From Hyphomicrobiales bacterium (GTDB taxonomy: Bacteria; Pseudomonadota; Alphaproteobacteria; Rhizobiales; Beijerinckiaceae), in contig CAKNFJ010000001.1 of assembly GCA_930633495.1 (NCBI GenBank), forward strand, positions 3,743,001-3,807,000: 64,000 nt of DNA, read 5' to 3'. How positions within the stretch are numbered: position 1 is the first letter of the stretch; each line of letters begins with the position of its first letter. The position numbers were made by a program, and so were the translations under genes. The notes below the pieces were generated by a model. The model was not told the DNA's origin. It ran no database searches and was given only the letters and a program-made list of their open reading frames with translations. Positions 1 through 64,000 of the stretch are shown piece after piece.

Positions 1-1
1 C

Positions 2-169
2 CGCAAGGCGCTCGCCCTGAAGCAGCGCCAGAGCCTGCGCGAGCGCCCGGCAAGCCGCACGGCCGGCAAGGGCATGCGGCCGGTCGAGAATCCGAAGGCG
101 GCGAAATCCGGTGCGTTGAAGGAAGCGGGCGCTCGTCCCGCCATGATGCGCTCGAAAATCGCGCGATAA
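2..169 (+). CDS. C-terminal fragment of an unrecognised basic protein
   Basis: An open frame enters from the left edge and stops at a TAA ending at 169; the start lies outside the window. The 55 visible residues are very rich in Lys, Arg and Ala and end in MMRSKIAR. Basic low-complexity tails like this occur on RNA-binding enzymes, helicases and nucleoid proteins, so no function can be named. It converges on the minus-strand ruv block. The frame could be chance coding in GC-rich DNA, but its codon use is plausible. Confidence 0.45.
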   Translation, partial: RKALALKQRQSLRERPASRTAGKGMRPVENPKAAKSGALKEAGARPAMMRSKIAR

Positions 170-207
170 TCGCGGCTGGTTGACGGCTTCACTTTCAGGG
201 AATCACA

Positions 208-300
208 CGTCATTCCGGACAAGCCGCGAAGCGGCGCCGATCCGGAATCCATCCAAGGCGCGAGTTCTACGATGGATCCCGGGTCAAGCCCGGGATGACG
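208..300. repeat. Palindromic intergenic element
   Basis: Two nested palindromes lie back to back. The outer half begins GTCATTCCGGA and is answered by TCCGGAAT. The second is built on ATCCCGGGTCAAGCCCGGGAT and ends in GATGACG. The same vocabulary recurs at seven other intergenic sites in this window, all outside coding sequence. It would fold into stable hairpins in RNA from either strand. This is a dispersed small repeat, not a CRISPR array. Confidence 0.75.
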
Positions 301-343
301 GCGCGATTTTGCAGGGAATCGGCATGTTTTACCCTGCGAGCGC

Positions 344-889
344 TTAGCGCTTGCAGGGGACGCCCATGAAGGAGCCGCAGTCATAGGGCTGCGAGAGCTG
401 CTCGCGGACCGAGTAAGGCTTGCGGTCGATGTGGTCGATGATGTCGTCGATGCGCCAGCCGCCATTCTCCCGCACCATTTTGAATTCGACGGCGGCGGGC
501 TTGCCGAAGCTGCGGAAGGTGGCGAACACGGTCGCCTTGCCGGCCGCCACGGGAATCGTGTCGAAACTCAGCTTCTTGATCTCCCCATCCTGACCGTTGA
601 GGAAGGGATCGGCGCCGATCTGGCCCATCTCCCCGCTCTCGTCCTGATAGAGATCGTCGCGCGCGAAGAGCGCGGCCAGGCTCTGGCTCATCAGCCTGTC
701 GCGGTGCGGCGGGCGCCAGGCTGGCGGCGGGGCCTTGCCCTTGGCCGCCAGCATCTTGATCGTGATGGCATAGGCTTCTTCGACCGGGCCGCGCGGGACG
801 TCGTCGCCGGCGCGGGCCGAGACCGCGAGGACAGCGAACAGGCCGGTCAGAGCGAGCGCCAGCACGACATTCCGAAGGGCCTGCCTCAC
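344..889 (-). CDS. Secreted DUF3828-like protein
   Basis: The 181-residue product has a clear signal peptide: MRQALRNVV, a hydrophobic stretch to about residue 24, then an ARAG cleavage context. The mature part reads like the DUF3828/YbjP-type group, with a conserved block near residues 100-150 containing FATFR and a GGWRIDDI segment, and two late cysteines in YDCGSF and VPCKR. The ATG overlaps the ruvB stop by 4 bp, so it is probably translated with the ruv operon. The family has no firmly known function. The periplasmic location is inferred from the signal peptide. Confidence 0.7.
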
Positions 890-1938
890 GCTTCGTCCTC
901 GTCGTTGCCGAACAGGCCGAACTGTGCGGTTTCGCGCGAGGGCTCCGGCATGCCGAGATGGCGGAAGGCATGGGGCGTCAGCAGGCGCCCGCGCGGCGTG
1001 CGCTGGATGAAGCCCTGCTGGAGCAGGAAGGGTTCGATGATCTCCTCGATCGCGTCGCGCGGCTCGGAGAGCGAGGCGGCGATGGTCTCGATCCCGACCG
1101 GGCCGCCGCCGAAATTGATGGCGACCGTGGTGAGGTAGCGCCGGTCCATCTGGTCCAGGCCGATGGCGTCGACATCGAGCAGGGAGAGCGCCTTGTCCGC
1201 GACCTTGCGGGTGACGATCGGGTCGCCGTCGACGATGGCGAAGTCGCGCACGCGGCGTAGCAGGCGCCCTGCGATGCGCGGCGTCCCGCGGGAGCGCTTG
1301 GCGATCTCGTTGGCGCCATCGTCCGACATCGGCACGCCGAGCACGCGGGCGCCGCGCGCGACGATGCCCTGCAACTCCTCGACCGTGTAGAATTGCAGCC
1401 GGACCGGGATGCCGAAGCGGTCGCGCAGCGGCGTGGTCAGCAGGCCGGCGCGGGTGGTGGCGCCGACCAGGGTGAATTTCGGCAGGTCGATCTTGACCGA
1501 GCGCGCCGCCGGGCCTTCGCCGATGATGAGATCGAGCTGGTAGTCCTCCATCGCCGGGTAGAGGATTTCCTCGACCGCCGGATTGAGGCGGTGGATCTCG
1601 TCGATGAAGAGCACGTCGCGCTCCTCGAGATTGGTGAGCTGCGCCGCGAGGTCGCCGGCCTTGGCGATGACGGGGCCGGAGGTCGAGCGGAAATTGACGC
1701 CGAGCTCGCGCGCCACGATCTGCGCCAACGTGGTCTTGCCGAGGCCGGGCGGGCCGACGAAGAGGACATGGTCGAGGGCGTCGCCGCGTGTGCGGGCGGC
1801 GTTGATGAAAACCTGAAGATTCGCGCGCGCCGCCGCCTGGCCGGTGAAATCGGCGAGCGACAGCGGCCGCAGCGAGGTTTCGGCGTCGTCGTCGCGGCGT
1901 TCGGCCGTCATCAGGCCGGAGCGCTTGGGTTCGCTCAC
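886..1938 (-). CDS. ruvB: Holliday junction branch migration helicase RuvB
   Basis: RuvB is the AAA+ motor that drives branch migration of Holliday junctions with RuvA and RuvC. The product is 350 residues, the normal family length. Walker A is GPPGLGKTT at 62-70, Walker B is FIDEIH near 111-116, and the C-terminal winged helix contains [11 protein letters not shown]. The start is GTG, overlapping the stop of the upstream GNAT gene as GTGA. The usual partner ruvA is not adjacent: a GNAT gene sits between them. Confidence 0.97.
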
Positions 1939-2426
1939 AGCGCGATCTCCAGTTCGATGGCGTCGTGGATCGGAATGTCCTTGTATCCCGTCTTGACGAT
2001 GGTCGGCACGACCGAGCGGTAGGCGTCGATCGCCTCGAGATAAAGCCCCGAGAGGCGAAAGCCCTGGCGCTGGTAGAAGGTCAGCCCCGGCATGTTGTCG
2101 TTGGTCAGCGTCGCCTTGAGCTTCTTCGCGCCCGCCCGGCGCGCGGTCTCGATGACCGCATCCAGCATGCGGATCGCGACGCCTTCGCCCGGCCGCAGCG
2201 AGTGGAGCGCGCAGAGATAGGCGGTGTCGCCTCTGATCGTCCAGCTCGCGAGCGCAGCTGTGGCTCCGCCGCGCTCGAACAGGCCGAGCGCGTCGATTTC
2301 GGCGACGTCGTAGACATGCAGGCCGATCATCATGCTGTGCGAGCCCCAGCCCGCCAGCATGAGGCGGCAGAGTTCGGTCTTGTCGGTGACGACGCGCAGA
2401 TCCAGTTCGTCGGGTGGCGTGCTCAC
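1935..2426 (-). CDS. GNAT family N-acetyltransferase inserted between ruvA and ruvB
   Basis: A 163-residue protein with a GNAT-like fold. A hydrophobic strand is followed by [12 protein letters not shown], resembling the acetyl-CoA binding motif A, and [18 protein letters not shown] matches motif B, the usual C-terminal GNAT signature. The same frame stays open far upstream inside ruvA, but the GTG at 2426 overlaps the ruvA stop as GTGA and is the sensible start. The stop overlaps the ruvB start in the same way, so all three are translationally coupled. The substrate is unknown. Candidates are a protein N-terminus, a small amine or an antibiotic. Confidence 0.85.
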
Positions 2427-3040
2427 TTCGCCAGTTCCTTCAGGCCCAGCTTGATGAGCTGGGCCGTGCCGGCGCCGTCGCCGGCAGCCTTGGCGGCGGC
2501 TGCGACGGCGGCCACGGCCTGCGCCTGAGGATACCCCAGATTGGCGAGCGCGGAGACGGCATCTGCAATGGGCTGCGGCAGTTTTTTGTCCTCCAGCGCG
2601 CCCGAAAGCTGGACGACGCCGGGATCGATATGGCCGAAGGCCGGCGCCTTGTCCTTGAGTTCGGCGCAGAGCCGCTGGGCGAGCTTGGGGCCGACGCCGG
2701 GCGCGCGCGCGATCGCCGCCTTGTCGTTGGTGGCGATGGCGGTGGCGAGCGCACCCGGATCGAGCGTCGAGAGGATGGCGAGCGCGACCTTGGCGCCGAC
2801 GCCCTGCACGACCTGCATCAGGCGGAACCAGTCGCGCTCGACATCCGACATGAAGCCGTAGAGACGGATCGCATCCTCGCGGACATGGGTCTCGATCGAG
2901 AGCGCGGCGGCCTCGCCGGGCTTGGGCAGGCGCTGCAAGGTGCGAGCCGAGCACTGCACGACATAGCCGACGCCCTGCACGTCGATGATGACGTGGTCCT
3001 CGCCATAGGAATCGATCAGGCCCTTGAGCTTGCCGATCAT
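2423..3040 (-). CDS. ruvA: Holliday junction DNA-binding protein RuvA
   Basis: RuvA is the tetrameric subunit that binds the four-way junction and loads RuvB. The 205-residue product begins [10 protein letters not shown], the standard RuvA OB-fold start. It carries helix-hairpin-helix elements ([13 protein letters not shown] and [12 protein letters not shown]) in the middle domain and ends in the short domain III that contacts RuvB ([13 protein letters not shown]). It lies 25 bp downstream of ruvC and overlaps the GNAT gene by 4 bp. Confidence 0.96.
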
Positions 3041-3065
3041 TGTCTCGTTCCCCCGGCTGCCACGC

Positions 3066-3581
3066 TCAACCCGCCGCCCGCATCTGCGCGACCAGCGCCT
3101 TCATGCCGCGATGCTGGGCGTGGCAGATCGCGACGGCGAGCGCGTCCGCCGCGTCGGCCGAGCTGGTCTCAGCCTTCGGCAGCAGCACGCGGATCATCGC
3201 CTGCACCTGCTTCTTGTCGGCATGGCCGACGCCGACCACGGTCTTCTTGACGAGATTGGCGGCGTATTCCGCGACATCGAGCCCGGCGAGCGCCGGCACG
3301 ACCAGCGCGATGCCGCGCGCTTGGCCGAGCTTCAGTGCCGATTGCGGATCGCGGTTGATGAAGGTCTCCTCGACGGCGGCCTCGTGCGGGCGATGCGCGG
3401 CGAGGACCTTGTTCAGGCCTTCGTGCAATTGTCGCAGGCGCTGGCCGAGCGGCAGCGCCCCATCGCTCTCGACGCAGCCGCAGGCGACGAAGGAGAGCTT
3501 GCTGCCTTCCGAGAGGATGACGCCCCAGCCGGTTTTCCGGAGGCCGGGGTCGATGCCGATGATGCGAATCGCAGGTGCCAT
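3066..3581 (-). CDS. ruvC: Holliday junction resolvase RuvC
   Basis: RuvC is the endonuclease that resolves Holliday junctions after RuvAB branch migration. The product is 171 residues. The RNase H-like catalytic acidic residues are visible: D11 in IIGIDPGLR, a Glu in AAVEETFIN, and two Asp residues in [16 protein letters not shown] near the C-terminus. It heads the ruvC-ruvA-GNAT-ruvB block. The ATG at 3581 leaves almost no N-terminal extension, as in other RuvC proteins. Confidence 0.96.
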
Positions 3582-3731
3582 GTCGTCGTCAAACTAGCGC
3601 GTGTTTCGGATTTGTCCCGCCCGGAACGCGGCCGGGATGAATTCTCCTCATCAGTCTCATCAAAAAGGAAAGTTGTTCTTGCCGCCCGCCGGCGGGCATG
3701 GTTCGCCGGATCAGCTTCTCCGTGCGACGCC

Positions 3732-4511
3732 ATGCCTTTCAGCTTTTCTGCCTTCATGCCCGGCCTGACTTTCGACGGCATCGCCGTCCTGCTCGCGGCG
3801 ACGCTGCTCGGCGGGGTGGTGCGCGGGTTCACCGGCTTCGGCTTCGCGATGGTGTTCATGCCGCTGGCCTCGATCGTGCTCGGGCCGGTGGCGGCGCTGG
3901 GGCTGATCTGGTTCATCGACCTGCCGGTCGCCCTGCCGATCGCGGCCCGCAGCGCGAAACATGCCGAATGGCGCGAGATCGTGCCGCTGCTCGTCACCGC
4001 GACGCTCGCCCTGCCGGCCGGGGTCTGGCTGCTGACCTGGCTCGATCGTGACACGATGCGTTGGGTGCTGGCGCTGATGGTGCTGGCGGCGGTCGGGCTG
4101 ATGGCGTCGGGCTGGCGTTATCACGGGCGCCCGACCGTACCGCTCTCGCTCGGGGTCGGCGCGCTGTCGGGGCTGTTCAACGGCATGGCCTCGATCGGCG
4201 GCATGCCGCTCGCCGTGTTCTGGCTCGGCGCCCAGCGAAACGACCGGCACAAGACGCGCGCCAATCTGCAGACTTTCTTCGGGATCACGACCTTCATCAG
4301 TGGCGCGGTGCTGTGGTGGAAGGACATTCTCACCTGGCAGGCCGTCATCATGGCGGTGCCGCTTTTCGCGATCTATGCGGTCGGCTTCTGGGGGGGCTCG
4401 CACGGCTTCAGGCTGGCTTCGGAGACGACGTTCCGGCGCGGCGCCTATTTCGTGATCTTCCTCAGCGCGCTGGTCAGCCTGCCGATCTGGGATCTGGTGA
4501 TCGGGCGGTAG
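3732..4511 (+). CDS. TauE/SafE-type sulfite/organosulfonate exporter family membrane protein
   Basis: A 259-residue inner-membrane protein of the TauE/SafE (DUF81) family. About eight hydrophobic segments are visible, beginning IAVLLAATLLGGVVRGFTGF. The G-F-G-F motif (TGFGFAMVFMPL) and the second half-repeat LSGLFNGMASIGGMPLAVF are typical of the inverted-repeat topology. Family members export sulfite, sulfoacetate or related anions, but the substrate here cannot be read from sequence. The frame is open far upstream across ruvC, so the ATG at 3732 was chosen because the membrane protein begins there. It is divergent from ruvC. Confidence 0.85.
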   Translation: MPFSFSAFMPGLTFDGIAVLLAATLLGGVVRGFTGFGFAMVFMPLASIVLGPVAALGLIWFIDLPVALPIAARSAKHAEWREIVPLLVTATLALPAGVWLLTWLDRDTMRWVLALMVLAAVGLMASGWRYHGRPTVPLSLGVGALSGLFNGMASIGGMPLAVFWLGAQRNDRHKTRANLQTFFGITTFISGAVLWWKDILTWQAVIMAVPLFAIYAVGFWGGSHGFRLASETTFRRGAYFVIFLSALVSLPIWDLVIGR

Positions 4512-4527
4512 AGGGCGGCTCTGCCGC

Positions 4528-4617
4528 CATGCTCGCCCTTGTGGCGAGCATCCATGTCTTGAACACCGCGTTCGATAGAGGAAGACGTGGATGGTCGGGA
4601 CGAGCCCGACCATGACG
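4528..4617 (+). repeat. Composite palindromic element, copy A
   Basis: The element has a left palindrome (ATGCTCGCCCTTGTGGCGAGCAT), a middle arm pair (CATGTCTTGAAC with GGAAGACGTGGATG) and a right palindrome (GGTCGGGACGAGCCCGACC). The same element with the same internal order, in the opposite orientation, is at 51820-51912. By eye the two agree at roughly nine positions in ten. It lies between the convergent TauE and yebC genes and could act as a bidirectional transcript end. Confidence 0.8.
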
Positions 4618-4637
4618 TTGGGGGCGTCGATGTCGGC

Positions 4638-5384
4638 TCAGGCGCCGAGCTTGGCCATGATGTCGTCGGCGATCTCGAAATTGGCGAAGACGTTCTGGAC
4701 GTCGTCGTCGTTGTCGAGGGCTTCCATCAACTTCATCATCGAGGCGGCCTTGTCCTCGTCGAGCGGGGCCGTGGTGGTCGGCCGCCAGACCGGCTTGGCC
4801 GAAGCGGGCGCCCCGAGCGCGGCTTCGAGCGCCTTGGAGACCTCGTTCAGCGCATCGAAGGCGCAGAGAATGGTGTGGCCGTTCTCATCGGAGATCACAT
4901 CGTCGGCGCCGGCCTCGATCGCCGCTTCCATCACCGTGTCGGCGTCGCCGGCCTCCGGCGGATAGCTGATCTCGCCGACGCGGTTGAACATGAAGGAGAC
5001 GGAGTTGCTCTCGCCCAGCGCGCCGCCCGACTTGGTGAAGTAGGAGCGGACGGCGGAAGCGGTGCGGTTGCGATTGTCGGTCAGCGCCTCGACGATGACG
5101 GCCGTTCCGCCCGGGCCGTAGCCCTCGTAGCGGACCTCGTCATAGTTCTCGCCGTCGCCGCCGATCGCCTTCTTGATGGCGCGCTCGATATTGTCCTTGG
5201 GCATGTTCTCGGCGCGGGCGGCCAGCACGGCCATGCGCAGGCGCGGATTCATGTTCGGATCGGGCATGCCCATCTTGGCGGCGACGGTGATTTCGCGGGC
5301 CAGCTTCGAGAACAGCTTGGAGCGCACGGCATCCTGCTTGCCCTTGCGGTGCATGATGTTCTTGAACTGTGAATGGCCGGCCAT
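4638..5384 (-). CDS. yebC: YebC/PmpR (TACO1) family protein
   Basis: A 248-residue protein with the invariant YebC start [19 protein letters not shown], followed by the three-domain TACO1 fold. Motifs include [21 protein letters not shown] and [10 protein letters not shown]. The family was first described as transcriptional regulators. More recent work ties it to translation, helping ribosomes through difficult motifs such as polyproline. Position between ymdB-like and ruvC is the usual one for Hyphomicrobiales. Confidence 0.95.
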
Positions 5385-5504
5385 GGGAACTCGTTACCTT
5401 CTTACGAGGGTTGCGGCGGAAGATGCTGGAAGCCGGGCCTTATAGGCGCCGCCTCCGCCCGCGCGCAAGACGGCGGGCAACGGGACGGGCGAGGACCGGG
5501 CGTT

Positions 5505-6329
5505 TCAGGCGACCCAGCCGGTAGGCAGGGCCTCGCTGAGATGCGGGCCGACGCGCACGGGCCAGACCGCCTTGGCGAGCCCCGTCGCATCGTCGATCTC
5601 GACGGCGATGCCCGAGAGCGTGCCTTCGCCTGTGGCAGGCTCCAGCCGCGCGCCCGGCACCTTCTGCAGAAAGCGGCGCACGGGCTCCTCCTTCTGCATG
5701 CCGAGGATGGAATCGTAATCGCCGCACATGCCGGCATCCGACTGGAAGGCGGTGCCGCCGGGCAGGATCCGGGTATCGGCCGTCGGCGCGTGGGTATGGG
5801 TGCCGACGACGAGGCTGGCGCGGCCGTCGAGGAAGCAGGCCATGGCCTGCTTCTCGCTGGTCGCCTCGGCATGGACATCGACGATCACGGCATCGGCGAC
5901 CTCGCCGAGCGGGCAGGCGGCGAGTTCGCGCTCGACGGCGGCGAAGGGATCGTCGAGCGGGTCCATGAACAGCCGGCCCATCACGTTGACGACGAGAACG
6001 CGGGCGCCGTTGCGCGCTTCGATGACGGTCGCGCCGCGGCCGGGCGTGCCGGGCGGATAATTGGCCGGGCGAATCAGCCGGTGCTGCCGCTCGATGAAGA
6101 CGAAGGCCTCGCGCTGGTCCCAGGAGTGGTTGCCGAGGGTGACGACGTCGGCGCCGGCCGCGAGGATCTCGTCGCAGATCGCCTCGGTGATGCCGAAGCC
6201 GCCGGCGGAGTTCTCGCCGTTGATGACGACGCAGTCGAGTTTCCAGGCCTCGCGCAGGGCGGGCAGGCGTTCCTGAACCGCCAGGCGGCCGGAGCGGCCG
6301 ACGATATCTCCGAGGAAAAGAAAACGCAT
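5505..6329 (-). CDS. YmdB-like metallophosphoesterase (TIGR00282 family)
   Basis: A 274-residue calcineurin-like phosphoesterase of the TIGR00282/YmdB group, whose Bacillus member hydrolyses 2',3'-cyclic nucleotides. Metal-binding motifs are visible: FLGDIVG at the N-terminus, VINGENSAGG, TLGNHSWDQ and a late VGTHTHAPTAD. The frame is open to 6362, but the ATG at 6329 starts directly at MRFLFLGDIVGRSG, the usual beginning of the family. It sits between 5-FCL and yebC, a common neighbourhood in this order. Confidence 0.92.
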   Translation of the reverse strand: MRFLFLGDIVGRSGRLAVQERLPALREAWKLDCVVINGENSAGGFGITEAICDEILAAGADVVTLGNHSWDQREAFVFIERQHRLIRPANYPPGTPGRGATVIEARNGARVLVVNVMGRLFMDPLDDPFAAVERELAACPLGEVADAVIVDVHAEATSEKQAMACFLDGRASLVVGTHTHAPTADTRILPGGTAFQSDAGMCGDYDSILGMQKEEPVRRFLQKVPGARLEPATGEGTLSGIAVEIDDATGLAKAVWPVRVGPHLSEALPTGWVA

Positions 6330-6411
6330 GAGAGCGATCCGGACGCAGTCAAAAATCTTCACTGACGCGAAGACGCGCCGGAATCAACCGCCGGGAATCA
6401 ACTGTCAGGAT

Positions 6412-6996
6412 TCAGCTGCACCGAATGGCTTCGCGTTCCGTGACGATCCAGTCGAGGCGGCGGTCATGCGGCTCGTCGGGAACGGCGTCGACCTCCTGCG
6501 CGGCATAGCCGATGCCGATGCTGGTCGTCGGGCCGAGCTCCGTGAGCGCGCGGTCGTAATAGCCCTTGCCGTAGCCGATCCGGTAGCCGCGGCGGTCGAA
6601 TGCGGCGAGCGGCACGAGCAGGATGGCCGGCTTCACCTCGGGCTCCGTCGGTGCGGGCACCAGCGTGCCGAAGCCGCCCGGCACGATCGGCTCATAGGGA
6701 GACCAGCGGCGGAAGATCATGCGTTTGTCGACGATCGCTGGCAGGCAGAGCGTTCGGCCGGCCGCGTGGAGTTCCTCCAGGACCGGGCGCGGATCAGCTT
6801 CCGATCGCATCGGCCAATAGGCCGAGACCGGGCCGGCGCGATCCCAGACGGGCAGGGCGAGGACGCGGGCGGCGATTTCCGGATCCCATTCCAGCCGCGC
6901 GTCGATATCGAGCGCGTCGCGCCTGTCCAGCGCCGCGCCGCGCAGGGCTGCCTTTCGGGAGGAGTGCGTGACCGGCGTGTCGGAAATCGTCGTCAT
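6412..6996 (-). CDS. 5-formyltetrahydrofolate cyclo-ligase
   Basis: The enzyme converts 5-formyl-THF to 5,10-methenyl-THF using ATP, returning folinate to the one-carbon pool. The 194-residue product from the ATG at 6996 contains the ligase signature RIGYGKGYYDR and the strands LLVPLAAFDRRGYRIG. The frame extends upstream to 7044, but that stretch lies close to or inside the 6S RNA-like sequence, so the shorter form is preferred. The 6S RNA-5-FCL order is conserved across many proteobacteria. Formate-THF ligase at 14994-16667 feeds the same pool. Confidence 0.93.
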   Translation of the reverse strand: MTTISDTPVTHSSRKAALRGAALDRRDALDIDARLEWDPEIAARVLALPVWDRAGPVSAYWPMRSEADPRPVLEELHAAGRTLCLPAIVDKRMIFRRWSPYEPIVPGGFGTLVPAPTEPEVKPAILLVPLAAFDRRGYRIGYGKGYYDRALTELGPTTSIGIGYAAQEVDAVPDEPHDRRLDWIVTEREAIRCS

Positions 6997-7022
6997 GAAG
7001 GCTGCGGAGCCACCTCGGCCGT

Positions 7023-7162
7023 GGAGTTTTGAATCCCGGGACACCTACTAAAGTAGGTGGGCGCCGTGTGTCCGGTTCCGATGGATCCGGTCAGGGACAG
7101 CTCCCTAGGGAGTCGTATGGGCCCGGGGAATGCTGTCTCTCACGCACCAGGCAGCCCCGCTC
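7023..7162 (-). ncRNA. ssrS: 6S RNA (ssrS-like)
   Basis: The region directly upstream of 5-FCL on the minus strand has no good reading frame but strong RNA structure. It contains a 7-bp hairpin CACCTAC/GTAGGTG, a palindrome CTCCCTAGGGAG, the run GCTGTCCCTGACCGG (compare the conserved CCCTGAGCCG of 6S RNA) and complementary flanking arms. A TACATT at 7172-7167 could serve as its -10 element, which puts the 5' end near 7160. 6S RNA mimics an open promoter and sequesters sigma70 RNA polymerase. The call rests on position and motif resemblance. The ends are approximate. Confidence 0.65.
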
Positions 7163-7291
7163 CGCCAATGTAGGCAAGCCGCCGGCAAAGCGCCAGAGGC
7201 GATTTGCTCGCATCTGGCCTGAAACTGCGGGGGGCCTATGAAAGTGTTCATATTTTGGCCGTGGTGAGCAGGTGATATAGAGAGGCGCGAC

Positions 7292-8248
7292 ATGTACGGA
7301 AAACCGGTTCACTCGATGCTGCCCTTGATTCTCGCCCGCTCTCTCTCCCGTTCGGGACTGGCCGCGCTCGCCTGCGCCGCGGCGCTGTTCGGCGGGGCAC
7401 AGCCGGGCTCGGCACAGGATGCCGCCGATCTTCTGGTCCGCACCACGCGGCTGGAGAACCAGCTGCGCCAGATGTCGGGCCAGATCGAGCAACTCCAGTT
7501 CGAGAACCGGCGCCTCAGCGAACAGCTGCGCAAATTCCAGGAAGACGTCGATTTTCGCATGAATGAGAAGGGCGGGCGGTCGGGAGCGACTGCGCCGGGC
7601 GCCTCGCCGCCCGCTGGCGCTGCGCCGGCGCCGCAGCGCCAGCGCCGCGGCGATGCCTTCGATCCGACGATGCAGCAGGGCACGGCCGGTGCGCCGCAGC
7701 CGCTCGGCGGCGGGATCGCCGGCATCATCGATGAGGATGACGGTGGTGGACCGGCCACCGGGCGGCCGCTCGATCTGCAGGGCGTCGGGCGCCCGGTGCA
7801 TCAGGGAACCGCCGCGCCGGCCATGCCGCGCGGGGCGAGCGTTGCTGCCGCCAGCGGGCCGCAGACGGCCAAGGATGCCTATGAACTCGCCTTCGCCTCG
7901 CTCCAGCGCAAGGAGTACGAGCAGGCCGAGATGGGCTTCCGCCAGTTCCTGCAGAGTTATCCGCGCGACCGGCTCGCCGTCGACGCGACCTACTGGCTGG
8001 GCGAGAGCTATCTGCAGCGCCAGCGCTATCGCGAGGCGGCCGAGCAGTTCCTGAAGATCTCGCGGGAATCGCCCAAGGCAACCAAGGCGCCGGACAGCCT
8101 GCTCAAGCTCGGCATGGCCCTGAACGGGCTCGGCGCCAAGGATCAGGCCTGCGCGACCTACGCGAAGGTCGGCGTCGACTACCCCGCCGCCTCCAACGCC
8201 GTTCGCCAGGGCGTGGCGCGGGAGCGGCGACGCTCCGGCTGCGCTTGA
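7292..8248 (+). CDS. cpoB: CpoB/YbgF, Tol-Pal system-associated periplasmic protein
   Basis: CpoB links the Tol-Pal envelope-constriction machine to septal peptidoglycan synthesis. The 318-residue product has a signal peptide (hydrophobic to about residue 35, cleavage near GSAQDA), a coiled coil at about 49-95 (LENQLRQMSGQIEQLQFENRRL split by the heptads), a Pro/Ala/Gly-rich linker, and C-terminal TPR repeats from about residue 195 (AKDAYELAF, AVDATYWLGESYLQ, KAPDSLLKLGMAL). Another ATG lies at 7316. Its stop overlaps the tilS start. tolQRAB and pal do not precede it, unlike in most proteobacteria. Confidence 0.92.
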   Translation: MYGKPVHSMLPLILARSLSRSGLAALACAAALFGGAQPGSAQDAADLLVRTTRLENQLRQMSGQIEQLQFENRRLSEQLRKFQEDVDFRMNEKGGRSGATAPGASPPAGAAPAPQRQRRGDAFDPTMQQGTAGAPQPLGGGIAGIIDEDDGGGPATGRPLDLQGVGRPVHQGTAAPAMPRGASVAAASGPQTAKDAYELAFASLQRKEYEQAEMGFRQFLQSYPRDRLAVDATYWLGESYLQRQRYREAAEQFLKISRESPKATKAPDSLLKLGMALNGLGAKDQACATYAKVGVDYPAASNAVRQGVARERRRSGCA

Positions 8249-9303
8249 GCGCGCTGCCGCAGAACCAGACATCTGCGCCGCCGGTCTCTTCCGTCGAGGC
8301 CGGCGATATTTTTCGGGACATTTCCTCGGAAGCGACGCTGCTCGTCGCCGTCTCGGGCGGGCCGGATTCCGTCGCGCTGCTGGCGCTGCTGGCCGAATGG
8401 GCGCGAGGCGCCGGGCGGCCGAGGCTCCATGCCGCGACCGTCGATCATGGCCTGCGACCGGAGGCGGCTGAGGAAGCCGCCGCTGTTGCGCTGCTGTGCG
8501 AGCGGCTCGGCGTTCCCCACAAGACCCTGCGCTGGGATGGCGCGAAACCCGCCAGCGCGCTTCAGGCCGAAGCTCGGCGCGCGCGCTACGCCTTGCTGGC
8601 CGGGGAAGCGCGGCGGCTCGGCGGGGCGGTTCTCGTCACCGCCCATACGCTCAACGACCAGGCTGAGACGATGCTGATGCGGCTTGCCCATGGCTCGGGC
8701 CCGGCCGGTCTCGCGGGGATGCGGGCGCGAAGCGAGAAGGAAGGCGTCCTGCTCGCCCGGCCTCTGCTCGGGATCGCGAAGGCCCGCCTCGTCTCCACGG
8801 CCGAGGCGCGCGGCCTTGCCTTCGTGCATGACCCGAGCAATGCCGACCAGCGGTTCGAGAGGGTTCGCTGGCGGGGAATCGTGCCGGTTCTGGCCGAGGA
8901 AGGGATCGCGCTCGAGCGCTTCGGGCGGCTGGCGCAGCGGATCTCCCGGCTGGACGAGGCGGCGAGCCGCCGCGCGCAGGATGTCCTTGCCGCGGTTCGG
9001 ATGGCGGCGGAAGTGGGCGCGGCCGAGGTGCGGCTCGATTTCGCCGCGCTGATGGCCGAGCCGGAGGAGATCGTCCTGCGCGTGCTGGGGCTGGCGCTCG
9101 GCGAGGTTGTTCCGGCAGGCGGCGGCTATGCCCGGCTGGAGCGGCTGGAGGATTGCGCCGAGGCGCTCTGCGAGGCGGCGCGCGCCGGCTCTGCCATCAG
9201 ACGGACATTGTCCGGCTGCATGGTTTCGCTCGGTCGTGACGGAACGCTGGTCCTTCGACGCGAGGGGCCACGGCGACGCGGTGTTCACCCTGCGACATCA
9301 TAG
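8245..9303 (+). CDS. tilS: tRNA(Ile)-lysidine synthetase TilS
   Basis: TilS modifies C34 of tRNA-Ile(CAU) to lysidine, switching it from Met to Ile identity. The 352-residue product has the PP-loop ATPase motif SGGPDS at 37-42, the VDHGLR motif, and the catalytic HTLNDQAETMLMRL segment. The start is TTG at 8245, overlapping the cpoB TGA as TTGA, so translation is coupled. The next gene, ftsH, follows the usual tilS-ftsH order. Confidence 0.95.
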   Translation: MSALPQNQTSAPPVSSVEAGDIFRDISSEATLLVAVSGGPDSVALLALLAEWARGAGRPRLHAATVDHGLRPEAAEEAAAVALLCERLGVPHKTLRWDGAKPASALQAEARRARYALLAGEARRLGGAVLVTAHTLNDQAETMLMRLAHGSGPAGLAGMRARSEKEGVLLARPLLGIAKARLVSTAEARGLAFVHDPSNADQRFERVRWRGIVPVLAEEGIALERFGRLAQRISRLDEAASRRAQDVLAAVRMAAEVGAAEVRLDFAALMAEPEEIVLRVLGLALGEVVPAGGGYARLERLEDCAEALCEAARAGSAIRRTLSGCMVSLGRDGTLVLRREGPRRRGVHPATS

Positions 9304-9412
9304 TGTCGCCATGCCGCCTGTTTCCCTTGGCAAGGGCGAGCGCCGCACCTAGATTAGTCGAGGAAACCCTTGGCCTTGTCCGGTTGGACCGGTGGGCCCG
9401 ATCGGACAGGTA

Positions 9413-11338
<1,926 letters not shown>

Positions 11339-11360
11339 GTTCGGCTTCGACGGAATGCGA

Positions 11361-11389
11361 AAGGGCGGCCGCGAGGCCGCCCTTTTTCG
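11361..11389 (+). terminator. Rho-independent terminator after ftsH
   Basis: A hairpin with arms AAGGGCGGCC and GGCCGCCCTT around a GCGA loop is followed by TTTTT. It sits 22 bp past the ftsH stop and should end the cpoB-tilS-ftsH transcript, leaving glmM with its own promoter. Confidence 0.9.
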
Positions 11390-11400
11390 TGACTTCCGTG

Positions 11401-11506
11401 CGTCATGCTCGGGCTTGACCCGAGCATCTCTTGCCGAATGAGGTTCCAAAGCCCTCCCTGGCACGAGATTCTCGGGTCTGCGCTTCGCTTCGCCCGAGAA
11501 TGACGG
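11401..11506. repeat. Palindromic intergenic elements (two adjacent)
   Basis: One palindrome is GTCATGCTCGGGCTTGACCCGAGCAT. The second runs from GAGATTCTCGGG to CCCGAGAATGACGG and has a CGAAG/CTTCG-type core. They fill the gap between the ftsH terminator and the glmM promoter region and belong to the same dispersed family as the other intergenic palindromes in this window. Confidence 0.75.
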
Positions 11507-11633
11507 CTGGTGGCGAGGTGCGCTCCTCTCGGCGCCGCTTTCACGCACCGTCACAATTTGTGAGAAGGCGGAAAGGTTTTTTGGCTATAGAACGCCCGAA
11601 ACGGGCGCGATCCGCCCCTCGGAACCGAATCAT

Positions 11634-12977
11634 ATGACGCGCAAATATTTTGGAACGGACGGCATTCGCGGGCGGGCGAACGGTGTCATCACGCCGGATC
11701 TCGCCCTGAAGGTCGGCCAGGCCACGGGCCTCGCCTTCCGCCGCGGCGAGCACCGCCACCGGGTGGTGATCGGCAAGGATACCCGCCTCTCCGGCTACAT
11801 GATCGAATATGCGATGGTCGCGGGCTTCACCTCGGTCGGCATGGACGTGATGCTGCTCGGCCCGATGCCGACGCCGGCGGTCGCGATGCTGACCCGCTCG
11901 ATGCGCGCCGATCTCGGCGTGATGATCTCGGCCTCGCACAACGCCTATGAGGATAACGGCATCAAGCTGTTCGGCCCCGACGGCTACAAGCTCAACGACG
12001 AGGTCGAGCGCGAGATCGAGGAGCTGATCGACGGCGATCTGAAGTCCAGGCTGTCGGGTTCCCCGAAGCTCGGCCGGGCCAAGCGCATCGACAGCGCCGA
12101 TGCGCGCTATGTCGAGTTCGCCAAGCGCACCATGCCGCGCAACATGAGCCTGGAAGGCCTGCGCATCGTGCTCGATTGCGCCAATGGCGCCGGCTACAAG
12201 GTGGCGCCGGAAGCGCTTTGGGAGCTCGGCGCCGAGGTCATCGTCATCGGCGACGAGCCCGACGGCTTCAACATCAACCGCGATGTCGGCTCGACCCATC
12301 CGTCGACGCTGGTGGCGAAGGTCAAGGAATTGCGCGCCGATGTCGGCATCGCGCTCGACGGCGACGCTGATCGCGTCCTGGTCGTCGACGAGCAGGGGCA
12401 GATCGTCGACGGCGACCAGTTGATGGCGGTGATCGCACGCTCCTGGCTGGAGGATGGCCGACTCTCGGCGCCGGGCATCGTCGCGACGATCATGTCCAAT
12501 CTCGGGCTGGAGCGCTATCTCGCGGGATTGGGCCTGTCGCTGGCGCGCACGGCGGTCGGCGACCGCTATGTGCTGGAGCACATGCGCAATCACGGCTTCA
12601 ACCTCGGCGGCGAGCAGTCCGGCCACATCATCCTCTCGGATTTCGGCACGACCGGTGACGGTCTGGTCGCGGCGCTGCAGCTGCTCGCCGTGGTCAAGCG
12701 GATGGACAAGCCGGTGTCGGAGGTCTGCCACTGCTTCGAGCCGCTGCCGCAGATCCTCAAGAACGTGCGCTACAAGAGCGGCAAGCCGCTGGAGCAGCAG
12801 CCGGTGATGAGCGCGATCGAGGCGGCGAAGCAGCTCCTGGGCGACAGCGGGCGGCTGGTGATCCGCCCGTCGGGCACCGAGCCGGTGATCCGCGTCATGG
12901 CCGAAGGCGACGATCGCGATCTCGTCGAGCGCGCGGTCGACGACGTGGTCGACGCGGTGACGAAGGCCGCGGCCTGA
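11634..12977 (+). CDS. glmM: Phosphoglucosamine mutase GlmM
   Basis: GlmM converts glucosamine-6-phosphate to glucosamine-1-phosphate on the way to UDP-GlcNAc, peptidoglycan and lipid A. The 447-residue product starts [13 protein letters not shown]. It has the phosphoserine loop ISASHN with S101 as the phosphorylated residue, the metal loop DGDADR near residue 242, the sugar-binding GGEQSGH loop and the phosphate-binding [12 protein letters not shown] near the C-terminus. It follows ftsH as in many alphaproteobacteria. Confidence 0.97.
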
Positions 12978-12987
12978 TTTCTACAAC

Positions 12988-13028
12988 ACGTCATTCCGGG
13001 CGGAGCGAAGCGCAGACCCGGAATGACG
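12988..13028. repeat. Short palindromic intergenic element
   Basis: A 41-bp near-perfect palindrome opens GTCATTCCGGG and closes CCCGGAATGAC, with a GGAGCGAAGC core. It lies between the convergent glmM and idnO-like genes. It is the shortest, simplest copy of the dispersed family and may show the basic repeat unit. Confidence 0.8.
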
Positions 13029-13048
13029 ATGAGGTTGTGGGTGTAGCC

Positions 13049-13816
13049 TCACACCACGGCGGTCAGGCCGCCATCGACCATCAGCAGATGGCCGTTGACG
13101 TAGTCGGACGCCGCCGAGGACAGGAAGATGGCGGCGCCGACGAGCTCCTTCGTCTCGCCCCAGCGCCCGGCCGGCGTGCGGCTGGAAACCCAGTTCGAGA
13201 AGGTCTCGTCCGCGATCAGCGCGGCATTGATCTCGGTGGCGAAATAGCCCGGCCCGATCGCATTCGCCTGGATGTTGTGCTTGCCGAGCTCGGCGGCGAG
13301 CCCTCGCGTCATCATCTTCACAGCCCCCTTCGAGGCGGTATAGGGGATGATGGTGGCGCGGCCGAGCTCGCTCATCACCGAGCCGATGCTGATGATCTTG
13401 CCGCGCTTGCGCGGCACCATGCGCTTGGTCACCGCCTGGGTGACATAGAAGACCGAATGCAGGTTGGTGTTCATCACCTCGTGCCAGCCCTCGACCGGGA
13501 ATTCGGTGATCGGGGCGCGTTTCTGCATGCCGGCATTGTTGATCAGGATGTCGATCGGCCCGATCTCGGCCTCGATCATGGCGATTCCGGCCTCGACCGC
13601 CTTCTGGTCGGTGACGTCGAAGGCGGCGACGGAGGCCTTGCGGCCTGCGGCGGCGAGCGCTTGGCGGGCGCGTTCGAGCTTGGCCCTGTCGCGGCCATTC
13701 AGCACGACATGGGCGCCGGCATCCGACAGACCTTCCGCGAGGGCCAGGCCGATGCCTTGCCCGGAGCCGGTGACGAGCGCGATCTTGCCTTCGAGACTGA
13801 ACAGCGACAGCGACAT
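13049..13816 (-). CDS. SDR oxidoreductase, gluconate 5-dehydrogenase-like
   Basis: A 255-residue classical short-chain dehydrogenase. The NAD(P) motif TGSGQGIG is near residue 17, followed by NNAG, the catalytic Ser (SIGS) and Y-T-A-S-K. The best family match by eye is gluconate 5-dehydrogenase (IdnO/Gno), which interconverts 5-ketogluconate and gluconate. The divergent neighbour looks like L-idonate 5-dehydrogenase, which supports this. The frame is open to 13873, but MSLSLFSLEGK at 13816 is the usual start just before the Rossmann strand. Confidence 0.8.
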   Translation of the reverse strand: MSLSLFSLEGKIALVTGSGQGIGLALAEGLSDAGAHVVLNGRDRAKLERARQALAAAGRKASVAAFDVTDQKAVEAGIAMIEAEIGPIDILINNAGMQKRAPITEFPVEGWHEVMNTNLHSVFYVTQAVTKRMVPRKRGKIISIGSVMSELGRATIIPYTASKGAVKMMTRGLAAELGKHNIQANAIGPGYFATEINAALIADETFSNWVSSRTPAGRWGETKELVGAAIFLSSAASDYVNGHLLMVDGGLTAVV

Positions 13817-13946
13817 GGCGTATCCTCGCAGCGTTCTGATGTGAGCAAATTCGGTTTGCGCAAAGCCTGCCATCTTCGGTAAGCAGGTTTCAATCGATTA
13901 GACAATGGCCGCGTGCCTGATTTCGCGGCCGAAACGGGAGCGAGAC

Positions 13947-14984
13947 ATGCGGGCCGTCGTCATTCATGCAGAGAAGGACCTGCGCGTCGAGCCGACGACC
14001 GCGCCCGAACTCGGGCCGCGCGACGTGCGCGTCCGGGTCGAGGCCGGCGGTATCTGCGGCTCGGACCTGCATTATTACCTCCATGGCGGCTTCGGAACGA
14101 TCCGGGTTCGCGAGCCGATGATCCTCGGTCACGAGATTTCCGGGCGCGTCGAGGCTGTCGGTGGCGACGTCTCGCGGGTGAGGCCGGGAGACCGCGTCGC
14201 GGTCAATCCCAGCCGGGCCTGCGGCCATTGTCGCTACTGCCAGATGGGGTTGCAGCAGCATTGCACGGACATGCTGTTCTATGGCTCGGCGATGCGCTTT
14301 CCCCATGTCCAGGGCGGCTTCCGCGACGTGCTGGTGATCGAGGAGCGGCAGGCGGTGAAGGTCGCTCCGCATGTCACCGCGGCCGAGGCGGCCTTCGCCG
14401 AGCCGCTTTCGGTGTGCCTGCATGCCGCAAAGCGCGCGGGCCCGCTGCTCGGCAAGCGCGTGTTGGTTACGGGGGCGGGGCCGATCGGCGCGCTCACCAT
14501 CCTGGCGGCGCGGGCGGCGGGCGCCTCCGAGATCGTCGCGACCGATGTGGTCGACGGGCCTCTACCGATCGCACGCAAGATGGGCGCGACCGCGACCGTC
14601 AACGTTGCGGCCGAGCCGGAGCGGCTGAAGGCGGAATACGGCGCCGAAAAGGGCGCGTTCGACGTGATGTTCGAGGCTTCCGGCAATCAGCACGCGCTGA
14701 CCGGCGCCTTCGACGTGGTGCGGCCCGGCGGCGTCATCGTGCAGATCGGTGTCGGTGGGCAGTTCACGCTGCCGATGAACGTCGTGGTCGCGAAGGAGTT
14801 CGAGCTGCGCGGCTCCTTCCGCTTCCATGAGGAGTTCGATTGGGCGGTGGCGATGATCGGCTCGGGCCGCATCGATCTCTCGCCGCTGCTGACGGCGACG
14901 ATCCCCGTGGACCGGGCGGTCGAAGCCTTCGATCTCGCTGCCGACAAGGCGAAGGCGATCAAGGTGCAGCTCGACTTCTCCTGA
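13947..14984 (+). CDS. Zinc alcohol dehydrogenase, L-idonate 5-dehydrogenase-like
   Basis: A 345-residue medium-chain dehydrogenase. It has the catalytic zinc motif GGICGSDLHYY and GHEISGRV, four structural zinc cysteines (ACGHCRYCQMGLQQHC) and a Rossmann motif VTGAGPIGAL. CGSDLHYY is characteristic of IdnD-type enzymes, which oxidise L-idonate to 5-ketogluconate. The pairing with a gluconate 5-dehydrogenase-like SDR matches the idonate/ketogluconate pathway, but no transporter or IdnR-type regulator is seen nearby. The ATG at 13947 follows GGAGCGAG and is preferred to an upstream ATG at 13905. Confidence 0.82.
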   Translation: MRAVVIHAEKDLRVEPTTAPELGPRDVRVRVEAGGICGSDLHYYLHGGFGTIRVREPMILGHEISGRVEAVGGDVSRVRPGDRVAVNPSRACGHCRYCQMGLQQHCTDMLFYGSAMRFPHVQGGFRDVLVIEERQAVKVAPHVTAAEAAFAEPLSVCLHAAKRAGPLLGKRVLVTGAGPIGALTILAARAAGASEIVATDVVDGPLPIARKMGATATVNVAAEPERLKAEYGAEKGAFDVMFEASGNQHALTGAFDVVRPGGVIVQIGVGGQFTLPMNVVVAKEFELRGSFRFHEEFDWAVAMIGSGRIDLSPLLTATIPVDRAVEAFDLAADKAKAIKVQLDFS

Positions 14985-14993
14985 CGGCGCTTC

Positions 14994-16667
14994 TCAGAAC
15001 AGCCCCTCGATCCGGCCCTGCGCGTCGATATGGATGCGCTCGGCGGCCGGCTCGCGCGGCAGGCCCGGCATCGTCATGATGTCCCCGCAGATGGCGACGA
15101 CGAAGCCGGCGCCGGCCGAGAGCCTGAGTTCGCGCAGCGGGACGATATGGCCGGAGGGCGCGCCACGCAGCGTCGGGTCGGCCGAGAAGGAATACTGGGT
15201 CTTGGCGACGCAGACCGGCAGATCGCCGAAGCCGGCGGCTTCGAGCTCGGCGAAACGATCGCGCAGCTTCATGTCGACGCCGACGCCGGCGGCACCGTAG
15301 ATTTCCCGGGCGATCGTCTCCAGCTTCTCCCGCAGCGGCATCGCGTCGGGATAGAGCGGTGCGAAGTCGGCTTCGTCCTCGTCGGTGAGCGCGGCGACCT
15401 TGCGGGCGAGCTCTTCCGCGCCGGCTCCGCCTTGCGCCCAGTGCCGGCAGATCACCGCTTCGACCCCGAGATGGTTGCGGCAGTAATGGCGAATGAGGTC
15501 GTGTTCCGCCGCGGTGTCGGTGGTGAAGTGGTTGATCGCGACGATCGGCGGCACGCCGAATTTGCGGATGTTCTCGACATGGCGCGCGAGGTTGGCCATG
15601 CCGGCTTCCAGCGCCTTGAGATTCTCCTGCCCGAGCGCGTCCTTGGCCACGCCGCCATGCATCTTCAGCGCGCGCACCGTCGCAACGACGACGGCGGCAG
15701 CCGGCTTCATCCCGGCCTTGCGGCATTTGATATCGAAGAATTTCTCGGCACCGAGATCGGCCCCGAAACCGGCCTCGGTGACGACGTAATCGGCGAGCTT
15801 CAGCGCGGCTGCGGTGGCGATCACCGAGTTGCAGCCATGGGCGATGTTGGCGAAGGGACCGCCATGGACGAAGGCGGGCGTGCCCTCCAGGGTCTGCACG
15901 AGGTTCGGCATCAGCGCGTCCTTGAGCAGGACGCTCATCGCGCCGGTCGCCTTGAGGTCGGCTGCGGTGATCAGGCGCTTGTCGCGGGTGCGCCCGACGA
16001 CGATGCGGCCGAGCCGCTCCTCGAGATCGGTGGCATCGCGTGCAAGACAGAAGATCGCCATCACCTCCGAGGCGACGGTGATGTCGAAGCCGTCCTCGCG
16101 CGGAAAGCCGTTGCCGTTGCCGCCGAGCGAGGAGACGATGGAGCGCAGCGCGCGATCGTTCATGTCGAGGACGCGGCGCCAGGCGATGTGGCGCGTGTCG
16201 AATTCGAGGCTGTTGCCCCAGTAGACATGGTTGTCGACCATCGCCGCGAGCAGGTTGTGGGCGCTGGTGATGGCGTGGAAATCGCCGGTGAAATGCAGGT
16301 TGATCTGCTCCATCGGCACGACCTGGGCATAGCCGCCGCCGGCGGCGCCGCCCTTCATGCCGAAGCTGGGGCCGAGCGAGGGCTCGCGCAGCGCGATCAT
16401 GGTGCGCCTGCCGATGCGCGAGAGGCCGTCGCCGAGCCCGACCGTCGTCGTGGTCTTGCCCTCGCCGGCCGGCGTCGGGCTGATCGCGGTGACGAGGATC
16501 AGCTTCCCATCCGGCCGAGTCTGGAAGTCGGGAATGGCAGCCGTGTCGATCTTGGCGATGTGCTTGCCGTAGGGGTTGAGGGCTTCTGCGGGAATTCCCG
16601 CCTTGCCGGCGATGGCGGCAATGGGCTGAAGCGTCGCGGCGCGCGCGATCTCGATATCGGTCGGCAT
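14994..16667 (-). CDS. fhs: Formate-tetrahydrofolate ligase
   Basis: Fhs makes 10-formyl-THF from formate, THF and ATP. The 557-residue product matches the family length. The nucleotide loop [11 protein letters not shown] is at about residues 65-75, followed by [22 protein letters not shown] split across conserved blocks and FDIKCRKAG. The frame continues upstream to 16808, but the ATG at 16667 has a strong GAGAGGA site before it and begins at the conserved N-terminus. Together with the formaldehyde operon at 22-24.6 kb it could assimilate formate made by glutathione-dependent formaldehyde oxidation. Confidence 0.96.
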
Positions 16668-16802
16668 CCGTCCTCTCGGAGACTGTGCTCGCTCCACGCC
16701 TCCCCGGCGCGGAGCGCGGCGACACTGGCGCGAAAAACCCGTTGCCGCCAGCGATTTTGGAGGGAAGGGAGCGGCGATGCACAGCGCAAGCGCTATGCCA
16801 TG

Positions 16803-16890
16803 CGTCATTCTCGAGCGGCGCGGAGCGCCGACCCGAGAATCTCGTGACGCCTGGTTTGCGAGATGGTCGGGTCAAGCCCGACCATGACGG
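16803..16890. repeat. Palindromic intergenic elements (two adjacent)
   Basis: One palindrome opens GTCATTCTCGAG and is answered by CCGAGAATCTCGTGACG. The second is GATGGTCGGGTCAAGCCCGACCATGACG. They sit between fhs and the downstream end of the GST gene, both minus strand. Confidence 0.75.
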
Positions 16891-16905
16891 TGGACGCTCC
16901 GGTGC

Positions 16906-17592
16906 TCAGCCCGCCAGATGCGCGTTCTGCGGGAACAGGAACTTGCGCGCCTCAGCGTCGAAATCGGTCTTGAAGGCGAACTGGTCCTTGAGTGCGACGG
17001 CGCGCTGTGCCGCAGGGCGGGCCGAGATCTCGTCGAGGTGGCGCTTCACATGCGGGAACATCGCCGACCAGGTTTCGCCCACGGCGAAGGAGAGCCGCGT
17101 CGCCCAGCCCCAGACCGACATGTCGACCAGCGTATAGCGATCGCCGAGCATGTAGCGTCGTCCGGCCAGAATATTGTCGATGATGCCCCAGTGCCGCTCC
17201 GCCTCGCGGGCATAGCGGTTGATGGCGTAGGGGATCTTCTCCGGGGCGAAGCGGCTGAAATGCACCGCCTGGCCGCAATAGGGGCCGATGCCGGTGGCGA
17301 CGAACATCAGCCAGGAGAGCATTTCGCCGCGCGCCTTCGGCGTGTCCTCCGGCAGGAATTGTCCGGTCTTCTCGGCGAGATAGAGCAGGATGGCGTTGGA
17401 ATCGAAGACGGTGACCTCGCCATCGGTCAGGGCCGGCGTCTTGGCGTTGGGATTGATGGCGAGGAATTCCGGCTTGAACTGGTCGCCCTTGCGCGTGTCG
17501 ACCGGCACCATCTCGTAGGGCAGGCCGGCCTCTTCGAGGAAGAGCGCGATCTTCGCCGGATTGGGCGAGGGGTGATAGTAGAGCTTGATCAT
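16906..17592 (-). CDS. Glutathione S-transferase family protein
   Basis: A 228-residue cytosolic-type GST. The N-terminal thioredoxin-like domain starts MIKLYYHPSPNPAKIALFLEE and includes the cis-Pro motif TPALTDG and the GSH-contact segment VFDSNAILLYLAE. An all-alpha C-terminal domain begins near residue 90. It resembles the bacterial YghU/YfcG-like or beta/nu groups, but the substrate is unknown. The ATG at 17592 avoids a four-residue extension. It lies 21 bp downstream of a haloacid dehalogenase gene on the same strand, so the two may be cotranscribed. Confidence 0.88.
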   Translation of the reverse strand: MIKLYYHPSPNPAKIALFLEEAGLPYEMVPVDTRKGDQFKPEFLAINPNAKTPALTDGEVTVFDSNAILLYLAEKTGQFLPEDTPKARGEMLSWLMFVATGIGPYCGQAVHFSRFAPEKIPYAINRYAREAERHWGIIDNILAGRRYMLGDRYTLVDMSVWGWATRLSFAVGETWSAMFPHVKRHLDEISARPAAQRAVALKDQFAFKTDFDAEARKFLFPQNAHLAG

Positions 17593-17613
17593 GACGGTCT
17601 CCACGCAGGCGTC

Positions 17614-18366
17614 TCAGGCCTGCCTCAGTCCGGCGACATAGGAAACGAGATCGGTCAGCGCGGCAATGGTCGCGTCGGCCTGGAAGCCGAGCTGTTCCGG
17701 CTGCATCCGCAACGCCTTGAACATCAGCGCGGGATCGATCGTCGCTGCGGCATCGAGTTCGGTGCGCAGCCGGCTAGCCGGGATGCGCTCGATGCGGGCG
17801 ACATGGAAGCCATATGCCTTGGCGCCGGCGACGTCGAAGCCGTTCGAGGAGACGAAGAGGATTTCGTCGCGCTTGAGCCCGAGCCTCTTTTCGACGAGGG
17901 CGTAGCCGCGCGGATCGGGCTTGTAGACGCCGATCTCATCGACGCTGATCACGGTCTCCAGCAGTTCGCCGATGCCGGCATGGGCGACGAGGCGCTTCAG
18001 CATCGCAGGGCTGCCGTTGGAGAATATCGCGAGGCGGTGCGAGGCCAGCCCTTCCAGGGCCGCCCGCGCCTCCGGATAGAGGGCAAGCGCGTCATAGGCT
18101 TCGGCAATCTGCCAGACGAGGTCCGGTGGTGCCGATAGGCCGAGCGTCCGCAAGGTGAAATCGAGCGAGTCGCGCGTGACGGTCCAGAAGTCCTCGTAGC
18201 GGTCCATTAGGGCGCGCAGCCAAGTGTATTCGAGCTGCTTCAGCCGCCAGATCTGCGTGATCGCCGTGCCGTGGCCGGGGAAGGCCTTGTCGGTGACGCC
18301 CGCGACCGACTGCACGTCGAACAGCGTGCCATAGGCATCGAAAACCAGCGCCTTGATCGTCATCAC
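17614..18366 (-). CDS. Haloacid dehalogenase, type II
   Basis: A 250-residue HAD-superfamily enzyme of the L-2-haloacid dehalogenase subgroup. The nucleophile is D10 in VFDAYGTLFDV. Motif II is IFSNGSP, and motif III/IV lies in YKPDPRGYALVEKRLGL and FVSSNGFDVAGAKAYGF. The SSNGFD segment is diagnostic of haloacid dehalogenases rather than phosphatases. The reaction is hydrolytic removal of halide from 2-haloalkanoic acids. The natural substrate here is not known. It precedes the GST gene. Confidence 0.9.
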   Translation of the reverse strand: MMTIKALVFDAYGTLFDVQSVAGVTDKAFPGHGTAITQIWRLKQLEYTWLRALMDRYEDFWTVTRDSLDFTLRTLGLSAPPDLVWQIAEAYDALALYPEARAALEGLASHRLAIFSNGSPAMLKRLVAHAGIGELLETVISVDEIGVYKPDPRGYALVEKRLGLKRDEILFVSSNGFDVAGAKAYGFHVARIERIPASRLRTELDAAATIDPALMFKALRMQPEQLGFQADATIAALTDLVSYVAGLRQA

Positions 18367-18460
18367 CGCCTCCTGTGGGGGCTTCGCCGCGGTTCCGCCG
18401 CTTTCTTAGCACTCGCATAGACGCGGTCGCGCGTGATATCCGCAAGACCATCCTTCACCG

Positions 18461-19993
18461 ATGCCGACAGGTCTGCCGATGCCGCCTCGCCCCGTGATGC
18501 TGATGATCCTCGATGGCTGGGGCTGGCGCGAGGACAGCAGGGACAACGCTGTCCGGCTGGCGAAGACGCCGAACTTCGACCGCTTCTGGACCAGCTGCCC
18601 GCGCGCCTTCCTGCGGACTTCCGGGCTCGATGTCGGGCTGCCCGAGGGCCAGATGGGCAATTCCGAGGTCGGGCATCTCAATCTCGGCGCGGGCCGCGTG
18701 GTGATGCAGGACCTGCCGCGGATCAACCAGGCGATCGCGGACCGTTCGATCGAGGCGGCGCTGGCGGCCAGCGGTCTCGTGACGGAGCTCAAGGCGAGCG
18801 GCGGAGCCTGCCATCTGCTCGGCCTCGTTTCGCCGGGTGGCGTCCATGCCCATCAGGACCATGCGGCGGCGCTCGCCCATATCCTGGCGAAGCAGGGGAT
18901 CCCGGTCCGCGTTCATGTCTTCACCGACGGACGCGATACGCCGCCGCAATCGGCGGCGGAGTACGTCGCGGCCTTCGCCGCCGCGCTGCCGCCCGAGGCA
19001 GTGATCGCCAGCGTCAGCGGGCGCTATTACGCGATGGACCGCGATAATCGCTGGGAACGGGTCGAGAAGGCCTGGCGCGCGATGGTGCTGGGAGAGGGCG
19101 AAGCCTTCGCCTCGGCCGATGCGGCGATCGCGGCCGCCTATGACGGCAAGGTCACCGACGAATTCATCCTGCCGGCCGTGATCGGCGGCTATGCCGGGAT
19201 GAAGGATGGCGACGCGCTGCTCAGCTTCAACTTCCGCTCGGACCGCATCCGCGAGATTTTGAACGCCGTGCTGGAGCCCGGCTTTGGGGGCTTCGCGCGC
19301 CCGCGCAGGCCGCGCCTCGTCAAGGCGGTCAGCATGACCTCCTACAGCGCCGAGCTCGACAAGGTCATGCCGGTGCTCTTTCCGCCGCAGACGCTCGCCA
19401 ACGGCCTCGGCGAAACGGTTGCCCGGGCGGGGCGGACGCAGATCCGCATGGCGGAGACCGAGAAATATCCGCACGTCACCTATTTCTTCAACGGCGGCGA
19501 GGAGACCCCCTATGCCGGCGAGGAGCGGGTGATGGTGCCGTCGCCCAAGGTCGCGACCTACGATCTGCAGCCGGAGATGTCGGCCCCGGAGCTGACCGCG
19601 AAGGCGGTCGAGGCGATCGACTCCGGCCGCTACGATCTCGTCGTGCTCAATTTTGCCAATCCCGACATGGTCGGCCATACCGGCGTGCTGGCTGCCGCGG
19701 TCAAGGCGGTCGAGACCGTCGATGCCTGCCTCGGCGCCATTGCCGAAGCGGTGCAGCGGCAGGGCGGGGCGCTGCTCGTGACGGCCGATCACGGCAATGC
19801 CGAGCTGATGGTCGATCCGCAGACCGGCAAGCCGCACACCGCCCACACGACCAATGTCGTGCCGCTGATGCTGATCGGCGGCCAGGCCAAGGCGCTGGCG
19901 GACGGGCGGCTGGCCGATATCTCGCCGACCTTGCTGGCGTTGATGGGGCTCGCCCAACCGGCGGAGATGACGGGGCAGTCCCTGCTGCGCTGA
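18461..19993 (+). CDS. gpmI: 2,3-bisphosphoglycerate-independent phosphoglycerate mutase
   Basis: GpmI interconverts 3- and 2-phosphoglycerate in glycolysis and gluconeogenesis using Mn. The 510-residue product has the metal motif LMILDGWGWRE, the phosphoserine segment MGNSEVGHLNLGAG, a central transferase insertion with HVFTDGRDTPP, and C-terminal metal ligands in FANPDMVGHTG and TADHGNAE. A second ATG at 18479 (MPPRPVML) is an equally reasonable start. A strong hairpin follows the stop. Confidence 0.96.
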   Translation: MPTGLPMPPRPVMLMILDGWGWREDSRDNAVRLAKTPNFDRFWTSCPRAFLRTSGLDVGLPEGQMGNSEVGHLNLGAGRVVMQDLPRINQAIADRSIEAALAASGLVTELKASGGACHLLGLVSPGGVHAHQDHAAALAHILAKQGIPVRVHVFTDGRDTPPQSAAEYVAAFAAALPPEAVIASVSGRYYAMDRDNRWERVEKAWRAMVLGEGEAFASADAAIAAAYDGKVTDEFILPAVIGGYAGMKDGDALLSFNFRSDRIREILNAVLEPGFGGFARPRRPRLVKAVSMTSYSAELDKVMPVLFPPQTLANGLGETVARAGRTQIRMAETEKYPHVTYFFNGGEETPYAGEERVMVPSPKVATYDLQPEMSAPELTAKAVEAIDSGRYDLVVLNFANPDMVGHTGVLAAAVKAVETVDACLGAIAEAVQRQGGALLVTADHGNAELMVDPQTGKPHTAHTTNVVPLMLIGGQAKALADGRLADISPTLLALMGLAQPAEMTGQSLLR

Positions 19994-20010
19994 GGCGAGC
20001 CATCGAGGCA

Positions 20011-20052
20011 AAAACGAAACGGCGCGGGGATGACCCGCGCCGTTTCGTTTTT
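20011..20052. terminator. Bidirectional terminator between gpmI and an omp gene
   Basis: A long inverted repeat (arms reading ACGAAACGGCGCGGG and its complement around GATGA) is flanked by AAAAA on the left and TTTTT on the right. That makes it a Rho-independent terminator for both the plus-strand gpmI and the minus-strand outer-membrane protein gene. Confidence 0.92.
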
Positions 20053-20069
20053 CGACGGTGGAAGCCGTC

Positions 20070-20912
20070 TCAGTACTTGCGGACGACCGGCATTGGCGCC
20101 GGTTCCGGCGTGCCGCAGCAATTCGGGTCGCCGAAGTTCCAGCGCATGCCGATGCGGAAGTCGTGGCTGTCGAGGTCGCGGGCCTTGAGGGGCGCGTAGG
20201 TCTCGGCAAGGAAGGCGTTCTGGATGCGGCCGGACTGGGCATCGCCGAGGTTGAGGTAGCGATAGCCGAGTTCGAGGGTCAGGTTCTTGTTCACCTCGTA
20301 GCCGAGGCCGGCCATCAGCGCCCAGGCGACATTGGTGTTGGTGCCGTTGGTGGCGTAGCCGAGGGTCGGGTAGCCGGCAACGGAACCCTGGTCGGTCAGG
20401 CCGGTGATGCGGTTCTGGGCGAAGCCGATGCCGGCGCCGATATAGGGCGTCAGGCAGTTCCAGGTGCCGAGATCGATGTAGCCGTTGAAGAGCGTGACCA
20501 GCGAAGACAGGTTGCCCTTGTAGGTGTTGGTCTGGTTCTGGTTGATGAAGGGGTTGAAGACGATGTCGTTCACCCCGATCGACGAGGAGCCGCGATATTC
20601 GCCGGTCACGTCGAAGCGCAGCCAGTTGTTGAAGCGATAGCCGACGCCGAGGCCGGCGAAGAAGGCCGAGTTATCGGTCTTGCCGAAGAAGCTGCCGCCA
20701 TAGGCGACGACGTCTTCCTGATAATACTTGCCGACGGTCTGCACGCCGACGCCGACATCGCCACGCAGGTAGAAGCCGCTGGAGATGGTGCCCTTCAGGC
20801 CGAGCGGCTCGGGCGGGGGAGGCGGGGCGTAGGCCAGGTCGGCCGCATGGGCAGCAACGGAAGCGCTGAGGGCCAGGCCGCCCGCCAGTGCGAGAGTTTT
20901 CAGGCTGCCCAT
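20070..20912 (-). CDS. Omp31/Omp25-like outer-membrane beta-barrel protein
   Basis: A 280-residue exported protein. The signal peptide runs to about residue 24 (SVAAHAAD), followed by a proline-rich spacer (YAPPPPPEP) and alternating amphipathic strands such as GFYLRGDVGVG, AFFAGLGVGYRF, LTPYIGAGIGF and LTLELGYRYLNLG. These are typical of the eight-stranded Omp25/31 barrels of Hyphomicrobiales. It ends PMPVVRKY rather than in a simple terminal strand with Phe. The ATG at 20912 directly precedes the signal peptide, and an upstream in-frame ATG at 20957 would add a basic extension. Its role is structural or porin-like. Confidence 0.85.
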   Translation of the reverse strand: MGSLKTLALAGGLALSASVAAHAADLAYAPPPPPEPLGLKGTISSGFYLRGDVGVGVQTVGKYYQEDVVAYGGSFFGKTDNSAFFAGLGVGYRFNNWLRFDVTGEYRGSSSIGVNDIVFNPFINQNQTNTYKGNLSSLVTLFNGYIDLGTWNCLTPYIGAGIGFAQNRITGLTDQGSVAGYPTLGYATNGTNTNVAWALMAGLGYEVNKNLTLELGYRYLNLGDAQSGRIQNAFLAETYAPLKARDLDSHDFRIGMRWNFGDPNCCGTPEPAPMPVVRKY

Positions 20913-21119
20913 GGCAGAGTCCTTCCGATTTGCGCGGCGCAAGAACGCAGCCCGCACGCGTTACCAGTAGGAAGGACCCTGGCAGAGATTTCTTAAGCGA
21001 GGCTTAACCCTAAAAGCTAACCTTACTTTTGCCTGAACGTCGCCGCGAATGTTAACGAAATCTTGCTTGGGGGAGGTCGACTCCGAAGCCGGGATGTTCG
21101 GCTGCCGGGAGGAGGGCTG

Positions 21120-21404
21120 TCACTGGCAGCTCAACGTCGCGTTCAGCTTGCTGTTGATCAGCGGCAGGGACAGGCTCTTGAAGAAGCTGTGGAAGCGTTG
21201 CGGCGCGCGAAAAGCCAGGCGGTTGCCATCCTGCCAGACCGGTACGACCGTGCCGTTGATATCGGCCGACATCGCCGCGAAGCGCAGCTTGTCGATTGCC
21301 TCTTCCTGAGCGACCCGGCTCTGCGTGCCGAAGCTGCTTTCGACCGGGACGATAACGAAGTAGGTCCCGCGCTCATGCAAATGAGCAATCTGCAATTCGA
21401 TCAT
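21120..21404 (-). CDS. Conserved small hypothetical protein
   Basis: A 94-residue protein starting MIELQIAHLHERGTYFVIVPV. It has no signal peptide or membrane segment and carries a likely beta-rich core (NGTVVPVWQDGNRLAFRAP) and a hydrophobic tail. From memory, short proteins with the same MIELQIAHLHERG start recur in Bradyrhizobium and Methylobacterium relatives, which supports it as real. No function is known. It is flanked by the porin-like gene and an iron permease-like gene on the same strand. Confidence 0.7.
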   Translation of the reverse strand: MIELQIAHLHERGTYFVIVPVESSFGTQSRVAQEEAIDKLRFAAMSADINGTVVPVWQDGNRLAFRAPQRFHSFFKSLSLPLINSKLNATLSCQ

Positions 21405-21576
21405 TGTTTGGCCCCGCCGCTGGGCCCCCCGCGGTCATATCTGCGCTGATTGACCTTGGGTTACATCCTTCATTTGGATGAATACTACTGCGAAGCCCGT
21501 GCGGACGCGGAACGTCGCGGGTGACGGACCGAAAGTGCGGACTTTCGCCCCGTGGCCAAGCTGCGAAGGGCGCGGA

Positions 21577-21993
21577 TCAGAGCCCGCCTTGCGGCCCCGT
21601 GCCGGATCGCCGCGCCCTCGTTGCCCGAGCCTCGAACTCCCCGCGGATGGCGTCGAGCTTCTCCTCGTCCAGCTCCTCCAGGTCGAGCAATTCCTCGCGT
21701 GCGCCTTCGAGCTTGCAGATCAGCTCGTCGAGCTTGATCTGCATCGCGGCCGTGTCGCGGTTCTGGCTGTTCTGGATGATGAAGACCATCAGGAAGGTGA
21801 CGATGGTCGTCGAGGTGTTGATGACGAGCTGCCAGCTGTCGTTGAAGCCGAAGAGCGGGCCGGAAAGCGCCCAGAGCAGGATCAGGGCGGCGGCGCCGAA
21901 GAAGGTCTGGGGTTTGCCCGCCCAATGCGCGACGCCCTGCGAGAGACGGGTGAAGAAGGAACGGTCGCTGTGCGGCAGGCGGCGCTTGGCCAT
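21577..21993 (-). CDS. Low-affinity iron permease family protein
   Basis: A 138-residue protein with two membrane segments (FFGAAALILLWALSGPLFGF and LVINTSTTIVTFLMVFIIQN) joined by a short loop, then a conserved cytoplasmic NRDTAAMQIKLDELI and an acidic coiled region LDLEELDEEKL. This matches the bacterial Iron_permease (PF04120) family, named after yeast Fet4. Iron transport has not been shown for most bacterial members. The tail after residue 115 is basic and variable. Confidence 0.85.
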   Translation of the reverse strand: MAKRRLPHSDRSFFTRLSQGVAHWAGKPQTFFGAAALILLWALSGPLFGFNDSWQLVINTSTTIVTFLMVFIIQNSQNRDTAAMQIKLDELICKLEGAREELLDLEELDEEKLDAIRGEFEARATRARRSGTGPQGGL

Positions 21994-22179
21994 GTTGCGG
22001 TTCCCCGGACCGGTTGAGGCTGCATCCCCTCAACGCGGCGGATTGTCCGCCGTTCCCGCTGGCTGCCGGAGCCTTGCCGCGCTCATCCGCAGCATGTGAA
22101 TGCTCTGTCTCTTTGCCTTGTCGCATTTCCTTGAGGCGAACCGGCGTCCGCGCCGCTCGAAAATGCTCCGGGGCTCGGC

Positions 22180-23016
22180 CTATGCGGTGAGCCGTTCGGC
22201 GTGCCAGGCGACGTGCTGCGCCATGAAGGTCGAGACGAAGTTGTAGGAGTGGTCGTAACCGTCCCGCATCGTCAGCTGCAACGGAATGCCGGCGGTGGCG
22301 CAGGCGATTTCGAGCAGTTGCGGGCGCAGGCCCTCCTCGAGGAAGCCGTCGGCGGTGCCCTGGTCGACGAGCAGATCGGGGATGCGGTGGCCGTCGGCGA
22401 TCAGCAGGGTTGAATCATAGGCGCGCCAGCTCGTCTCGTCGGGGCCGAGATATTTCTCGAAGGCCGGGCGCGACCAGCCGGCCGTCGAAGGCTGGGTGAT
22501 CGGCGCGAAGGCCGAAATCGAACGGTAGCGTCCCGGATTCTTGAGGGCGAGCGTGATGGCGCCGTGCCCGCCCATGGAATGGCCGAAGATGCCCTGCCGG
22601 CTCATGTCGAGCGGAAAGTTCTTGCTCACCAGTGCCGGCAACTCGTCGCGGATATAGGTCTCCATCCGGTAGTTGCGGGCGAAGGGCTCCTGCGTGGCGT
22701 CGAGATAGAAGCCGGCGCCGGAGCCGAACTGCCAGTTGTCCGGTTCGTCCGGCACGGCTTCGCCGCGCGGGCTGGTATCCGGGCAGATGATGGCGATGCC
22801 GTTGGCGGCCGCCGCGGCGCGGTACTCGCCCTTGTCCATCGCGTTCTGGTGGGTGCAGGTCAGGCCCGACAGATACCACAGGACGGGAACCGGACCGTCC
22901 TCGATCTGATGCGGCAGGTAGATCGCGAAGGTCATCGGGCAGGCGCAGGCCGTGCTCTCATGGCGATAGACGCGCTGGGATCCGCCGAAGGCCTTGGACG
23001 AGGAGAGAAGTTCCAT
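22180..23016 (-). CDS. fghA: S-formylglutathione hydrolase
   Basis: A 278-residue alpha/beta hydrolase of the esterase D family. It catalyses the last step of glutathione-dependent formaldehyde oxidation, S-formylglutathione to formate and GSH. The start MELLSSSKAFGGSQRVYRHES is characteristic, the nucleophile is in FGHSMGGHGA near residue 147, and the late GYDHSYNF carries the catalytic His. It is third in the frmR-adhC-fghA transcript, separated from adhC by a 200-bp gap containing a 131-bp palindromic element. Confidence 0.95.
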   Translation of the reverse strand: MELLSSSKAFGGSQRVYRHESTACACPMTFAIYLPHQIEDGPVPVLWYLSGLTCTHQNAMDKGEYRAAAAANGIAIICPDTSPRGEAVPDEPDNWQFGSGAGFYLDATQEPFARNYRMETYIRDELPALVSKNFPLDMSRQGIFGHSMGGHGAITLALKNPGRYRSISAFAPITQPSTAGWSRPAFEKYLGPDETSWRAYDSTLLIADGHRIPDLLVDQGTADGFLEEGLRPQLLEIACATAGIPLQLTMRDGYDHSYNFVSTFMAQHVAWHAERLTA

Positions 23017-23045
23017 GCGGGATCCTTTGCGATGACGCGGCCTCT

Positions 23046-23176
23046 GTCATTCCGGGGCTTCGCGAAGCGAAGAACCCGGAACCCACGACCAGGCGAGACC
23101 TTGCCCGGTCGGATTTGCAAAGGCCGCCCCCAGTCGTGGGTTCCGGGTTCGGCGCCACGCGCCGCCCCGGAATGAC
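23046..23176 (+). repeat. 131-bp nested palindromic element inside the formaldehyde operon
   Basis: The outer arms are GTCATTCCGGGG and CCCCGGAATGAC. An inner arm pair is GGAACCCACGAC and GTCGTGGGTTCC. A copy of exactly the same length and orientation lies at 55120-55250. Here it separates adhC from fghA in one transcript, so the mRNA would carry a long double hairpin that could alter the relative stability of the two messages. Confidence 0.8.
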
Positions 23177-23216
23177 AAAAGGTGGTGCCGCACGGATAAG
23201 GCGGCAAAACGGCGCC

Positions 23217-24329
<1,113 letters not shown>

Positions 24330-24354
24330 CGGGTGTTTCCTTCCTTGCGAACGG

Positions 24355-24639
24355 TCATTTGAGATAGGGGCGGATGACCCGCATGATCGCGGCGATGTCG
24401 TCGGTGTCGTCGGAGGAGGGCTCGGCCGCTCCCGCGGTGCCGTGCATGGTCTCGCGCAGATGGCTTTCCAGCACCTCCGCCATCAGCCCGGTGGCGGCGC
24501 CGCGCAGTGCGGCAAGCTGCTGCAACAGGGCGCCGCATTCCTCGCCGCGTTCCACGGCGGCGATCAGGGCATCGGTCTGTCCCCTGATCCGGCGCAGCCG
24601 CGTGACGGCCCGCTTCTTTTCTTCAGGCGTATGAGGCAT
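24355..24639 (-). CDS. frmR: FrmR-type formaldehyde-sensing repressor (CsoR/RcnR family)
   Basis: A 94-residue all-alpha repressor. Key residues of FrmR are present: Pro2 directly after Met (MPHTPEEKK), Cys35 in GEECGALL and His60 in ESHLRETM. In characterised FrmR, formaldehyde cross-links Pro2 to Cys35 and releases DNA. CsoR and RcnR metal sensors differ at these positions. It heads the operon with adhC and fghA. A GC-tract inverted repeat at 24679-24693, 40 bp upstream of the ATG, is the likely operator. Confidence 0.9.
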
Positions 24640-24678
24640 GGCGGCGCATCGGGCTTCGATCCGCTGCGGACGCTAAGG

Positions 24679-24693
24679 TACTCAGGGGGAGTA
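24679..24693. promoter_or_regulatory. Predicted FrmR operator
   Basis: The site TACTCAGGGGGAGTA has inverted TACTC/GAGTA arms around a G-tract, the form typical of CsoR/RcnR/FrmR operators. It lies upstream of frmR within the promoter region, so it probably provides autoregulation. Confidence 0.75.
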
Positions 24694-24718
24694 TGTCAAT
24701 CTAGGCGATGGGCGCGAC

Positions 24719-24755
24719 GAAAAAGGGCGGCAGCGTTGCCGCTGCCGCCCTTTCG
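24719..24755 (-). terminator. Terminator of the second outer-membrane protein gene
   Basis: A hairpin with arms AAGGGCGGCAGCG and its complement around TTGC, followed on the minus strand by TTTTT. It ends the minus-strand transcript of the gene at 24778-25677 and insulates the frm promoter. Confidence 0.88.
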
Positions 24756-24777
24756 CAAGGATGATGGCTTGGGGGGC

Positions 24778-25677
24778 TCAGAAGCTGTAGCCGAGCTTCA
24801 CCTTGACGAGATGCTGGCTGAAATTGGTCAGGTCGAGATTGCCGGGCTCGCCCTTGGCCTTGCCGGCGACCTGGATGTTGTAGGCGGCCGAGAGCGCGAG
24901 CTGCTTCGTCGCCTGCCAGAAGATGCCGGGGCCGGCGAAGGTGGCGTAGCCTGCCTCGTTGCCGAAACCCAGATCGTTGTGGGCGCGCATGTGGCGGACT
25001 TCACCGCTGAGATAGAGCCCATCCGAGACCTGCCAGGCGAGCGAGCCGCCGACCGTGAAGGTGGAGGAGCGCTGATAGGACGAGGGGCCAGTCCAGGTCA
25101 GGTCCTGCGAGAGATTGAGCGCGGCATAGAGCGTGTTCGGGATCAGCGTCTTGTCGGCGAAGATGCGGATGCCGGTGTTGTAGGTGGTGAAGCGGCCGGC
25201 GCCGTCCGGGTCGGCACGATTGAAGCTCGGATCGAGCACCAGGGTCAGGCCGAGCCCATGCATGTCGCGGCCCAGCAGCCGGTATTTCATCTCGACGCCG
25301 GCGCCGAAAGCACGCTCATCGGCGCTGACGCCGCCGGCCGAGGCGTGGGTGAAGGAGCCCAGCACATAGGGGCCGATCTCGAAGCAGGGGAAGAGGCCGT
25401 AGGAACCCTGCAGGGTGAGGCCGTGCCCGTTCGAGGAGCCGGTACGCGTGCCGAAGCCGCCATTATAGGTCAGGCTGGGCCCGAACGCGCCCTTTTCGGC
25501 AACGTCGGAGCCGGTGGTGAAGCCGAAGGCATCGGTCGGAATGCCTTCGCTTTCGGTGCAGGCCGAGACGATGGGGGCCGGCGTAGGGGGCGTCTTGCGG
25601 GACGGCAGGTCGGCGGCGAGGGCGGGGGCCGACGCGGCAGCAGCGATCAAAGCGAGTGTGAGGGTCTTCGACGACAT
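24778..25677 (-). CDS. Putative outer-membrane beta-barrel protein
   Basis: A 299-residue exported protein. The signal peptide is MSSKTLTLALIAAAASAPALAAD, followed by a proline spacer. The rest is strand-rich with many Gly/aromatic alternations (LTYNGGFGTRTG, GPYVLGSFTHASAG, LYAALNLSQDL, LYLSGEVRHMRAH) and the C-terminus is LVKVKLGYSF, a classic outer-membrane insertion signal with terminal Phe. The family is not recognised. A perfect inverted repeat upstream suggests regulation by a dimeric repressor. The ATG at 25677 was chosen because it opens the signal peptide. Confidence 0.75.
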   Translation of the reverse strand: MSSKTLTLALIAAAASAPALAADLPSRKTPPTPAPIVSACTESEGIPTDAFGFTTGSDVAEKGAFGPSLTYNGGFGTRTGSSNGHGLTLQGSYGLFPCFEIGPYVLGSFTHASAGGVSADERAFGAGVEMKYRLLGRDMHGLGLTLVLDPSFNRADPDGAGRFTTYNTGIRIFADKTLIPNTLYAALNLSQDLTWTGPSSYQRSSTFTVGGSLAWQVSDGLYLSGEVRHMRAHNDLGFGNEAGYATFAGPGIFWQATKQLALSAAYNIQVAGKAKGEPGNLDLTNFSQHLVKVKLGYSF

Positions 25678-25708
25678 GGGAACTCCGCGGAGGTCACGGA
25701 TCAATACG

Positions 25709-25731
25709 CTATTGCAAATCGTTTGCAATAG
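25709..25731. promoter_or_regulatory. Perfect inverted repeat upstream of the outer-membrane protein gene
   Basis: The arms are CTATTGCAAA and TTTGCAATAG around TCG. It sits 32 bp upstream of the ATG at 25677, in the promoter. The TGCAAA/TTTGCA core resembles Fur/Mur-type metal-regulator boxes of alphaproteobacteria as I remember them. The identity of the regulator is inference. Confidence 0.6.
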
Positions 25732-25834
25732 CTAATTCATCCTGGCGCGAACCATGTCGCGAGCCCGATCCCGGCGCGATAAAAGAGCCATAAGAGTTTC
25801 TGCTATCCATCCCGATGTTGTTGCGCTGCAACAG

Positions 25835-26395
25835 TCAGGGATGCGGCAGGCGCGAGAGCCGCTTGAGGGCAAGAGGGGCGATCTCCGCGAGAGCCGAGAT
25901 CGGCTGCCAGGCGGCAGCGTGGACCTCCTCGACCTGGGCGACGAGCGGCAGGGTCGGGTCGGCGAGGAAGAGATATTGCAGATCGTGATGGATATGGTCC
26001 GGCTCGCCGCGCGCGGGCTTGCCCGGCACGTCGTGGCTGTCGATGGTGAAAGGCACGTCGCCGCCCGCGTGCCAGGGATGCAGTGCCAGGCCCTGCACGC
26101 CGGTTTCCTCCTGGGCCTCCCGCGCCGCGGACAGGTGGAACTGCGCGGCATCTTCCCAATGGCCGCCGGGCTGAAGCCAGCGGCCGATCACGACATGGTC
26201 GATCAGCAGGATCCGGGCATGGTCGGGCGAGAGCACGAAGGCGCTGGTGGTGAGGTGGCCGGGGAAGGTGTCGCGGCGGTCGAGCGCATGGCCTTGCGCC
26301 ATCTGCCAGCGCAGCAGGGAGAGATGCTCGCGCGGGCCGGCGACCTCGGCACGGTAGCGCGCGACGGCGCGGGAGAGACGGGTGTTGAAATCCAT
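25835..26395 (-). CDS. Nudix hydrolase with an incomplete Nudix box
   Basis: A 186-residue protein. The Nudix region GGHWEDAAQFHLSAAREAQE followed by ETGV keeps the essential REAQEETG half, but the first Glu of the GX5EX7REUXEEXGU pattern is Ala. The fold around it (VIGRWLQPGGH, then HHDLQYLFLA) is Nudix-like. It starts 5 bp after the DUF3616 gene stops and is likely cotranscribed with it. Substrates cannot be predicted. The lost Glu may be harmless, because the REUXEE residues bind the catalytic metals. Confidence 0.82.
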   Translation of the reverse strand: MDFNTRLSRAVARYRAEVAGPREHLSLLRWQMAQGHALDRRDTFPGHLTTSAFVLSPDHARILLIDHVVIGRWLQPGGHWEDAAQFHLSAAREAQEETGVQGLALHPWHAGGDVPFTIDSHDVPGKPARGEPDHIHHDLQYLFLADPTLPLVAQVEEVHAAAWQPISALAEIAPLALKRLSRLPHP

Positions 26396-26400
26396 GGCGG

Positions 26401-27447
26401 TCAGCGGGTCCTGGCCGGCAGCGGCAGACGGTAAGATTCGAAATGGCCGTTCTTGGGGCCGTCATAGCCGATCAGGACGGTGAGCCCGCCGCGGCCTTCG
26501 CCGAGAACCGTGAGAGATTCGGCCTTGCCGTCGCCGCGGGAAGGCAATTCGCCGAGGGCGGCGGCTGCCTCCGGCCGGGCCGGATCGATCAGTATCAAGG
26601 AATAGGGCAGGGGCTGTTCCTGCGCCGGGCCGAGGAGAGCGAGCAGTTTTCCGTCCGGGAGGGGCGCCAGATCCCGGATACCGCGATCATGCCCGGCCGG
26701 CAGCGCGATGACTTTGGGGGCCTCGGTCGCGGCCGCGTGCCCGGGCGCGAAGAGCGCCGCAAGCGAAGCGCCGACGAGGAAGCTGCGATTGCCGAGCGAG
26801 GGCGCGCGCAGGCCGGCCCAGAGCGTATCGCCGATGACGGCGATGCCTTCGACATTGAGGCCGTTGTCGTCCATCAGGCTCTTGCCGAAGAAGGCGCCGG
26901 CCTCGCCGGCCCGGCGCAGCATGTCGCTCAGGCGATAACTCAGCTCGACCCGGCCGGTAGGGGTGCCTTCGGCGTCGACCCTGATGCGCGCCAGATGGAA
27001 GGCGGAGAGGCGGAACTCGCCCTTGTTGCGCGAGCAGCCATGGGAACCTGCCAGGTAGAAGGCGCCATCGGCATAGGCGACCGCCTCGCCATCGAGCTCG
27101 GCGAAGCGGCCGGGCGCCTTGCAGATGCCCTGCGGCGGCTGGCCGAGCGTCTCGGGCGAGGCTTCCGCGCCGATGATCGGCAGCGAGGCTCCGGGCGTGA
27201 TGCGGTTTTCGGCGATCCGGGCGAATTGGGCGAAGGCCCCCTCGTCATTGATCAGCAGGCAGCGCTGGGCGCCGTTCGCGACCGGCATGCAGGCGAGGCC
27301 GCTGACGTCGCGCGCGGGTTTGCCCGGCTTCTTGCCCGCGAAAGCGCCCAGCGTCCGGAAGCGTTGCTCGGGCGCAAGCGTCGCGGCTTGCGCGCAGGAG
27401 GCGGCGAGGAGGGTGGCCATAAGCATGGCGGGGAGGTGTGAGCGCAT
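26401..27447 (-). CDS. Exported DUF3616-like (phytase/esterase-like propeller) protein
   Basis: A 348-residue secreted protein. The signal peptide runs to about residue 21 (ATLLAASCAQAATL). The body reads as a beta-propeller of the DUF3616/esterase-like phytase type, with blades such as VSGLACMPVANGAQRCLLINDEG, here split by loops, LDGEAVAYADGAFYLAGSHG, LNVEGIAVIGDTLWAGLRAP and IRDLAPLPDGKLLALLG. Function in this family is unproven. It forms a pair with the downstream Nudix gene. The ATG at 27447 is preferred to 27468 because it begins the signal peptide. Confidence 0.78.
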   Translation of the reverse strand: MRSHLPAMLMATLLAASCAQAATLAPEQRFRTLGAFAGKKPGKPARDVSGLACMPVANGAQRCLLINDEGAFAQFARIAENRITPGASLPIIGAEASPETLGQPPQGICKAPGRFAELDGEAVAYADGAFYLAGSHGCSRNKGEFRLSAFHLARIRVDAEGTPTGRVELSYRLSDMLRRAGEAGAFFGKSLMDDNGLNVEGIAVIGDTLWAGLRAPSLGNRSFLVGASLAALFAPGHAAATEAPKVIALPAGHDRGIRDLAPLPDGKLLALLGPAQEQPLPYSLILIDPARPEAAAALGELPSRGDGKAESLTVLGEGRGGLTVLIGYDGPKNGHFESYRLPLPARTR

Positions 27448-27619
27448 GGGCGAATCCAGGAGACACACCGGATAGAGCGCGAGCCGCGGCGGAAGTCAAA
27501 AGGCCGGGCGGAGCCCTCTTTATGCATCCTTGATGTCATCGCCCGCCGAACCGTCTCGAACGGCTATGGCGGCGAAAATACCTTCCCCGTGCGGTCTCGA
27601 AGACCGTTCGGGAAACAGG

Positions 27620-27832
27620 ATGATGTTCAGTAGCCCTCGCAAATCCTTCGGCGGCCCCCTCCAGTTTCTGGTCGGGCGAGACGCCGATGGTCACTGGCTG
27701 GCCGTCGAGACCCATGGTCGCGGCGGTGGCATTTTCGCCGATCAGGGCGCCGCGCTGCGCTATGCCGTGTTCGAGAGCGGCCACAGGCCGCGCGCGGTCC
27801 GCATGACGGCCAAGACGCTCAGCCTGCTCTGA
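27620..27832 (+). CDS. Small conserved hypothetical protein
   Basis: A 70-residue protein beginning MMFSSPRKSFGGPLQFLVGRDADGHW. The compact beta-rich core (QFLVGRDADGHWLAVETHG, then GGIFADQGAALRYAVFE) resembles short proteins I recall from other Hyphomicrobiales. The frame opens at 27530, but the ATG at 27620 follows GGAAACAGG and begins the conserved part. It ends 8 bp before the DapA-like gene, so the two are probably cotranscribed. No function is known. Confidence 0.68.
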   Translation: MMFSSPRKSFGGPLQFLVGRDADGHWLAVETHGRGGGIFADQGAALRYAVFESGHRPRAVRMTAKTLSLL

Positions 27833-27840
27833 GGCGTGCC

Positions 27841-28818
27841 ATGAATCATTGGCTTCATGGCATGTTCACCGCGCTGGTCACGCCCTTCGACGAAGGCGCG
27901 ATCGACCATGGCGCGCTGGAACGCCTCATTCACTGGCAGATCGCACAGGGCGCCGATGGCGTCGTGATCGGCACCGCGACGGGCGAGAGCCCGACGCTGA
28001 GCGAGGCGGAGCGCCGCGAGCTCTGTGCGGCCGCCCGTCGCATCGCCGGCCGGCATTTTCCGGTGATCGTGGCCGTCGGCAGCTACGCCACCGCCGAGAC
28101 GGTCGCCGAGATCGCGGCCGCCGAGAAGGCCGGCGCTTCGGCCCTGCTGCTGCGGATGCCCTATTACAACCGCCCGACGCAGGCGGGCCTTGCGGCCCAT
28201 GCGCTGGCTGCCGCGCAGGCGACCGGGCTCGAGATCATTCTCGACAACGATCCGGATCGCTGCGGCATCGAGATCATGCCGGAGACGCTGGAGCGGCTGG
28301 AAGAGGCCGCGAACATCGTCGGCATCCTGGAGCGGCGCGGCGACCTTGTCCGCTGCGACCGGATCGCCAGGCTGCGCGACCGTCGCTTCATACGGCTGAC
28401 CGGCGCGGCGGAGACGATTCCCGCCTATCTGCTCGCAGGTGGGTGCGGTGCGGTCACCAGCGTCGGCAATCTCGCGCCGCACTGGCTGGCGCGGCTGGAG
28501 AGCGCGGCGCGCTCCGAGTTCTACGGGCAGGCGCAGATCCTGCAGCGGCGCCTTGTTCCGCTGCTCGACCTGCTCGGCCGCGAGCCCGATCCGGTTCTCG
28601 TCAAGCTTGCCCTGTCGCTGCTGCACCCCGAGGTCGGAGCGGCCTGCCGCGCGCCGCTCGCGCCGGCGCGCCCCGAATTTGCGGCTCTCATGCGGGATGC
28701 GATCGAGGACCTGCCTCGTCCGCTTGGCGGGGATAGCCACGGCCCCTGCGCGAGCGGGAGCGGTGGGCGTCGTCCACCCCGCCAGAAGCCATCGGACGCG
28801 CCGGCGTTCCCGCAATAG
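27841..28818 (+). CDS. DapA-family protein lacking the catalytic lysine
   Basis: A 325-residue protein with the (beta/alpha)8 fold of dihydrodipicolinate synthase/N-acetylneuraminate lyase. Family landmarks are clear: the start MFTALVTPFDEGAID, GESPTLSEAE, the Tyr loop MPYYNRPTQAG and ILDNDPDR. The strand that normally reads GIKE(A/T), carrying the Schiff-base Lys, reads GILERRGD, so Lys is Leu (codon CTG). The first Thr of the TTGE motif is also Ala. A roughly 30-residue basic/proline tail is added at the C-terminus. It is probably not a DHDPS and may have no aldolase activity. A different or regulatory role is possible. Confidence 0.85.
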   Translation: MNHWLHGMFTALVTPFDEGAIDHGALERLIHWQIAQGADGVVIGTATGESPTLSEAERRELCAAARRIAGRHFPVIVAVGSYATAETVAEIAAAEKAGASALLLRMPYYNRPTQAGLAAHALAAAQATGLEIILDNDPDRCGIEIMPETLERLEEAANIVGILERRGDLVRCDRIARLRDRRFIRLTGAAETIPAYLLAGGCGAVTSVGNLAPHWLARLESAARSEFYGQAQILQRRLVPLLDLLGREPDPVLVKLALSLLHPEVGAACRAPLAPARPEFAALMRDAIEDLPRPLGGDSHGPCASGSGGRRPPRQKPSDAPAFPQ

Positions 28819-28834
28819 CTGGATGGAGGCTTCA

Positions 28835-28996
28835 ATGAGCACGATCAGCACCTATCGCCGCCACCGGGAGGCGGTCTACCGGACTGCACGCCGGACATCG
28901 GCCGGCGGCTGGAAGGCCGATCTGCTGAACCTTTTCGGCTCGGTCGTCCTGCTCGCCGTCCTGATCGGCGGGCGAGCCTGGCGGCATCTGCACTGA
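28835..28996 (+). CDS. Small single-pass membrane protein
   Basis: A 53-residue frame starts at an ATG preceded by GGATGGAGG. It has a basic N-terminus (STYRRHREAVYRTARR) and one hydrophobic segment (LLNLFGSVVLLAVLIGG), followed by a short basic end. It lies 16 bp after the DapA-like gene, and a hairpin follows the stop. A good ribosome site and an ordered basic-TM-basic layout support a real gene. No homologue family is recognised. Confidence 0.55.
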   Translation: MSTISTYRRHREAVYRTARRTSAGGWKADLLNLFGSVVLLAVLIGGRAWRHLH

Positions 28997-29009
28997 CATT
29001 GCAAACGAC

Positions 29010-29040
29010 AGGGGCGCCGCTTGGCAGCGGCGCCCCTCGC
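29010..29040 (-). terminator. Terminator-like hairpin downstream of malate synthase
   Basis: A strong GC hairpin, arms GGGGCGCCGC and GCGGCGCCCC around TTGGCA, lies in the 63-bp gap between convergent genes. It lacks a clear T-run on the plus strand. On the minus strand it is followed by TGTCGTTTG, so it more likely ends the malate synthase transcript, perhaps serving both. Confidence 0.65.
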
Positions 29041-29059
29041 GCGATCGACCGAAGCCGGT

Positions 29060-30667
<1,608 letters not shown>

Positions 30668-30967
30668 GGCTGCTCCTCCGATTGTGAGGCCATCATCGCG
30701 CAGGGCTCATCCTTTTCAAATGCAGAAAGGACGACGATCACTTGTTCTGTTTGAGAAATAATCGCGGGTCTGCGGGGCAAGCACTGCGGGCTCGCAAGGC
30801 GGTCGAAATCGCGGTGGCCCGGCGGAATGTTACGTTGAGTTAGGGCTATTTAGCTCGAAATGCGCAGATAGGACCGATTTCCGCGAATCGACTTCAGCAA
30901 TTCGTAAGCTCCTCGCCGTCAGGGTCATCGCACCGAAAGCGGTAATCCGGTCGAGGATGGGGGTCCT
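30668..30967. other. 300-bp intergenic region between aceB and the tadG-like gene
   Basis: It holds the divergent promoters of both genes. I see no open frame of note. The half next to aceB contains AT-rich stretches (CACTTGTTCTGTTTGAGAAATAATC) that could be its promoter. The half next to the tadG-like gene contains GTTACGTTGAGTTAGGGCTATTTAGC and a good GGGGGT site before the ATG at 30968. No repeat or operator stands out. Confidence 0.5.
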
Positions 30968-32320
30968 ATGTTCAAGCTCACTTTCCTGTCCGACATGGTG
31001 CGGCGGTTCCGTCGTGACCAGCGCGGCAACGTCCTGGTGCTGACGGGCTTCCTCGCCGTTCCGATGATCGGTGTCGTGGGCGTCACGATCGATTATTCGC
31101 GGGCCAGCAACACACGCCAGGCGCTGACCTCGGCGATCGATTCCGCCTCTCTGATGGCCGCGCGCGACGCTCAGAAGCTGACCGACGCCGAACTCGGCAC
31201 GCGGATCGACAACTGGATTCGCGACAACCTTCCGGAGACTGCCAAGAACGAGTTCACCGGGGCGAAGGTGACGATCGACCGCACCGCGCGCACGATCCAG
31301 ATCACGGCCAACGCCAACGTGCCGACAACGATCGCGCGGGTGCTCGGCACCCAGTCTCTCCCGGTCGCGAGCAACAGCCAGGCGACTTGGGGCACCAATA
31401 CGATCGAACTGGCGCTGGTTCTCGACAATACGGGCTCGATGGCGTCTTCGAGCAAGATGGACAATCTCAAGGCGGCGGCCAAGGATCTGATCAAGGTCAT
31501 GAAGGAGGCTGCGATCGATCCCGATCAGATTCGGGTCTCCATCGTTCCGTTCAATACGCAGGTCCGCATCGCCAAGACGTTCAAGGACCAGGAGTGGATC
31601 CGCTACGGATTAACCCGGTCGGTCACTTGCGACAACAAGGGCGCCAACTGCAAGACGTCGAGCGGAGCCAAGATTACGGACACGGACGGGTTGAACTGCA
31701 CGACCAAGAACGGCGTGAAAACCTGTACGACGCAGAGCATCACGAAAGCGACCTGGGCCAGCACCGAAGGCTGCATCGCCGATCGCGATCAGAGCTACGA
31801 TGTCGGCGATGGCGGCCCCTATTCGTCGAGCGACCGGCAGTATCCCGCATATTGGTGCAGCCAGAGCAGCCTGGCTCAGATCATGCCCTTGAGCTCGGAC
31901 TGGACCGCACTGTCGGCCCATATCGACACCATGACACCTGTCGGCAATACGAACGTCACCATCGGGGCGGTCTGGGGTTGGGCGACCTTGTCGCAGGGGG
32001 CTCCCTTCATGGAAGCTAAGGGTTCGACCGAGCCCCGGCTGAGGAAATACATGATCCTGCTGACCGACGGCGACAACACCGAAAACCGCTTCACCACCAA
32101 TGGCAGCCAGATCGACGCGCGAACCGCGCTCGCCTGCACGGCGATCAAGGGGGCCGACATCAGCCTGTATACCATCCGCGTCATCGACGGAGACGCTGCC
32201 CTGCTGAAGAGTTGCGCCAGCAAGGCGGACATGTACTACGACGTGAAAAATGCGTCCCAGCTGAGCCCGGTCTTCAAGGCTATCGCCAATGAGATCAGCG
32301 CGGTGCGCCTGACGCATTGA
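30968..32320 (+). CDS. TadG-like protein with TadE segment and von Willebrand A domain
   Basis: A 450-residue protein. The N-terminus has the TadE/TadG pseudopilin-like segment (RDQRGNVLVLTGFLAVPMIG), one membrane helix with a processed-pilin style. A vWA domain carries a MIDAS motif D153-N-T-G-S157 followed by later strands (MILLTDGDN). An insert rich in Thr, Ser and Cys (about residues 219-300) splits the vWA domain. Proteins like this occur with tad pili, but no other tad gene is in the window, so it may be a secreted or surface adhesin-type protein. Confidence 0.85.
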   Translation: MFKLTFLSDMVRRFRRDQRGNVLVLTGFLAVPMIGVVGVTIDYSRASNTRQALTSAIDSASLMAARDAQKLTDAELGTRIDNWIRDNLPETAKNEFTGAKVTIDRTARTIQITANANVPTTIARVLGTQSLPVASNSQATWGTNTIELALVLDNTGSMASSSKMDNLKAAAKDLIKVMKEAAIDPDQIRVSIVPFNTQVRIAKTFKDQEWIRYGLTRSVTCDNKGANCKTSSGAKITDTDGLNCTTKNGVKTCTTQSITKATWASTEGCIADRDQSYDVGDGGPYSSSDRQYPAYWCSQSSLAQIMPLSSDWTALSAHIDTMTPVGNTNVTIGAVWGWATLSQGAPFMEAKGSTEPRLRKYMILLTDGDNTENRFTTNGSQIDARTALACTAIKGADISLYTIRVIDGDAALLKSCASKADMYYDVKNASQLSPVFKAIANEISAVRLTH

Positions 32321-32921
32321 GCCTGCCGCAGAGCGCGGCGAAGCGTTCCAGGAAGCGCGCCTGCGCCGTCTCGGTATCGAGCGGCTCGAGCCAGGCGAGA
32401 ATCTCGGCCGGCAGCGCCTGCGGCCGGCCGAAGAATTTCAAAGCTTCCTCGCGGGCGAAGCCGGCGAGGCGGGTCGCCTCGAAGAAGGCGGCGATGGTGT
32501 CGGCCTCCTTCGTCTTGCGCTTCAGCGCCGCGGGCGTCGTGGCCGGCAGGCCGAAGCGCAGGTGGATCGCCGCGAGCAGGCGCAGCTCGACGCTCTTGTA
32601 GGCATCGCCCATCACGACCTTGAACGGCGAGATCATGTCGCCGATGACGTATTCGGGCGCATCGTGCAGTAACGCCATCAACCGCCAGGCCGCGTTCCAG
32701 TCCGGGTTCAGATGCGCGGCGATCGCTTCGACCAGCAGGCTGTGCTGCGCCACCGAAAAGGAATGCGCCCCGTGCGTCTGTCCGTTCCAGCGGGCGACAC
32801 GGGCGAGGCCATGGGCGATGTCCTCGATCTCGATGTCGAGCGGCGAGGGATCGAGCAGGTCCAGCCGGCGGCCCGAGAGCATGCGCTGCCAGGCGCGCGG
32901 CGGTTCCGGCTTGCGGGCCAT
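32295..32921 (-). CDS. HD-domain phosphohydrolase (YfbR-like)
   Basis: A 208-residue HD-superfamily protein. The metal site is spread over ARVARWNGQTHGAHSFSVAQHSLLV (His), ALLHDAPEYVIGDM (HD) and KEADTIA (Asp). The best parallel is the YfbR 5'-deoxynucleotidase group, which removes phosphate from dNMPs. It is the third gene of ygfZ-tag-HD, sharing one base with the tag stop. Its end overlaps the end of the tadG-like gene by 26 bp in a tail-to-tail arrangement. Confidence 0.88.
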   Translation of the reverse strand: MARKPEPPRAWQRMLSGRRLDLLDPSPLDIEIEDIAHGLARVARWNGQTHGAHSFSVAQHSLLVEAIAAHLNPDWNAAWRLMALLHDAPEYVIGDMISPFKVVMGDAYKSVELRLLAAIHLRFGLPATTPAALKRKTKEADTIAAFFEATRLAGFAREEALKFFGRPQALPAEILAWLEPLDTETAQARFLERFAALCGRLNASGAPR

Positions 32922-33565
32922 CAGGCGGCGGGACGCGTATCGCGCGCGAGCGCGGCGCATTCGCTCCAGCGGAAGCAGCCGGTGAGGTGATCGTTGACCA
33001 GTCCGCAGGCTTCCATGAAGGCGTAGACGATGGTCGGGCCGCAGAAGGTGAAGCCGGCCTTCTTCAGCTCCTTCGAGATCGTCTCGGAGAGCTTTGTCTG
33101 GGTCGGGACCTCGCCCTGCGCCCGGTAGCTGTTCTGCAGCACGCGGCCGTCGAGATGCTTCCAGAGGAAATCCGCGAAGGGCTCGCGCTCGCTGATCCTG
33201 AGATAGGCCTGCGCGCTTTTGATCGTGCCTTCGATCTTGCCGCGATGGCGGATGATGCCGGGGTCGGCCAGCAGGCGCTGGACATCGGCCTCGGTGAAGC
33301 GCGCGACCGCGTCCGGCTCGAACCCGGAGAAGCCGGCGCGGAAGGCGTCGCGCTTCCTGAGGATGGTGATCCAGGACAGGCCGGCCTGGAAGCCGTCGAG
33401 GATCAGCTTCTCCCAGAGCGCGCGGGAATCGTATTCCGGCACGCCCCATTCGGTGTCGTGATAGGCGAGGTAAAGCGGCTCGGTGCCCGGCCAGCGGCAG
33501 CGAAACTTGCCGTCCGCGCCCTGGATCGCGATACGCTCCTCGCTGACGATGCCAGAGTCGCTCAT
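32921..33565 (-). CDS. tag: DNA-3-methyladenine glycosylase I
   Basis: Tag removes 3-methyladenine from alkylated DNA. The 214-residue product has RCRWPG, YHDTEWGVPEYD, FQAGLSWITILRKR (catalytic region with Glu nearby) and the zinc-site residues NDHLTGCFRW near the C-terminus. The ATG overlaps the ygfZ stop by 4 bp. The tag start MSDSGIVSEE has a short extension before the conserved core. Tag is fused or linked to HD genes in several alphaproteobacteria, as here. Confidence 0.95.
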   Translation of the reverse strand: MSDSGIVSEERIAIQGADGKFRCRWPGTEPLYLAYHDTEWGVPEYDSRALWEKLILDGFQAGLSWITILRKRDAFRAGFSGFEPDAVARFTEADVQRLLADPGIIRHRGKIEGTIKSAQAYLRISEREPFADFLWKHLDGRVLQNSYRAQGEVPTQTKLSETISKELKKAGFTFCGPTIVYAFMEACGLVNDHLTGCFRWSECAALARDTRPAA

Positions 33566-34461
33566 AGGGCAGCTCCTGCGGCGGCTCCGAAGCCTGCCTC
33601 GCCCGGGAAGGGGAAGCGGATGAAGCCGGGCTTCTCCGCGAGATGGAAGGCGAGCCCGCCGCCGAGCGGGGCGGTGCCCGAGGCGAGCGCATCGGCCAGC
33701 CGGTCGAGCCGGAGCATGGCGAGCGCCCGGCCGCTCGCGCCCGAGCCGACAGTGCCGAGCGGCTTGCCCCCGGCCGTGGCCTCGGCGCCGGTCTCCGCCG
33801 CGATGCCTTCGTCGAAGATAATCGGCACGACGCGGGTGCGGGCCGTGCCGCGATGCTGCATGCGAGAGACGACCTCCTGCCCGATATAGCAGCCCTTCTT
33901 GAAGGAGACGCCGCCAAGCTGGTCGAGCAGCGCCTCATGCGGGAAGGTGTCGCCATAGGGGAAATCGCGGCCGCCGGCCGGAATGCCGAGCGCGATGCGG
34001 CGGGCGTGATAGGCGTCCGGCTCGGCGGTGACGAGCGTCTCGACGCCCTCCGCATCGGCGATGGCGCGCTGGCTGAGCGCTGGCAGGCGCGGATCGTCGT
34101 AGACGAGGCCGGCATCCGCGGGCAGCGGAGCACCGTCGGCAGAGGCGAGCACCGCACTCTTCTCCGTGAGGTCTTCCAGCGCGACCTTGGCGCGCAATTT
34201 GTAGAGCTTCAGGCGTTTCATCAGATCGGCGGTCTGCAGCAGCGGGGCATCGAGCAGGAAGCCGCCGCCATCTTCCGGCGACAGCGCGACGATGAAGAAG
34301 TCGCAGATCATCTTGCCTTGCGGCGTCAGCAGCGCGCCGTAGCCGGCCTGTCCGGGGACGACCGGGTCGAGATCGTTGGTCACGAGGTTCTGCAGGAAGT
34401 CGCGCGCGTCGTCGCCGCTGACGCGGATGACGCCGCGATCGATCAATCTTGTGGCGGACAT
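33562..34461 (-). CDS. ygfZ: YgfZ/GcvT-domain folate-binding protein
   Basis: A 299-residue protein related to the glycine-cleavage T protein. YgfZ is needed for some iron-sulfur enzymes, notably MiaB-type radical SAM proteins. The conserved motif K-G-C-Y-I-G-Q-E lies near residue 190, with NLVTND and GALLTPQGKMICDF earlier. It heads the ygfZ-tag-HD block and its stop overlaps the tag start by 4 bp. It is divergent from the dihydroorotase-like gene across about 150 bp. Confidence 0.92.
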   Translation of the reverse strand: MSATRLIDRGVIRVSGDDARDFLQNLVTNDLDPVVPGQAGYGALLTPQGKMICDFFIVALSPEDGGGFLLDAPLLQTADLMKRLKLYKLRAKVALEDLTEKSAVLASADGAPLPADAGLVYDDPRLPALSQRAIADAEGVETLVTAEPDAYHARRIALGIPAGGRDFPYGDTFPHEALLDQLGGVSFKKGCYIGQEVVSRMQHRGTARTRVVPIIFDEGIAAETGAEATAGGKPLGTVGSGASGRALAMLRLDRLADALASGTAPLGGGLAFHLAEKPGFIRFPFPGEAGFGAAAGAAL

Positions 34462-34611
34462 AGGCCGTTCCAGTTCTGGTTTCGGGTCGGTGTCTCGACA
34501 GCCGAAAAGGAGACGCTGGCGCCACCCGAAAACTGTTTGGGCTTCCGGCGCAGCGCGTTGCCCGATAGGTAGGCTGCATCCTGTCTTTGCTCAACCTCCT
34601 GGAGACTTGCC

Positions 34612-35952
34612 ATGCCCCAGACCTATGACCTGATCCTCAAGGGCGGCACGGTGGTGAACCAGGATGGCCGCGTCGCGCGCGATGTCGGCGTCACCGGCGG
34701 CAAGATCATGGCGCTTGGCGATCTCTCGCAGGCTTCGGCCGGCGAGGTGGTCGATTGCACCGGCCTGCACATCCTGCCAGGCGTGATCGACAGCCAAGTG
34801 CATTTCCGCGAGCCGGGGCTCGATCACAAGGAAGACCTGGAGAGCGGTTCGCGCTCGGCCGCGCTCGGCGGCGTGACCTGCGTCTTCGAGATGCCGAATA
34901 CCATTCCCCAGACGGTGACGCCTGAGGCGCTGGCCGACAAGGTCAGGCGCGGGCGCCATCGCATGCATTGCGATTTCGCCTTCTGGGTGGGCGGCACGCA
35001 TGAGAACGCCAACGACGTGCCGGAGCTGGAGAGGCTTCCCGGTGCGGCCGGCATCAAGGTGTTCATGGGTTCCTCCACCGGCGACCTGCTGGTCGAGGAC
35101 GACAGGGGCGTCGCCGAGATCCTGAAGCGCACGCGCCGGCGCGCCGCCTTCCATTCCGAAGACGAGATGATGCTGCGCGAGCGTATGGGTCTGCGTGTCG
35201 AGGGCGATCCGTCGAGCCACCCGGTCTGGCGCTCGCCCGAGGTGGCGCTGACCTGCACCAAGCGGCTGGTGCGGATCGCCCGTGAGACAGGCGCGCGCGT
35301 TCATATCCTGCACATCTCGACCGGCGAGGAGATGGTCTTCCTGAAGGACCACAAGGATGTCGCCACCGTCGAGGTGCTGCCGAACCATCTGACGCTCGTC
35401 GCGCCGGATTGCTACGAGCGGCTCGGCACCTATGCCCAGATGAACCCGCCGATCCGCGACGACAGCCATCGCCAGCGCATCTGGTGGGGCGTCGAGCAGG
35501 GCATCGTCGACGTCCTCGGCTCAGACCACGCGCCGCATACCCATGAGGAGAAGCATCATCCCTATCCGGCGAGCCATTCCGGCATGCCGGGCGTGCAGAC
35601 GCTGGTGCCGATCATGCTCGACCATGTGAATGCCGGCAGGCTGACGCTGGAGCGCTTCGTCGATCTCAGCAGCGCCGGCCCGCAGCGCATCTTCGGGCTG
35701 GAAGGCAAGGGCCGGATCGCAGTCGGCTACGATGCCGACTTCACCATCGTCGATCTCAAGCGCCGCGAGACGATCACCAAGGAATGGAGCGCCTCGAAAT
35801 GCGGCTGGACGCCCTATGACGGCGTCACCGTTACCGGCTGGCCGGTCGGCACCTTCGTGCGCGGCCTCAAGGTGATGTGGGAGGGCGAGTTGACGACCCC
35901 GTCGCAGGGCGAGCCGGCACGCTTCCTGGAGGCGCTGCCGCATAGCGCCTGA
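34612..35952 (+). CDS. Dihydroorotase-like amidohydrolase
   Basis: A 446-residue amidohydrolase of the dihydroorotase/allantoinase superfamily. It starts MPQTYDLILKGGTVVNQDGR, has a carboxylated-Lys loop GIKVFMGSSTGDLLV, HILHISTGEE with a metal His, and GSDHAPHTHEEK with the catalytic Asp. The usual H-x-H metal pair at the first strand reads SQVHFREPG, so the first His is Gln. That is a recurrent feature of some alphaproteobacterial sequences annotated as dihydroorotase, from memory. No other pyrimidine genes are nearby, so the substrate is uncertain. Confidence 0.85.
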   Translation: MPQTYDLILKGGTVVNQDGRVARDVGVTGGKIMALGDLSQASAGEVVDCTGLHILPGVIDSQVHFREPGLDHKEDLESGSRSAALGGVTCVFEMPNTIPQTVTPEALADKVRRGRHRMHCDFAFWVGGTHENANDVPELERLPGAAGIKVFMGSSTGDLLVEDDRGVAEILKRTRRRAAFHSEDEMMLRERMGLRVEGDPSSHPVWRSPEVALTCTKRLVRIARETGARVHILHISTGEEMVFLKDHKDVATVEVLPNHLTLVAPDCYERLGTYAQMNPPIRDDSHRQRIWWGVEQGIVDVLGSDHAPHTHEEKHHPYPASHSGMPGVQTLVPIMLDHVNAGRLTLERFVDLSSAGPQRIFGLEGKGRIAVGYDADFTIVDLKRRETITKEWSASKCGWTPYDGVTVTGWPVGTFVRGLKVMWEGELTTPSQGEPARFLEALPHSA

Positions 35953-36037
35953 GCCGGATCGGAGCCGTCCGCGTTGGCCTTCGCATGAGGATGTGGGCGG
36001 CTCCGCAAAAAAAAAATCGAAAAAAGATTCCCGGCGT

Positions 36038-36064
36038 TGTCGATTCCGGCCGCGCCCGTTCGAC
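36038..36064 (+). promoter_or_regulatory. Predicted ECF42 sigma-factor promoter
   Basis: The -35 element TGTCGA (36038-36043) and -10 element CGAC (36061-36064) are separated by 17 bp. This matches the signature reported for ECF42-dependent promoters (TGTCGA and CGA/TC). It lies 74 bp before the first DGPF gene and shortly after an A-rich tract at 36007-36025 that could act as an UP-like element. The sigma factor gene is two genes downstream, so positive autoregulation is likely. Confidence 0.7.
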
Positions 36065-36137
36065 GTGCAGTCAGAGAACGGGTTTCGGCGGCTTTCGCCG
36101 GAGCAGTCCGGTTCTCCCAAACCCAAGGAGAAAACCG

Positions 36138-36560
36138 ATGCGTGTGATGGTTCTGGTCAAGGCGAGCAAGGACAGCGAAGCCGGCGTGATGCCGGGCGAA
36201 GAGCTGCTGACCCGGATGGGTGCCTATAACGAGGAACTGGTGAAGGCCGGCATCATGCTGGCCGGCGACGGCCTGCATCCGAGCGCGAAGGGCATCCGCA
36301 TGCGCTTCTCGGGTAGCGAGCGGGCGATCACCGATGGTCCTTTCGCCGAAACGAAGGAGCTGCTCTGCGGCTTCTGGATCTGGCAGGTGAAGTCCTTCGA
36401 CGAAGCGGTCGAATGGCTGAAGCGCGCGCCCTTCGACGATGGCGCTGAGATCGAATTGCGCCGCATCTTCGAGATGGAGGATTTCGGCGAGGCGCTGACG
36501 CCCGAACTGCGCGAGCAGGAAGACCGCCTGCGCGCCGAGACGGCGAAGCTCGCCGGTTGA
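36138..36560 (+). CDS. YCII-domain DGPF protein, copy 1
   Basis: A 140-residue protein of the YCII/DGPF family with the dimeric ferredoxin-like fold. The signature motif reads ITDGPFAETKE near residues 61-71, preceded by MRVMVLVKASKDSEAG. It is followed 66 bp later by a paralogue with nearly the same N-terminus and ribosome-binding region (CCAAGGAGAAAA), showing a tandem duplication. DGPF genes next to ECF42 sigma factors are a known arrangement. The biochemical role is unknown. Suggested roles are oxidative stress or small-molecule turnover. Confidence 0.93.
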   Translation: MRVMVLVKASKDSEAGVMPGEELLTRMGAYNEELVKAGIMLAGDGLHPSAKGIRMRFSGSERAITDGPFAETKELLCGFWIWQVKSFDEAVEWLKRAPFDDGAEIELRRIFEMEDFGEALTPELREQEDRLRAETAKLAG

Positions 36561-36626
36561 ACGACAGACATCCCGAAACCCAATCCAGGCGGGAGCAGTG
36601 TCTCCGCTTTTCCAAGGAGAAAACAG

Positions 36627-37052
36627 ATGCGTTTCATGGTGATGGTCAAGGCGACCCAGGACAGCGAAGCCGGCGCGCCGCCGACCCAGGAACTGCTCGA
36701 AGCGATGATGGCCTACAATGAAGAGCTGGTGAAAGCCGGCATCATGAAGGGCGGCGACGGCCTGCAGCCCAGCTCGAAGGGCGCTCGCGTCCAGTTCGAT
36801 GGCGCCAAGCGCTCCGTCGTCGACGGGCCCTTCGCCGAGACCAAGGAGCTCGTCGCCGGCTACTGGCTGTGGGAATGCGCCTCGCTCGACGAAGCGATCG
36901 CCTGGGTCAAGCGCTGCCCCAACCCGATGCCCGGCCCGTCCGAGATCGAGATCCGGCCGCTGTTCGAGCTGGCCGATTTCGGCGAGATCGTCACGCCGGA
37001 GACCGCGGCGCAGTGGGATCGGCTCAAGGCCGAATCCGAGGGCCAGGGCTGA
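36627..37052 (+). CDS. YCII-domain DGPF protein, copy 2
   Basis: A 141-residue paralogue of the gene just upstream. It reads MRFMVMVKATQDSEAGAPPTQ and carries VVDGPFAETKE. The two share the central region (YNEELVKAGIM, GDGL, DGPFAETKEL) and differ mainly at the C-terminus, where copy 2 ends in a shorter Gly/Gln tail. The ribosome site AAGGAGAAAACAG repeats that of copy 1. It is separated by 50 bp from the sigma factor gene. Confidence 0.93.
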   Translation: MRFMVMVKATQDSEAGAPPTQELLEAMMAYNEELVKAGIMKGGDGLQPSSKGARVQFDGAKRSVVDGPFAETKELVAGYWLWECASLDEAIAWVKRCPNPMPGPSEIEIRPLFELADFGEIVTPETAAQWDRLKAESEGQG

Positions 37053-37102
37053 TCGCTCGACGCGCTTGCCAGCCGACCGGCTGATGGTGTGTATCGCTTC
37101 CC

Positions 37103-38377
37103 ATGTCGGGCAGCGATGCACACCGCACCATCGATACGGTCTGGCGCATCGAGGCGCCAAGGCTGATCGCGGGGCTGACGCGGCTGACGCGCGATATCGG
37201 CCGGGCCGAGGAACTGGCGCAGGAGGCCCTGGTCGCGGCCTTGCGGCAGTGGCCCGAAGAGGGCGTGCCACGCAATCCGGCGGCCTGGCTGATGCAGGTC
37301 GCCAAGCATCGCGCCGCGGATGCCGCCCGCCACGAGATCATGGCCCGACGCAAGCAGACCGAGATCGGCCGCGACATCGACAGTGAAGGGCCGGCGATGC
37401 CCGATCTCGATGCCGCGCTCGATGACGAGGTCGGCGACGATCTGCTTCGGCTGATCTTCACCGCCTGCCACCCGGTCCTGCCCAAGGAGGCGCGGCTTGC
37501 GCTGACGCTGCGGCTGCTCGGCGGCTTGACGACCGAGGAGATCGCCCGCGCCTTTCTCGTGCCGGAGCCGACGATGGCCCAGCGCATCGTCCGGGCGAAA
37601 AAGACGCTGAGCGAGGCCCGGGTGCCCTATGAGGTGCCCGCCGGCGCGGAGCTCGGCGAGCGGCTGGCCTCGGTGCTGGAGGTCGTCTACCTCATCTTCA
37701 ACGAAGGCTATTCAGCCACGGCGGGGCAGGACTGGGTGCGCCCGGCGCTGTGCGAGGAGGCGCTTCGGTTCGGACGCATCCTGGCGGCGCGGGCGCCGCT
37801 GGAACCTGAGGTGCATGGCCTCGTCGCGCTGATGGAGCTGCAGGCTTCGCGACTTCGGGCGCGCCTCGGCCCCGATGGCGAGCCGATCCTGCTGCTGGAC
37901 CAGAATCGCGCCCGCTGGGATCGTCTGTTGATCGGGCGCGGGCTTGCTGCGCTCGACAGGGCGCAACGGCTCGCCGGCGCTTCGCCCGGCCCCTATCTTT
38001 TGCAGGCGGCGCTGGCCGCCTGCCATGCGCGTGCCCGGACAGCCGAGGAAACGGACTGGCGGCGAATCGCGTCGCTCTATGCGGTGCTCGGGCAAGTGAT
38101 GCCGTCACCGATCGTCGCGCTCAATCGGGCGGTGGCTGTCGGGATGGCGGAAGGGCCGGCAGCAGGGCTGGAACTGGTCGAGGCGCTGGCCACGGAGCCC
38201 ATGCTCAAGCGTTACCATCTGCTGCCGAGCGTACGCGGCGATCTGTTGTCCAAGCTCGGCCGATATCGCGAGGCTGCCGAAGCCTTCGAGCAAGCAGTGG
38301 CGCTGACGCAAAACGCCAGGGAAAGGTCGCTGATGGAAGAGCGAGCGGCGTCCGCGCGGGCTGCCGCTGCCGGTTAG
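37103..38377 (+). CDS. ECF42-type RNA polymerase sigma factor with C-terminal TPR-like extension
   Basis: A 424-residue sigma factor, far longer than ordinary ECF factors. Region 2 (residues 10-80) contains RLTRDIGRAEELAQEALVAAL and NPAAWLMQVAKHRAADAAR. Region 4 contains LRLLGGLTTEEIARAFLVPEPTMAQRIVRAKKTL, here in pieces. From about residue 180 a long helical extension of the DUF6596/TPR type follows (FNEGYSATAGQDWVRPALC, then repeated helices to AFEQAVALTQNARER). This is the ECF42 layout. No anti-sigma gene is adjacent, so control probably uses the extension and the DGPF partners. Confidence 0.93.
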   Translation: MSGSDAHRTIDTVWRIEAPRLIAGLTRLTRDIGRAEELAQEALVAALRQWPEEGVPRNPAAWLMQVAKHRAADAARHEIMARRKQTEIGRDIDSEGPAMPDLDAALDDEVGDDLLRLIFTACHPVLPKEARLALTLRLLGGLTTEEIARAFLVPEPTMAQRIVRAKKTLSEARVPYEVPAGAELGERLASVLEVVYLIFNEGYSATAGQDWVRPALCEEALRFGRILAARAPLEPEVHGLVALMELQASRLRARLGPDGEPILLLDQNRARWDRLLIGRGLAALDRAQRLAGASPGPYLLQAALAACHARARTAEETDWRRIASLYAVLGQVMPSPIVALNRAVAVGMAEGPAAGLELVEALATEPMLKRYHLLPSVRGDLLSKLGRYREAAEAFEQAVALTQNARERSLMEERAASARAAAAG

Positions 38378-38643
38378 TGCCGCGTGCCGGTGGTGAAGGC
38401 GCCGCAGCGCACCTTCTCGGGCAGGGATTCGGTGAAGGCGGCTGTCGCTTCCTCGCCATAGGTCTCGACCAGCGTGCGCAGGGCCGCGAACAGGGCGGCA
38501 TGGGCAAGGGCGTCCGAATCGAGGCCGTCTTGCTGCGCCTCGGTGAAGGCATCCTCGAGATAGCCATAGGCGACGCGGCGCGCATCGCCGTGGTCGTCGG
38601 CGAGATTCGGGTCGAGCATCGTATCTTCGGGCTGGATCGGCAT
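38374..38643 (-). CDS. Small conserved hypothetical protein
   Basis: An 89-residue acidic, helical protein: MPIQPEDTMLDPNLADDHGDARRVAYGYLEDAFTEA split by a second possible ATG at residue 9, then alanine-rich helices (SDALAHAALFAALRTLVETYG) and a short C-terminus (VRCGAFTTGTRH). It has no signal peptide. It converges with the sigma factor and overlaps its end by 4 bp. No function is known, but the amphipathic composition and stop-to-stop packing argue for a real gene. Confidence 0.65.
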   Translation of the reverse strand: MPIQPEDTMLDPNLADDHGDARRVAYGYLEDAFTEAQQDGLDSDALAHAALFAALRTLVETYGEEATAAFTESLPEKVRCGAFTTGTRH

Positions 38644-38825
38644 CGAAACGGGACTCTGCGCCTTCTATCTGATGCGAATCGCGCCGGTTCTGCCCCGGAT
38701 CGCGACGGTTTAGCGACGCATCAGTCATAAGCCGTGCCAGAGCGGCACGCTACCGTGGTGTTTAAGAAAGGTTAATGCGACCGGAAGAATCTCATCGATG
38801 ATCGCATTCACGCAACAGCTGTTGC

Positions 38826-39272
38826 CTATCCGCCATAACGGCTGGCGAGAGCTCGCGACAGCGCTTCACCTTCGCTGGCAAGCCGCGAGGAGGCTTCCCG
38901 GCTGACCTCCGTACAGGAACGGTGGGTCAGCGAATAGGCCCGGAAGCCGCGGTTGAAGGCGGCGGTCAGGCGGTCGCGCCGCTCCGGGGTGCGCCCTTCG
39001 GCCTCGATCAGCGCGGCCATCCGGGCGCGCCAGTCCTGCGCCTCCTTGCCGCCGCAGAGGGTGCGCAGATAGGCCAGCGAACCCATGATCTCGGCGAGCT
39101 GCAGCAACTGCGGCTCATAGGGAGGGCCGCTGCGCTCCTGGGGGGGCGGCTCCGCCGGCTTGGCCGCCGGCGGCTTCGCGGCGGGCTGGGAACGCTGCTG
39201 CGCTCCGGCTCCGCTCGGCCCGAGCACCAGCAGGCCCGCCAAAGCGAGGGTGACGAAAGCCGGAGCTCTCAT
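38826..39272 (-). CDS. TIGR02301-family exported protein
   Basis: A 148-residue protein. The signal peptide is MRAPAFVTLALAGLLVLGPSGAGAQ and a Pro/Ala/Lys-rich spacer follows (about residues 26-47). The conserved domain contains LAEIMGSLAYLRTLCGG, the WRARMAALIEAEG segment, NRGFRAYSLTHRSC and a late TEVSREASSRLASEGEALSR. The two cysteines in TLCGG and HRSC could form a disulfide. This matches the alphaproteobacterial TIGR02301 family of unknown function. Its ATG overlaps the Nudix stop by 4 bp, so it is translated with that gene. Confidence 0.85.
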   Translation of the reverse strand: MRAPAFVTLALAGLLVLGPSGAGAQQRSQPAAKPPAAKPAEPPPQERSGPPYEPQLLQLAEIMGSLAYLRTLCGGKEAQDWRARMAALIEAEGRTPERRDRLTAAFNRGFRAYSLTHRSCTEVSREASSRLASEGEALSRALASRYGG

Positions 39273-39784
39273 GCCGTGCCGCCCGTCGTGAAGAGCCGAT
39301 GGGCCCGGCGCAGCACGTCCCCGAGTTCCCGCGTGGTGGCCAGCCCGCCGAGCTTCAGCGGATCGGCCCACATCACCTCGCCGGCCTCCGGCCCCGGCCG
39401 CGGCTCGCCCGCGAACCATTCTCCGACGAAGGAGGCGACCACGAAATGATGCGTCACGGCGCCGGCGGCGTCGCGGCCGAAGATCTCGACATGGCGGTTG
39501 AAGCCGAGGATGCGGGCGCTCACGCCGACCTCTTCTTCCAGTTCGCGCAGGGCTGCCTGTTCCAGCGTCTCGCCGGCCTCGACCTTGCCGCCCGGCAGCG
39601 ACCAGAGCTGGTCGGCCGGCGGTTTGGTGCGGGTCGCCAGCAACACCTTGCCGTTGCGGAAGACCGCGACCGAGGCGGCAAGCACCGGCCGCGCGGCGGA
39701 GCGGCCCGCGGCCGGGAAGCGGATCACCTGGCCGCTGCCGGCGCTCATGCTGCCGAACCGCGCGTCAAACGTGCTGCCCGCCAT
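39269..39784 (-). CDS. Nudix hydrolase
   Basis: A 171-residue protein with a complete Nudix box: GGKVEAGETLEQAALRELEE followed by EVGV. A strand SVAVFRNGKVLLATRTK precedes it, with PADQLWSLPGG leading into the box. Members of this group clean up modified nucleotides or dinucleoside polyphosphates. The exact substrate cannot be read. Two starts are possible: the ATG at 39784, which overlaps the end of the upstream SDR gene by 20 bp and has GGAG 9 bases before it, and an ATG at 39748. Confidence 0.88.
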   Translation of the reverse strand: MAGSTFDARFGSMSAGSGQVIRFPAAGRSAARPVLAASVAVFRNGKVLLATRTKPPADQLWSLPGGKVEAGETLEQAALRELEEEVGVSARILGFNRHVEIFGRDAAGAVTHHFVVASFVGEWFAGEPRPGPEAGEVMWADPLKLGGLATTRELGDVLRRAHRLFTTGGTA

Positions 39785-40541
39785 TGATGTGCAGCTCCGA
39801 ACCGGTGACGTAGCTCGAAGCGTCGGTGCAGAGGAAATAGATCGCCTTGGCGACTTCGTCGGTCTTGCCGAGCCGCTTCATCGGCAAGGTGGCGACGATC
39901 TTCTCCGTGCCCGGCGACAGGATCGCCGTGTCGATCTCGCCGGGCGAGATCGCGTTGACCCGGACGCCGAGGGGGCCGAAATCGGCCGCCATCTCGCGCG
40001 TCAGGCTGGCGAGCGCGGCTTTCGAGGTCGCATAGGCCGCCCCGGCGAAGGGATGGACGCGCGAGCCCGCGATCGAGGTGACGTTGACGATGGCGCCTTT
40101 CGCGGCGGTCAGCTCGTCCAGCAGCCCGCGCGCCAGCATGATCGGCGCGAAGAAATTGACCTGGAAGACCTTGTGCCAGTCGTTGAAGGAGGTGGAGGCT
40201 GCTCCCAACCGCTCGCCTTTCGGTCCTTTCGGCGAGATGCCGGCATTGTTGACCAGGGCGTGCAGCTTGCCGCCTTCGGTGGCGAGACGCTTCTTGATCT
40301 CGGCGATGCCGCGCATCGTGTCCTCGGGGTCGCCGAGGTCGATCTGGACATGATCGTCGGCGCCCGAGGGCCAGGGGCACTTTTCAGAGAAAGCCTGGCG
40401 CGAGCAGGAGAGGATGCGCCAGCCGGCCATGGCGAACTGCATCACCGTGGCGTGCCCGATGCCGCGGCTCGCCCCGGTCAGCAGCATGACCGGGCGCTTG
40501 CCGGCCTCGGTCTTCGGAAAATCGAACTTCGGCATCGCCAT
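39765..40541 (-). CDS. SDR family oxidoreductase
   Basis: A 258-residue classical short-chain dehydrogenase. The TGASRGIG cofactor loop is near residue 22, followed by NNAG, the catalytic Ser (VTSIAGS) and Y-A-T-S-K. An unusual insert PKGPKGERLGAAST follows NNAG. The substrate is unknown. The frame continues upstream to 40682, but the ATG at 40541 or 40535 precedes the conserved N-terminus. It follows pdxH by 13 bp, so the pdxH-SDR-Nudix-TIGR02301 genes probably form one transcript. Confidence 0.88.
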   Translation of the reverse strand: MAMPKFDFPKTEAGKRPVMLLTGASRGIGHATVMQFAMAGWRILSCSRQAFSEKCPWPSGADDHVQIDLGDPEDTMRGIAEIKKRLATEGGKLHALVNNAGISPKGPKGERLGAASTSFNDWHKVFQVNFFAPIMLARGLLDELTAAKGAIVNVTSIAGSRVHPFAGAAYATSKAALASLTREMAADFGPLGVRVNAISPGEIDTAILSPGTEKIVATLPMKRLGKTDEVAKAIYFLCTDASSYVTGSELHINGGQHV

Positions 40542-40554
40542 AGGGCTGGAATCC

Positions 40555-41169
40555 TCAGGGATAGAAGCGCGTCTTGGTCCAGGGCTCGCCGGCCGAGGCG
40601 CGGCGGAAGACGCTGCGGTCGTGCAGGCGGAAGGCGCCGTCGCGCCAGAACTCGATATAGAGCGGAGCGATGCGAAAGCCACGCCAATAAGGCGGGCGCG
40701 GAATCTCGCCGATGCCGAACTTCAACGTATAGGCGGCGACCGCCTTCTCGAGCGCGAAGCGGCTCTCCAACGGGCGCGACTGCTGCGAGGCCCAGGCGCC
40801 GATGCGGCTGTCGCGCGGGCGCGACTGGAAATAGGCATCCGATTCGGCATCGCTGACGAGGGCGACGGTCCCGCGGATGCGAACCTGCCGGCGCAGGCTC
40901 TTCCAGTGAAACAGCGCGGCGGCCTTCGGCTGGCCGAGCAGCTCCTCGCCCTTCTGGCTTTCGGTGTTGGTGTAGAAGACGAATCCGTCAGGTCCATGGC
41001 CTTTCAGCAGGACCATGCGGCTGTTGGGCAGGCCATCGGCATCGACCGTCGACAGCGCCATGCCGTTCGGGTCGTTCGGCTCGGACTTCGTCGCCTCGTC
41101 CAACCATTTCTGGAACAAGACGAAAGGCTCGTTTTCCTCGGTGAAGTCACCGCTCGTTAACGGTTGCAC
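40555..41169 (-). CDS. pdxH: Pyridoxamine 5'-phosphate oxidase
   Basis: PdxH converts PNP and PMP to the cofactor PLP with FMN. The 204-residue product has [23 protein letters not shown] (FMN-binding strands, in two blocks), the substrate segment [27 protein letters not shown], and the C-terminal signature with [13 protein letters not shown] and W-TKTRFYP. It heads the minus-strand block and is divergent from the lipoprotein gene across about 125 bp. Confidence 0.95.
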
Positions 41170-41293
41170 GGTCTAATCCTCGGTCGATGGATAATGGGCG
41201 TTGGGCGAGCGCAAGGTGATCCGGTTTCGGACGGCTGGTTTATATAGGGCAGGGGCCGGAGCGTTCCAAAGCCTTACCTGTTGCGCAGCTCCC

Positions 41294-41749
41294 ATGCGCC
41301 CGCTGCTGGCGGCTGCGCTGCTGGCGCTGTTTTCGGCCGGCTGCTCGGTCTCCTTCCCGATCCTCGGGCTGTCGTCGAAGAGCGAGGACGAGGTCGTGGC
41401 GACATCCGCGATCCTGCCCTCGCGCAGCAGCGACAGATCCGCGGCTCTGGCCAGCCTGTCGAGCGAACTCGGCCCCGAGGACATGCGCCGCGCCGACGGC
41501 GCGATGAGTGTCGCGCTCGACCCGCAGGGCAACGGCGCTCCCGTCTCCTGGGACAATCCGCAGAGCGGCATCAAGGGCTCGTTCATTCCCGTTGGCGGGC
41601 CGTTCCTGCGTTCCGACGAGATCTGCCGCGCCTTCATCGCCAGCGTGCAGACGCAAGCACGGCCGGTGAAGCTGCAGGGGACCGCGTGCCGGCCCTCCGG
41701 CGGGGAGTGGGCCGTGAAGGACGTCTCCCCCTGGAAAGGCGTGAGCTGA
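41294..41749 (+). CDS. RT0821/Lpp0805-like surface lipoprotein
   Basis: A 151-residue lipoprotein. The signal is MRPLLAAALLALFSAGCS with the acylated Cys17 in a lipobox (FSAGC). A conserved C-terminal block (DNPQSGIKGSFIPVGGPF, ICRAFIASVQ, GTACRPSGGEWAV) resembles the RT0821/Lpp0805 family, related to 17-kDa surface antigens. Function is unknown. An upstream in-frame ATG at 41201 would add a non-signal extension, so 41294 was chosen. Confidence 0.82.
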   Translation: MRPLLAAALLALFSAGCSVSFPILGLSSKSEDEVVATSAILPSRSSDRSAALASLSSELGPEDMRRADGAMSVALDPQGNGAPVSWDNPQSGIKGSFIPVGGPFLRSDEICRAFIASVQTQARPVKLQGTACRPSGGEWAVKDVSPWKGVS

Positions 41750-41902
41750 GGGCCGGCGGGCGCTTGCCTTGACTTCGTGACAGGTGCAAAAGGGCGTCCG
41801 AGAGGTGTTGCGCTCGCGCCACACTGTCCCCACATAGACTAAAGCGGGCGGCTGGCGGCTTTGGCGCCGGCCGTCTGACTTTGCGTGGAAACGAGGTTTT
41901 GG

Positions 41903-42826
41903 ATGCGCGATCCCTATCAGGTTCTGGGCGTCGCCCGCGGCGCGAGCGAAGCGGAGATCAAGAAGGCCTTCCGCCGTCGCGCCAAGGAGCTGCATCCGGA
42001 CCGCAACCGCGACGATCCCAAGGCGCAGGACAAATTCGCCGAGCTGAACAGCGCCTACGAGATCATAGGCGACGAGGCCAAGCGCAAGCAGTTCGATCGC
42101 GGCGAGATCGATGCCGAGGGCAAGCCGAAATTCCAGGGCTTCGAAGGCATGGGCGCGGGTCGTGGCGGGCGCAGCGGCGGCTTCGAGTTCAATTTCGGCC
42201 AGGGCGGCCATCCGTTCGGGCGTGGTGGTGCGGGCGGCGGCGATGCCGGCTTCGATGCGTCGGACATCTTTTCCTCGCTCTTCGGCGAGCAGAGCCGGCG
42301 TGCGCGCGGGCGGCCCGAGCCGCAGAAGCCGCCGGAGCAGAGCTTCACGCTCGAGGTCGCGCTGGCCGAGGCCGCGAATGGCGGCACGCGCCGGGTCAAG
42401 CTGCCGACAGGGCGCGAGGTCGAGATCACGATTCCGGAAGGCGTCGGCGACGGCAAGGTGATGCGCCTGCGCGGGCTCGGCCAGACCGACCCGTTCTCGG
42501 GCGAAGCCGGCGACGTGATGATGACGATCAAAGTCAGGCCGGACCCGCGCTTCACGATCGACGGCAAGGATCTGCGCACCCGCGTCGCGGTGCCGCTGGC
42601 CAAGGCCGTGCTCGGCGGGCCGGTGCATGTCCCGACGCTGACCGGGGTCGTCGAGATGAACATCGCCCCGCTGACGGGCACGACCAAGCAATTCCGCCTG
42701 CGCGGCAAGGGGCTCAAGGGCGAGAAGGGGGCGGTCGGCGACCTCTTCGTCGCGATCGATATCGAGATGCCGGCCAGCGATGCCGAGCTGACGGCCTTGA
42801 TGAAGGCGCGCAGCGAGAACCATTGA
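41903..42826 (+). CDS. DnaJ/CbpA-like co-chaperone
   Basis: A 307-residue class B J-protein. The J domain (residues about 1-67) contains the HPD motif in [12 protein letters not shown] Gly/Phe-rich linker with [10 protein letters not shown] and AGGGDAGFD follows, then the two beta-barrel substrate domains ([30 protein letters not shown]). There is no CxxCxGxG zinc finger, so it is CbpA-like rather than DnaJ. It precedes fabI by about 165 bp. The upstream ATG at 41885 would add six residues. Confidence 0.92.
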
Positions 42827-42993
42827 GCCGGCGGAGGAAAAACCGCCGCTCTCGCCCGGTCCGGAACGGGAAAATACCCCGGCTTCGGGCCGGATGCGCG
42901 ATTCATCCGGGGAGACCGGCGTCAAAAGCGGTTCCCGTTTCCCTGCGACTGTTCTAAGAGACCGTCCTTCATCGTTCAGTCCGCGGGTCCCCC

Positions 42994-43833
42994 ATGCCTG
43001 ATTCCAACGCCGTTTCGCCGACCGCCAATCTCCTCAAGGGCAAGCGCGGGCTCGTGATGGGCGTCGCGAACAATCGCTCCATCGCCTGGGGCATCGCCAA
43101 GGCGGCCGCGGATGCCGGCGCCGAGCTCGCCTTCACCTATCAGGGCGACGCGCTGAAGAAGCGGGTCGAGCCGCTGGCGAAGGAGCTCGGCGGCCATGTC
43201 GTCGGGCATTGCGACGTCACCGACGGCGCCACGATCGACGCGGTCTTCGCCGAGATCGAGAAGCTCTGGGGCAAGCTCGACTTCGTCGTGCATTGCATCG
43301 CCTTCTCCGACAAGGACGAATTGACCGGCCGCTATGTCGAGACCAGCGAGGCGAACTTCACCAAGTCGCTGCTGATCTCCTGCTACTCCTTCACCGCCGT
43401 CACCCAGCGCGCCGAGAAGCTGATGACCGATGGCGGCTCCATGCTGACGCTGACCTATTACGGCGCCGAGAAGTGGATGCCGCACTACAACGTCATGGGC
43501 GTCGCCAAGGCCGCGCTCGAATCGAGCGTGCAGTATCTCGCCGCCGATCTCGGCCCCTCGAAGATCCGCGTCAATGCGATCTCTGCCGGGCCGATCAAGA
43601 CGCTCGCGGCCTCCGGCATCGGCGATTTCCGCTATATCTTGCGCTGGAACGAGTACAATTCGCCGCTGCGCCGCACCGTCACGATCGAGGAGGTCGGCGA
43701 GACGGCGGTGTTCCTCGTCTCCGACATGTCGCGCGGCATCACCGGCGAGATCATGCATGTCGATGCCGGCTATCATGTCGTCGGCATGAAAGTGCCGACA
43801 GCGCCGGATATCTCCCTCGACAAGGGCGAGTGA
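42994..43833 (+). CDS. fabI: Enoyl-ACP reductase FabI
   Basis: FabI reduces the trans-2-enoyl-ACP double bond in fatty-acid elongation. The 279-residue product has VMGVANNRSIAWGIA (the FabI cofactor loop), CDVTDGATID, SLLISCYSFTAVTQRA, the catalytic Tyr in SMLTLTYYGAEKWMPHYNVMGVAK (Tyr and Lys around N-V-M-G-V-A-K), and INPAL-like AISAGPIKTLAASGI, all given here in short blocks. It is the target class of triclosan. It is a single gene with the J-protein upstream and fol genes facing it. Confidence 0.96.
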   Translation: MPDSNAVSPTANLLKGKRGLVMGVANNRSIAWGIAKAAADAGAELAFTYQGDALKKRVEPLAKELGGHVVGHCDVTDGATIDAVFAEIEKLWGKLDFVVHCIAFSDKDELTGRYVETSEANFTKSLLISCYSFTAVTQRAEKLMTDGGSMLTLTYYGAEKWMPHYNVMGVAKAALESSVQYLAADLGPSKIRVNAISAGPIKTLAASGIGDFRYILRWNEYNSPLRRTVTIEEVGETAVFLVSDMSRGITGEIMHVDAGYHVVGMKVPTAPDISLDKGE

Positions 43834-43883
43834 GCCGGAGCGTTTTTGAGTGAGGCGGGCTTGGTTCGCCTGAGGAATGCGCT

Positions 43884-44399
43884 TTACCCGGCCAGCAAGG
43901 TCTTCAAACGATCCGTCGCGGCATCGTCGCGGCGGATCGTTTCGTCCGTGGCTTCTGCAAGCAGCTCGGTCACGGTCCGCCCGCCGATCCGGCGTTGCGG
44001 GAGGATCTCGGCCAGCGGCACCAGCACGAAGGCGCGCTCAGGGATGCGCGGGTGCGGAATCTGCAGGCGGGCCTGGTCGATGACGGCATCGCCATAGGTC
44101 AGGATGTCGATGTCGAGCGTACGCGGTCCCCAGCGTTCGCGGCGCTCTCGGCCGCCGGCCCGCTCCAGCTCGAGGCAGAAGGCGAGGAGGTCCTGCGGGG
44201 CGAGCGAGGTCTCGACCAGCGCGGCCATGTTCAGGAATTCCGGCTGATCGGTCTTGCCCCAGGGAGGGGTGCGATAGATGCAGGAGAGCCGGCCGAGCGC
44301 GATGGCCGGATGATCGCGCAGCCCGCGCAAGGCAGCCGCGAAGGCGGCGACCGGATCGCCGAGATTGCCGCCGAAGGCGAGCGCGGCCTCAATTTTCAC
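43884..44399 (-). CDS. folK: HPPK (2-amino-4-hydroxy-6-hydroxymethyldihydropteridine pyrophosphokinase)
   Basis: FolK transfers pyrophosphate from ATP to 6-hydroxymethyl-7,8-dihydropterin. The 171-residue product contains LAFGGNLGDP, the substrate loops around SCIYRTPPWG, ERAGGRERRERWGPRTLDIDIL (the Asp-rich metal motif in DIDIL) and IPHPRIPERAFVLVPLAEI. It overlaps folB by 11 bp. The set order is folP-folB-folK on the minus strand. Confidence 0.96.
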   Translation of the reverse strand: MKIEAALAFGGNLGDPVAAFAAALRGLRDHPAIALGRLSCIYRTPPWGKTDQPEFLNMAALVETSLAPQDLLAFCLELERAGGRERRERWGPRTLDIDILTYGDAVIDQARLQIPHPRIPERAFVLVPLAEILPQRRIGGRTVTELLAEATDETIRRDDAATDRLKTLLAG

Positions 44400-44763
44400 G
44401 CTGGAACCTCAGCTGGATGCCGACCGAGCCGAGCGTCGCGGGAATCGGTGGGGCCGGCTTGCACAGCGTGACCATGACACCATCGACCGAGGGGAAGGCG
44501 TCGAGGATCGCCACGGCGACGGCGCGCGCCGCGCCTTCGAGGAGATGGTAGCGGCGGGCGGTGAAGGCGTCGCTGGCGATGGCGACGACCCGGCCGTAGT
44601 CGACCGTGTCGGCAAGGTGATCGCTGGCGGCGGCGGCGCGCAGATCGACGTCGAGCGCGATGTCGAGGACGAAGCGCTGGCCCAGCCGCTCCTCCTCCGA
44701 GAAGAAGCCGTGATAGGCGTAGATATCGAGCTTCTCGATCAGAATACGGCCGGTTTCGCTCAC
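44389..44763 (-). CDS. folB: Dihydroneopterin aldolase
   Basis: FolB cleaves 7,8-dihydroneopterin to 6-hydroxymethyldihydropterin and glycolaldehyde. The 124-residue product has IEKLDIYAYHGFFSEEERLGQRF with the YAYHGFF start, DTVDYGRVVAIASDAF, LLEGAARAVAVAILD, and a C-terminal VMVTLCKPAPPI. It overlaps folP by 4 bp and folK by 11 bp, so the three pterin genes are coupled. Confidence 0.95.
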   Translation of the reverse strand: MSETGRILIEKLDIYAYHGFFSEEERLGQRFVLDIALDVDLRAAAASDHLADTVDYGRVVAIASDAFTARRYHLLEGAARAVAVAILDAFPSVDGVMVTLCKPAPPIPATLGSVGIQLRFQREN

Positions 44764-45602
44764 AGCTCTGCCTTCGTCTTGTCCTCGATCGCGGCCCAGG
44801 TCTTCAGCGCGTCGATATGCGGCGCGACGTCATGGACGCGGATGATGGCGGCGCCGCGGCTGGCGCCGTAGAGATGGGCGGCGATGCTGGCGGCGAGCCG
44901 CTCGGCCGGGACCGTGCGCCCGGTGACGAGACCGAGGGTCGATTTGCGCGAGGCGCCGAGCAGGACCGGACAGCCGAGCGCGCTCAGCCTGTCGAGATGG
45001 CGGATCAGGTCGAGATTCTGGCGCGCGGTCTTGCCGAAGCCGATGCCGGGATCGACGACGATCTGATTGTGCGCCACGCCGGCCTGCGTCGCGATCGCGA
45101 TCGAGCGTTCGAGGAAGCGCAGCACCTCGTCGAAGATGTCGAGCGCGGCATCCACCGTCTCGCGGTTGTGCATCAGGATGATCGGCGCGCCGGCACGGGC
45201 CGCCACCGCGGCGATGCGCGGATCGCGCTGGGCGCCCCAGACGTCGTTGACGATCGAGGCGCCTGCGGCGAGCGCGGCTTCGGCCACCTCGGCCTTGTAG
45301 CTGTCGATCGAGATCGGGGCGTCGATCCGCTCCTTCAACCGGGCGATCACCGGCAGCACGCGCGCGGCTTCCGTCTCTGCATCGACGGCTGCGTGGCCGG
45401 GGCGGGTCGATTCGCCGCCGACATCGACGATGGCCGCGCCTTCCGCAGCGAGCTGCGCGCCATGAGAGACCGCCGCTTCGGTGCCGGCGTGCAGGCCGCC
45501 ATCCGAAAAGGAATCGGGCGTGACGTTGACGATGCCCATGACGAGCGGCTGCGCATCGAGCGCGAGGCTGCGGCCATTGGGCAAGGTGAGGGTGTGGGGC
45601 AT
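44760..45602 (-). CDS. folP: Dihydropteroate synthase
   Basis: FolP joins 6-hydroxymethyl-dihydropterin pyrophosphate with p-aminobenzoate; it is the sulfonamide target. The 280-residue product has MGIVNVTPDSFSDGG, GGESTRPG, a substrate-binding ISIDSYKAEVAEAA segment and DPGIGFGKTARQN followed by LLGASRKS. The start chosen (MPHTLTLPNG) begins 5 residues before the first strand. A longer in-frame form exists upstream. Head of folP-folB-folK, divergent from the histidine phosphatase gene. Confidence 0.95.
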   Translation of the reverse strand: MPHTLTLPNGRSLALDAQPLVMGIVNVTPDSFSDGGLHAGTEAAVSHGAQLAAEGAAIVDVGGESTRPGHAAVDAETEAARVLPVIARLKERIDAPISIDSYKAEVAEAALAAGASIVNDVWGAQRDPRIAAVAARAGAPIILMHNRETVDAALDIFDEVLRFLERSIAIATQAGVAHNQIVVDPGIGFGKTARQNLDLIRHLDRLSALGCPVLLGASRKSTLGLVTGRTVPAERLAASIAAHLYGASRGAAIIRVHDVAPHIDALKTWAAIEDKTKAEL

Positions 45603-45753
45603 GCGGTTCCGACAGTGACTGAGCATGGGCGCTATACACAGCCCGTGTAAATTCGGCCACAGAAAGCGGCCGATCGTCGCCATGGAGCGAATGCATGGGT
45701 TCCAGTCGCCTTCGGCTTTTGACGTCGGCGGCGCCAGCGTGCAGAAGCCGGGC

Positions 45754-46350
45754 ATGGTTCCGCTTTCGCTTCCGCACCGCCTCATCCTCGTTCGCCATGG
45801 CGAGACCGACTGGAATCGCGAGGGGCGCCTGCAGGGCGGGCAGGACATTCCGCTGAACGAGCTCGGCCGCAGGCAGGCCGCCGAAGCTGCCGGGCGCCTC
45901 AAGACGCTGGAGCCCGCCTATGCCGGGCTCGACTACATAGCCTCGCCGATGCAGCGGGCGCGGGAGACGATGGACATCCTGCGCCGCGAACTCGCCTTAC
46001 CGGAGGGCGCCTATGCGATCGACGAACGCTTGCGGGAGCTGACCTTCGGCGAGTGGGAAGGTTTCACCTGGCGCGATATCCGCAAGGCCGAGCGTGAGCA
46101 GGCGCATCTGCGCGAACGCGACAAATGGGGCTTCGTGCCGCCCGGCGGCGAGAGCTATCGCATGCTGGCCGAGCGCGTCCGCCCGGTGCTCGAAGGCCTG
46201 CAACGCGAGACGGTGATCGTCAGCCATGGCGGCGTGGCGCGGGCTGTGCTGGCGCTGGTCGGAGCGGTGGCGCCGCGCGAGGCCTCGATGGTCGAGATCT
46301 GGCAGGGCAAGCTTCTCGTCGTGACCGGAAACAGGGCCGACTGGCTCTGA
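45754..46350 (+). CDS. Histidine phosphatase family protein
   Basis: A 198-residue phosphoglycerate-mutase-like phosphatase. The catalytic motif RHGETDWNREGRLQGG lies near residues 13-28 and the second His is in IVSHGGVARAV near residue 157. Other landmarks are ASPMQRARET and LRELTFGEWEG. The substrate is unknown and the family includes alpha-ribazole phosphatases and broad phosphomonoesterases. The frame continues upstream to 45625, with possible ATGs at 45682 and 45691. The 45754 start was chosen because it begins near the catalytic core. Confidence 0.85.
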   Translation: MVPLSLPHRLILVRHGETDWNREGRLQGGQDIPLNELGRRQAAEAAGRLKTLEPAYAGLDYIASPMQRARETMDILRRELALPEGAYAIDERLRELTFGEWEGFTWRDIRKAEREQAHLRERDKWGFVPPGGESYRMLAERVRPVLEGLQRETVIVSHGGVARAVLALVGAVAPREASMVEIWQGKLLVVTGNRADWL

Positions 46351-46597
46351 GCGAGCCAGCGGCCGGCCGCGTCGCCGGTCTGCATTCATCGCTGGTTCAC
46401 GCGTGATTCGGCAGGGAGAATGTGCTAGCAAGGCGTCGTGACGCGGCGGCCTGCCCGGCCGGGGGGCTCACGCGGATATCGCGGCGCGGAAGCGACGATT
46501 CCGGTTTTCTTCATAAGGTGCGTGATAAGGCGCCATGCGGCTGGAGGCAGGAGCTGCCACGGCGTCAGGAACGGGCCTTTCAGCGCAGCGGGGCGCG

Positions 46598-49500
46598 ATG
46601 AACGATATGACGAAGCCGCCGGCGGCGTCTGATGCGGCCGGCGCTGATCGCCTCGCCATGCTGGCCGGCGAGAAACGCCCCGATCTGATCCGCGACGAGG
46701 TTCTGGCCGAGATTTTCGCGGCGACCGTTGCCACGCGGCCCGATCATGCGGCGCTGACCGATCGCGCGCACAGCCTCAGCTATGCCGAGGTCTGGGCGCT
46801 GGCCGGGAAGCAGGCGCGGAGCCTGCAGCTCGCCGGTGTCGGCCCGGGCGACATGGTCGGGCTGTGGATGCCGCGCGGCATCGAACTGCTCGTCGCGCAG
46901 ATCGCGATCACACGCGCGGGCGCAGCCTGGGTGCCCTTCGATGCCGAAGCCCCGGTCGAGCGCATCGCGACCTGCCTCGACGACGCGGCTGCCAAGGGCA
47001 TCGTCACCTGCGCCGGCTGGGCCGGCCGGGCGGAGGCGATCGAGCGGATCGTGTGGACGCCCGAGGGCCTCGCCGCAGGGTCCGATGCAACCGAGCCGCC
47101 GACGCGGCCAGTCGGCTTGACCAAGGACCACCCGGCCTATCTGATCTACACTTCGGGCTCGACGGGCACGCCGAAGGCGATCGTCATCAGCCACCGCAAT
47201 ATCTGCCATTTCCTGCGCTCGGGGAACGCGCTTTACGGCATCGGCCCGGAGGATGTGGTCTTCCAGGGCGCCTCGGTCGCGTTCGATCTGTCGATGGAGG
47301 AGATCTGGACGCCCTATCTCGTCGGCGCGACGCTGTTCGTCGCCTCGCCGGAGATGATGGGCGATGCCGAGAAGCTGCCCGCGATCCTCGACGAGGCCGG
47401 CGTCACCGTCATCGACACCGTGCCGACGCTGCTCGGCATCCTGCCTGCCGACGTGCCGTCGCTGAAGCTGATCCTGCTCGGCGGCGAGGCGCTTCCGCCC
47501 GCGATCGTGCAGAAATGGTCGAAGCCGGGCCGGCGCATCCTCAACACCTACGGCCCGACCGAAGCGACCGTGGTCGCGACGGCGGCCGAGGTCGTCCCCG
47601 GCGAGATCGTCACCATCGGCAAGCCGATTCCGAACTACACCGCCTATGTCGTCAGCGAGGATCTGCGGCTGCTGCATCCGGGCGAGCAGGGCGAACTGCT
47701 GATCGGCGGGCCGGGCGTCGCCAAGGGCTATCACGGCCGCCCGGAGCTGACCGCCGAGAAGTTCATCGCCAATCCCTTCGCCGGGGTCGCCGGCGAGGGA
47801 GATCCGGTGCTCTACCGTTCGGGCGATGCGGTCAGCCTCGACGAGAACCGCAACATCGTCTTCCACGGCCGCATCGACGACCAGGTCAAGATCCGCGGCT
47901 TCCGCGTCGAACTCGGCGAGATCGAATCGAAGCTGGCCGACGAGCCCGGCGTCGGGCAGGCGGCCGTCGTGCTGCGGACCGATGACGGCATCGAGCGGCT
48001 GGTCGCCTTCGTCGTGGCCGAGCCGGGCGTGGCGGTGGACGGCGGGGCGCTGCGAGCGGCGCTGCGCGAGAAGCTGCCGCCTTATATGGTGCCGGCGCAT
48101 TTCGAGGCGGTCGGCTCGCTGCCGCGCATGGTGTCCGGCAAGGTCGACCGCAAGATGCTCAAGGCGGCGCCGCTGACGGCGCCGAGCGCCGATGGCGAGC
48201 AGGAGCCGCCGCGCAACGAGACGGAAGCCGTTCTGCTCGACGCCGCGAAGCGCGTGCTCGGCGCGGCCAGCCTGCCGCTGGAGGCGGATTTCTTCGTCGA
48301 TCTCGGCGGGCATTCTCTGCTGGCGGCGCGCTTCATCTCGATCGTGCGCGAGACGCCGGCCTATGCCGGCATCACCCTGCAGGACGTCTATGGCGCCCGC
48401 ACCTTGCGCGCCATGGCGGCCCTGCTCGACGAGCGGGGCGCCGCGACGGCGGAGGATCTTTCGTTCACGCCGCCGCCCTTCCTGCGCCGTTTCCTCTGCG
48501 GGCTGGCACAGGCTGCGGTTCTGCCGGTCATCATCGGCCTGTCGACGGCGCAGTGGCTCGGCGTCTTCGTCACCTACATGATCCTCTCGGGCGAGGATCT
48601 GCCGCTGCTCGGCCAGATCGCCGCGCTGCTCGGCGTCTACATCATGATCATTCTCGCGACCGGCCTGATCGCCATCGCGCTGAAATGGATCGTGCTGGGC
48701 CGGACCAAGCCGGGAATCTACCCCCTCTGGGGCGTCTATTATTTCCGCTGGTGGTTCGCGGCGCGCGTCGCCGGGCTCGTCCACATCAAATGGCTGCAGG
48801 GCACGCCGGTGATGCGCTTCTACTGGCGCCTGCTCGGCGCCAGGGTCGGGCGCGACGTCATCATCTCAGACTACGAGGCGGGCGCCGTCGACCTGATCGA
48901 GATCGGCGACGGCACGAGCTTCGGCTCCAAGACCACCTTCGCCAATGGCGAGGCGATCGGCGACAAGCTGATCATCGGCCGCATCACCATCGGCAAGGAC
49001 GTCTCGGCCGGGGCCTCCGTCGTGCTCGGCCATGGCTCGGTCATCGGCGACCATGCCGAGATCGGCGATCTCACGGCCATCCCGCCCGGCGCCCATATCG
49101 GAGAGGCGGAGATCTGGGACGGCACGCCCGGCCGGAAGATCGGAACGGTCGATGTCGCTTCCCTGCCGCCGCTGGCCGAAGCCTCGCCGGCGCGACGCGC
49201 CCTGATGACCATGTTCTACATCCTAATGCTGGTGGTGCTGCCGCCGGTCAGCCTGCTGCCGATCTTCCCGGCCTTCTGGCTGTTCGACAAGATCGACTAC
49301 TTCATCGCCGGCTGGACCGAGATCAGCTATCTCTGGTTCCTGCCGATCCTGACCTGGCCGACCGCGATCGGCCTCATCGCCTTCACCGTGCTGCTGATGG
49401 CGGGGCTGCGCTGGCTCATCCTGCCGCGCGTCACCTCCGGCTCCTATTCGATCCATTCCGGCTTCTATGCCCGCAAATGGACGGTGGCGCTGGCGACGGA

Positions 49501-50620
49501 AGTGACGCTGGAGACGCTGTCCTCGCTCTTCGCGACGATCTACATGCGGGCCTGGTACCGGCTGATGGGCGCGAGCATCGGCAAGGGTGCGGAGATCTCG
49601 ACCAATCTCTCCGGCCGCTACGATCTCACCGGCATCGGCTCGGGCAATTTCATCGCCGACGAGGTGGTGTTCGGCGACGAGGACATGCGCCGCGGTTATA
49701 TGCGCCTCGATGCGACGCGGACCGGCGAGCAGGTCTTCGTCGGCAACGACGCGGTGGTGCCGCCCGGCGCCGTCATTCCCGACCGCGTGCTGATCGGCAT
49801 CAAGTCGAAGCCGCCGGCCAATGACCGCATGCAGCCGGGCGATACCTGGTTCGGCTCGCCGCCGATCAAGCTGCCCACCCGGCAGAAGGTCGATCTCGGC
49901 GCGGACTGGACCTACAAGCCTTCCTTCGCCAAGCAGTTCGGGCGTGGCGTCTTCGAGGCGCTGCACACCTCCTTCCCCTCGATGCTGTTCATCACCTTCG
50001 GCACGATCGCGGTCGACATGGTGCTGCAGCAGAAGATCAACGAGGGCGACTGGCTTGGGCTCGTGCTCTCCTTCATGGGGGTCGCGGTGCTGATCGCCGT
50101 GGCGCAGGCGCTGATCTGCGCCGCCGTCAAATGGCTGATGATGGGCGCCTACAAGCCGGTCATGAAGCCGATGTGGTCGTGGTGGGCGATGCGCACCGAG
50201 GCCGTGGCGGTGATGTATTGGGGACTCGGCGGCAAGGTGCTGTTCGACTATCTGCGCGGCACGCCGTTCCTGCCCTGGTTCCTGACGCTGTTCGGCGCCA
50301 AATACGGCAAGGGCGTCTGGCTCGACTCCACCGACATCACCGAATTCGACTGCATCAAGGTCGGCGATTTCTGCACGGTGAACGCCCATTCGGCCCTGCA
50401 GACCCATCTGTACGAAGACCGGGTGATGAAGGTCGGCCGGGTGCGCCTCGGCAAGGGCGTCTGCGTCGGCGCGGGCGCGACGGTGCTCTATGACACCCAT
50501 GTCGGGGACTACGCCCAGATCGGGCTGTTGACCGTGATCATGAAGGGCGAGAACCTGCCGGCGCATACGCGCTGGGAGGGCGCGCCCGCGGTGCCGGCGA
50601 AGGCGACGGCGGCGCATTGA
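46598..50620 (+). CDS. Pls/PosA-type single-module NRPS (poly-amino-acid synthetase)
   Basis: A 1,340-residue membrane NRPS. An adenylation domain (about 20-520) has YTSGSTGTPKA at 184-194, NTYGPTEAT at 316, the A8 region GRIDDQVKIRGFR at 424 and the catalytic Lys in GKVDRK (K515). A carrier domain has Ser573 in DLGGHSLL. Six transmembrane helices come in three pairs, each pair followed by a left-handed beta-helix-like C domain (about 747-835, 990-1068 and 1233-1318, with hexapeptides such as IGDHAEIGD). This A-T-(TM2-C)3 order is that of epsilon-poly-L-lysine synthetase. An ATG at 46535 would add 21 residues. No condensation or thioesterase domain is seen. Confidence 0.9.
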   Translation: MNDMTKPPAASDAAGADRLAMLAGEKRPDLIRDEVLAEIFAATVATRPDHAALTDRAHSLSYAEVWALAGKQARSLQLAGVGPGDMVGLWMPRGIELLVAQIAITRAGAAWVPFDAEAPVERIATCLDDAAAKGIVTCAGWAGRAEAIERIVWTPEGLAAGSDATEPPTRPVGLTKDHPAYLIYTSGSTGTPKAIVISHRNICHFLRSGNALYGIGPEDVVFQGASVAFDLSMEEIWTPYLVGATLFVASPEMMGDAEKLPAILDEAGVTVIDTVPTLLGILPADVPSLKLILLGGEALPPAIVQKWSKPGRRILNTYGPTEATVVATAAEVVPGEIVTIGKPIPNYTAYVVSEDLRLLHPGEQGELLIGGPGVAKGYHGRPELTAEKFIANPFAGVAGEGDPVLYRSGDAVSLDENRNIVFHGRIDDQVKIRGFRVELGEIESKLADEPGVGQAAVVLRTDDGIERLVAFVVAEPGVAVDGGALRAALREKLPPYMVPAHFEAVGSLPRMVSGKVDRKMLKAAPLTAPSADGEQEPPRNETEAVLLDAAKRVLGAASLPLEADFFVDLGGHSLLAARFISIVRETPAYAGITLQDVYGARTLRAMAALLDERGAATAEDLSFTPPPFLRRFLCGLAQAAVLPVIIGLSTAQWLGVFVTYMILSGEDLPLLGQIAALLGVYIMIILATGLIAIALKWIVLGRTKPGIYPLWGVYYFRWWFAARVAGLVHIKWLQGTPVMRFYWRLLGARVGRDVIISDYEAGAVDLIEIGDGTSFGSKTTFANGEAIGDKLIIGRITIGKDVSAGASVVLGHGSVIGDHAEIGDLTAIPPGAHIGEAEIWDGTPGRKIGTVDVASLPPLAEASPARRALMTMFYILMLVVLPPVSLLPIFPAFWLFDKIDYFIAGWTEISYLWFLPILTWPTAIGLIAFTVLLMAGLRWLILPRVTSGSYSIHSGFYARKWTVALATEVTLETLSSLFATIYMRAWYRLMGASIGKGAEISTNLSGRYDLTGIGSGNFIADEVVFGDEDMRRGYMRLDATRTGEQVFVGNDAVVPPGAVIPDRVLIGIKSKPPANDRMQPGDTWFGSPPIKLPTRQKVDLGADWTYKPSFAKQFGRGVFEALHTSFPSMLFITFGTIAVDMVLQQKINEGDWLGLVLSFMGVAVLIAVAQALICAAVKWLMMGAYKPVMKPMWSWWAMRTEAVAVMYWGLGGKVLFDYLRGTPFLPWFLTLFGAKYGKGVWLDSTDITEFDCIKVGDFCTVNAHSALQTHLYEDRVMKVGRVRLGKGVCVGAGATVLYDTHVGDYAQIGLLTVIMKGENLPAHTRWEGAPAVPAKATAAH

Positions 50621-50690
50621 GCCGCTTGTCCGTTTGACCGCCGGTCCCCATGGGGACTAAGAGCCTGCACGGATTTTCGCGCAGGCTCCC

Positions 50691-51809
50691 ATGTCGCACA
50701 ACAGCTTCGGCCACCTCTTCCGCGTCACCACCTTCGGCGAGAGCCATGGCCCCGCCATCGGCTGCGTCGTCGATGGCTGCCCGCCGCTGATCCCGCTGAC
50801 GGAAGTCGACATCCAGGGCGATCTCGACCGGCGCCGCCCGGGGCAATCGCGCTTCACGACGCAGCGCCAGGAGCCGGACCAGGTCCGCATCGTTTCCGGC
50901 GTCTTCGCCCGCGAGAGCGACGGGGTGCAGGTGACGACGGGCACTTCGATCGGCCTGCTGATCGACAATGTCGACCAGCGCTCGAAGGACTATTCCGACA
51001 TCAAGGACAAGTACCGGCCGGGACATGCCGATTTCACCTATGACGTGAAATACGGCATCCGCGACTATCGCGGCGGCGGGCGGTCCTCGGCGCGCGAGAC
51101 GGCGATGCGGGTTGCCGCCGGAGCCATCGCCCGCAAGGTCGTGCCCGGTATGGTGGTGCGCGGCGCGCTGGTGCAGATGGGGCCGCACAAGATCGATCGC
51201 GCCAACTGGGACTGGGAAGAGGTCGGCCGCAACCCCTTCTTCTGCCCGGATGCCAAGGCCGCAGCCTTCTTCGCAGAATACCTCGACGGCATCCGCAAGG
51301 CGGGCTCCTCGATCGGCGCGGTGCTGGAGATCGTCGCGGAAGGCGTGCCGGAAGGGCTCGGCGCGCCGATCTATGGCAAGCTCGACTCCGAGATCGCGGC
51401 GGCGCTTATGAGCATCAATGCCGTCAAGGGCGTCGAGATCGGTGAGGGCTTCGGCGCGGCGGAACTCTCGGGCGAGGAGAATGCCGACGAGATGCGCGCG
51501 GGCAATGACGGCAAGCCATTGTTCCTCTCCAACCATGCCGGCGGCATTTTGGGCGGCATCTCGACCGGGCAGCCGATCGTGGCGCGCTTCGCGGTGAAGC
51601 CGACCTCCTCGATCCTGGCGACGCGCGCGACAGTGACGCGCACGGGCGGCGAGGCGGAGATGTTCACGAAGGGGCGGCATGACCCCTGCGTCGGCATTCG
51701 GGCGGTGCCGGTCGGCGAGGCGATGGTCGCCTGCGTGCTGGCCGATCAGTATCTGCGCCATCGCGGGCAGGTGGGCGTGATCGAGCCGCGCTGGCCGTTT
51801 CAGGAGTGA
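50691..51809 (+). CDS. aroC: Chorismate synthase
   Basis: AroC makes chorismate from EPSP using reduced FMN, the branch point for aromatic amino acids and folate pABA. The 372-residue product has [60 protein letters not shown] (in short blocks), and a C-terminal [22 protein letters not shown]. It stands alone after the Pls-like gene and ends just before a palindromic element. Confidence 0.97.
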
Positions 51810-51819
51810 GATGCACTCC

Positions 51820-51912
51820 GTCATGGTCGGGCTTGTCCCGACTATCCACGTCTTCCTTCGTCGGGGACGGTGTTCAAGACGTGGATGCTCGCCACAAGGG
51901 CGAGCATGACGG
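51820..51912 (-). repeat. Composite palindromic element, copy B
   Basis: Read on the minus strand this has the same internal order as the element at 4528-4617: ATGCTCGCCCTTGTGGCGAGCAT, then a CACGTCTTGAAC/GGAAGACGTG pair, then a TCGGGACAAGCCCGA palindrome. Copy A and copy B agree at roughly nine in ten positions by eye. It lies between aroC and the HTH-RibBX gene. Confidence 0.8.
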
Positions 51913-51921
51913 TGAAGCATC

Positions 51922-51949
51922 TTGCATTTCAGCAATACTGAAAATGCAA
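51922..51949. promoter_or_regulatory. Near-perfect inverted repeat in the ribB promoter
   Basis: The arms are TTGCATTTCAG and CTGAAAATGCAA, differing by one extra A, around CAATA. It sits 46 bp upstream of the start codon. It could be a protein-binding site in the promoter or an RNA hairpin at the 5' end. Confidence 0.5.
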
Positions 51950-51972
51950 ATCTCTTTCATTGCAGATGAAAT

Positions 51973-51996
51973 ATGGCCGTACTAGCTTACGGCCAT
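51973..51996. promoter_or_regulatory. Perfect inverted repeat overlapping the ribB start codon
   Basis: The arms ATGGCCGTA and TACGGCCAT are perfect complements around CTAGCT. The start ATG (51995) is inside the right arm, and no Shine-Dalgarno sequence is visible upstream. In RNA the hairpin would trap the start codon. As DNA it could be an operator for the protein's own N-terminal HTH domain. Confidence 0.6.
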
Positions 51997-53275
51997 GAAG
52001 CTCGACGCCTGGCTCCGGCAACACAAGATCGCACGCAGCGCCTTCGCCAAGCAGGTCGGCCTGTCGCCGGCCAGCGTGACGGCGCTGTGCAACGATCCCG
52101 TCGCCTGGATCTCCCGCGAAAGTGCCGAGCGCATCGCCGCCACCACCAGCGGCGCCGTCACCCCCAATGATTTTCTGGGCCTGTCAGGGCCGCGTGAGGC
52201 TGCCATGTCGAACAAAGTCGCCGAGACCATCGAAGCCTTCGCCCGGGGCGAGATCGTCATCGTCACCGATGACGACGACCGCGAGAACGAAGGCGATCTC
52301 ATCGTCGCCGCCTCGCTCTGCACGCAGGAGAAGATGGCCTTCATCATCCGCAACACCTGCGGCATCGTCTGCGCACCGCTGACGGTGGCCGAAGCGCGGC
52401 GCCTGCGGCTGGACCCGATGGTCTCGTCCAACGACGCGCCGCTCGGCACGGCCTTCACCATCACCGTCGACGTCAAGCACGGGCTCACCACCGGCATCTC
52501 GGCCGAGCAGCGCACCAACACCGTGCGCGCACTCGCCAACGGCAATATGGGCGCCGCCGATTTCGTGCGGCCCGGCCATGTCTTTCCGTTGATCGCCAAG
52601 GATGGCGGCGTGCTGATGCGTTCGGGCCATACCGAGGCGGCCGTCGACCTGTGCAAGCTCGCCGATCTGCCGCCGGTCGGCGTGATCTGCGAACTCGCCA
52701 ATGACGACGGCACGGTGATGAAGGGCGCGCAGATCACCGCCTTCGCCGAAAAGCATGGGCTGAAGCAGATTACGGTCGCCGACCTGATCGCCTATCGCCA
52801 GTCGCGCGAGAAGCTGGTCGAGCGCGTGCATTCCTTCCCGGTCAAGACCGAGTTCGGCGAGATGACCGGGCATGTCTACATCACGCCCTTCGACAACACG
52901 CAGCATTTCGCTTTCGTGATGGGCAAGCTCGGCGACGGCGAGAAGGTGCCGGCCCGGCTGCATCGCGCCGATGTCGTCGCCGACGTGCTCGGCGGCGCGG
53001 GCTCGGTCCAATGCGCGCTGCGACGTTTCCAGCAGGAAGGCAAGGGCGTCCTGGTCTATCTGCGCGATGGCAGCGCCGGCGTGCCGATCAAGAGCGTCGA
53101 GGACGAAGGCTCCGACGCACTGCGCAACCAGGAATGGCGCGAGGTCGGCCTCGGCGCGCAGATCCTGCGCGACCTTGGCGTCAGCTCGATCGTGAACCTC
53201 GCCTCTTCGCCACGCTCCTTCGTGGGCCTGAGCGGGTTCGGCATCGAGATCGCGGAGACGGCGCCACTCGAGTAA
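51995..53275 (+). CDS. ribB: HTH-RibBX fusion: DHBP synthase with N-terminal Cro-like domain
   Basis: A 426-residue protein. Residues 1-65 look like a Cro/YdaS-type helix-turn-helix (AFAKQVGLSPASVTALCND, then AERIAATTSGAVTPNDFLG). A canonical RibB start MSNKVAETIEAFARGE follows at residue 71 (ATG at 52205). The RibB domain has DDDDRENEGDLI, RSGHTEAAVDL and the ligands of 3,4-dihydroxy-2-butanone-4-phosphate synthase. The C-terminal RibA-like domain lacks the zinc cysteines of GTP cyclohydrolase II, so it is the degenerate X domain of alphaproteobacterial RibBX. No stop separates the HTH from RibB. Confidence 0.9.
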   Translation: MKLDAWLRQHKIARSAFAKQVGLSPASVTALCNDPVAWISRESAERIAATTSGAVTPNDFLGLSGPREAAMSNKVAETIEAFARGEIVIVTDDDDRENEGDLIVAASLCTQEKMAFIIRNTCGIVCAPLTVAEARRLRLDPMVSSNDAPLGTAFTITVDVKHGLTTGISAEQRTNTVRALANGNMGAADFVRPGHVFPLIAKDGGVLMRSGHTEAAVDLCKLADLPPVGVICELANDDGTVMKGAQITAFAEKHGLKQITVADLIAYRQSREKLVERVHSFPVKTEFGEMTGHVYITPFDNTQHFAFVMGKLGDGEKVPARLHRADVVADVLGGAGSVQCALRRFQQEGKGVLVYLRDGSAGVPIKSVEDEGSDALRNQEWREVGLGAQILRDLGVSSIVNLASSPRSFVGLSGFGIEIAETAPLE

Positions 53276-53283
53276 GGGCGCGC

Positions 53284-54213
53284 TCAGCTCCCCATCAGCG
53301 CTCCAACATGGGCGGCCGTCGATTTCGCCAGCGCGTCGAGGTCGTAGCCGCCTTCCAGCACGGAGACGATCCGGCCGCCGGCATATCTGTCTGCCGCATC
53401 CATCAGCTTCTGCGTGGCCCAGGCGAAATCGGCCTCGCGCAGATTGATGGTGGCGAGCGGATCGCGCCAATGCGCATCGAAGCCGGCCGAAATTACGATG
53501 AGATCGGGCTGGAAGGCATCCAGGCGAGGCAGGATCGCGACCTCGAAGGCCTCGCGGAACGCGTCCGAGCCTTCGCCGGCATGCAGCGGGGCGTTGACGA
53601 TGGTCCCGTGCTTCCCGCGCTCGGAGGCTGCGCCCGTTCCCGGATAGAGCGGCATCTCATGCGTCGAAGCGTAGAGCACGCTGGCATCGTCCCAGAAGAT
53701 GTCCTGGGTGCCGTTGCCGTGATGGACGTCCCAGTCGACGATCGCCACGCGCTCGGCGCCATGGGCCTTCTGCGCATGGCGTGCCGCGATGGCGGCGTGG
53801 TTGAAGAAGCAGAAGCCCATGGCGCGGTCGTGCTCGGCGTGGTGGCCGGGCGGCCGCATCGCGAGGAAGGCGTTGCGGGCCTTGCCGGTCATGACCTCGT
53901 CTACCGCCGTCGCGGCCCCGCCGACCGCGCGCATGACCGCTTCCATCGTGCCGGGCGACATGAAGGTGTCGCCATCGACCTGGATGAAGCCGGCGGCGGG
54001 AGCCGAGGCGATCAGGGCTTCCGCATAGGGGGAAGCGTGGCAGAGCGTGACCTGTTCGAGCGTTCCGTGCGGCGCCTCCACCCGAATCAGTGAGGCGAAA
54101 CGCTCGGCTTCCAGCGCCCGGTCCACCGCCCTCAACCGGTCGGCGCATTCGGGGTGGCCCGGCGGCATGGCGTGCTCGATGCCCGCCTGATGGGTAATGA
54201 GAAGCGTGGTCAA
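53284..54213 (-). CDS. Histone deacetylase family protein
   Basis: A 309-residue zinc hydrolase of the HDAC/acetylpolyamine amidohydrolase/acetoin-utilisation superfamily. It has AMRPPGHHAEHDRAMGFCFFN in blocks, VDWDVHHGNGTQDIF with the zinc Asp and His, the second zinc Asp in SAGFDAHWRDPL, and GGYDLDAL. Bacterial members deacetylate polyamines or proteins, and the substrate is not known here. The frame runs on upstream to 54351, but a TTG at 54213 begins just before the conserved LLITHQAGIEH and is the best start. Confidence 0.9.
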   Translation of the reverse strand: MTTLLITHQAGIEHAMPPGHPECADRLRAVDRALEAERFASLIRVEAPHGTLEQVTLCHASPYAEALIASAPAAGFIQVDGDTFMSPGTMEAVMRAVGGAATAVDEVMTGKARNAFLAMRPPGHHAEHDRAMGFCFFNHAAIAARHAQKAHGAERVAIVDWDVHHGNGTQDIFWDDASVLYASTHEMPLYPGTGAASERGKHGTIVNAPLHAGEGSDAFREAFEVAILPRLDAFQPDLIVISAGFDAHWRDPLATINLREADFAWATQKLMDAADRYAGGRIVSVLEGGYDLDALAKSTAAHVGALMGS

Positions 54214-54437
54214 GCGAGCTTTCCCGGGAGGCTGGTGTTGAAAATGAGTGCACAGCGTGGCCGGTTTGCCACGCTTGCGCGCCATCAGGGCATCAGAAGG
54301 GGAACTTGATTGCGCCTCGCCGGTTTGAGGCCTAGTGCTGCGCCAGACCATCGCTGCCCGTTCAAAGCGCGGGCGATACGAAGCGTTAACTCTCCATTCA
54401 TCATAAAGGCTGCCTTCGGGTCGCTCTGGTGGAAGCT

Positions 54438-55034
54438 ATGAAGAAGACGGTTTTCGTTGCCCTGGCGGTCTCCGCCCTTCTGGGCGCCTGCCAGTACAAG
54501 AGCGTCGCCGCTCCGGAGCTGTCAGCCCGTGACGCGGAATATATCGCGCTCGTCCCCAAATTCGATACCCACCTTCCTTATCTTCCCTACGAGATCGCCG
54601 ATCCGACCGGCCAGCCGCCCGGCACGATCTATATCGATACGAAGGAGAAGTTCCTCTATCTCGTGCTGCCGAACAAGAAGGCGATCCGCTACGGCGTCGC
54701 GACCGGCGAGGAGGCTTATGGCTGGACCGGCGAGGCCGTGATCCAGCGCAAGGCGGAATGGCCGCGCTGGACCCCCCCGGCGGAGATGATCAAGCGCTGG
54801 CCGCACCTCAAGCCGGTTGCCGGCGGGCTTGCCGGCGGTCCCGACAATCCGCTCGGCGCGCGCGCGCTCTACCTCTATCAGGGCGGCAAGGACACGCTGT
54901 ATCGCATCCACGGGACCAACGAGCCGGAGACGATCGGCCGGTCGGCCTCGTCCGGCTGCATCCGCATGCGCAATATCGACGTGATCGACCTCTACAACCG
55001 CGTTCCCGCGGGCGCGAAGGTCGTCGTCGTCTGA
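54438..55034 (+). CDS. L,D-transpeptidase (YkuD) lipoprotein
   Basis: A 198-residue lipoprotein. The signal is MKKTVFVALAVSALLGACQ with acylated Cys at residue 18. A YkuD catalytic domain has IHGTNEPETIGRSASSGCIR, with the His in HGT and the catalytic Cys in SSGCIRM, near residues 163-181. It makes 3-3 peptidoglycan cross-links or attaches proteins to peptidoglycan. A GTG at 54429 in the same frame is less likely. A stem-loop terminator follows. Confidence 0.94.
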   Translation: MKKTVFVALAVSALLGACQYKSVAAPELSARDAEYIALVPKFDTHLPYLPYEIADPTGQPPGTIYIDTKEKFLYLVLPNKKAIRYGVATGEEAYGWTGEAVIQRKAEWPRWTPPAEMIKRWPHLKPVAGGLAGGPDNPLGARALYLYQGGKDTLYRIHGTNEPETIGRSASSGCIRMRNIDVIDLYNRVPAGAKVVVV

Positions 55035-55060
55035 TTGCATCGGATCGTTCAGAGATTTCG

Positions 55061-55088
55061 GCGGGCGGCCTTCGGGGCCGCCCGTTTT
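55061..55088 (+). terminator. Terminator after the L,D-transpeptidase gene
   Basis: A hairpin with arms GGGCGGCC and GGCCGCCC around TTCGG is followed by GTTTTCG. It begins 26 bp past the stop and is a likely Rho-independent end. Confidence 0.85.
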
Positions 55089-55119
55089 CGTTCGGGCATG
55101 TTTTCAGCGAACCACCCCT

Positions 55120-55250
55120 GTCATTCCGAGGCTTCACGTCAACGAAGAGCCCGGAGCCACGACTGGGCGAGCCCTTGCCGGTCGGTGGCTGCGAGCGTTG
55201 CGCCCAGTCGTGGGGTCCGGGTTCATGCCTTTGGCATGCCCTGGAATGAC
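55120..55250 (+). repeat. 131-bp nested palindromic element, second copy
   Basis: It has the same length and orientation as the element at 23046-23176. Outer arms are GTCATTCCGAGG and CCCTGGAATGAC, and inner arms are CCACGACTGGGCG and CGCCCAGTCGTGG. The centre has diverged more than the arms, which suggests selection for the hairpin. Confidence 0.78.
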
Positions 55251-55306
55251 AACGCCGTCGCGTGAGGAAATCGCGGCTCCAGAGTGGGCTTAAGGGGCCC
55301 GGCCCA

Positions 55307-55342
55307 AGAAAAAGGCCGGTGGGAGCTGGGCTCCGCACCGGC
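55307..55342 (-). terminator. Rho-independent terminator on the minus strand
   Basis: Read on the minus strand, the hairpin has arms GGCCGGTGC and CACCGGCC with an internal GGAGC/GCTCC pair, followed by TTTTTCTTG. It ends a minus-strand transcript reading towards lower coordinates, and so supports the small gene at 55369-55578. Confidence 0.8.
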
Positions 55343-55368
55343 CAGTATAGGGTCTCGAAACGGCGGTT

Positions 55369-55578
55369 TCAGTCGCTGAAACCATGGCGCAGAACGCCGG
55401 GTAGATCGGTCCTGCGTGCCTCGCCGTGCTTCCTCAACGCGCCTGACAACTGCCTGGTTCCCGCGGCGACCGCCTGAATCGCGATCGGACGGAACCGAGG
55501 GGCATAGGTTTCGCGCGCCGAGGCGTCATGAAAACCCTTGCGCATCTGCATCTGGGGGCGGGCGTCGTGTTGAAACAT
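55369..55578 (-). CDS. Small basic hypothetical protein
   Basis: A 69-residue frame from an ATG at 55578, reading MFQHDARPQMQMRKGFHDASAR. It is basic with no membrane segment or known motif. The frame continues upstream to an ATG at 55635. A clear minus-strand terminator starts about 25 bp past the stop, which supports a transcribed unit. The ribosome site (AGGAG two bases before the ATG) is too close to be ideal. It could be a small protein or just part of a noncoding transcript. Confidence 0.45.
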   Translation of the reverse strand: MFQHDARPQMQMRKGFHDASARETYAPRFRPIAIQAVAAGTRQLSGALRKHGEARRTDLPGVLRHGFSD

Positions 55579-55726
55579 GGCTCCTGACTCGCTGATGACC
55601 GGACGCCGGGGGCTCGCGCCCGCCGACCTCGTCACCTTGTCCGGCGATCGGGACGGAGCCGGGGCGCCTCTGTGATATGTTCATGGCAATCCGTGGCCCG
55701 GCGCGTTTCCGGCCATATTCATGAAC

Positions 55727-55766
55727 AAAACGGAAAGGGCCGGGCGGTTGTCGCCCGGCCCTTCCG
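55727..55766 (-). terminator. Terminator of the class III aminotransferase gene
   Basis: A GC-rich hairpin with arms GGAAGGGCCGGGCG and CGCCCGGCCCTTTCC around ACAAC on the minus strand is followed by GTTTT. It lies 23 bp past the aminotransferase stop. Confidence 0.85.
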
Positions 55767-55788
55767 ATATTGAACCGTCCTGCGATCG

Positions 55789-57168
55789 TCAGGCGGCGAG
55801 CAGGCCTTCGGCCTTGGCCCAGTCCAGGGTCTTGTCGAGGGCGCGCTCGAAGCGGCTGAACATCTCCTCGATCTCGGCATCGTTGATGACCAGCGGCGGG
55901 CAGAAGGCGAGACGGTCGCCCATGGCGCGGGTGATGAGGCCCTCCTGCAGGGCGAAGGCGACAGCCTTGGCGCCGACACCCTTCTTGACCTCGAAGGCGG
56001 CCTTCGTCGCCTTGTCCCTGACCAGCTCGGCGCCGCCGATCAGGCCGACGCCGCGCGCCTCGCCGACGAGCGGATGCTCGGCGAGCTTGTTCAGGCGGCG
56101 GATGAAGGTCGGCGAGACCTTCTCGACATGCTCTACGATCTTCTCGCGCTGATAGATCTCCAGCGTCTTCACCGCGACGGCGCAGCCGACGGGATGACCG
56201 GCATAGGTGTTGCCGTGGCCGAAGGTGCCGATCTTGCGGCTCTGGTCGACGAGGACGTCATAGACCTTGTCGTTCATCATCACGGCGCTGAGCGGGAAAT
56301 AGGCCGAGGTGATCTGCTTGGCGAGCGAGATCGTGTCGGCGTTCAGGCCGTAGGTCTCGGTGCCGAACATCTTGCCGGTGCGGCCGAAGCCGGTGATGAC
56401 CTCGTCCGAGATGAAGAGGATGTCGTATTTGGCGAGGACGGCGTTGATCTTCTCGAAATAGCCGTCCGGCGGGGTGATGGCGCCACCGGCACCCATCACC
56501 GGCTCCGCGATGAAGGCGGCGACGGTATCCGGCCCTTCGCGCAGGATCATCTCCTCGAGCTCGGCGGCAAGCCGCGTCGAGTAGTCCTGCTCGCTCTCGC
56601 CCGGCTCGGCGAAGCGGTAGTGGTGCGGGCAGGAGGTGTGCAGGATGCCCGGCAGCGGCAGGTCGAAGTCGATATGGTTGTTCGGCAGGCCGGTCAGCGA
56701 GGCGGAGGCGACGGTGACGCCGTGATAGCCCTTCAGCCGCGAGATGATCTTCTTCTTTTGCGGGCGCCCGAGCGCGTTGTTCATGTACCAGACGATCTTG
56801 ACCTGGGTGTCGTTGGCGTCGGAGCCGGAGGCGCCGTAGAACACCTTGGAGATCGGAACCGGAGCGATTTCCTTCAGCTTCTCGGCGAGCTCGATCGCCG
56901 GATCATGGCTGCGCCCGCCGAAGATATGGGTGAAGGGCAGCTTCTTCATCTGCTCATAGGCAGTCTCGATCAGCTCCTGGTTGGAATAGCCGAGCGAGGT
57001 GCACCACAGGCCCGCCATGCCCTCGATATATTCCTTGCCGGCGGAATCGTAGACATAGATGCCCTTGCCGCTCTCCAGCATGAGAGGGCCCGTCTGCCGA
57101 TGCGTGGCGAGGTTGGTATAGGGATGGACCAGGGTCTCGATATCCCTGACAGCGACGTTCGACAGCAT
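55789..57168 (-). CDS. Class III aminotransferase (omega-amino acid:pyruvate type)
   Basis: A 459-residue PLP enzyme. It has FYGASGSDANDTQVK, ISRLKGYHGVTVASASLTG (in blocks), the PLP-binding FISDEVITGFGRTG with Asp pairing the pyridine nitrogen, and the internal-aldimine Lys in ISLAKQITSAYFPLS near residue 286. Members accept beta-alanine, GABA, putrescine or aromatic omega-amines and use pyruvate or 2-oxoglutarate as acceptor. The substrate here is not clear. It lies 135 bp downstream of the amidase gene on the same strand and may act on the amidase's amine product. Confidence 0.9.
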   Translation of the reverse strand: MLSNVAVRDIETLVHPYTNLATHRQTGPLMLESGKGIYVYDSAGKEYIEGMAGLWCTSLGYSNQELIETAYEQMKKLPFTHIFGGRSHDPAIELAEKLKEIAPVPISKVFYGASGSDANDTQVKIVWYMNNALGRPQKKKIISRLKGYHGVTVASASLTGLPNNHIDFDLPLPGILHTSCPHHYRFAEPGESEQDYSTRLAAELEEMILREGPDTVAAFIAEPVMGAGGAITPPDGYFEKINAVLAKYDILFISDEVITGFGRTGKMFGTETYGLNADTISLAKQITSAYFPLSAVMMNDKVYDVLVDQSRKIGTFGHGNTYAGHPVGCAVAVKTLEIYQREKIVEHVEKVSPTFIRRLNKLAEHPLVGEARGVGLIGGAELVRDKATKAAFEVKKGVGAKAVAFALQEGLITRAMGDRLAFCPPLVINDAEIEEMFSRFERALDKTLDWAKAEGLLAA

Positions 57169-57303
57169 GATGGGCTCCCGGTTCTGTTTAATATTCTTGC
57201 CAGCATACGCCGATATGGCCGCAAATGTTGAGCGATTTTGGCGCAGGGGGCGCCAGACTCTGCTGCAAGGCGGCTGAACGTCAGAATTGCCGGCCGCGCG
57301 GCC

Positions 57304-58770
57304 TCAGCGCGGGGTGATCGACGGCACGGCGAAGCCGTGTCCCAGCGATTCAAGCATCGCGCCGACCGCGATCGCCGTCCGATCCTCGCCGAAAGGCGCG
57401 ATGATCTGGACGCCGAGCGGCAGCCCCTCATCGGAGCGGGTGACCGGGGCGCACAGAGCCGGCAGGTCGGCGCCGGTCGCGAGCGCGGCCCAGAGCAGGA
57501 AATCGAGATAGGGGCGCGGCTCGCCGTTCACCGTCAGCAGGCGGGCATGGATGTCCGGCCCATGGTCATGCGCGATCGCCGCGACGGGGGCGGGCGGGCA
57601 GAGCACCACATCGTAGCGCTCGAAGAAGCGCGCCCATTGCCGCTTCTGGGCGAGCCGGCGCTGGGCGAGCTGGTGATAGAGGCCGGGCGTCATCCGGGCG
57701 CCGCGCGCTTGCAGCGCCTGATGCGACAGGTCGTTCTGGCTGTAGCGCGAGGCCTGTGCCTGGATCCGGGCGCGAACCTTGGGGGGCAGCCCATAGGCGA
57801 CGACGGCATGGTTCAGCAGCGCATAGATCTCGAAGGCGTCGGCGAAGCTGACGGAGGGGCGGGCGGTCTCGTCAACGATGGCGCCGGCCTCGGCGAGGCG
57901 GTGCGCGGCCGCTCGCACCGCATCGGATACCTGCCTGTCGACAGGGGCGAAGGGATCATCCGCCCAGAGCGCGACGCGCAGGCCTTTGGCGTCCGTGGCG
58001 CGCGGTTCCGGCAAGGCCGGGGAGGGCCGTGCCGCGTCGCGCGGGCCGGCGATCACCGGCAGGATCAGATCGAGGTCCTCGGCTGCGCGCGTGATCGGGC
58101 CGGCGACCATCAGGTCGACATTGCGCAAGGTCCGCCGTTCCGGCGGCGGCGGAATCGCGCCCCAGGTCGAGACCAACCCCCAGCTCGTCTTGAGGCCGAA
58201 CACGCCGCAGGCATGCGCCGGCCAGCGGATCGAGCTGCCGAGATCGGAGCCGAGCTCGAAGGCGCTCATCCCCGTCGCGACGGCGACGGCGGCGCCGCCC
58301 GAGGAGCCACCGGGCGAACGGGTTTCGTCCCAGGGGTTGTTGGTGACGCCGTGGACGGGATTGTAGCTCTGGAAGTCGCCGGAGAAGACCGGGACATTGG
58401 TCTTGCCCACGATAACCGCGCCGGCTGCGCGTAAGCGGGCGACGGCGGCGGCATCCTCGGCCGGCAAGCGGTCGCGATAGGCCGGAAGCCCGCCGGAAGA
58501 GGGCAGGCCCACGACGTCGAAAGCGTCCTTGATCGTGATCGGCAGGCCTTCGAGCGGGCGGGGCGTGCCTTGGGCGATCCGGTCGTCGCTGCTGCGCGCC
58601 ATGGCGCGGGCGGCTTCGCGATCCTGGGCGACGACGGCATTGAGGCGCGGGTTCAGCGCGTCGATGCGGGCGAAGGTGGCTTCCAGCAGCTCGATGGCGC
58701 TGAAGCGGCGCGCGAGCAGGGCCGCGCGCAGGGTGGTGGCCGAGGCGGTCAGGTCGATGTCGGCAGCCAT
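57304..58770 (-). CDS. Amidase (amidase-signature family)
   Basis: A 488-residue amidase with a Ser-cisSer-Lys triad. Lys81 lies in LPITIKDAFD, the cis-Ser region is in RSPGGSSGGAAVAVA (156-157) and the nucleophile Ser180 is in GSDLGSSIR. Substrates in this large family range from aliphatic amides to glutamyl-tRNA(Gln) precursors. The GatA role is unlikely since GatB/GatC are not adjacent. It follows the MarR regulator gene by 7 bp, so it is probably the regulated gene. Confidence 0.92.
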   Translation of the reverse strand: MAADIDLTASATTLRAALLARRFSAIELLEATFARIDALNPRLNAVVAQDREAARAMARSSDDRIAQGTPRPLEGLPITIKDAFDVVGLPSSGGLPAYRDRLPAEDAAAVARLRAAGAVIVGKTNVPVFSGDFQSYNPVHGVTNNPWDETRSPGGSSGGAAVAVATGMSAFELGSDLGSSIRWPAHACGVFGLKTSWGLVSTWGAIPPPPERRTLRNVDLMVAGPITRAAEDLDLILPVIAGPRDAARPSPALPEPRATDAKGLRVALWADDPFAPVDRQVSDAVRAAAHRLAEAGAIVDETARPSVSFADAFEIYALLNHAVVAYGLPPKVRARIQAQASRYSQNDLSHQALQARGARMTPGLYHQLAQRRLAQKRQWARFFERYDVVLCPPAPVAAIAHDHGPDIHARLLTVNGEPRPYLDFLLWAALATGADLPALCAPVTRSDEGLPLGVQIIAPFGEDRTAIAVGAMLESLGHGFAVPSITPR

Positions 58771-58777
58771 CGCGGTC

Positions 58778-59242
58778 TCATTCCGTTTCGATGGCGCGGG
58801 CGAGATCGCGCCAGAGCAGGACGAGCCGGTCGAGCTCGGCGAGATCGCCGGATTCGAGCTTGCCGAGGGTGCTCGCGACGAAATCGCGCTGGCTGGCGAT
58901 GCCGGCCTCGGCCAGCCTGCGGCCCTCGGGCGTCAGGTGCATGGCATAGGAGCGCCGGTCCCCGGCGATGGCGCGCCGCTCGACCAGACCTGCCTGCACG
59001 AGGCGGTCGACCAGTCCGGAGACATTGCCCTTGGTGACGTAGAGCCGCTCGGCAAGTTCGCTCTGGCTGATGCCTTCTTGCTCGGTCAGGGTCGAGAGCA
59101 GGTCGAATTGCGGGATCGAGAGGCCGAGCTTGCGGATGCGCGCGGTCATCTGCATCAGCATGCGCTGATGCAGCCGCATGAAGCGGAACCAGACCCGGTC
59201 GGGCTCGGTTGCCGCGTGCGGCCCGGTCTTCGCTACGGTCAT
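58778..59242 (-). CDS. MarR family transcriptional regulator
   Basis: A 154-residue winged-helix regulator. The DNA-binding region reads SQSELAERLYVTKGNVSGLVDRL, here the recognition helix, and the wing is VERRAIAGDRRSYAMHLTPEG. The frame is open to 59995, but the ATG at 59242 follows GGGGGGAAG and gives the usual MarR length. The gene is divergent from an acyl-CoA ligase and heads a possible MarR-amidase transcript, so an acyl or carboxylate ligand is plausible. The exact ligand is unknown. Confidence 0.92.
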   Translation of the reverse strand: MTVAKTGPHAATEPDRVWFRFMRLHQRMLMQMTARIRKLGLSIPQFDLLSTLTEQEGISQSELAERLYVTKGNVSGLVDRLVQAGLVERRAIAGDRRSYAMHLTPEGRRLAEAGIASQRDFVASTLGKLESGDLAELDRLVLLWRDLARAIETE

Positions 59243-59377
59243 CGCGCTTCCCCCCTCGTGAAAGATCAGACGTAAACCATCTCGGGCGGGCAGGCGAGCC
59301 TTCGATGGTGCAACTTCCCTTTCGCGGAAGCGCGCAGCTATCCTCTCGGAAAAGGCGAAGCTTCGGGAGAAACGCGC

Positions 59378-61003
59378 ATGCTCGGCCTGATGCAGGACTG
59401 GCCCCTTCTGCTCCATCGGATCATCGACCACGCCGCGATCCAGCACGGCACGCGCGAAGTCGTCAGCCGCGCCGTCGAGGACGGAACGCTGCGGCGGCGA
59501 ACCTATGACGAGATCCGGAGCCGCGCGCTGCGCGTCGCCAAGCGGCTGCGGCGCGACGGCGTCGCGCTCGGGGACCGGGTGGCGACGCTGGCCTGGAACA
59601 CCGACCGGCATCTGGAGCTTTGGTACGGCATCAGCGGCATCGGCGCGATCACGCACACGGTCAATCCGCGCCTGTTCCCGGAGCAGATCGCGGGGATCGT
59701 CAACCATGCCGAGGACCGCCTGCTCTTCCTCGACCTGACCTTCGTGCCGATGATCGAGGCCCTGCAGGAGAAGCTGCCGAGCATCCGGCGCTATGTCGTC
59801 CTGACCGATGCCGCGCATATGCCGCAGACGACGCTCAGGGACGCCGTCGCCTATGAGGACTGGCTCGGGGAGGTGGACGCGGATTTCGCCTGGGCGGCGC
59901 TCGACGAGAATACGGCGGCGGGGCTTTGCTACACCTCCGGGACGACCGGCGGGCCCAAGGGCGTGCTCTATTCGCACCGCTCCAACGTGCTGCATGCGCT
60001 CGCCTGCGCGGCACCCGACTATATGGGGCTATCCTCGCGCGACAGCGTGATGCCGGTCGTGCCGCTCTTCCATGCCAATAGCTGGTCTCTCGCCTATTCC
60101 GCGCCGATGACCGGCGCGAAGCTGGTGATGCCGGGCGCCAAGCTCGACGGGCCCTCGCTGTATGAATTGCTGGAAGGCGAGGGCGTCACCATGACGGCCG
60201 CGGTGCCGACGGTCTGGCTCGGGCTGCTGCAACATCTGGAAGGGACGGGAGGCAAGCTTTCCACGCTGAAGCGCGTCGTCATCGGCGGTTCGGCCTGTCC
60301 GCGTGCGATGACCGAAGCTTTCGAACGCAAATACGGCGTCACCGTCTCGCATGCCTGGGGCATGACCGAGATGAGCCCGCTGGGCTCCTTCTGCTCGATG
60401 AAGCCGGTCTATCAGCAGCTCGAAGGCGAGGCGCTCTACGATCTCAAGGTCAAGCAGGGGCACCCGCCCTTCACGGTGGAATTCCGGCTCGCCGACGATG
60501 CCGATCGCGAACTGCCTTGGGACGGCAAGACCTTCGGCCGGCTCAAGGTCCGCGGGCCGGCGGTGGCCGGCGCCTATTACCGGCGCGACGAGAACATTCT
60601 CGACGATCAGGGCTTCTTCGATACCGGCGACGTCGCCACGATCGATCCGGCCGGCTACATGCAGGTCACCGACCGGTCCAAGGATGTCATCAAGTCGGGC
60701 GGAGAGTGGATCTCCTCGATCGATCTCGAGAATCTCGCGATAGGCCATCCCGACGTGGCGGAGGCGGCGGTCATCGGCGTCGCCCATCCGAAATGGGACG
60801 AGCGGCCGCTGCTCGTCATCGTGCCGAAGCCGGGTCGCACGCCCGGGAAAGAGGAGATGCTGGCCTTCATGACCGGCAAGATCGCCAAATGGTGGCTGCC
60901 CGACGATGTCGTCCTGGTCGAGGCGATCCCCCATACGGCGACCGGCAAGATCCAGAAGACGACGCTGCGGGAGATGTTCAAGGACTACCGCCTGCCGGCC
61001 TGA
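59378..61003 (+). CDS. Medium/long-chain acyl-CoA synthetase (AMP-binding)
   Basis: A 541-residue ANL-superfamily ligase. The P-loop is [18 protein letters not shown]. Other motifs are [12 protein letters not shown], the ATP-adenylate motif [29 protein letters not shown], and a C-terminal catalytic Lys in TATGKIQKT. The sequence resembles alkane/fatty acid (AlkK/DmdB-type) ligases. It is divergent from the MarR gene with a 135-bp shared promoter region. The acyl chain preference cannot be read. Confidence 0.93.
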
Positions 61004-61074
61004 GGTTGGGACGCCGCGTCTGAGGCGCCTCCTGCCGCTTGCCTTCCGGCGGGTTGTCGCATCACCTAGGGGCG

Positions 61075-61851
61075 ATGCATCGCCGTCTCGTCTTCGAGGA
61101 ACCGGTTTCGCGCGCGGCCATCTGGAGCCGACGGCTCGCGTGGTTCTCGTTCGCCGTCCTGCTGCTGTCGCTGCTGCTGGTCCGGCTGAGGGAGCCGAGC
61201 ATCGAAGGGCTGGCACCTGTTGCAGGTGCCTATGTCTTCGTCTTCGCGGCGCTGGGGCTCGCGATCCTGGCCTTCATCCGGATCTGGCATTCGGGCCATC
61301 GCGGCGTCGGCATGGCCGCCTGGGCCATGGTTCTGTCGCTGATCCTGCTGGCTCCGCTCGGCTATCTCGGGGTGAGGCTCGTGACCAGGCCGGCCCTGGC
61401 CGATATCTCGACCGATATCGACGATCCTCCCGCGTTCAGCCGCTCGCAGGCCGCGCAGACGGCCCGGGCCGGACGCGTGCCGCCCGACGTGCCGGCCGAG
61501 CTCCGGCGGGCGCAGCGTCAGGCCTACCCCAAGGCGGTGCCGATCCTGCTGGAGGTCCCTGCAGAGGTCGCTTTCGACGTCGCGCGCCGCGCCGCTGCCG
61601 GTCTGGGCTGGCAGGTGCTGGAGGCGACGCGGCCGGGCGGGCGCAGCGGAGCGGGGCGGATCGAGGCGGTTGCACGCGGGCGCATCCTGCGCTTTTCAGA
61701 AGACATCACCATCCGGGTCAGGCCGCGCGTCGACGGCAGCCGCATCGATATCCGCTCGGCGTCGCGGCTAGGGAGCCATGATCTGGGCGCCAACGCAGCG
61801 CGCATCGCGGCCTTCGCCGACGAAGTCGAACTGCTGATGGACAATCGCTGA
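61075..61851 (+). CDS. DUF1499-domain membrane protein
   Basis: A 258-residue protein. Three hydrophobic segments (LAWFSFAVLLLSLLLVRL, VFVFAALGLAILAFIRIW, MAAWAMVLSLILLAPLGY) precede a soluble C-terminal DUF1499 domain (about 138-258), marked by EDITIRVRPRVDGSRIDIRS and SASRLGSHDLGANAARIA, in overlapping blocks. Function is unknown. It follows the acyl-CoA ligase by 71 bp. The frame is open upstream to 61039, but the ATG at 61075 opens nearer the first helix. Confidence 0.88.
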   Translation: MHRRLVFEEPVSRAAIWSRRLAWFSFAVLLLSLLLVRLREPSIEGLAPVAGAYVFVFAALGLAILAFIRIWHSGHRGVGMAAWAMVLSLILLAPLGYLGVRLVTRPALADISTDIDDPPAFSRSQAAQTARAGRVPPDVPAELRRAQRQAYPKAVPILLEVPAEVAFDVARRAAAGLGWQVLEATRPGGRSGAGRIEAVARGRILRFSEDITIRVRPRVDGSRIDIRSASRLGSHDLGANAARIAAFADEVELLMDNR

Positions 61852-61858
61852 CCGGCGC

Positions 61859-62773
61859 TCAGGCGAGCCGGTAGCGGCTCGTCAGGGCCGGGAGGGGGTC
61901 GCTGGACTGGACCGCCCCGCGCAGCACCAGATCTTCGAGCTGGGCGAGGACCGAGAGCGCGGCCGCTCCGTGCAGGGCCGGAGCCAGCCCCTGATAGATC
62001 ACGGGCACCATGGCGGCGATGGTCTCGTCACCCTGTCCGAGGCGGTTGAGCACGGCTGCTTCGCGCAGGCGGCGGTGCTGGACGAGACCGCGCAGAAAGC
62101 GCTGGGGTTCGGTGACGGCGCCGCCATGGCCCGGCCAGTAGCGTGCATGGTCGAGGCCGCGCAGCTTCTCGATCGAGCGCATATAGGCAGCCATCGAGCC
62201 GTCGGGCGGAGCGACGATCGAGGTCGACCAAGCCATGACGTGATCGCCCGAGAACAGCGTCGCCTCTTCGGCGAGGGTGAAGGCGAGGTGATTGGCGGTA
62301 TGGCCGGGCGTTTCGACCGCGGCCAGGCTCCAGCCCGGCCCGCTGACGGCATCGCCGTCCCGCATCAGCCATTCGGGCGCGTAAGCAGTGTCGGCGGCGG
62401 CATCGAGGACGCGGCTTTCTCCCGGAGCAAGCTCGCGCGACAGGCGGTGCGGGCCGCAGCCGACCACGCGCGCGCCGGTGGCGGCCTCGAGGGCCGGCAC
62501 GGCAGGGGAGTGGTCGCGATGGGTATGCGTCACGACGATGTGGCTCACCGTCTCGCCGCGCACGGCCGACAGCAGGCGTTCGACATGGGCCGCGTCATCC
62601 GGACCCGGATCGATGATCGCGACCGTGCCGTGCCCGACGATATAGGTGCAGGTGCCGGTAAAGGTCATCGGTCCGCTGTTGCCGGCGATGACTCGGCGCA
62701 CCAGCGGCGACAACACGGCAACCTCGCCCGCCGGCGTGGTTGCGCTCCTGTCGAATTCGATCTCGTCCGTCAT
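61859..62773 (-). CDS. MBL-fold metallo-hydrolase
   Basis: A 304-residue metallo-beta-lactamase-fold hydrolase. The metal motif is VVTHTHRDHSPA (THTHRDH), further ligands are in TPGHTANHLAF and LFSGDHVMAW, and the last His is in YWPGHGG. It resembles the LACTB2/glyoxalase II-like group, so RNA or thioester substrates are possible. The frame continues upstream to 63130 through low-quality sequence, but the ATG at 62773 begins MTDEIEFDRS. It converges on the DUF1499 gene with a 7-bp gap. Confidence 0.9.
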   Translation of the reverse strand: MTDEIEFDRSATTPAGEVAVLSPLVRRVIAGNSGPMTFTGTCTYIVGHGTVAIIDPGPDDAAHVERLLSAVRGETVSHIVVTHTHRDHSPAVPALEAATGARVVGCGPHRLSRELAPGESRVLDAAADTAYAPEWLMRDGDAVSGPGWSLAAVETPGHTANHLAFTLAEEATLFSGDHVMAWSTSIVAPPDGSMAAYMRSIEKLRGLDHARYWPGHGGAVTEPQRFLRGLVQHRRLREAAVLNRLGQGDETIAAMVPVIYQGLAPALHGAAALSVLAQLEDLVLRGAVQSSDPLPALTSRYRLA

Positions 62774-63635
62774 GACAGCTACAGAGCGACGCGCCGCACA
62801 GGCCAATGGCTTGCGTTGATTGATGGTTTGGCTGAACACGTAGTCAAGATCGAACCAGTCTGCACGCATTTTCCCTGTTCTAACGGGAAAATACAGGGAA
62901 AACGGCCAAAAAGATGCCGCGCGATCGGCTACCTGCAAGATATTATCGCCTATTTTCAAGTGGTTAGAGCGCCTTTCCCTGCTCGCAGGAACAGGGAGTT
63001 TCCGAGCGTAATTCAGGGAATTCAATCTGCGGATCAGGCAGTGCCGGCCGGGCGCGGCGATGATCAGGTTATCTGCCGTCAACAGCCGCTGCGGCCCCGG
63101 CAAGGGTCGTCGGCCAAAGCTGGAGAACAAGGACTTGCCTCAGCCGGGCATAGCCCTGCCGGCGCAGACAAGGCCCTTCCAGTACACGACCGCGGTCTCG
63201 ATCGAGCCCGCGATCATTGCGCCGCCCGTGACCTCGCCATGGATCGATAGATAACACTCAGAGGATCCGCGCGTCGAAATCCCAGCCCCCTCGATAGAGA
63301 GCTACGGGCGCGCGCGCCTGATATCCTGATAATGCCCGTCCCGCCCCCGCCACGGATTGCAAGCGCTGTCCCGGGTGCAACAGAAAGTTCCGGGTGCAAA
63401 TCCAACCTCTATTGACTTCACAGGCACTACCGCTCAGGACAGTGAGCGAAGCGATCCGCGCTCAAGCACCGGTGCTTCTCCCTCGACGCAACAGCCGATC
63501 CCAAAACAATAGCCCTCAAAGGGTTTGTTGTTTCCCAGCCCTATGGGGATGGATCGGATCTGCATGCCGCGACCCGGTCGATCCACAGCAGGGCTTCCAC
63601 CGCCATCACAATTGGCAACATGGAAGGCTGCAGTC
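62774..63635. other. 860-bp gene-poor region with CCCTG/CAGGG repeats
   Basis: No open frame here has convincing codon use, a family match or a ribosome site. Base composition is less GC-rich than elsewhere. From 62868 to 63023 there are repeated TTTTCCCTG, CAGGGAAAA and CAGGGAATT motifs. A 10-bp direct repeat CCGGGTGCAA occurs at 63371 and 63390. A plus-strand translation contains short peptides like NREFPSVIQGI, a pattern I recall as common in accessory DNA of rhizobial genomes. The block appears to be a boundary between core and mobile DNA. Confidence 0.5.
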
Positions 63636-64000
63636 ATGGATACAAAACGCAAACGCCCGGCTTTGCGAGGAGCGAACCGATCCCGCCCCACCTTAGGCGT
63701 AAGCCGCCCACCGCTGCTCGCCGAGCGGATCGAGCACGTGCCCACCGATCAGGTCCAGGCCTATGAGGGCAATCCACGCGATCACAACGATCGTCAGACC
63801 ACCAAGCTGGCCGGCATCATACGCACAGTTGGCTTCCTGGTGCCGGTTATCGTCGACGAAGGGAATATTCTCATCGCAGGTCATGGACGCTTGGCTGCTG
63901 CCAAGCAGCTCGGCATGCGGTCGATCCCCGCCATTCGCGCGGGCCATCTGAGCGCCGCCCAGATCAAGGCGTTCCGGGTCGCTGACAATCGGATCGGCGA
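63636..64000 (+). CDS. N-terminal part of a ParB-domain protein (mobile-element type)
   Basis: The reading frame starts at an ATG preceded by GGAAGG and runs off the window. The 121 visible residues begin with a basic region MDTKRKRPALRGANRSRP. Then come a ParB/Srx N-terminal domain with ERIEHVPTDQVQAYEGNPRDH, LIAGHGRLAAAKQLGM, and a later VADNRIGE. The ParB domain with GHGRL and RVADNR is typical of proteins fused to a C-terminal DNA methyltransferase on phages and integrative elements. The fusion itself is outside the window. Confidence 0.85.
   Translation, partial: MDTKRKRPALRGANRSRPTLGVSRPPLLAERIEHVPTDQVQAYEGNPRDHNDRQTTKLAGIIRTVGFLVPVIVDEGNILIAGHGRLAAAKQLGMRSIPAIRAGHLSAAQIKAFRVADNRIG

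Follow-up and report, generated by a model that had tools for sequence, protein, structure and literature searches.

The window, meaning the whole stretch of 64,000 nucleotides analyzed here, carries a gene that very probably codes for a member of the Pls/PosA family (TIGR02353; CHPA or NAPAA synthetases), with a proposed mode of action in which one protein polymerizes a basic amino acid. Its closest characterized relative is PosA, the delta-poly-L-ornithine synthetase of Acinetobacter baumannii (PMC10522769), and L-ornithine is the most likely substrate, an assignment that we hold at about an even chance. Judged by sequence, the host, a soil bacterium, is Bosea. Both the gene and the code of its pocket have been published for this genus: NCBI labels orthologous proteins 'Pls/PosA family', and an announcement from 2023 on the Bosea cluster of antiSMASH class NAPAA, which compares Bosea sp. 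NBC_00550 with seven complete Bosea genomes, gives the same code (DLedLgTVvK) for all eight (PMC10508160). Relative to the part of that announcement available to us, the present analysis adds a count over 67 genomes, the placement on the PosA side of the family, the synteny and an argument concerning diaminobutyrate (Dab). Feature coordinates are collected in Table 1.

Table 1. Features of the synthetase gene, its product and its conserved neighbors (positions in the window).
Feature	Positions	Strand	Basis
Pls/PosA-family poly-diamino-acid synthetase (very probable), 1340 aa	46598..50620	+	profile matches; frame open from 46535
Adenylation domain, residues about 36-523	46703..48166	+	NCBIfam/Pfam profiles, alignment to PosA/Pls
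Pocket D230, L231, E234 (PosA D217, M218, E221)	47285..47299	+	alignment to 8G95-8G98
Pocket D273 (PosA H260)	47414..47416	+	alignment
Pocket L293 and G295	47474..47482	+	alignment
Pocket T317, V325, V326 (PosA T304, V312, S313)	47546..47575	+	alignment
A-domain lysine K515, motif A10	48140..48142	+	alignment
Thiolation (PP-binding) domain; phosphopantetheine serine S573 at 48314-48316	48230..48427	+	Pfam, conservation
Hydrophobic pair 1, residues 628-703 (628-646, 667-703)	48479..48706	+	hydropathy
TIGR02353 membrane polymerization domain, three repeats C1-C3	48506..50590	+	profile match, hhalign
Hydrophobic pair 2, residues 867-937 (867-897, 913-937)	49196..49408	+	hydropathy
Hydrophobic pair 3, residues 1125-1184 (1125-1143, 1149-1184)	49970..50149	+	hydropathy
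H1270, repeat C3, candidate catalytic base	50405..50407	+	conservation
Putative fabI-like gene, in conserved block	42994..43833	+	synteny
Histidine phosphatase (PF00300), conserved upstream neighbor	45625..46350	+	profile scan, synteny
aroC, chorismate synthase, conserved downstream neighbor, 70 bp gap	50691..51809	+	profile scan, synteny

The open reading frame is intact, with 1340 codons and a stop. An ATG farther upstream, at 46535, lies in the same open frame; homologues of at least 78% identity are 1324-1354 amino acids long (81 proteins among the matches listed), and thus the start at 46598 fits. The NCBIfam model TIGR02353 matches residues 637-1331 with 592.3 bits (cut-off 423.1) and TIGR01733 scores 400 bits (cut-off 317), while Pfam profiles recognize AMP-binding, AMP-binding_C, PP-binding and Hexapep domains. 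The protein is a single module, in which an adenylation (A) domain that keeps its core motifs is followed by a thiolation (T) domain that keeps its serine and by a terminal membrane domain. Standard C and TE domains are absent from the NCBIfam and Pfam scans. Hydropathy resolves six segments that form three pairs, and hhalign profile comparison of the repeats indicates that the three soluble parts are homologous (99.6-100% probability). The layout of A, T and alternating membrane and C parts proposed by the sequence-only reading is therefore borne out by the above-cut-off profile match, the three hydrophobic pairs and the three homologous C repeats. Its family assignment also stands, since trees of both halves keep the protein within the family and do not place it among unrelated acyltransferases.

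Conservation was assessed in 119 of 121 rows, two truncated rows (L032 and L159) having been dropped. H1270 is the only histidine column of the C-terminal half that is kept in all 119 rows, and it occurs in repeat C3 only. N1262, Q1268, E1273 and K1278 are likewise identical throughout, in DLED and other codes alike, and the carrier residue S573 is Ser in every row. Compared with solved structures, the C-terminal half gives weak matches to hexapeptide acyltransferases and gamma-carbonic anhydrases (best E 2e-6), and the PDB matches include no solved structure of a family member for this half.

The favored mechanism, judged very probable, is one in which a one-protein synthetase of the inner membrane would adenylate a basic diamino acid in its A domain and carry it as a thioester on the phosphopantetheine arm of S573, the arm being loaded by a PPTase probably encoded elsewhere in the genome. 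The membrane-embedded C1-C2-C3 unit would then form a bond between this activated carboxyl and an amine in the side chain of another monomer or of the growing chain, with H1270 of C3 as the putative single catalytic base, and the product would be a short isopeptide polycation. PPTase genes are found in the same genome, and also near the synthetase in 8 of the 69 non-Bosea DLE loci.

The ten-residue pocket code is DLEDLGTVVK, formed by D230, L231, E234, D273, L293, G295, T317, V325, V326 and K515, and the register of nine of these residues was checked against the crystal-structure sequences of PosA and Pls. The sequence-only reading had named the same ten residues, numbered D235, L236, E239, D278, L299, G301, T322, V330, V331 and a final Lys. 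It had also described an acidic pocket fitting a basic substrate, and Asp at code position 1 and Glu at position 3 align with the corresponding PosA residues; the code is not that of a hydrophobic amino acid. The Glu+Asp pair is also present in arginine-activating domains (PMC12283262), so this pair alone is no proof of a diamino acid. In PDB searches with longer queries the two-domain LgrA ranked first, and a shorter query revealed the alignment to PosA and Pls. With the pocket stretch, the best structure match is PosA (8G95-8G98) at 150 bits, compared with 97 bits for Pls (7WEW).

PosA shares the layout of an A domain, a T domain and a membrane C part with our protein, as well as the D, E, G, T and V of the pocket. 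However, its code is DMEHNGTVSK, and ours is identical at only five of the nine positions visible in the alignment, with Leu for Met at position 2, Asp for His at 4, Leu for Asn at 5 and Val for Ser at 9. The last of these replaces the PosA contact S313 by Val, as in Pls. The Pls of Streptomyces albulus (7WEW, DAESIGTVV) also has the same layout and agrees at six of nine visible pocket positions, differing in that ours carries Leu for Ala at position 2, Asp for Ser at 4 and Leu for Ile at 5. Neither PosA nor Pls has the Asp of position 4, a residue that typifies Arg domains. A characterized member with the exact DLEDLGTVVK code was not found, and for DLED-code enzymes the open-license full-text literature yielded neither a product nor an assayed substrate nor a mutant. 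The PosA paper sets the signature DLEDIGTV(T/V/I)K apart from the known ones (PMC10522769).

Trees of both halves place the protein on the PosA side of the family. The A-domain tree has 60 rows (the query, two segments from PDB entries and 57 rows taken from the 132 of the family; quick method, supports given as SH-aLRT only), and its 40 DLED rows form one clade (support 96) within a 43-row group that also holds three ornithine-code rows, including PosA (98). The C-domain tree has 49 rows (48 plus the query, with two ornithine-code rows and without the PosA C domain; same quick method and support measure) and recovers the same DLED clade and DLED-plus-ornithine group with supports of 100 and 96. 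PosA thus lies on the same side of the A-domain tree as our protein, as do its code-mates in both trees. Lysine-code rows fall outside this group in both trees, and in the A-domain tree the Pls segment joins them on a long branch, away from DLED (support 82). Thus, the earlier view of the epsilon-poly-lysine Pls as nearest match gives way to PosA on the pocket-stretch score and both trees: placement in the family holds, and the expected clustering with characterized Pls is replaced by a position beside the PosA lineage. The DLED stem in the C-domain tree is long (1.25), and a change of function is therefore possible.

In Bosea the gene order is often fabI, histidine phosphatase, synthetase and aroC, where the first is the gene that we take to be fabI-like. 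The adjacent phosphatase is not scored in 7 of 31 Bosea-like loci, although mechanical ORFs and some short flanks probably make such synteny counts low. As the sequence-only reading had remarked, no known polymer degradation or export gene is adjacent; there is none among the six neighboring genes scanned. The wider comparison comprised 120 loci, of which 80 were the top-ranking 80 among 140 relatives retrieved with peptides of our protein, a sample biased to near relatives, and 40 were drawn from 49 order-wide matches over the cut-off, 21 of them carrying DLE. Partners were sought in 100 loci (69 non-Bosea DLE, 19 non-DLE and 12 second or deep Bosea copies), with four genes per side and gene calls by a GC-frame rule. 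The recurrent clusters recognized there were the syntenic genes, genes confined to Azospirillum, some generic genes and a PPTase. Two nearby genes were considered and set aside. The class III aminotransferase at 55789-57168 was a conceivable source of Dab, but its best model is the general aminotransferase NF004767 (717 bits, cut-off 517), and its 25 top-scoring models include none for Dab. The HDAC-like gene at 53284-54351 has homologues in 10 of 88 non-Bosea loci; nine of these are DLE loci in which further genes of the block are present as well, and the tenth is a DYEC locus, so it is not counted as a partner.

Code position 2 is Leu in our protein. Leu is about the same size as Met. A rule in the PosA paper assigns Ala at this position to Lys, Met to Orn and Phe to Dap/Dab (PMC10522769). 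The variant DLEDVGSVVK within the DLED clade equals 8 of 10 positions of the published code DMEDVGSVDK, which is discussed with Orn domains and also takes Lys (PMC12283262). It is a lesser but real possibility that the same machine uses L-lysine and makes epsilon-poly-L-lysine, as suggested by the six visible pocket positions shared with Pls, including the T and V-V, and by DGEDHGTVVK, a listed Lys code to which ours is equal at 8 of 10 positions (PMC12283262). A pyoverdine synthetase of P. syringae with DGEDHGTV has the Lys domain BacB-M1 as its best match, but the machine prediction in the same row is a hydrophobic residue (PMC3207962 Table 2), and DGEDHGTVTK appears among the listed Orn codes (PMC12283262). 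Moreover, Leu in place of Ala or Gly at position 2 would leave less room by the PosA rule (PMC10522769), and the lysine-code relatives from the same order (L155, L156 and L158) lie outside the DLED-plus-ornithine group in both trees. Arginine, a different guanidino amino acid or an unusual basic one, leading to a product not yet described, seems improbable from the pocket, in which position 7 is Thr (Ser in clade members) as in Orn and Lys codes rather than Ala, and Leu at position 2 is large for Arg. Guanidine is also a poor nucleophile for the side-chain bond of this family. Its appeal lies in the agreement of our code at positions 1, 3, 4, 5, 6, 8 and 10 with the D-A/V-E-D-I/V/L-G-A-V/I-T/D-K pattern on which Arg-activating domains cluster (PMC12283262) and in the L-Arg activity of a Bdellovibrionales family member (PMC10522769).

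Ornithine is also preferred over 2,4-diaminobutyrate, which the sequence-only reading had listed as a possible substrate and which we now consider very unlikely on genomic grounds, because no Dab aminotransferase exceeds the curated cut-offs in the 67 Bosea genomes. Neither Dat (TIGR00709) nor EctB (TIGR02407) does so in any of them, although weaker matches occur in all 67 (best 286 and 256 bits, cut-offs 402 and 552). Poly-Dab is made by other family members, and the pocket becomes shorter when position 2 holds a bulky residue (PMC10522769), but ours is Leu rather than the Phe of the rule. The DFE-code synthetases, of Dap/Dab type by that rule (PMC10522769), share family and layout with our protein and occur in the same bacterial order, but their C domains are 22-24% identical to ours (two rows compared, L126 and L122). 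An EctB-like gene adjoins the synthetase in all six DFEC/DFEP-code loci, and the four scanned pass both cut-offs; no close Dab aminotransferase was found at DLED loci. Hardly more probable is an enzyme that would attach a single basic amino acid, or a few of them, to an envelope lipid or polymer and release no free polymer, much as DltA-DltC-DltB transfers D-Ala. Such a role would accord with the core status of the gene in Bosea and its largely fixed position there among housekeeping genes, with the faint resemblance of the membrane domain to hexapeptide acyltransferases and with the long stem that leads to the DLED C domains. However, H1270 and its four invariant companions are the same whatever the code, PosA makes a free homopolymer (PMC10522769), and outside the syntenic block no envelope gene recurs beside the synthetase in the 100 loci scanned.

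An orthologue is present in 67 of 67 Bosea genomes, so its occurrence there is not chance. Across the bacterial family, 262 of 397 genomes have the gene, the other 135 giving no match within an E limit of 1e-200; in the class, only 5 of 190 genomes have a match within a limit of 1e-250. A second full-length relative is absent at the search cut-off in 57 of the 67 Bosea genomes. Second copies that seemed to contain in-frame TGA stops proved, when fetched, to be open to a normal end and to encode slightly shorter proteins; the TGA codons are thus taken as terminal stops. The dN/dS of the synthetase (0.13-0.26) indicates purifying selection, weaker than that on the neighbors; aroC and fabI evolve more slowly than the synthetase gene.

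The purpose of bacterial polycationic homopoly(amino acid)s is described as unclear in the field (PMC9606270). Because this is a core Bosea gene at a largely fixed place, we lean, at about even confidence, toward a standing physiological role for the polymer as more probable than that of an optional antibiotic. A fuller proposal is offered only tentatively: the DLED enzymes might be a separate branch whose function has become core and vertically inherited in Bosea and in many other members of its bacterial family, making from primary metabolism, at one catalytic center (H1270 of the third repeat), a constitutive cell-associated polycation, probably delta-poly-L-ornithine, that would serve the envelope or ion economy of the cell itself and not act as an antibiotic. 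Since the code is close to a family signature still unassigned (PMC10522769), a substrate assignment would inform a large clade. Bosea is culturable and carries the gene in all 67 genomes, largely at a fixed place and mostly with no second full-length relative at the search cut-off, which makes it a good place to test the function of such polycations.

The synthetase gene is an uninterrupted ORF encoding 1340 aa, and its product is a member of the PosA/Pls family that is predicted to work like both. The domain layout proposed in the sequence-only reading was correct, and the observation itself was real and well read. In Pfam, the protein matches AMP-binding together with the C-terminal portion of that domain, PP-binding and Hexapep, and TIGR02353, the domain by which NCBI assigns the Pls/PosA family name, matches with 592 bits against a cut-off of 423. 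Hydropathy places three pairs of hydrophobic segments, six in all, in the membrane half. Profile comparison of the thirds of this half (C1 to C3) indicates that they are copies of a single repeat (C1-C2, 99.96%, E 4e-39; C2-C3, 99.57%, E 1e-23; C1-C3, 100%, E 5e-40), in line with the published PosA model, which is three-fold (PMC10522769).

That Bosea has a gene of this type, with this code, is already known. A 2023 announcement reports a non-alpha poly-amino acid cluster with the code DLedLgTVvK in Bosea sp. NBC_00550 and such a cluster in 7/7 other complete Bosea genomes (PMC10508160). Orthologues carry the NCBI label 'Pls/PosA family non-ribosomal peptide synthetase'. The refinements added here are placement with the poly-ornithine lineage, weak odds for diaminobutyrate (Dab) and a core-gene pattern. 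Among the best 80 of 140 relatives, the nearest named synthetases are those of Bosea sp. 47.2.35 (94%), B. robiniae (93%) and B. thiooxidans (92%). The host genome (5.94 Mb) has one full-length match; of the other 19, which are partial, 18 fall in the region of the A domain and one at the C-terminus.

The ten pocket residues named earlier are confirmed. In an alignment to the PosA and Pls crystal sequences, the PosA/synthetase pairs are D217/D230, M218/L231, E221/E234, H260/D273, N280/L293, T304/T317, V312/V325 and S313/V326, and the nine visible positions of Pls (7WEW) read DAESIGTVV; the exact pocket of either enzyme differs from that of the synthetase. A DLE code occurs in 101 of 121 alignment rows, a sample biased to close relatives (21/40 in order-wide loci). 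These comprise DLEDLGTVVK (48), DLEDIGSVVK (39), DLEDIGTVVK (10), DLEDVGTVVK (2), DLEDVGSVVK (1) and DLESIGSVVK (1). The remainder are DFE (10), DYE (1), DGE (3), DAE (3), DME (2) and one truncated row.

In a 60-row A-domain tree, the 40 DLED rows form a single clade (SH-aLRT 96) nested with ornithine-code rows and PosA (support 98). Separate from this group are the lysine-code rows and, on a long branch, the Pls segment. A 49-row C-domain tree likewise recovers DLED (100, with a long stem) and DLED plus ornithine code (96), with the lysine-code rows again outside. With the better ornithine-code row, the synthetase shares 52% identity over the A domain (L125) and 39% over the C domain (L123), versus 38% and 30% with one lysine-code row (L155). 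The protein therefore stays within the family to which it had been assigned, but sides with PosA and the ornithine code rather than with Pls, and we provisionally place it with the poly-ornithine lineage.

Leucine, at pocket position 2 of the synthetase, is close to methionine in volume. This position is reported to set chain length, with Ala for Lys, Met for Orn and Phe for Dap or Dab (PMC10522769). Orn and Lys codes that combine both acidic residues (E+D) with T or S at position 7 have been described (DMEDVGSVDK, DGEDHGTVVK/TK; PMC12283262). We rank ornithine first, at about an even chance, and lysine second, at perhaps half that. Arginine or an unusual amino acid is improbable; the main cluster of Arg domains described has Ala at position 7 (PMC12283262). 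Last comes Dab, which is very unlikely. Weaker Dat/EctB matches occur in 67/67 Bosea genomes, but neither enzyme exceeds its cut-off in any of them (0/67), so that genomic supply speaks against Dab. Of the basic substrates first proposed, ornithine and lysine are kept and Dab is disfavoured. The host genome has argJ above cut-off.

As a positive control, an EctB-like gene adjoins the synthetase in 6/6 DFEC/DFEP loci, and 4/4 of those scanned exceed both cut-offs. None is present at four DFEA loci (0/4) or the single DYEC locus (0/1), and at 19 DLE loci the only EctB relation is distant (~25% identity or less, >2.7 kb off). The DFEC/DFEP synthetase and EctB-like gene are likely a poly-Dab cassette in the order; the loci with this Dab aminotransferase alongside are L126, L127, L129, L137, L151 and L159.

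The T-domain serine S573 is invariant (119/119 rows). Two PF01648 genes occur in the host genome, one AcpS-sized (134 aa) and one of 202 aa; the latter is no more than putatively Sfp-type, as its scores stay under all curated PPTase cut-offs in NCBIfam (HetI, 45 bits against 370). In 11/88 non-Bosea loci (8/69 DLE, 3/19 non-DLE), the synthetase has a PPTase-like gene no more than four genes away, and 10/10 scanned match PF01648, seven above and three below the gathering score. These divergent genes are at L071, L075, L079, L086, L134, L137, L148, L150, L152, L153 and L155. H1270 is the sole His column of the membrane half that is invariant in 119/119 rows, and it is restricted to C3 (Gly and Glu align in C1 and C2), which suggests one putative catalytic centre at this residue.

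Features of the synthetase locus, with coordinates in the window
Feature	Coordinates	Strand	Remarks
fabI-like gene	42994-43833		
Genes between fabI-like gene and phosphatase	43884-45902	-	Presumably folK-folB-folP-like, by name
Histidine phosphatase	45625-46350		
Synthetase	46598-50620	+	
aroC	50691-51809		
Histone-deacetylase-like amidohydrolase	53284-54351	-	PF00850, 309 bits; within syntenic block
Short YkuD L,D-transpeptidase	54429-55034	+	Homologue near one second-copy locus (L164)
Class III aminotransferase	55789-57168	-	NF004767, 717 bits

Histone-deacetylase-like amidohydrolases can act on acylated polyamines. The class III aminotransferase was considered as a Dab source and rejected, as its 25 best models include no Dab aminotransferase. 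Homologues of the folK-folB-folP-like genes are near the synthetase in 31-32/120 loci, all except one Bosea-like.

Synthetase matches (E up to 1e-200) occur in 67/67 Bosea genomes (64/64 of good quality). The best copy is just 58-60% identical in eight; in two of these examined, the fabI-like gene and phosphatase are alongside in both and aroC in one. Ten Bosea genomes carry a second synthetase (L161-L170; 55-56% identical, code DLEDIGSVVK in 10/10), and fabI, the phosphatase and aroC are absent from 10/10 retrieved second-copy stretches. Such copies away from the fabI/aroC locus point to duplication or transfer within the clade. Regardless of pocket code, matches occur in 262/397 genomes and 31/43 genera of the family. 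With E limited to 1e-250, 5/190 genomes of the class match, and three of these five belong to the family; TIGR02353 exceeds its cut-off in 48/297 genomes of the order.

The phosphatase immediately precedes the synthetase, in the same orientation, in 24/31 Bosea-like, 25/58 other DLE and 0/18 non-DLE loci, and aroC lies within 1.5 kb downstream in 28/30, 13/62 and 0/17, respectively. Synthetase divergence correlates with fabI divergence (r 0.79 over 32 loci) and with aroC divergence (r 0.86 over 24 loci), and 0/2000 permutations were as high; the correlations drop to 0.63 and 0.57 without Bosea. In five Bosea-like pairs, dN/dS is 0.13-0.26 for the synthetase, and the neighbours give 0.05-0.11 (aroC) and 0.02-0.09 (fabI). 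From its occurrence, synteny, co-divergence and dN/dS, the gene is therefore vertically inherited and constrained, yet less so than its housekeeping neighbours. This core-gene pattern gives a means of testing what such polymers do.
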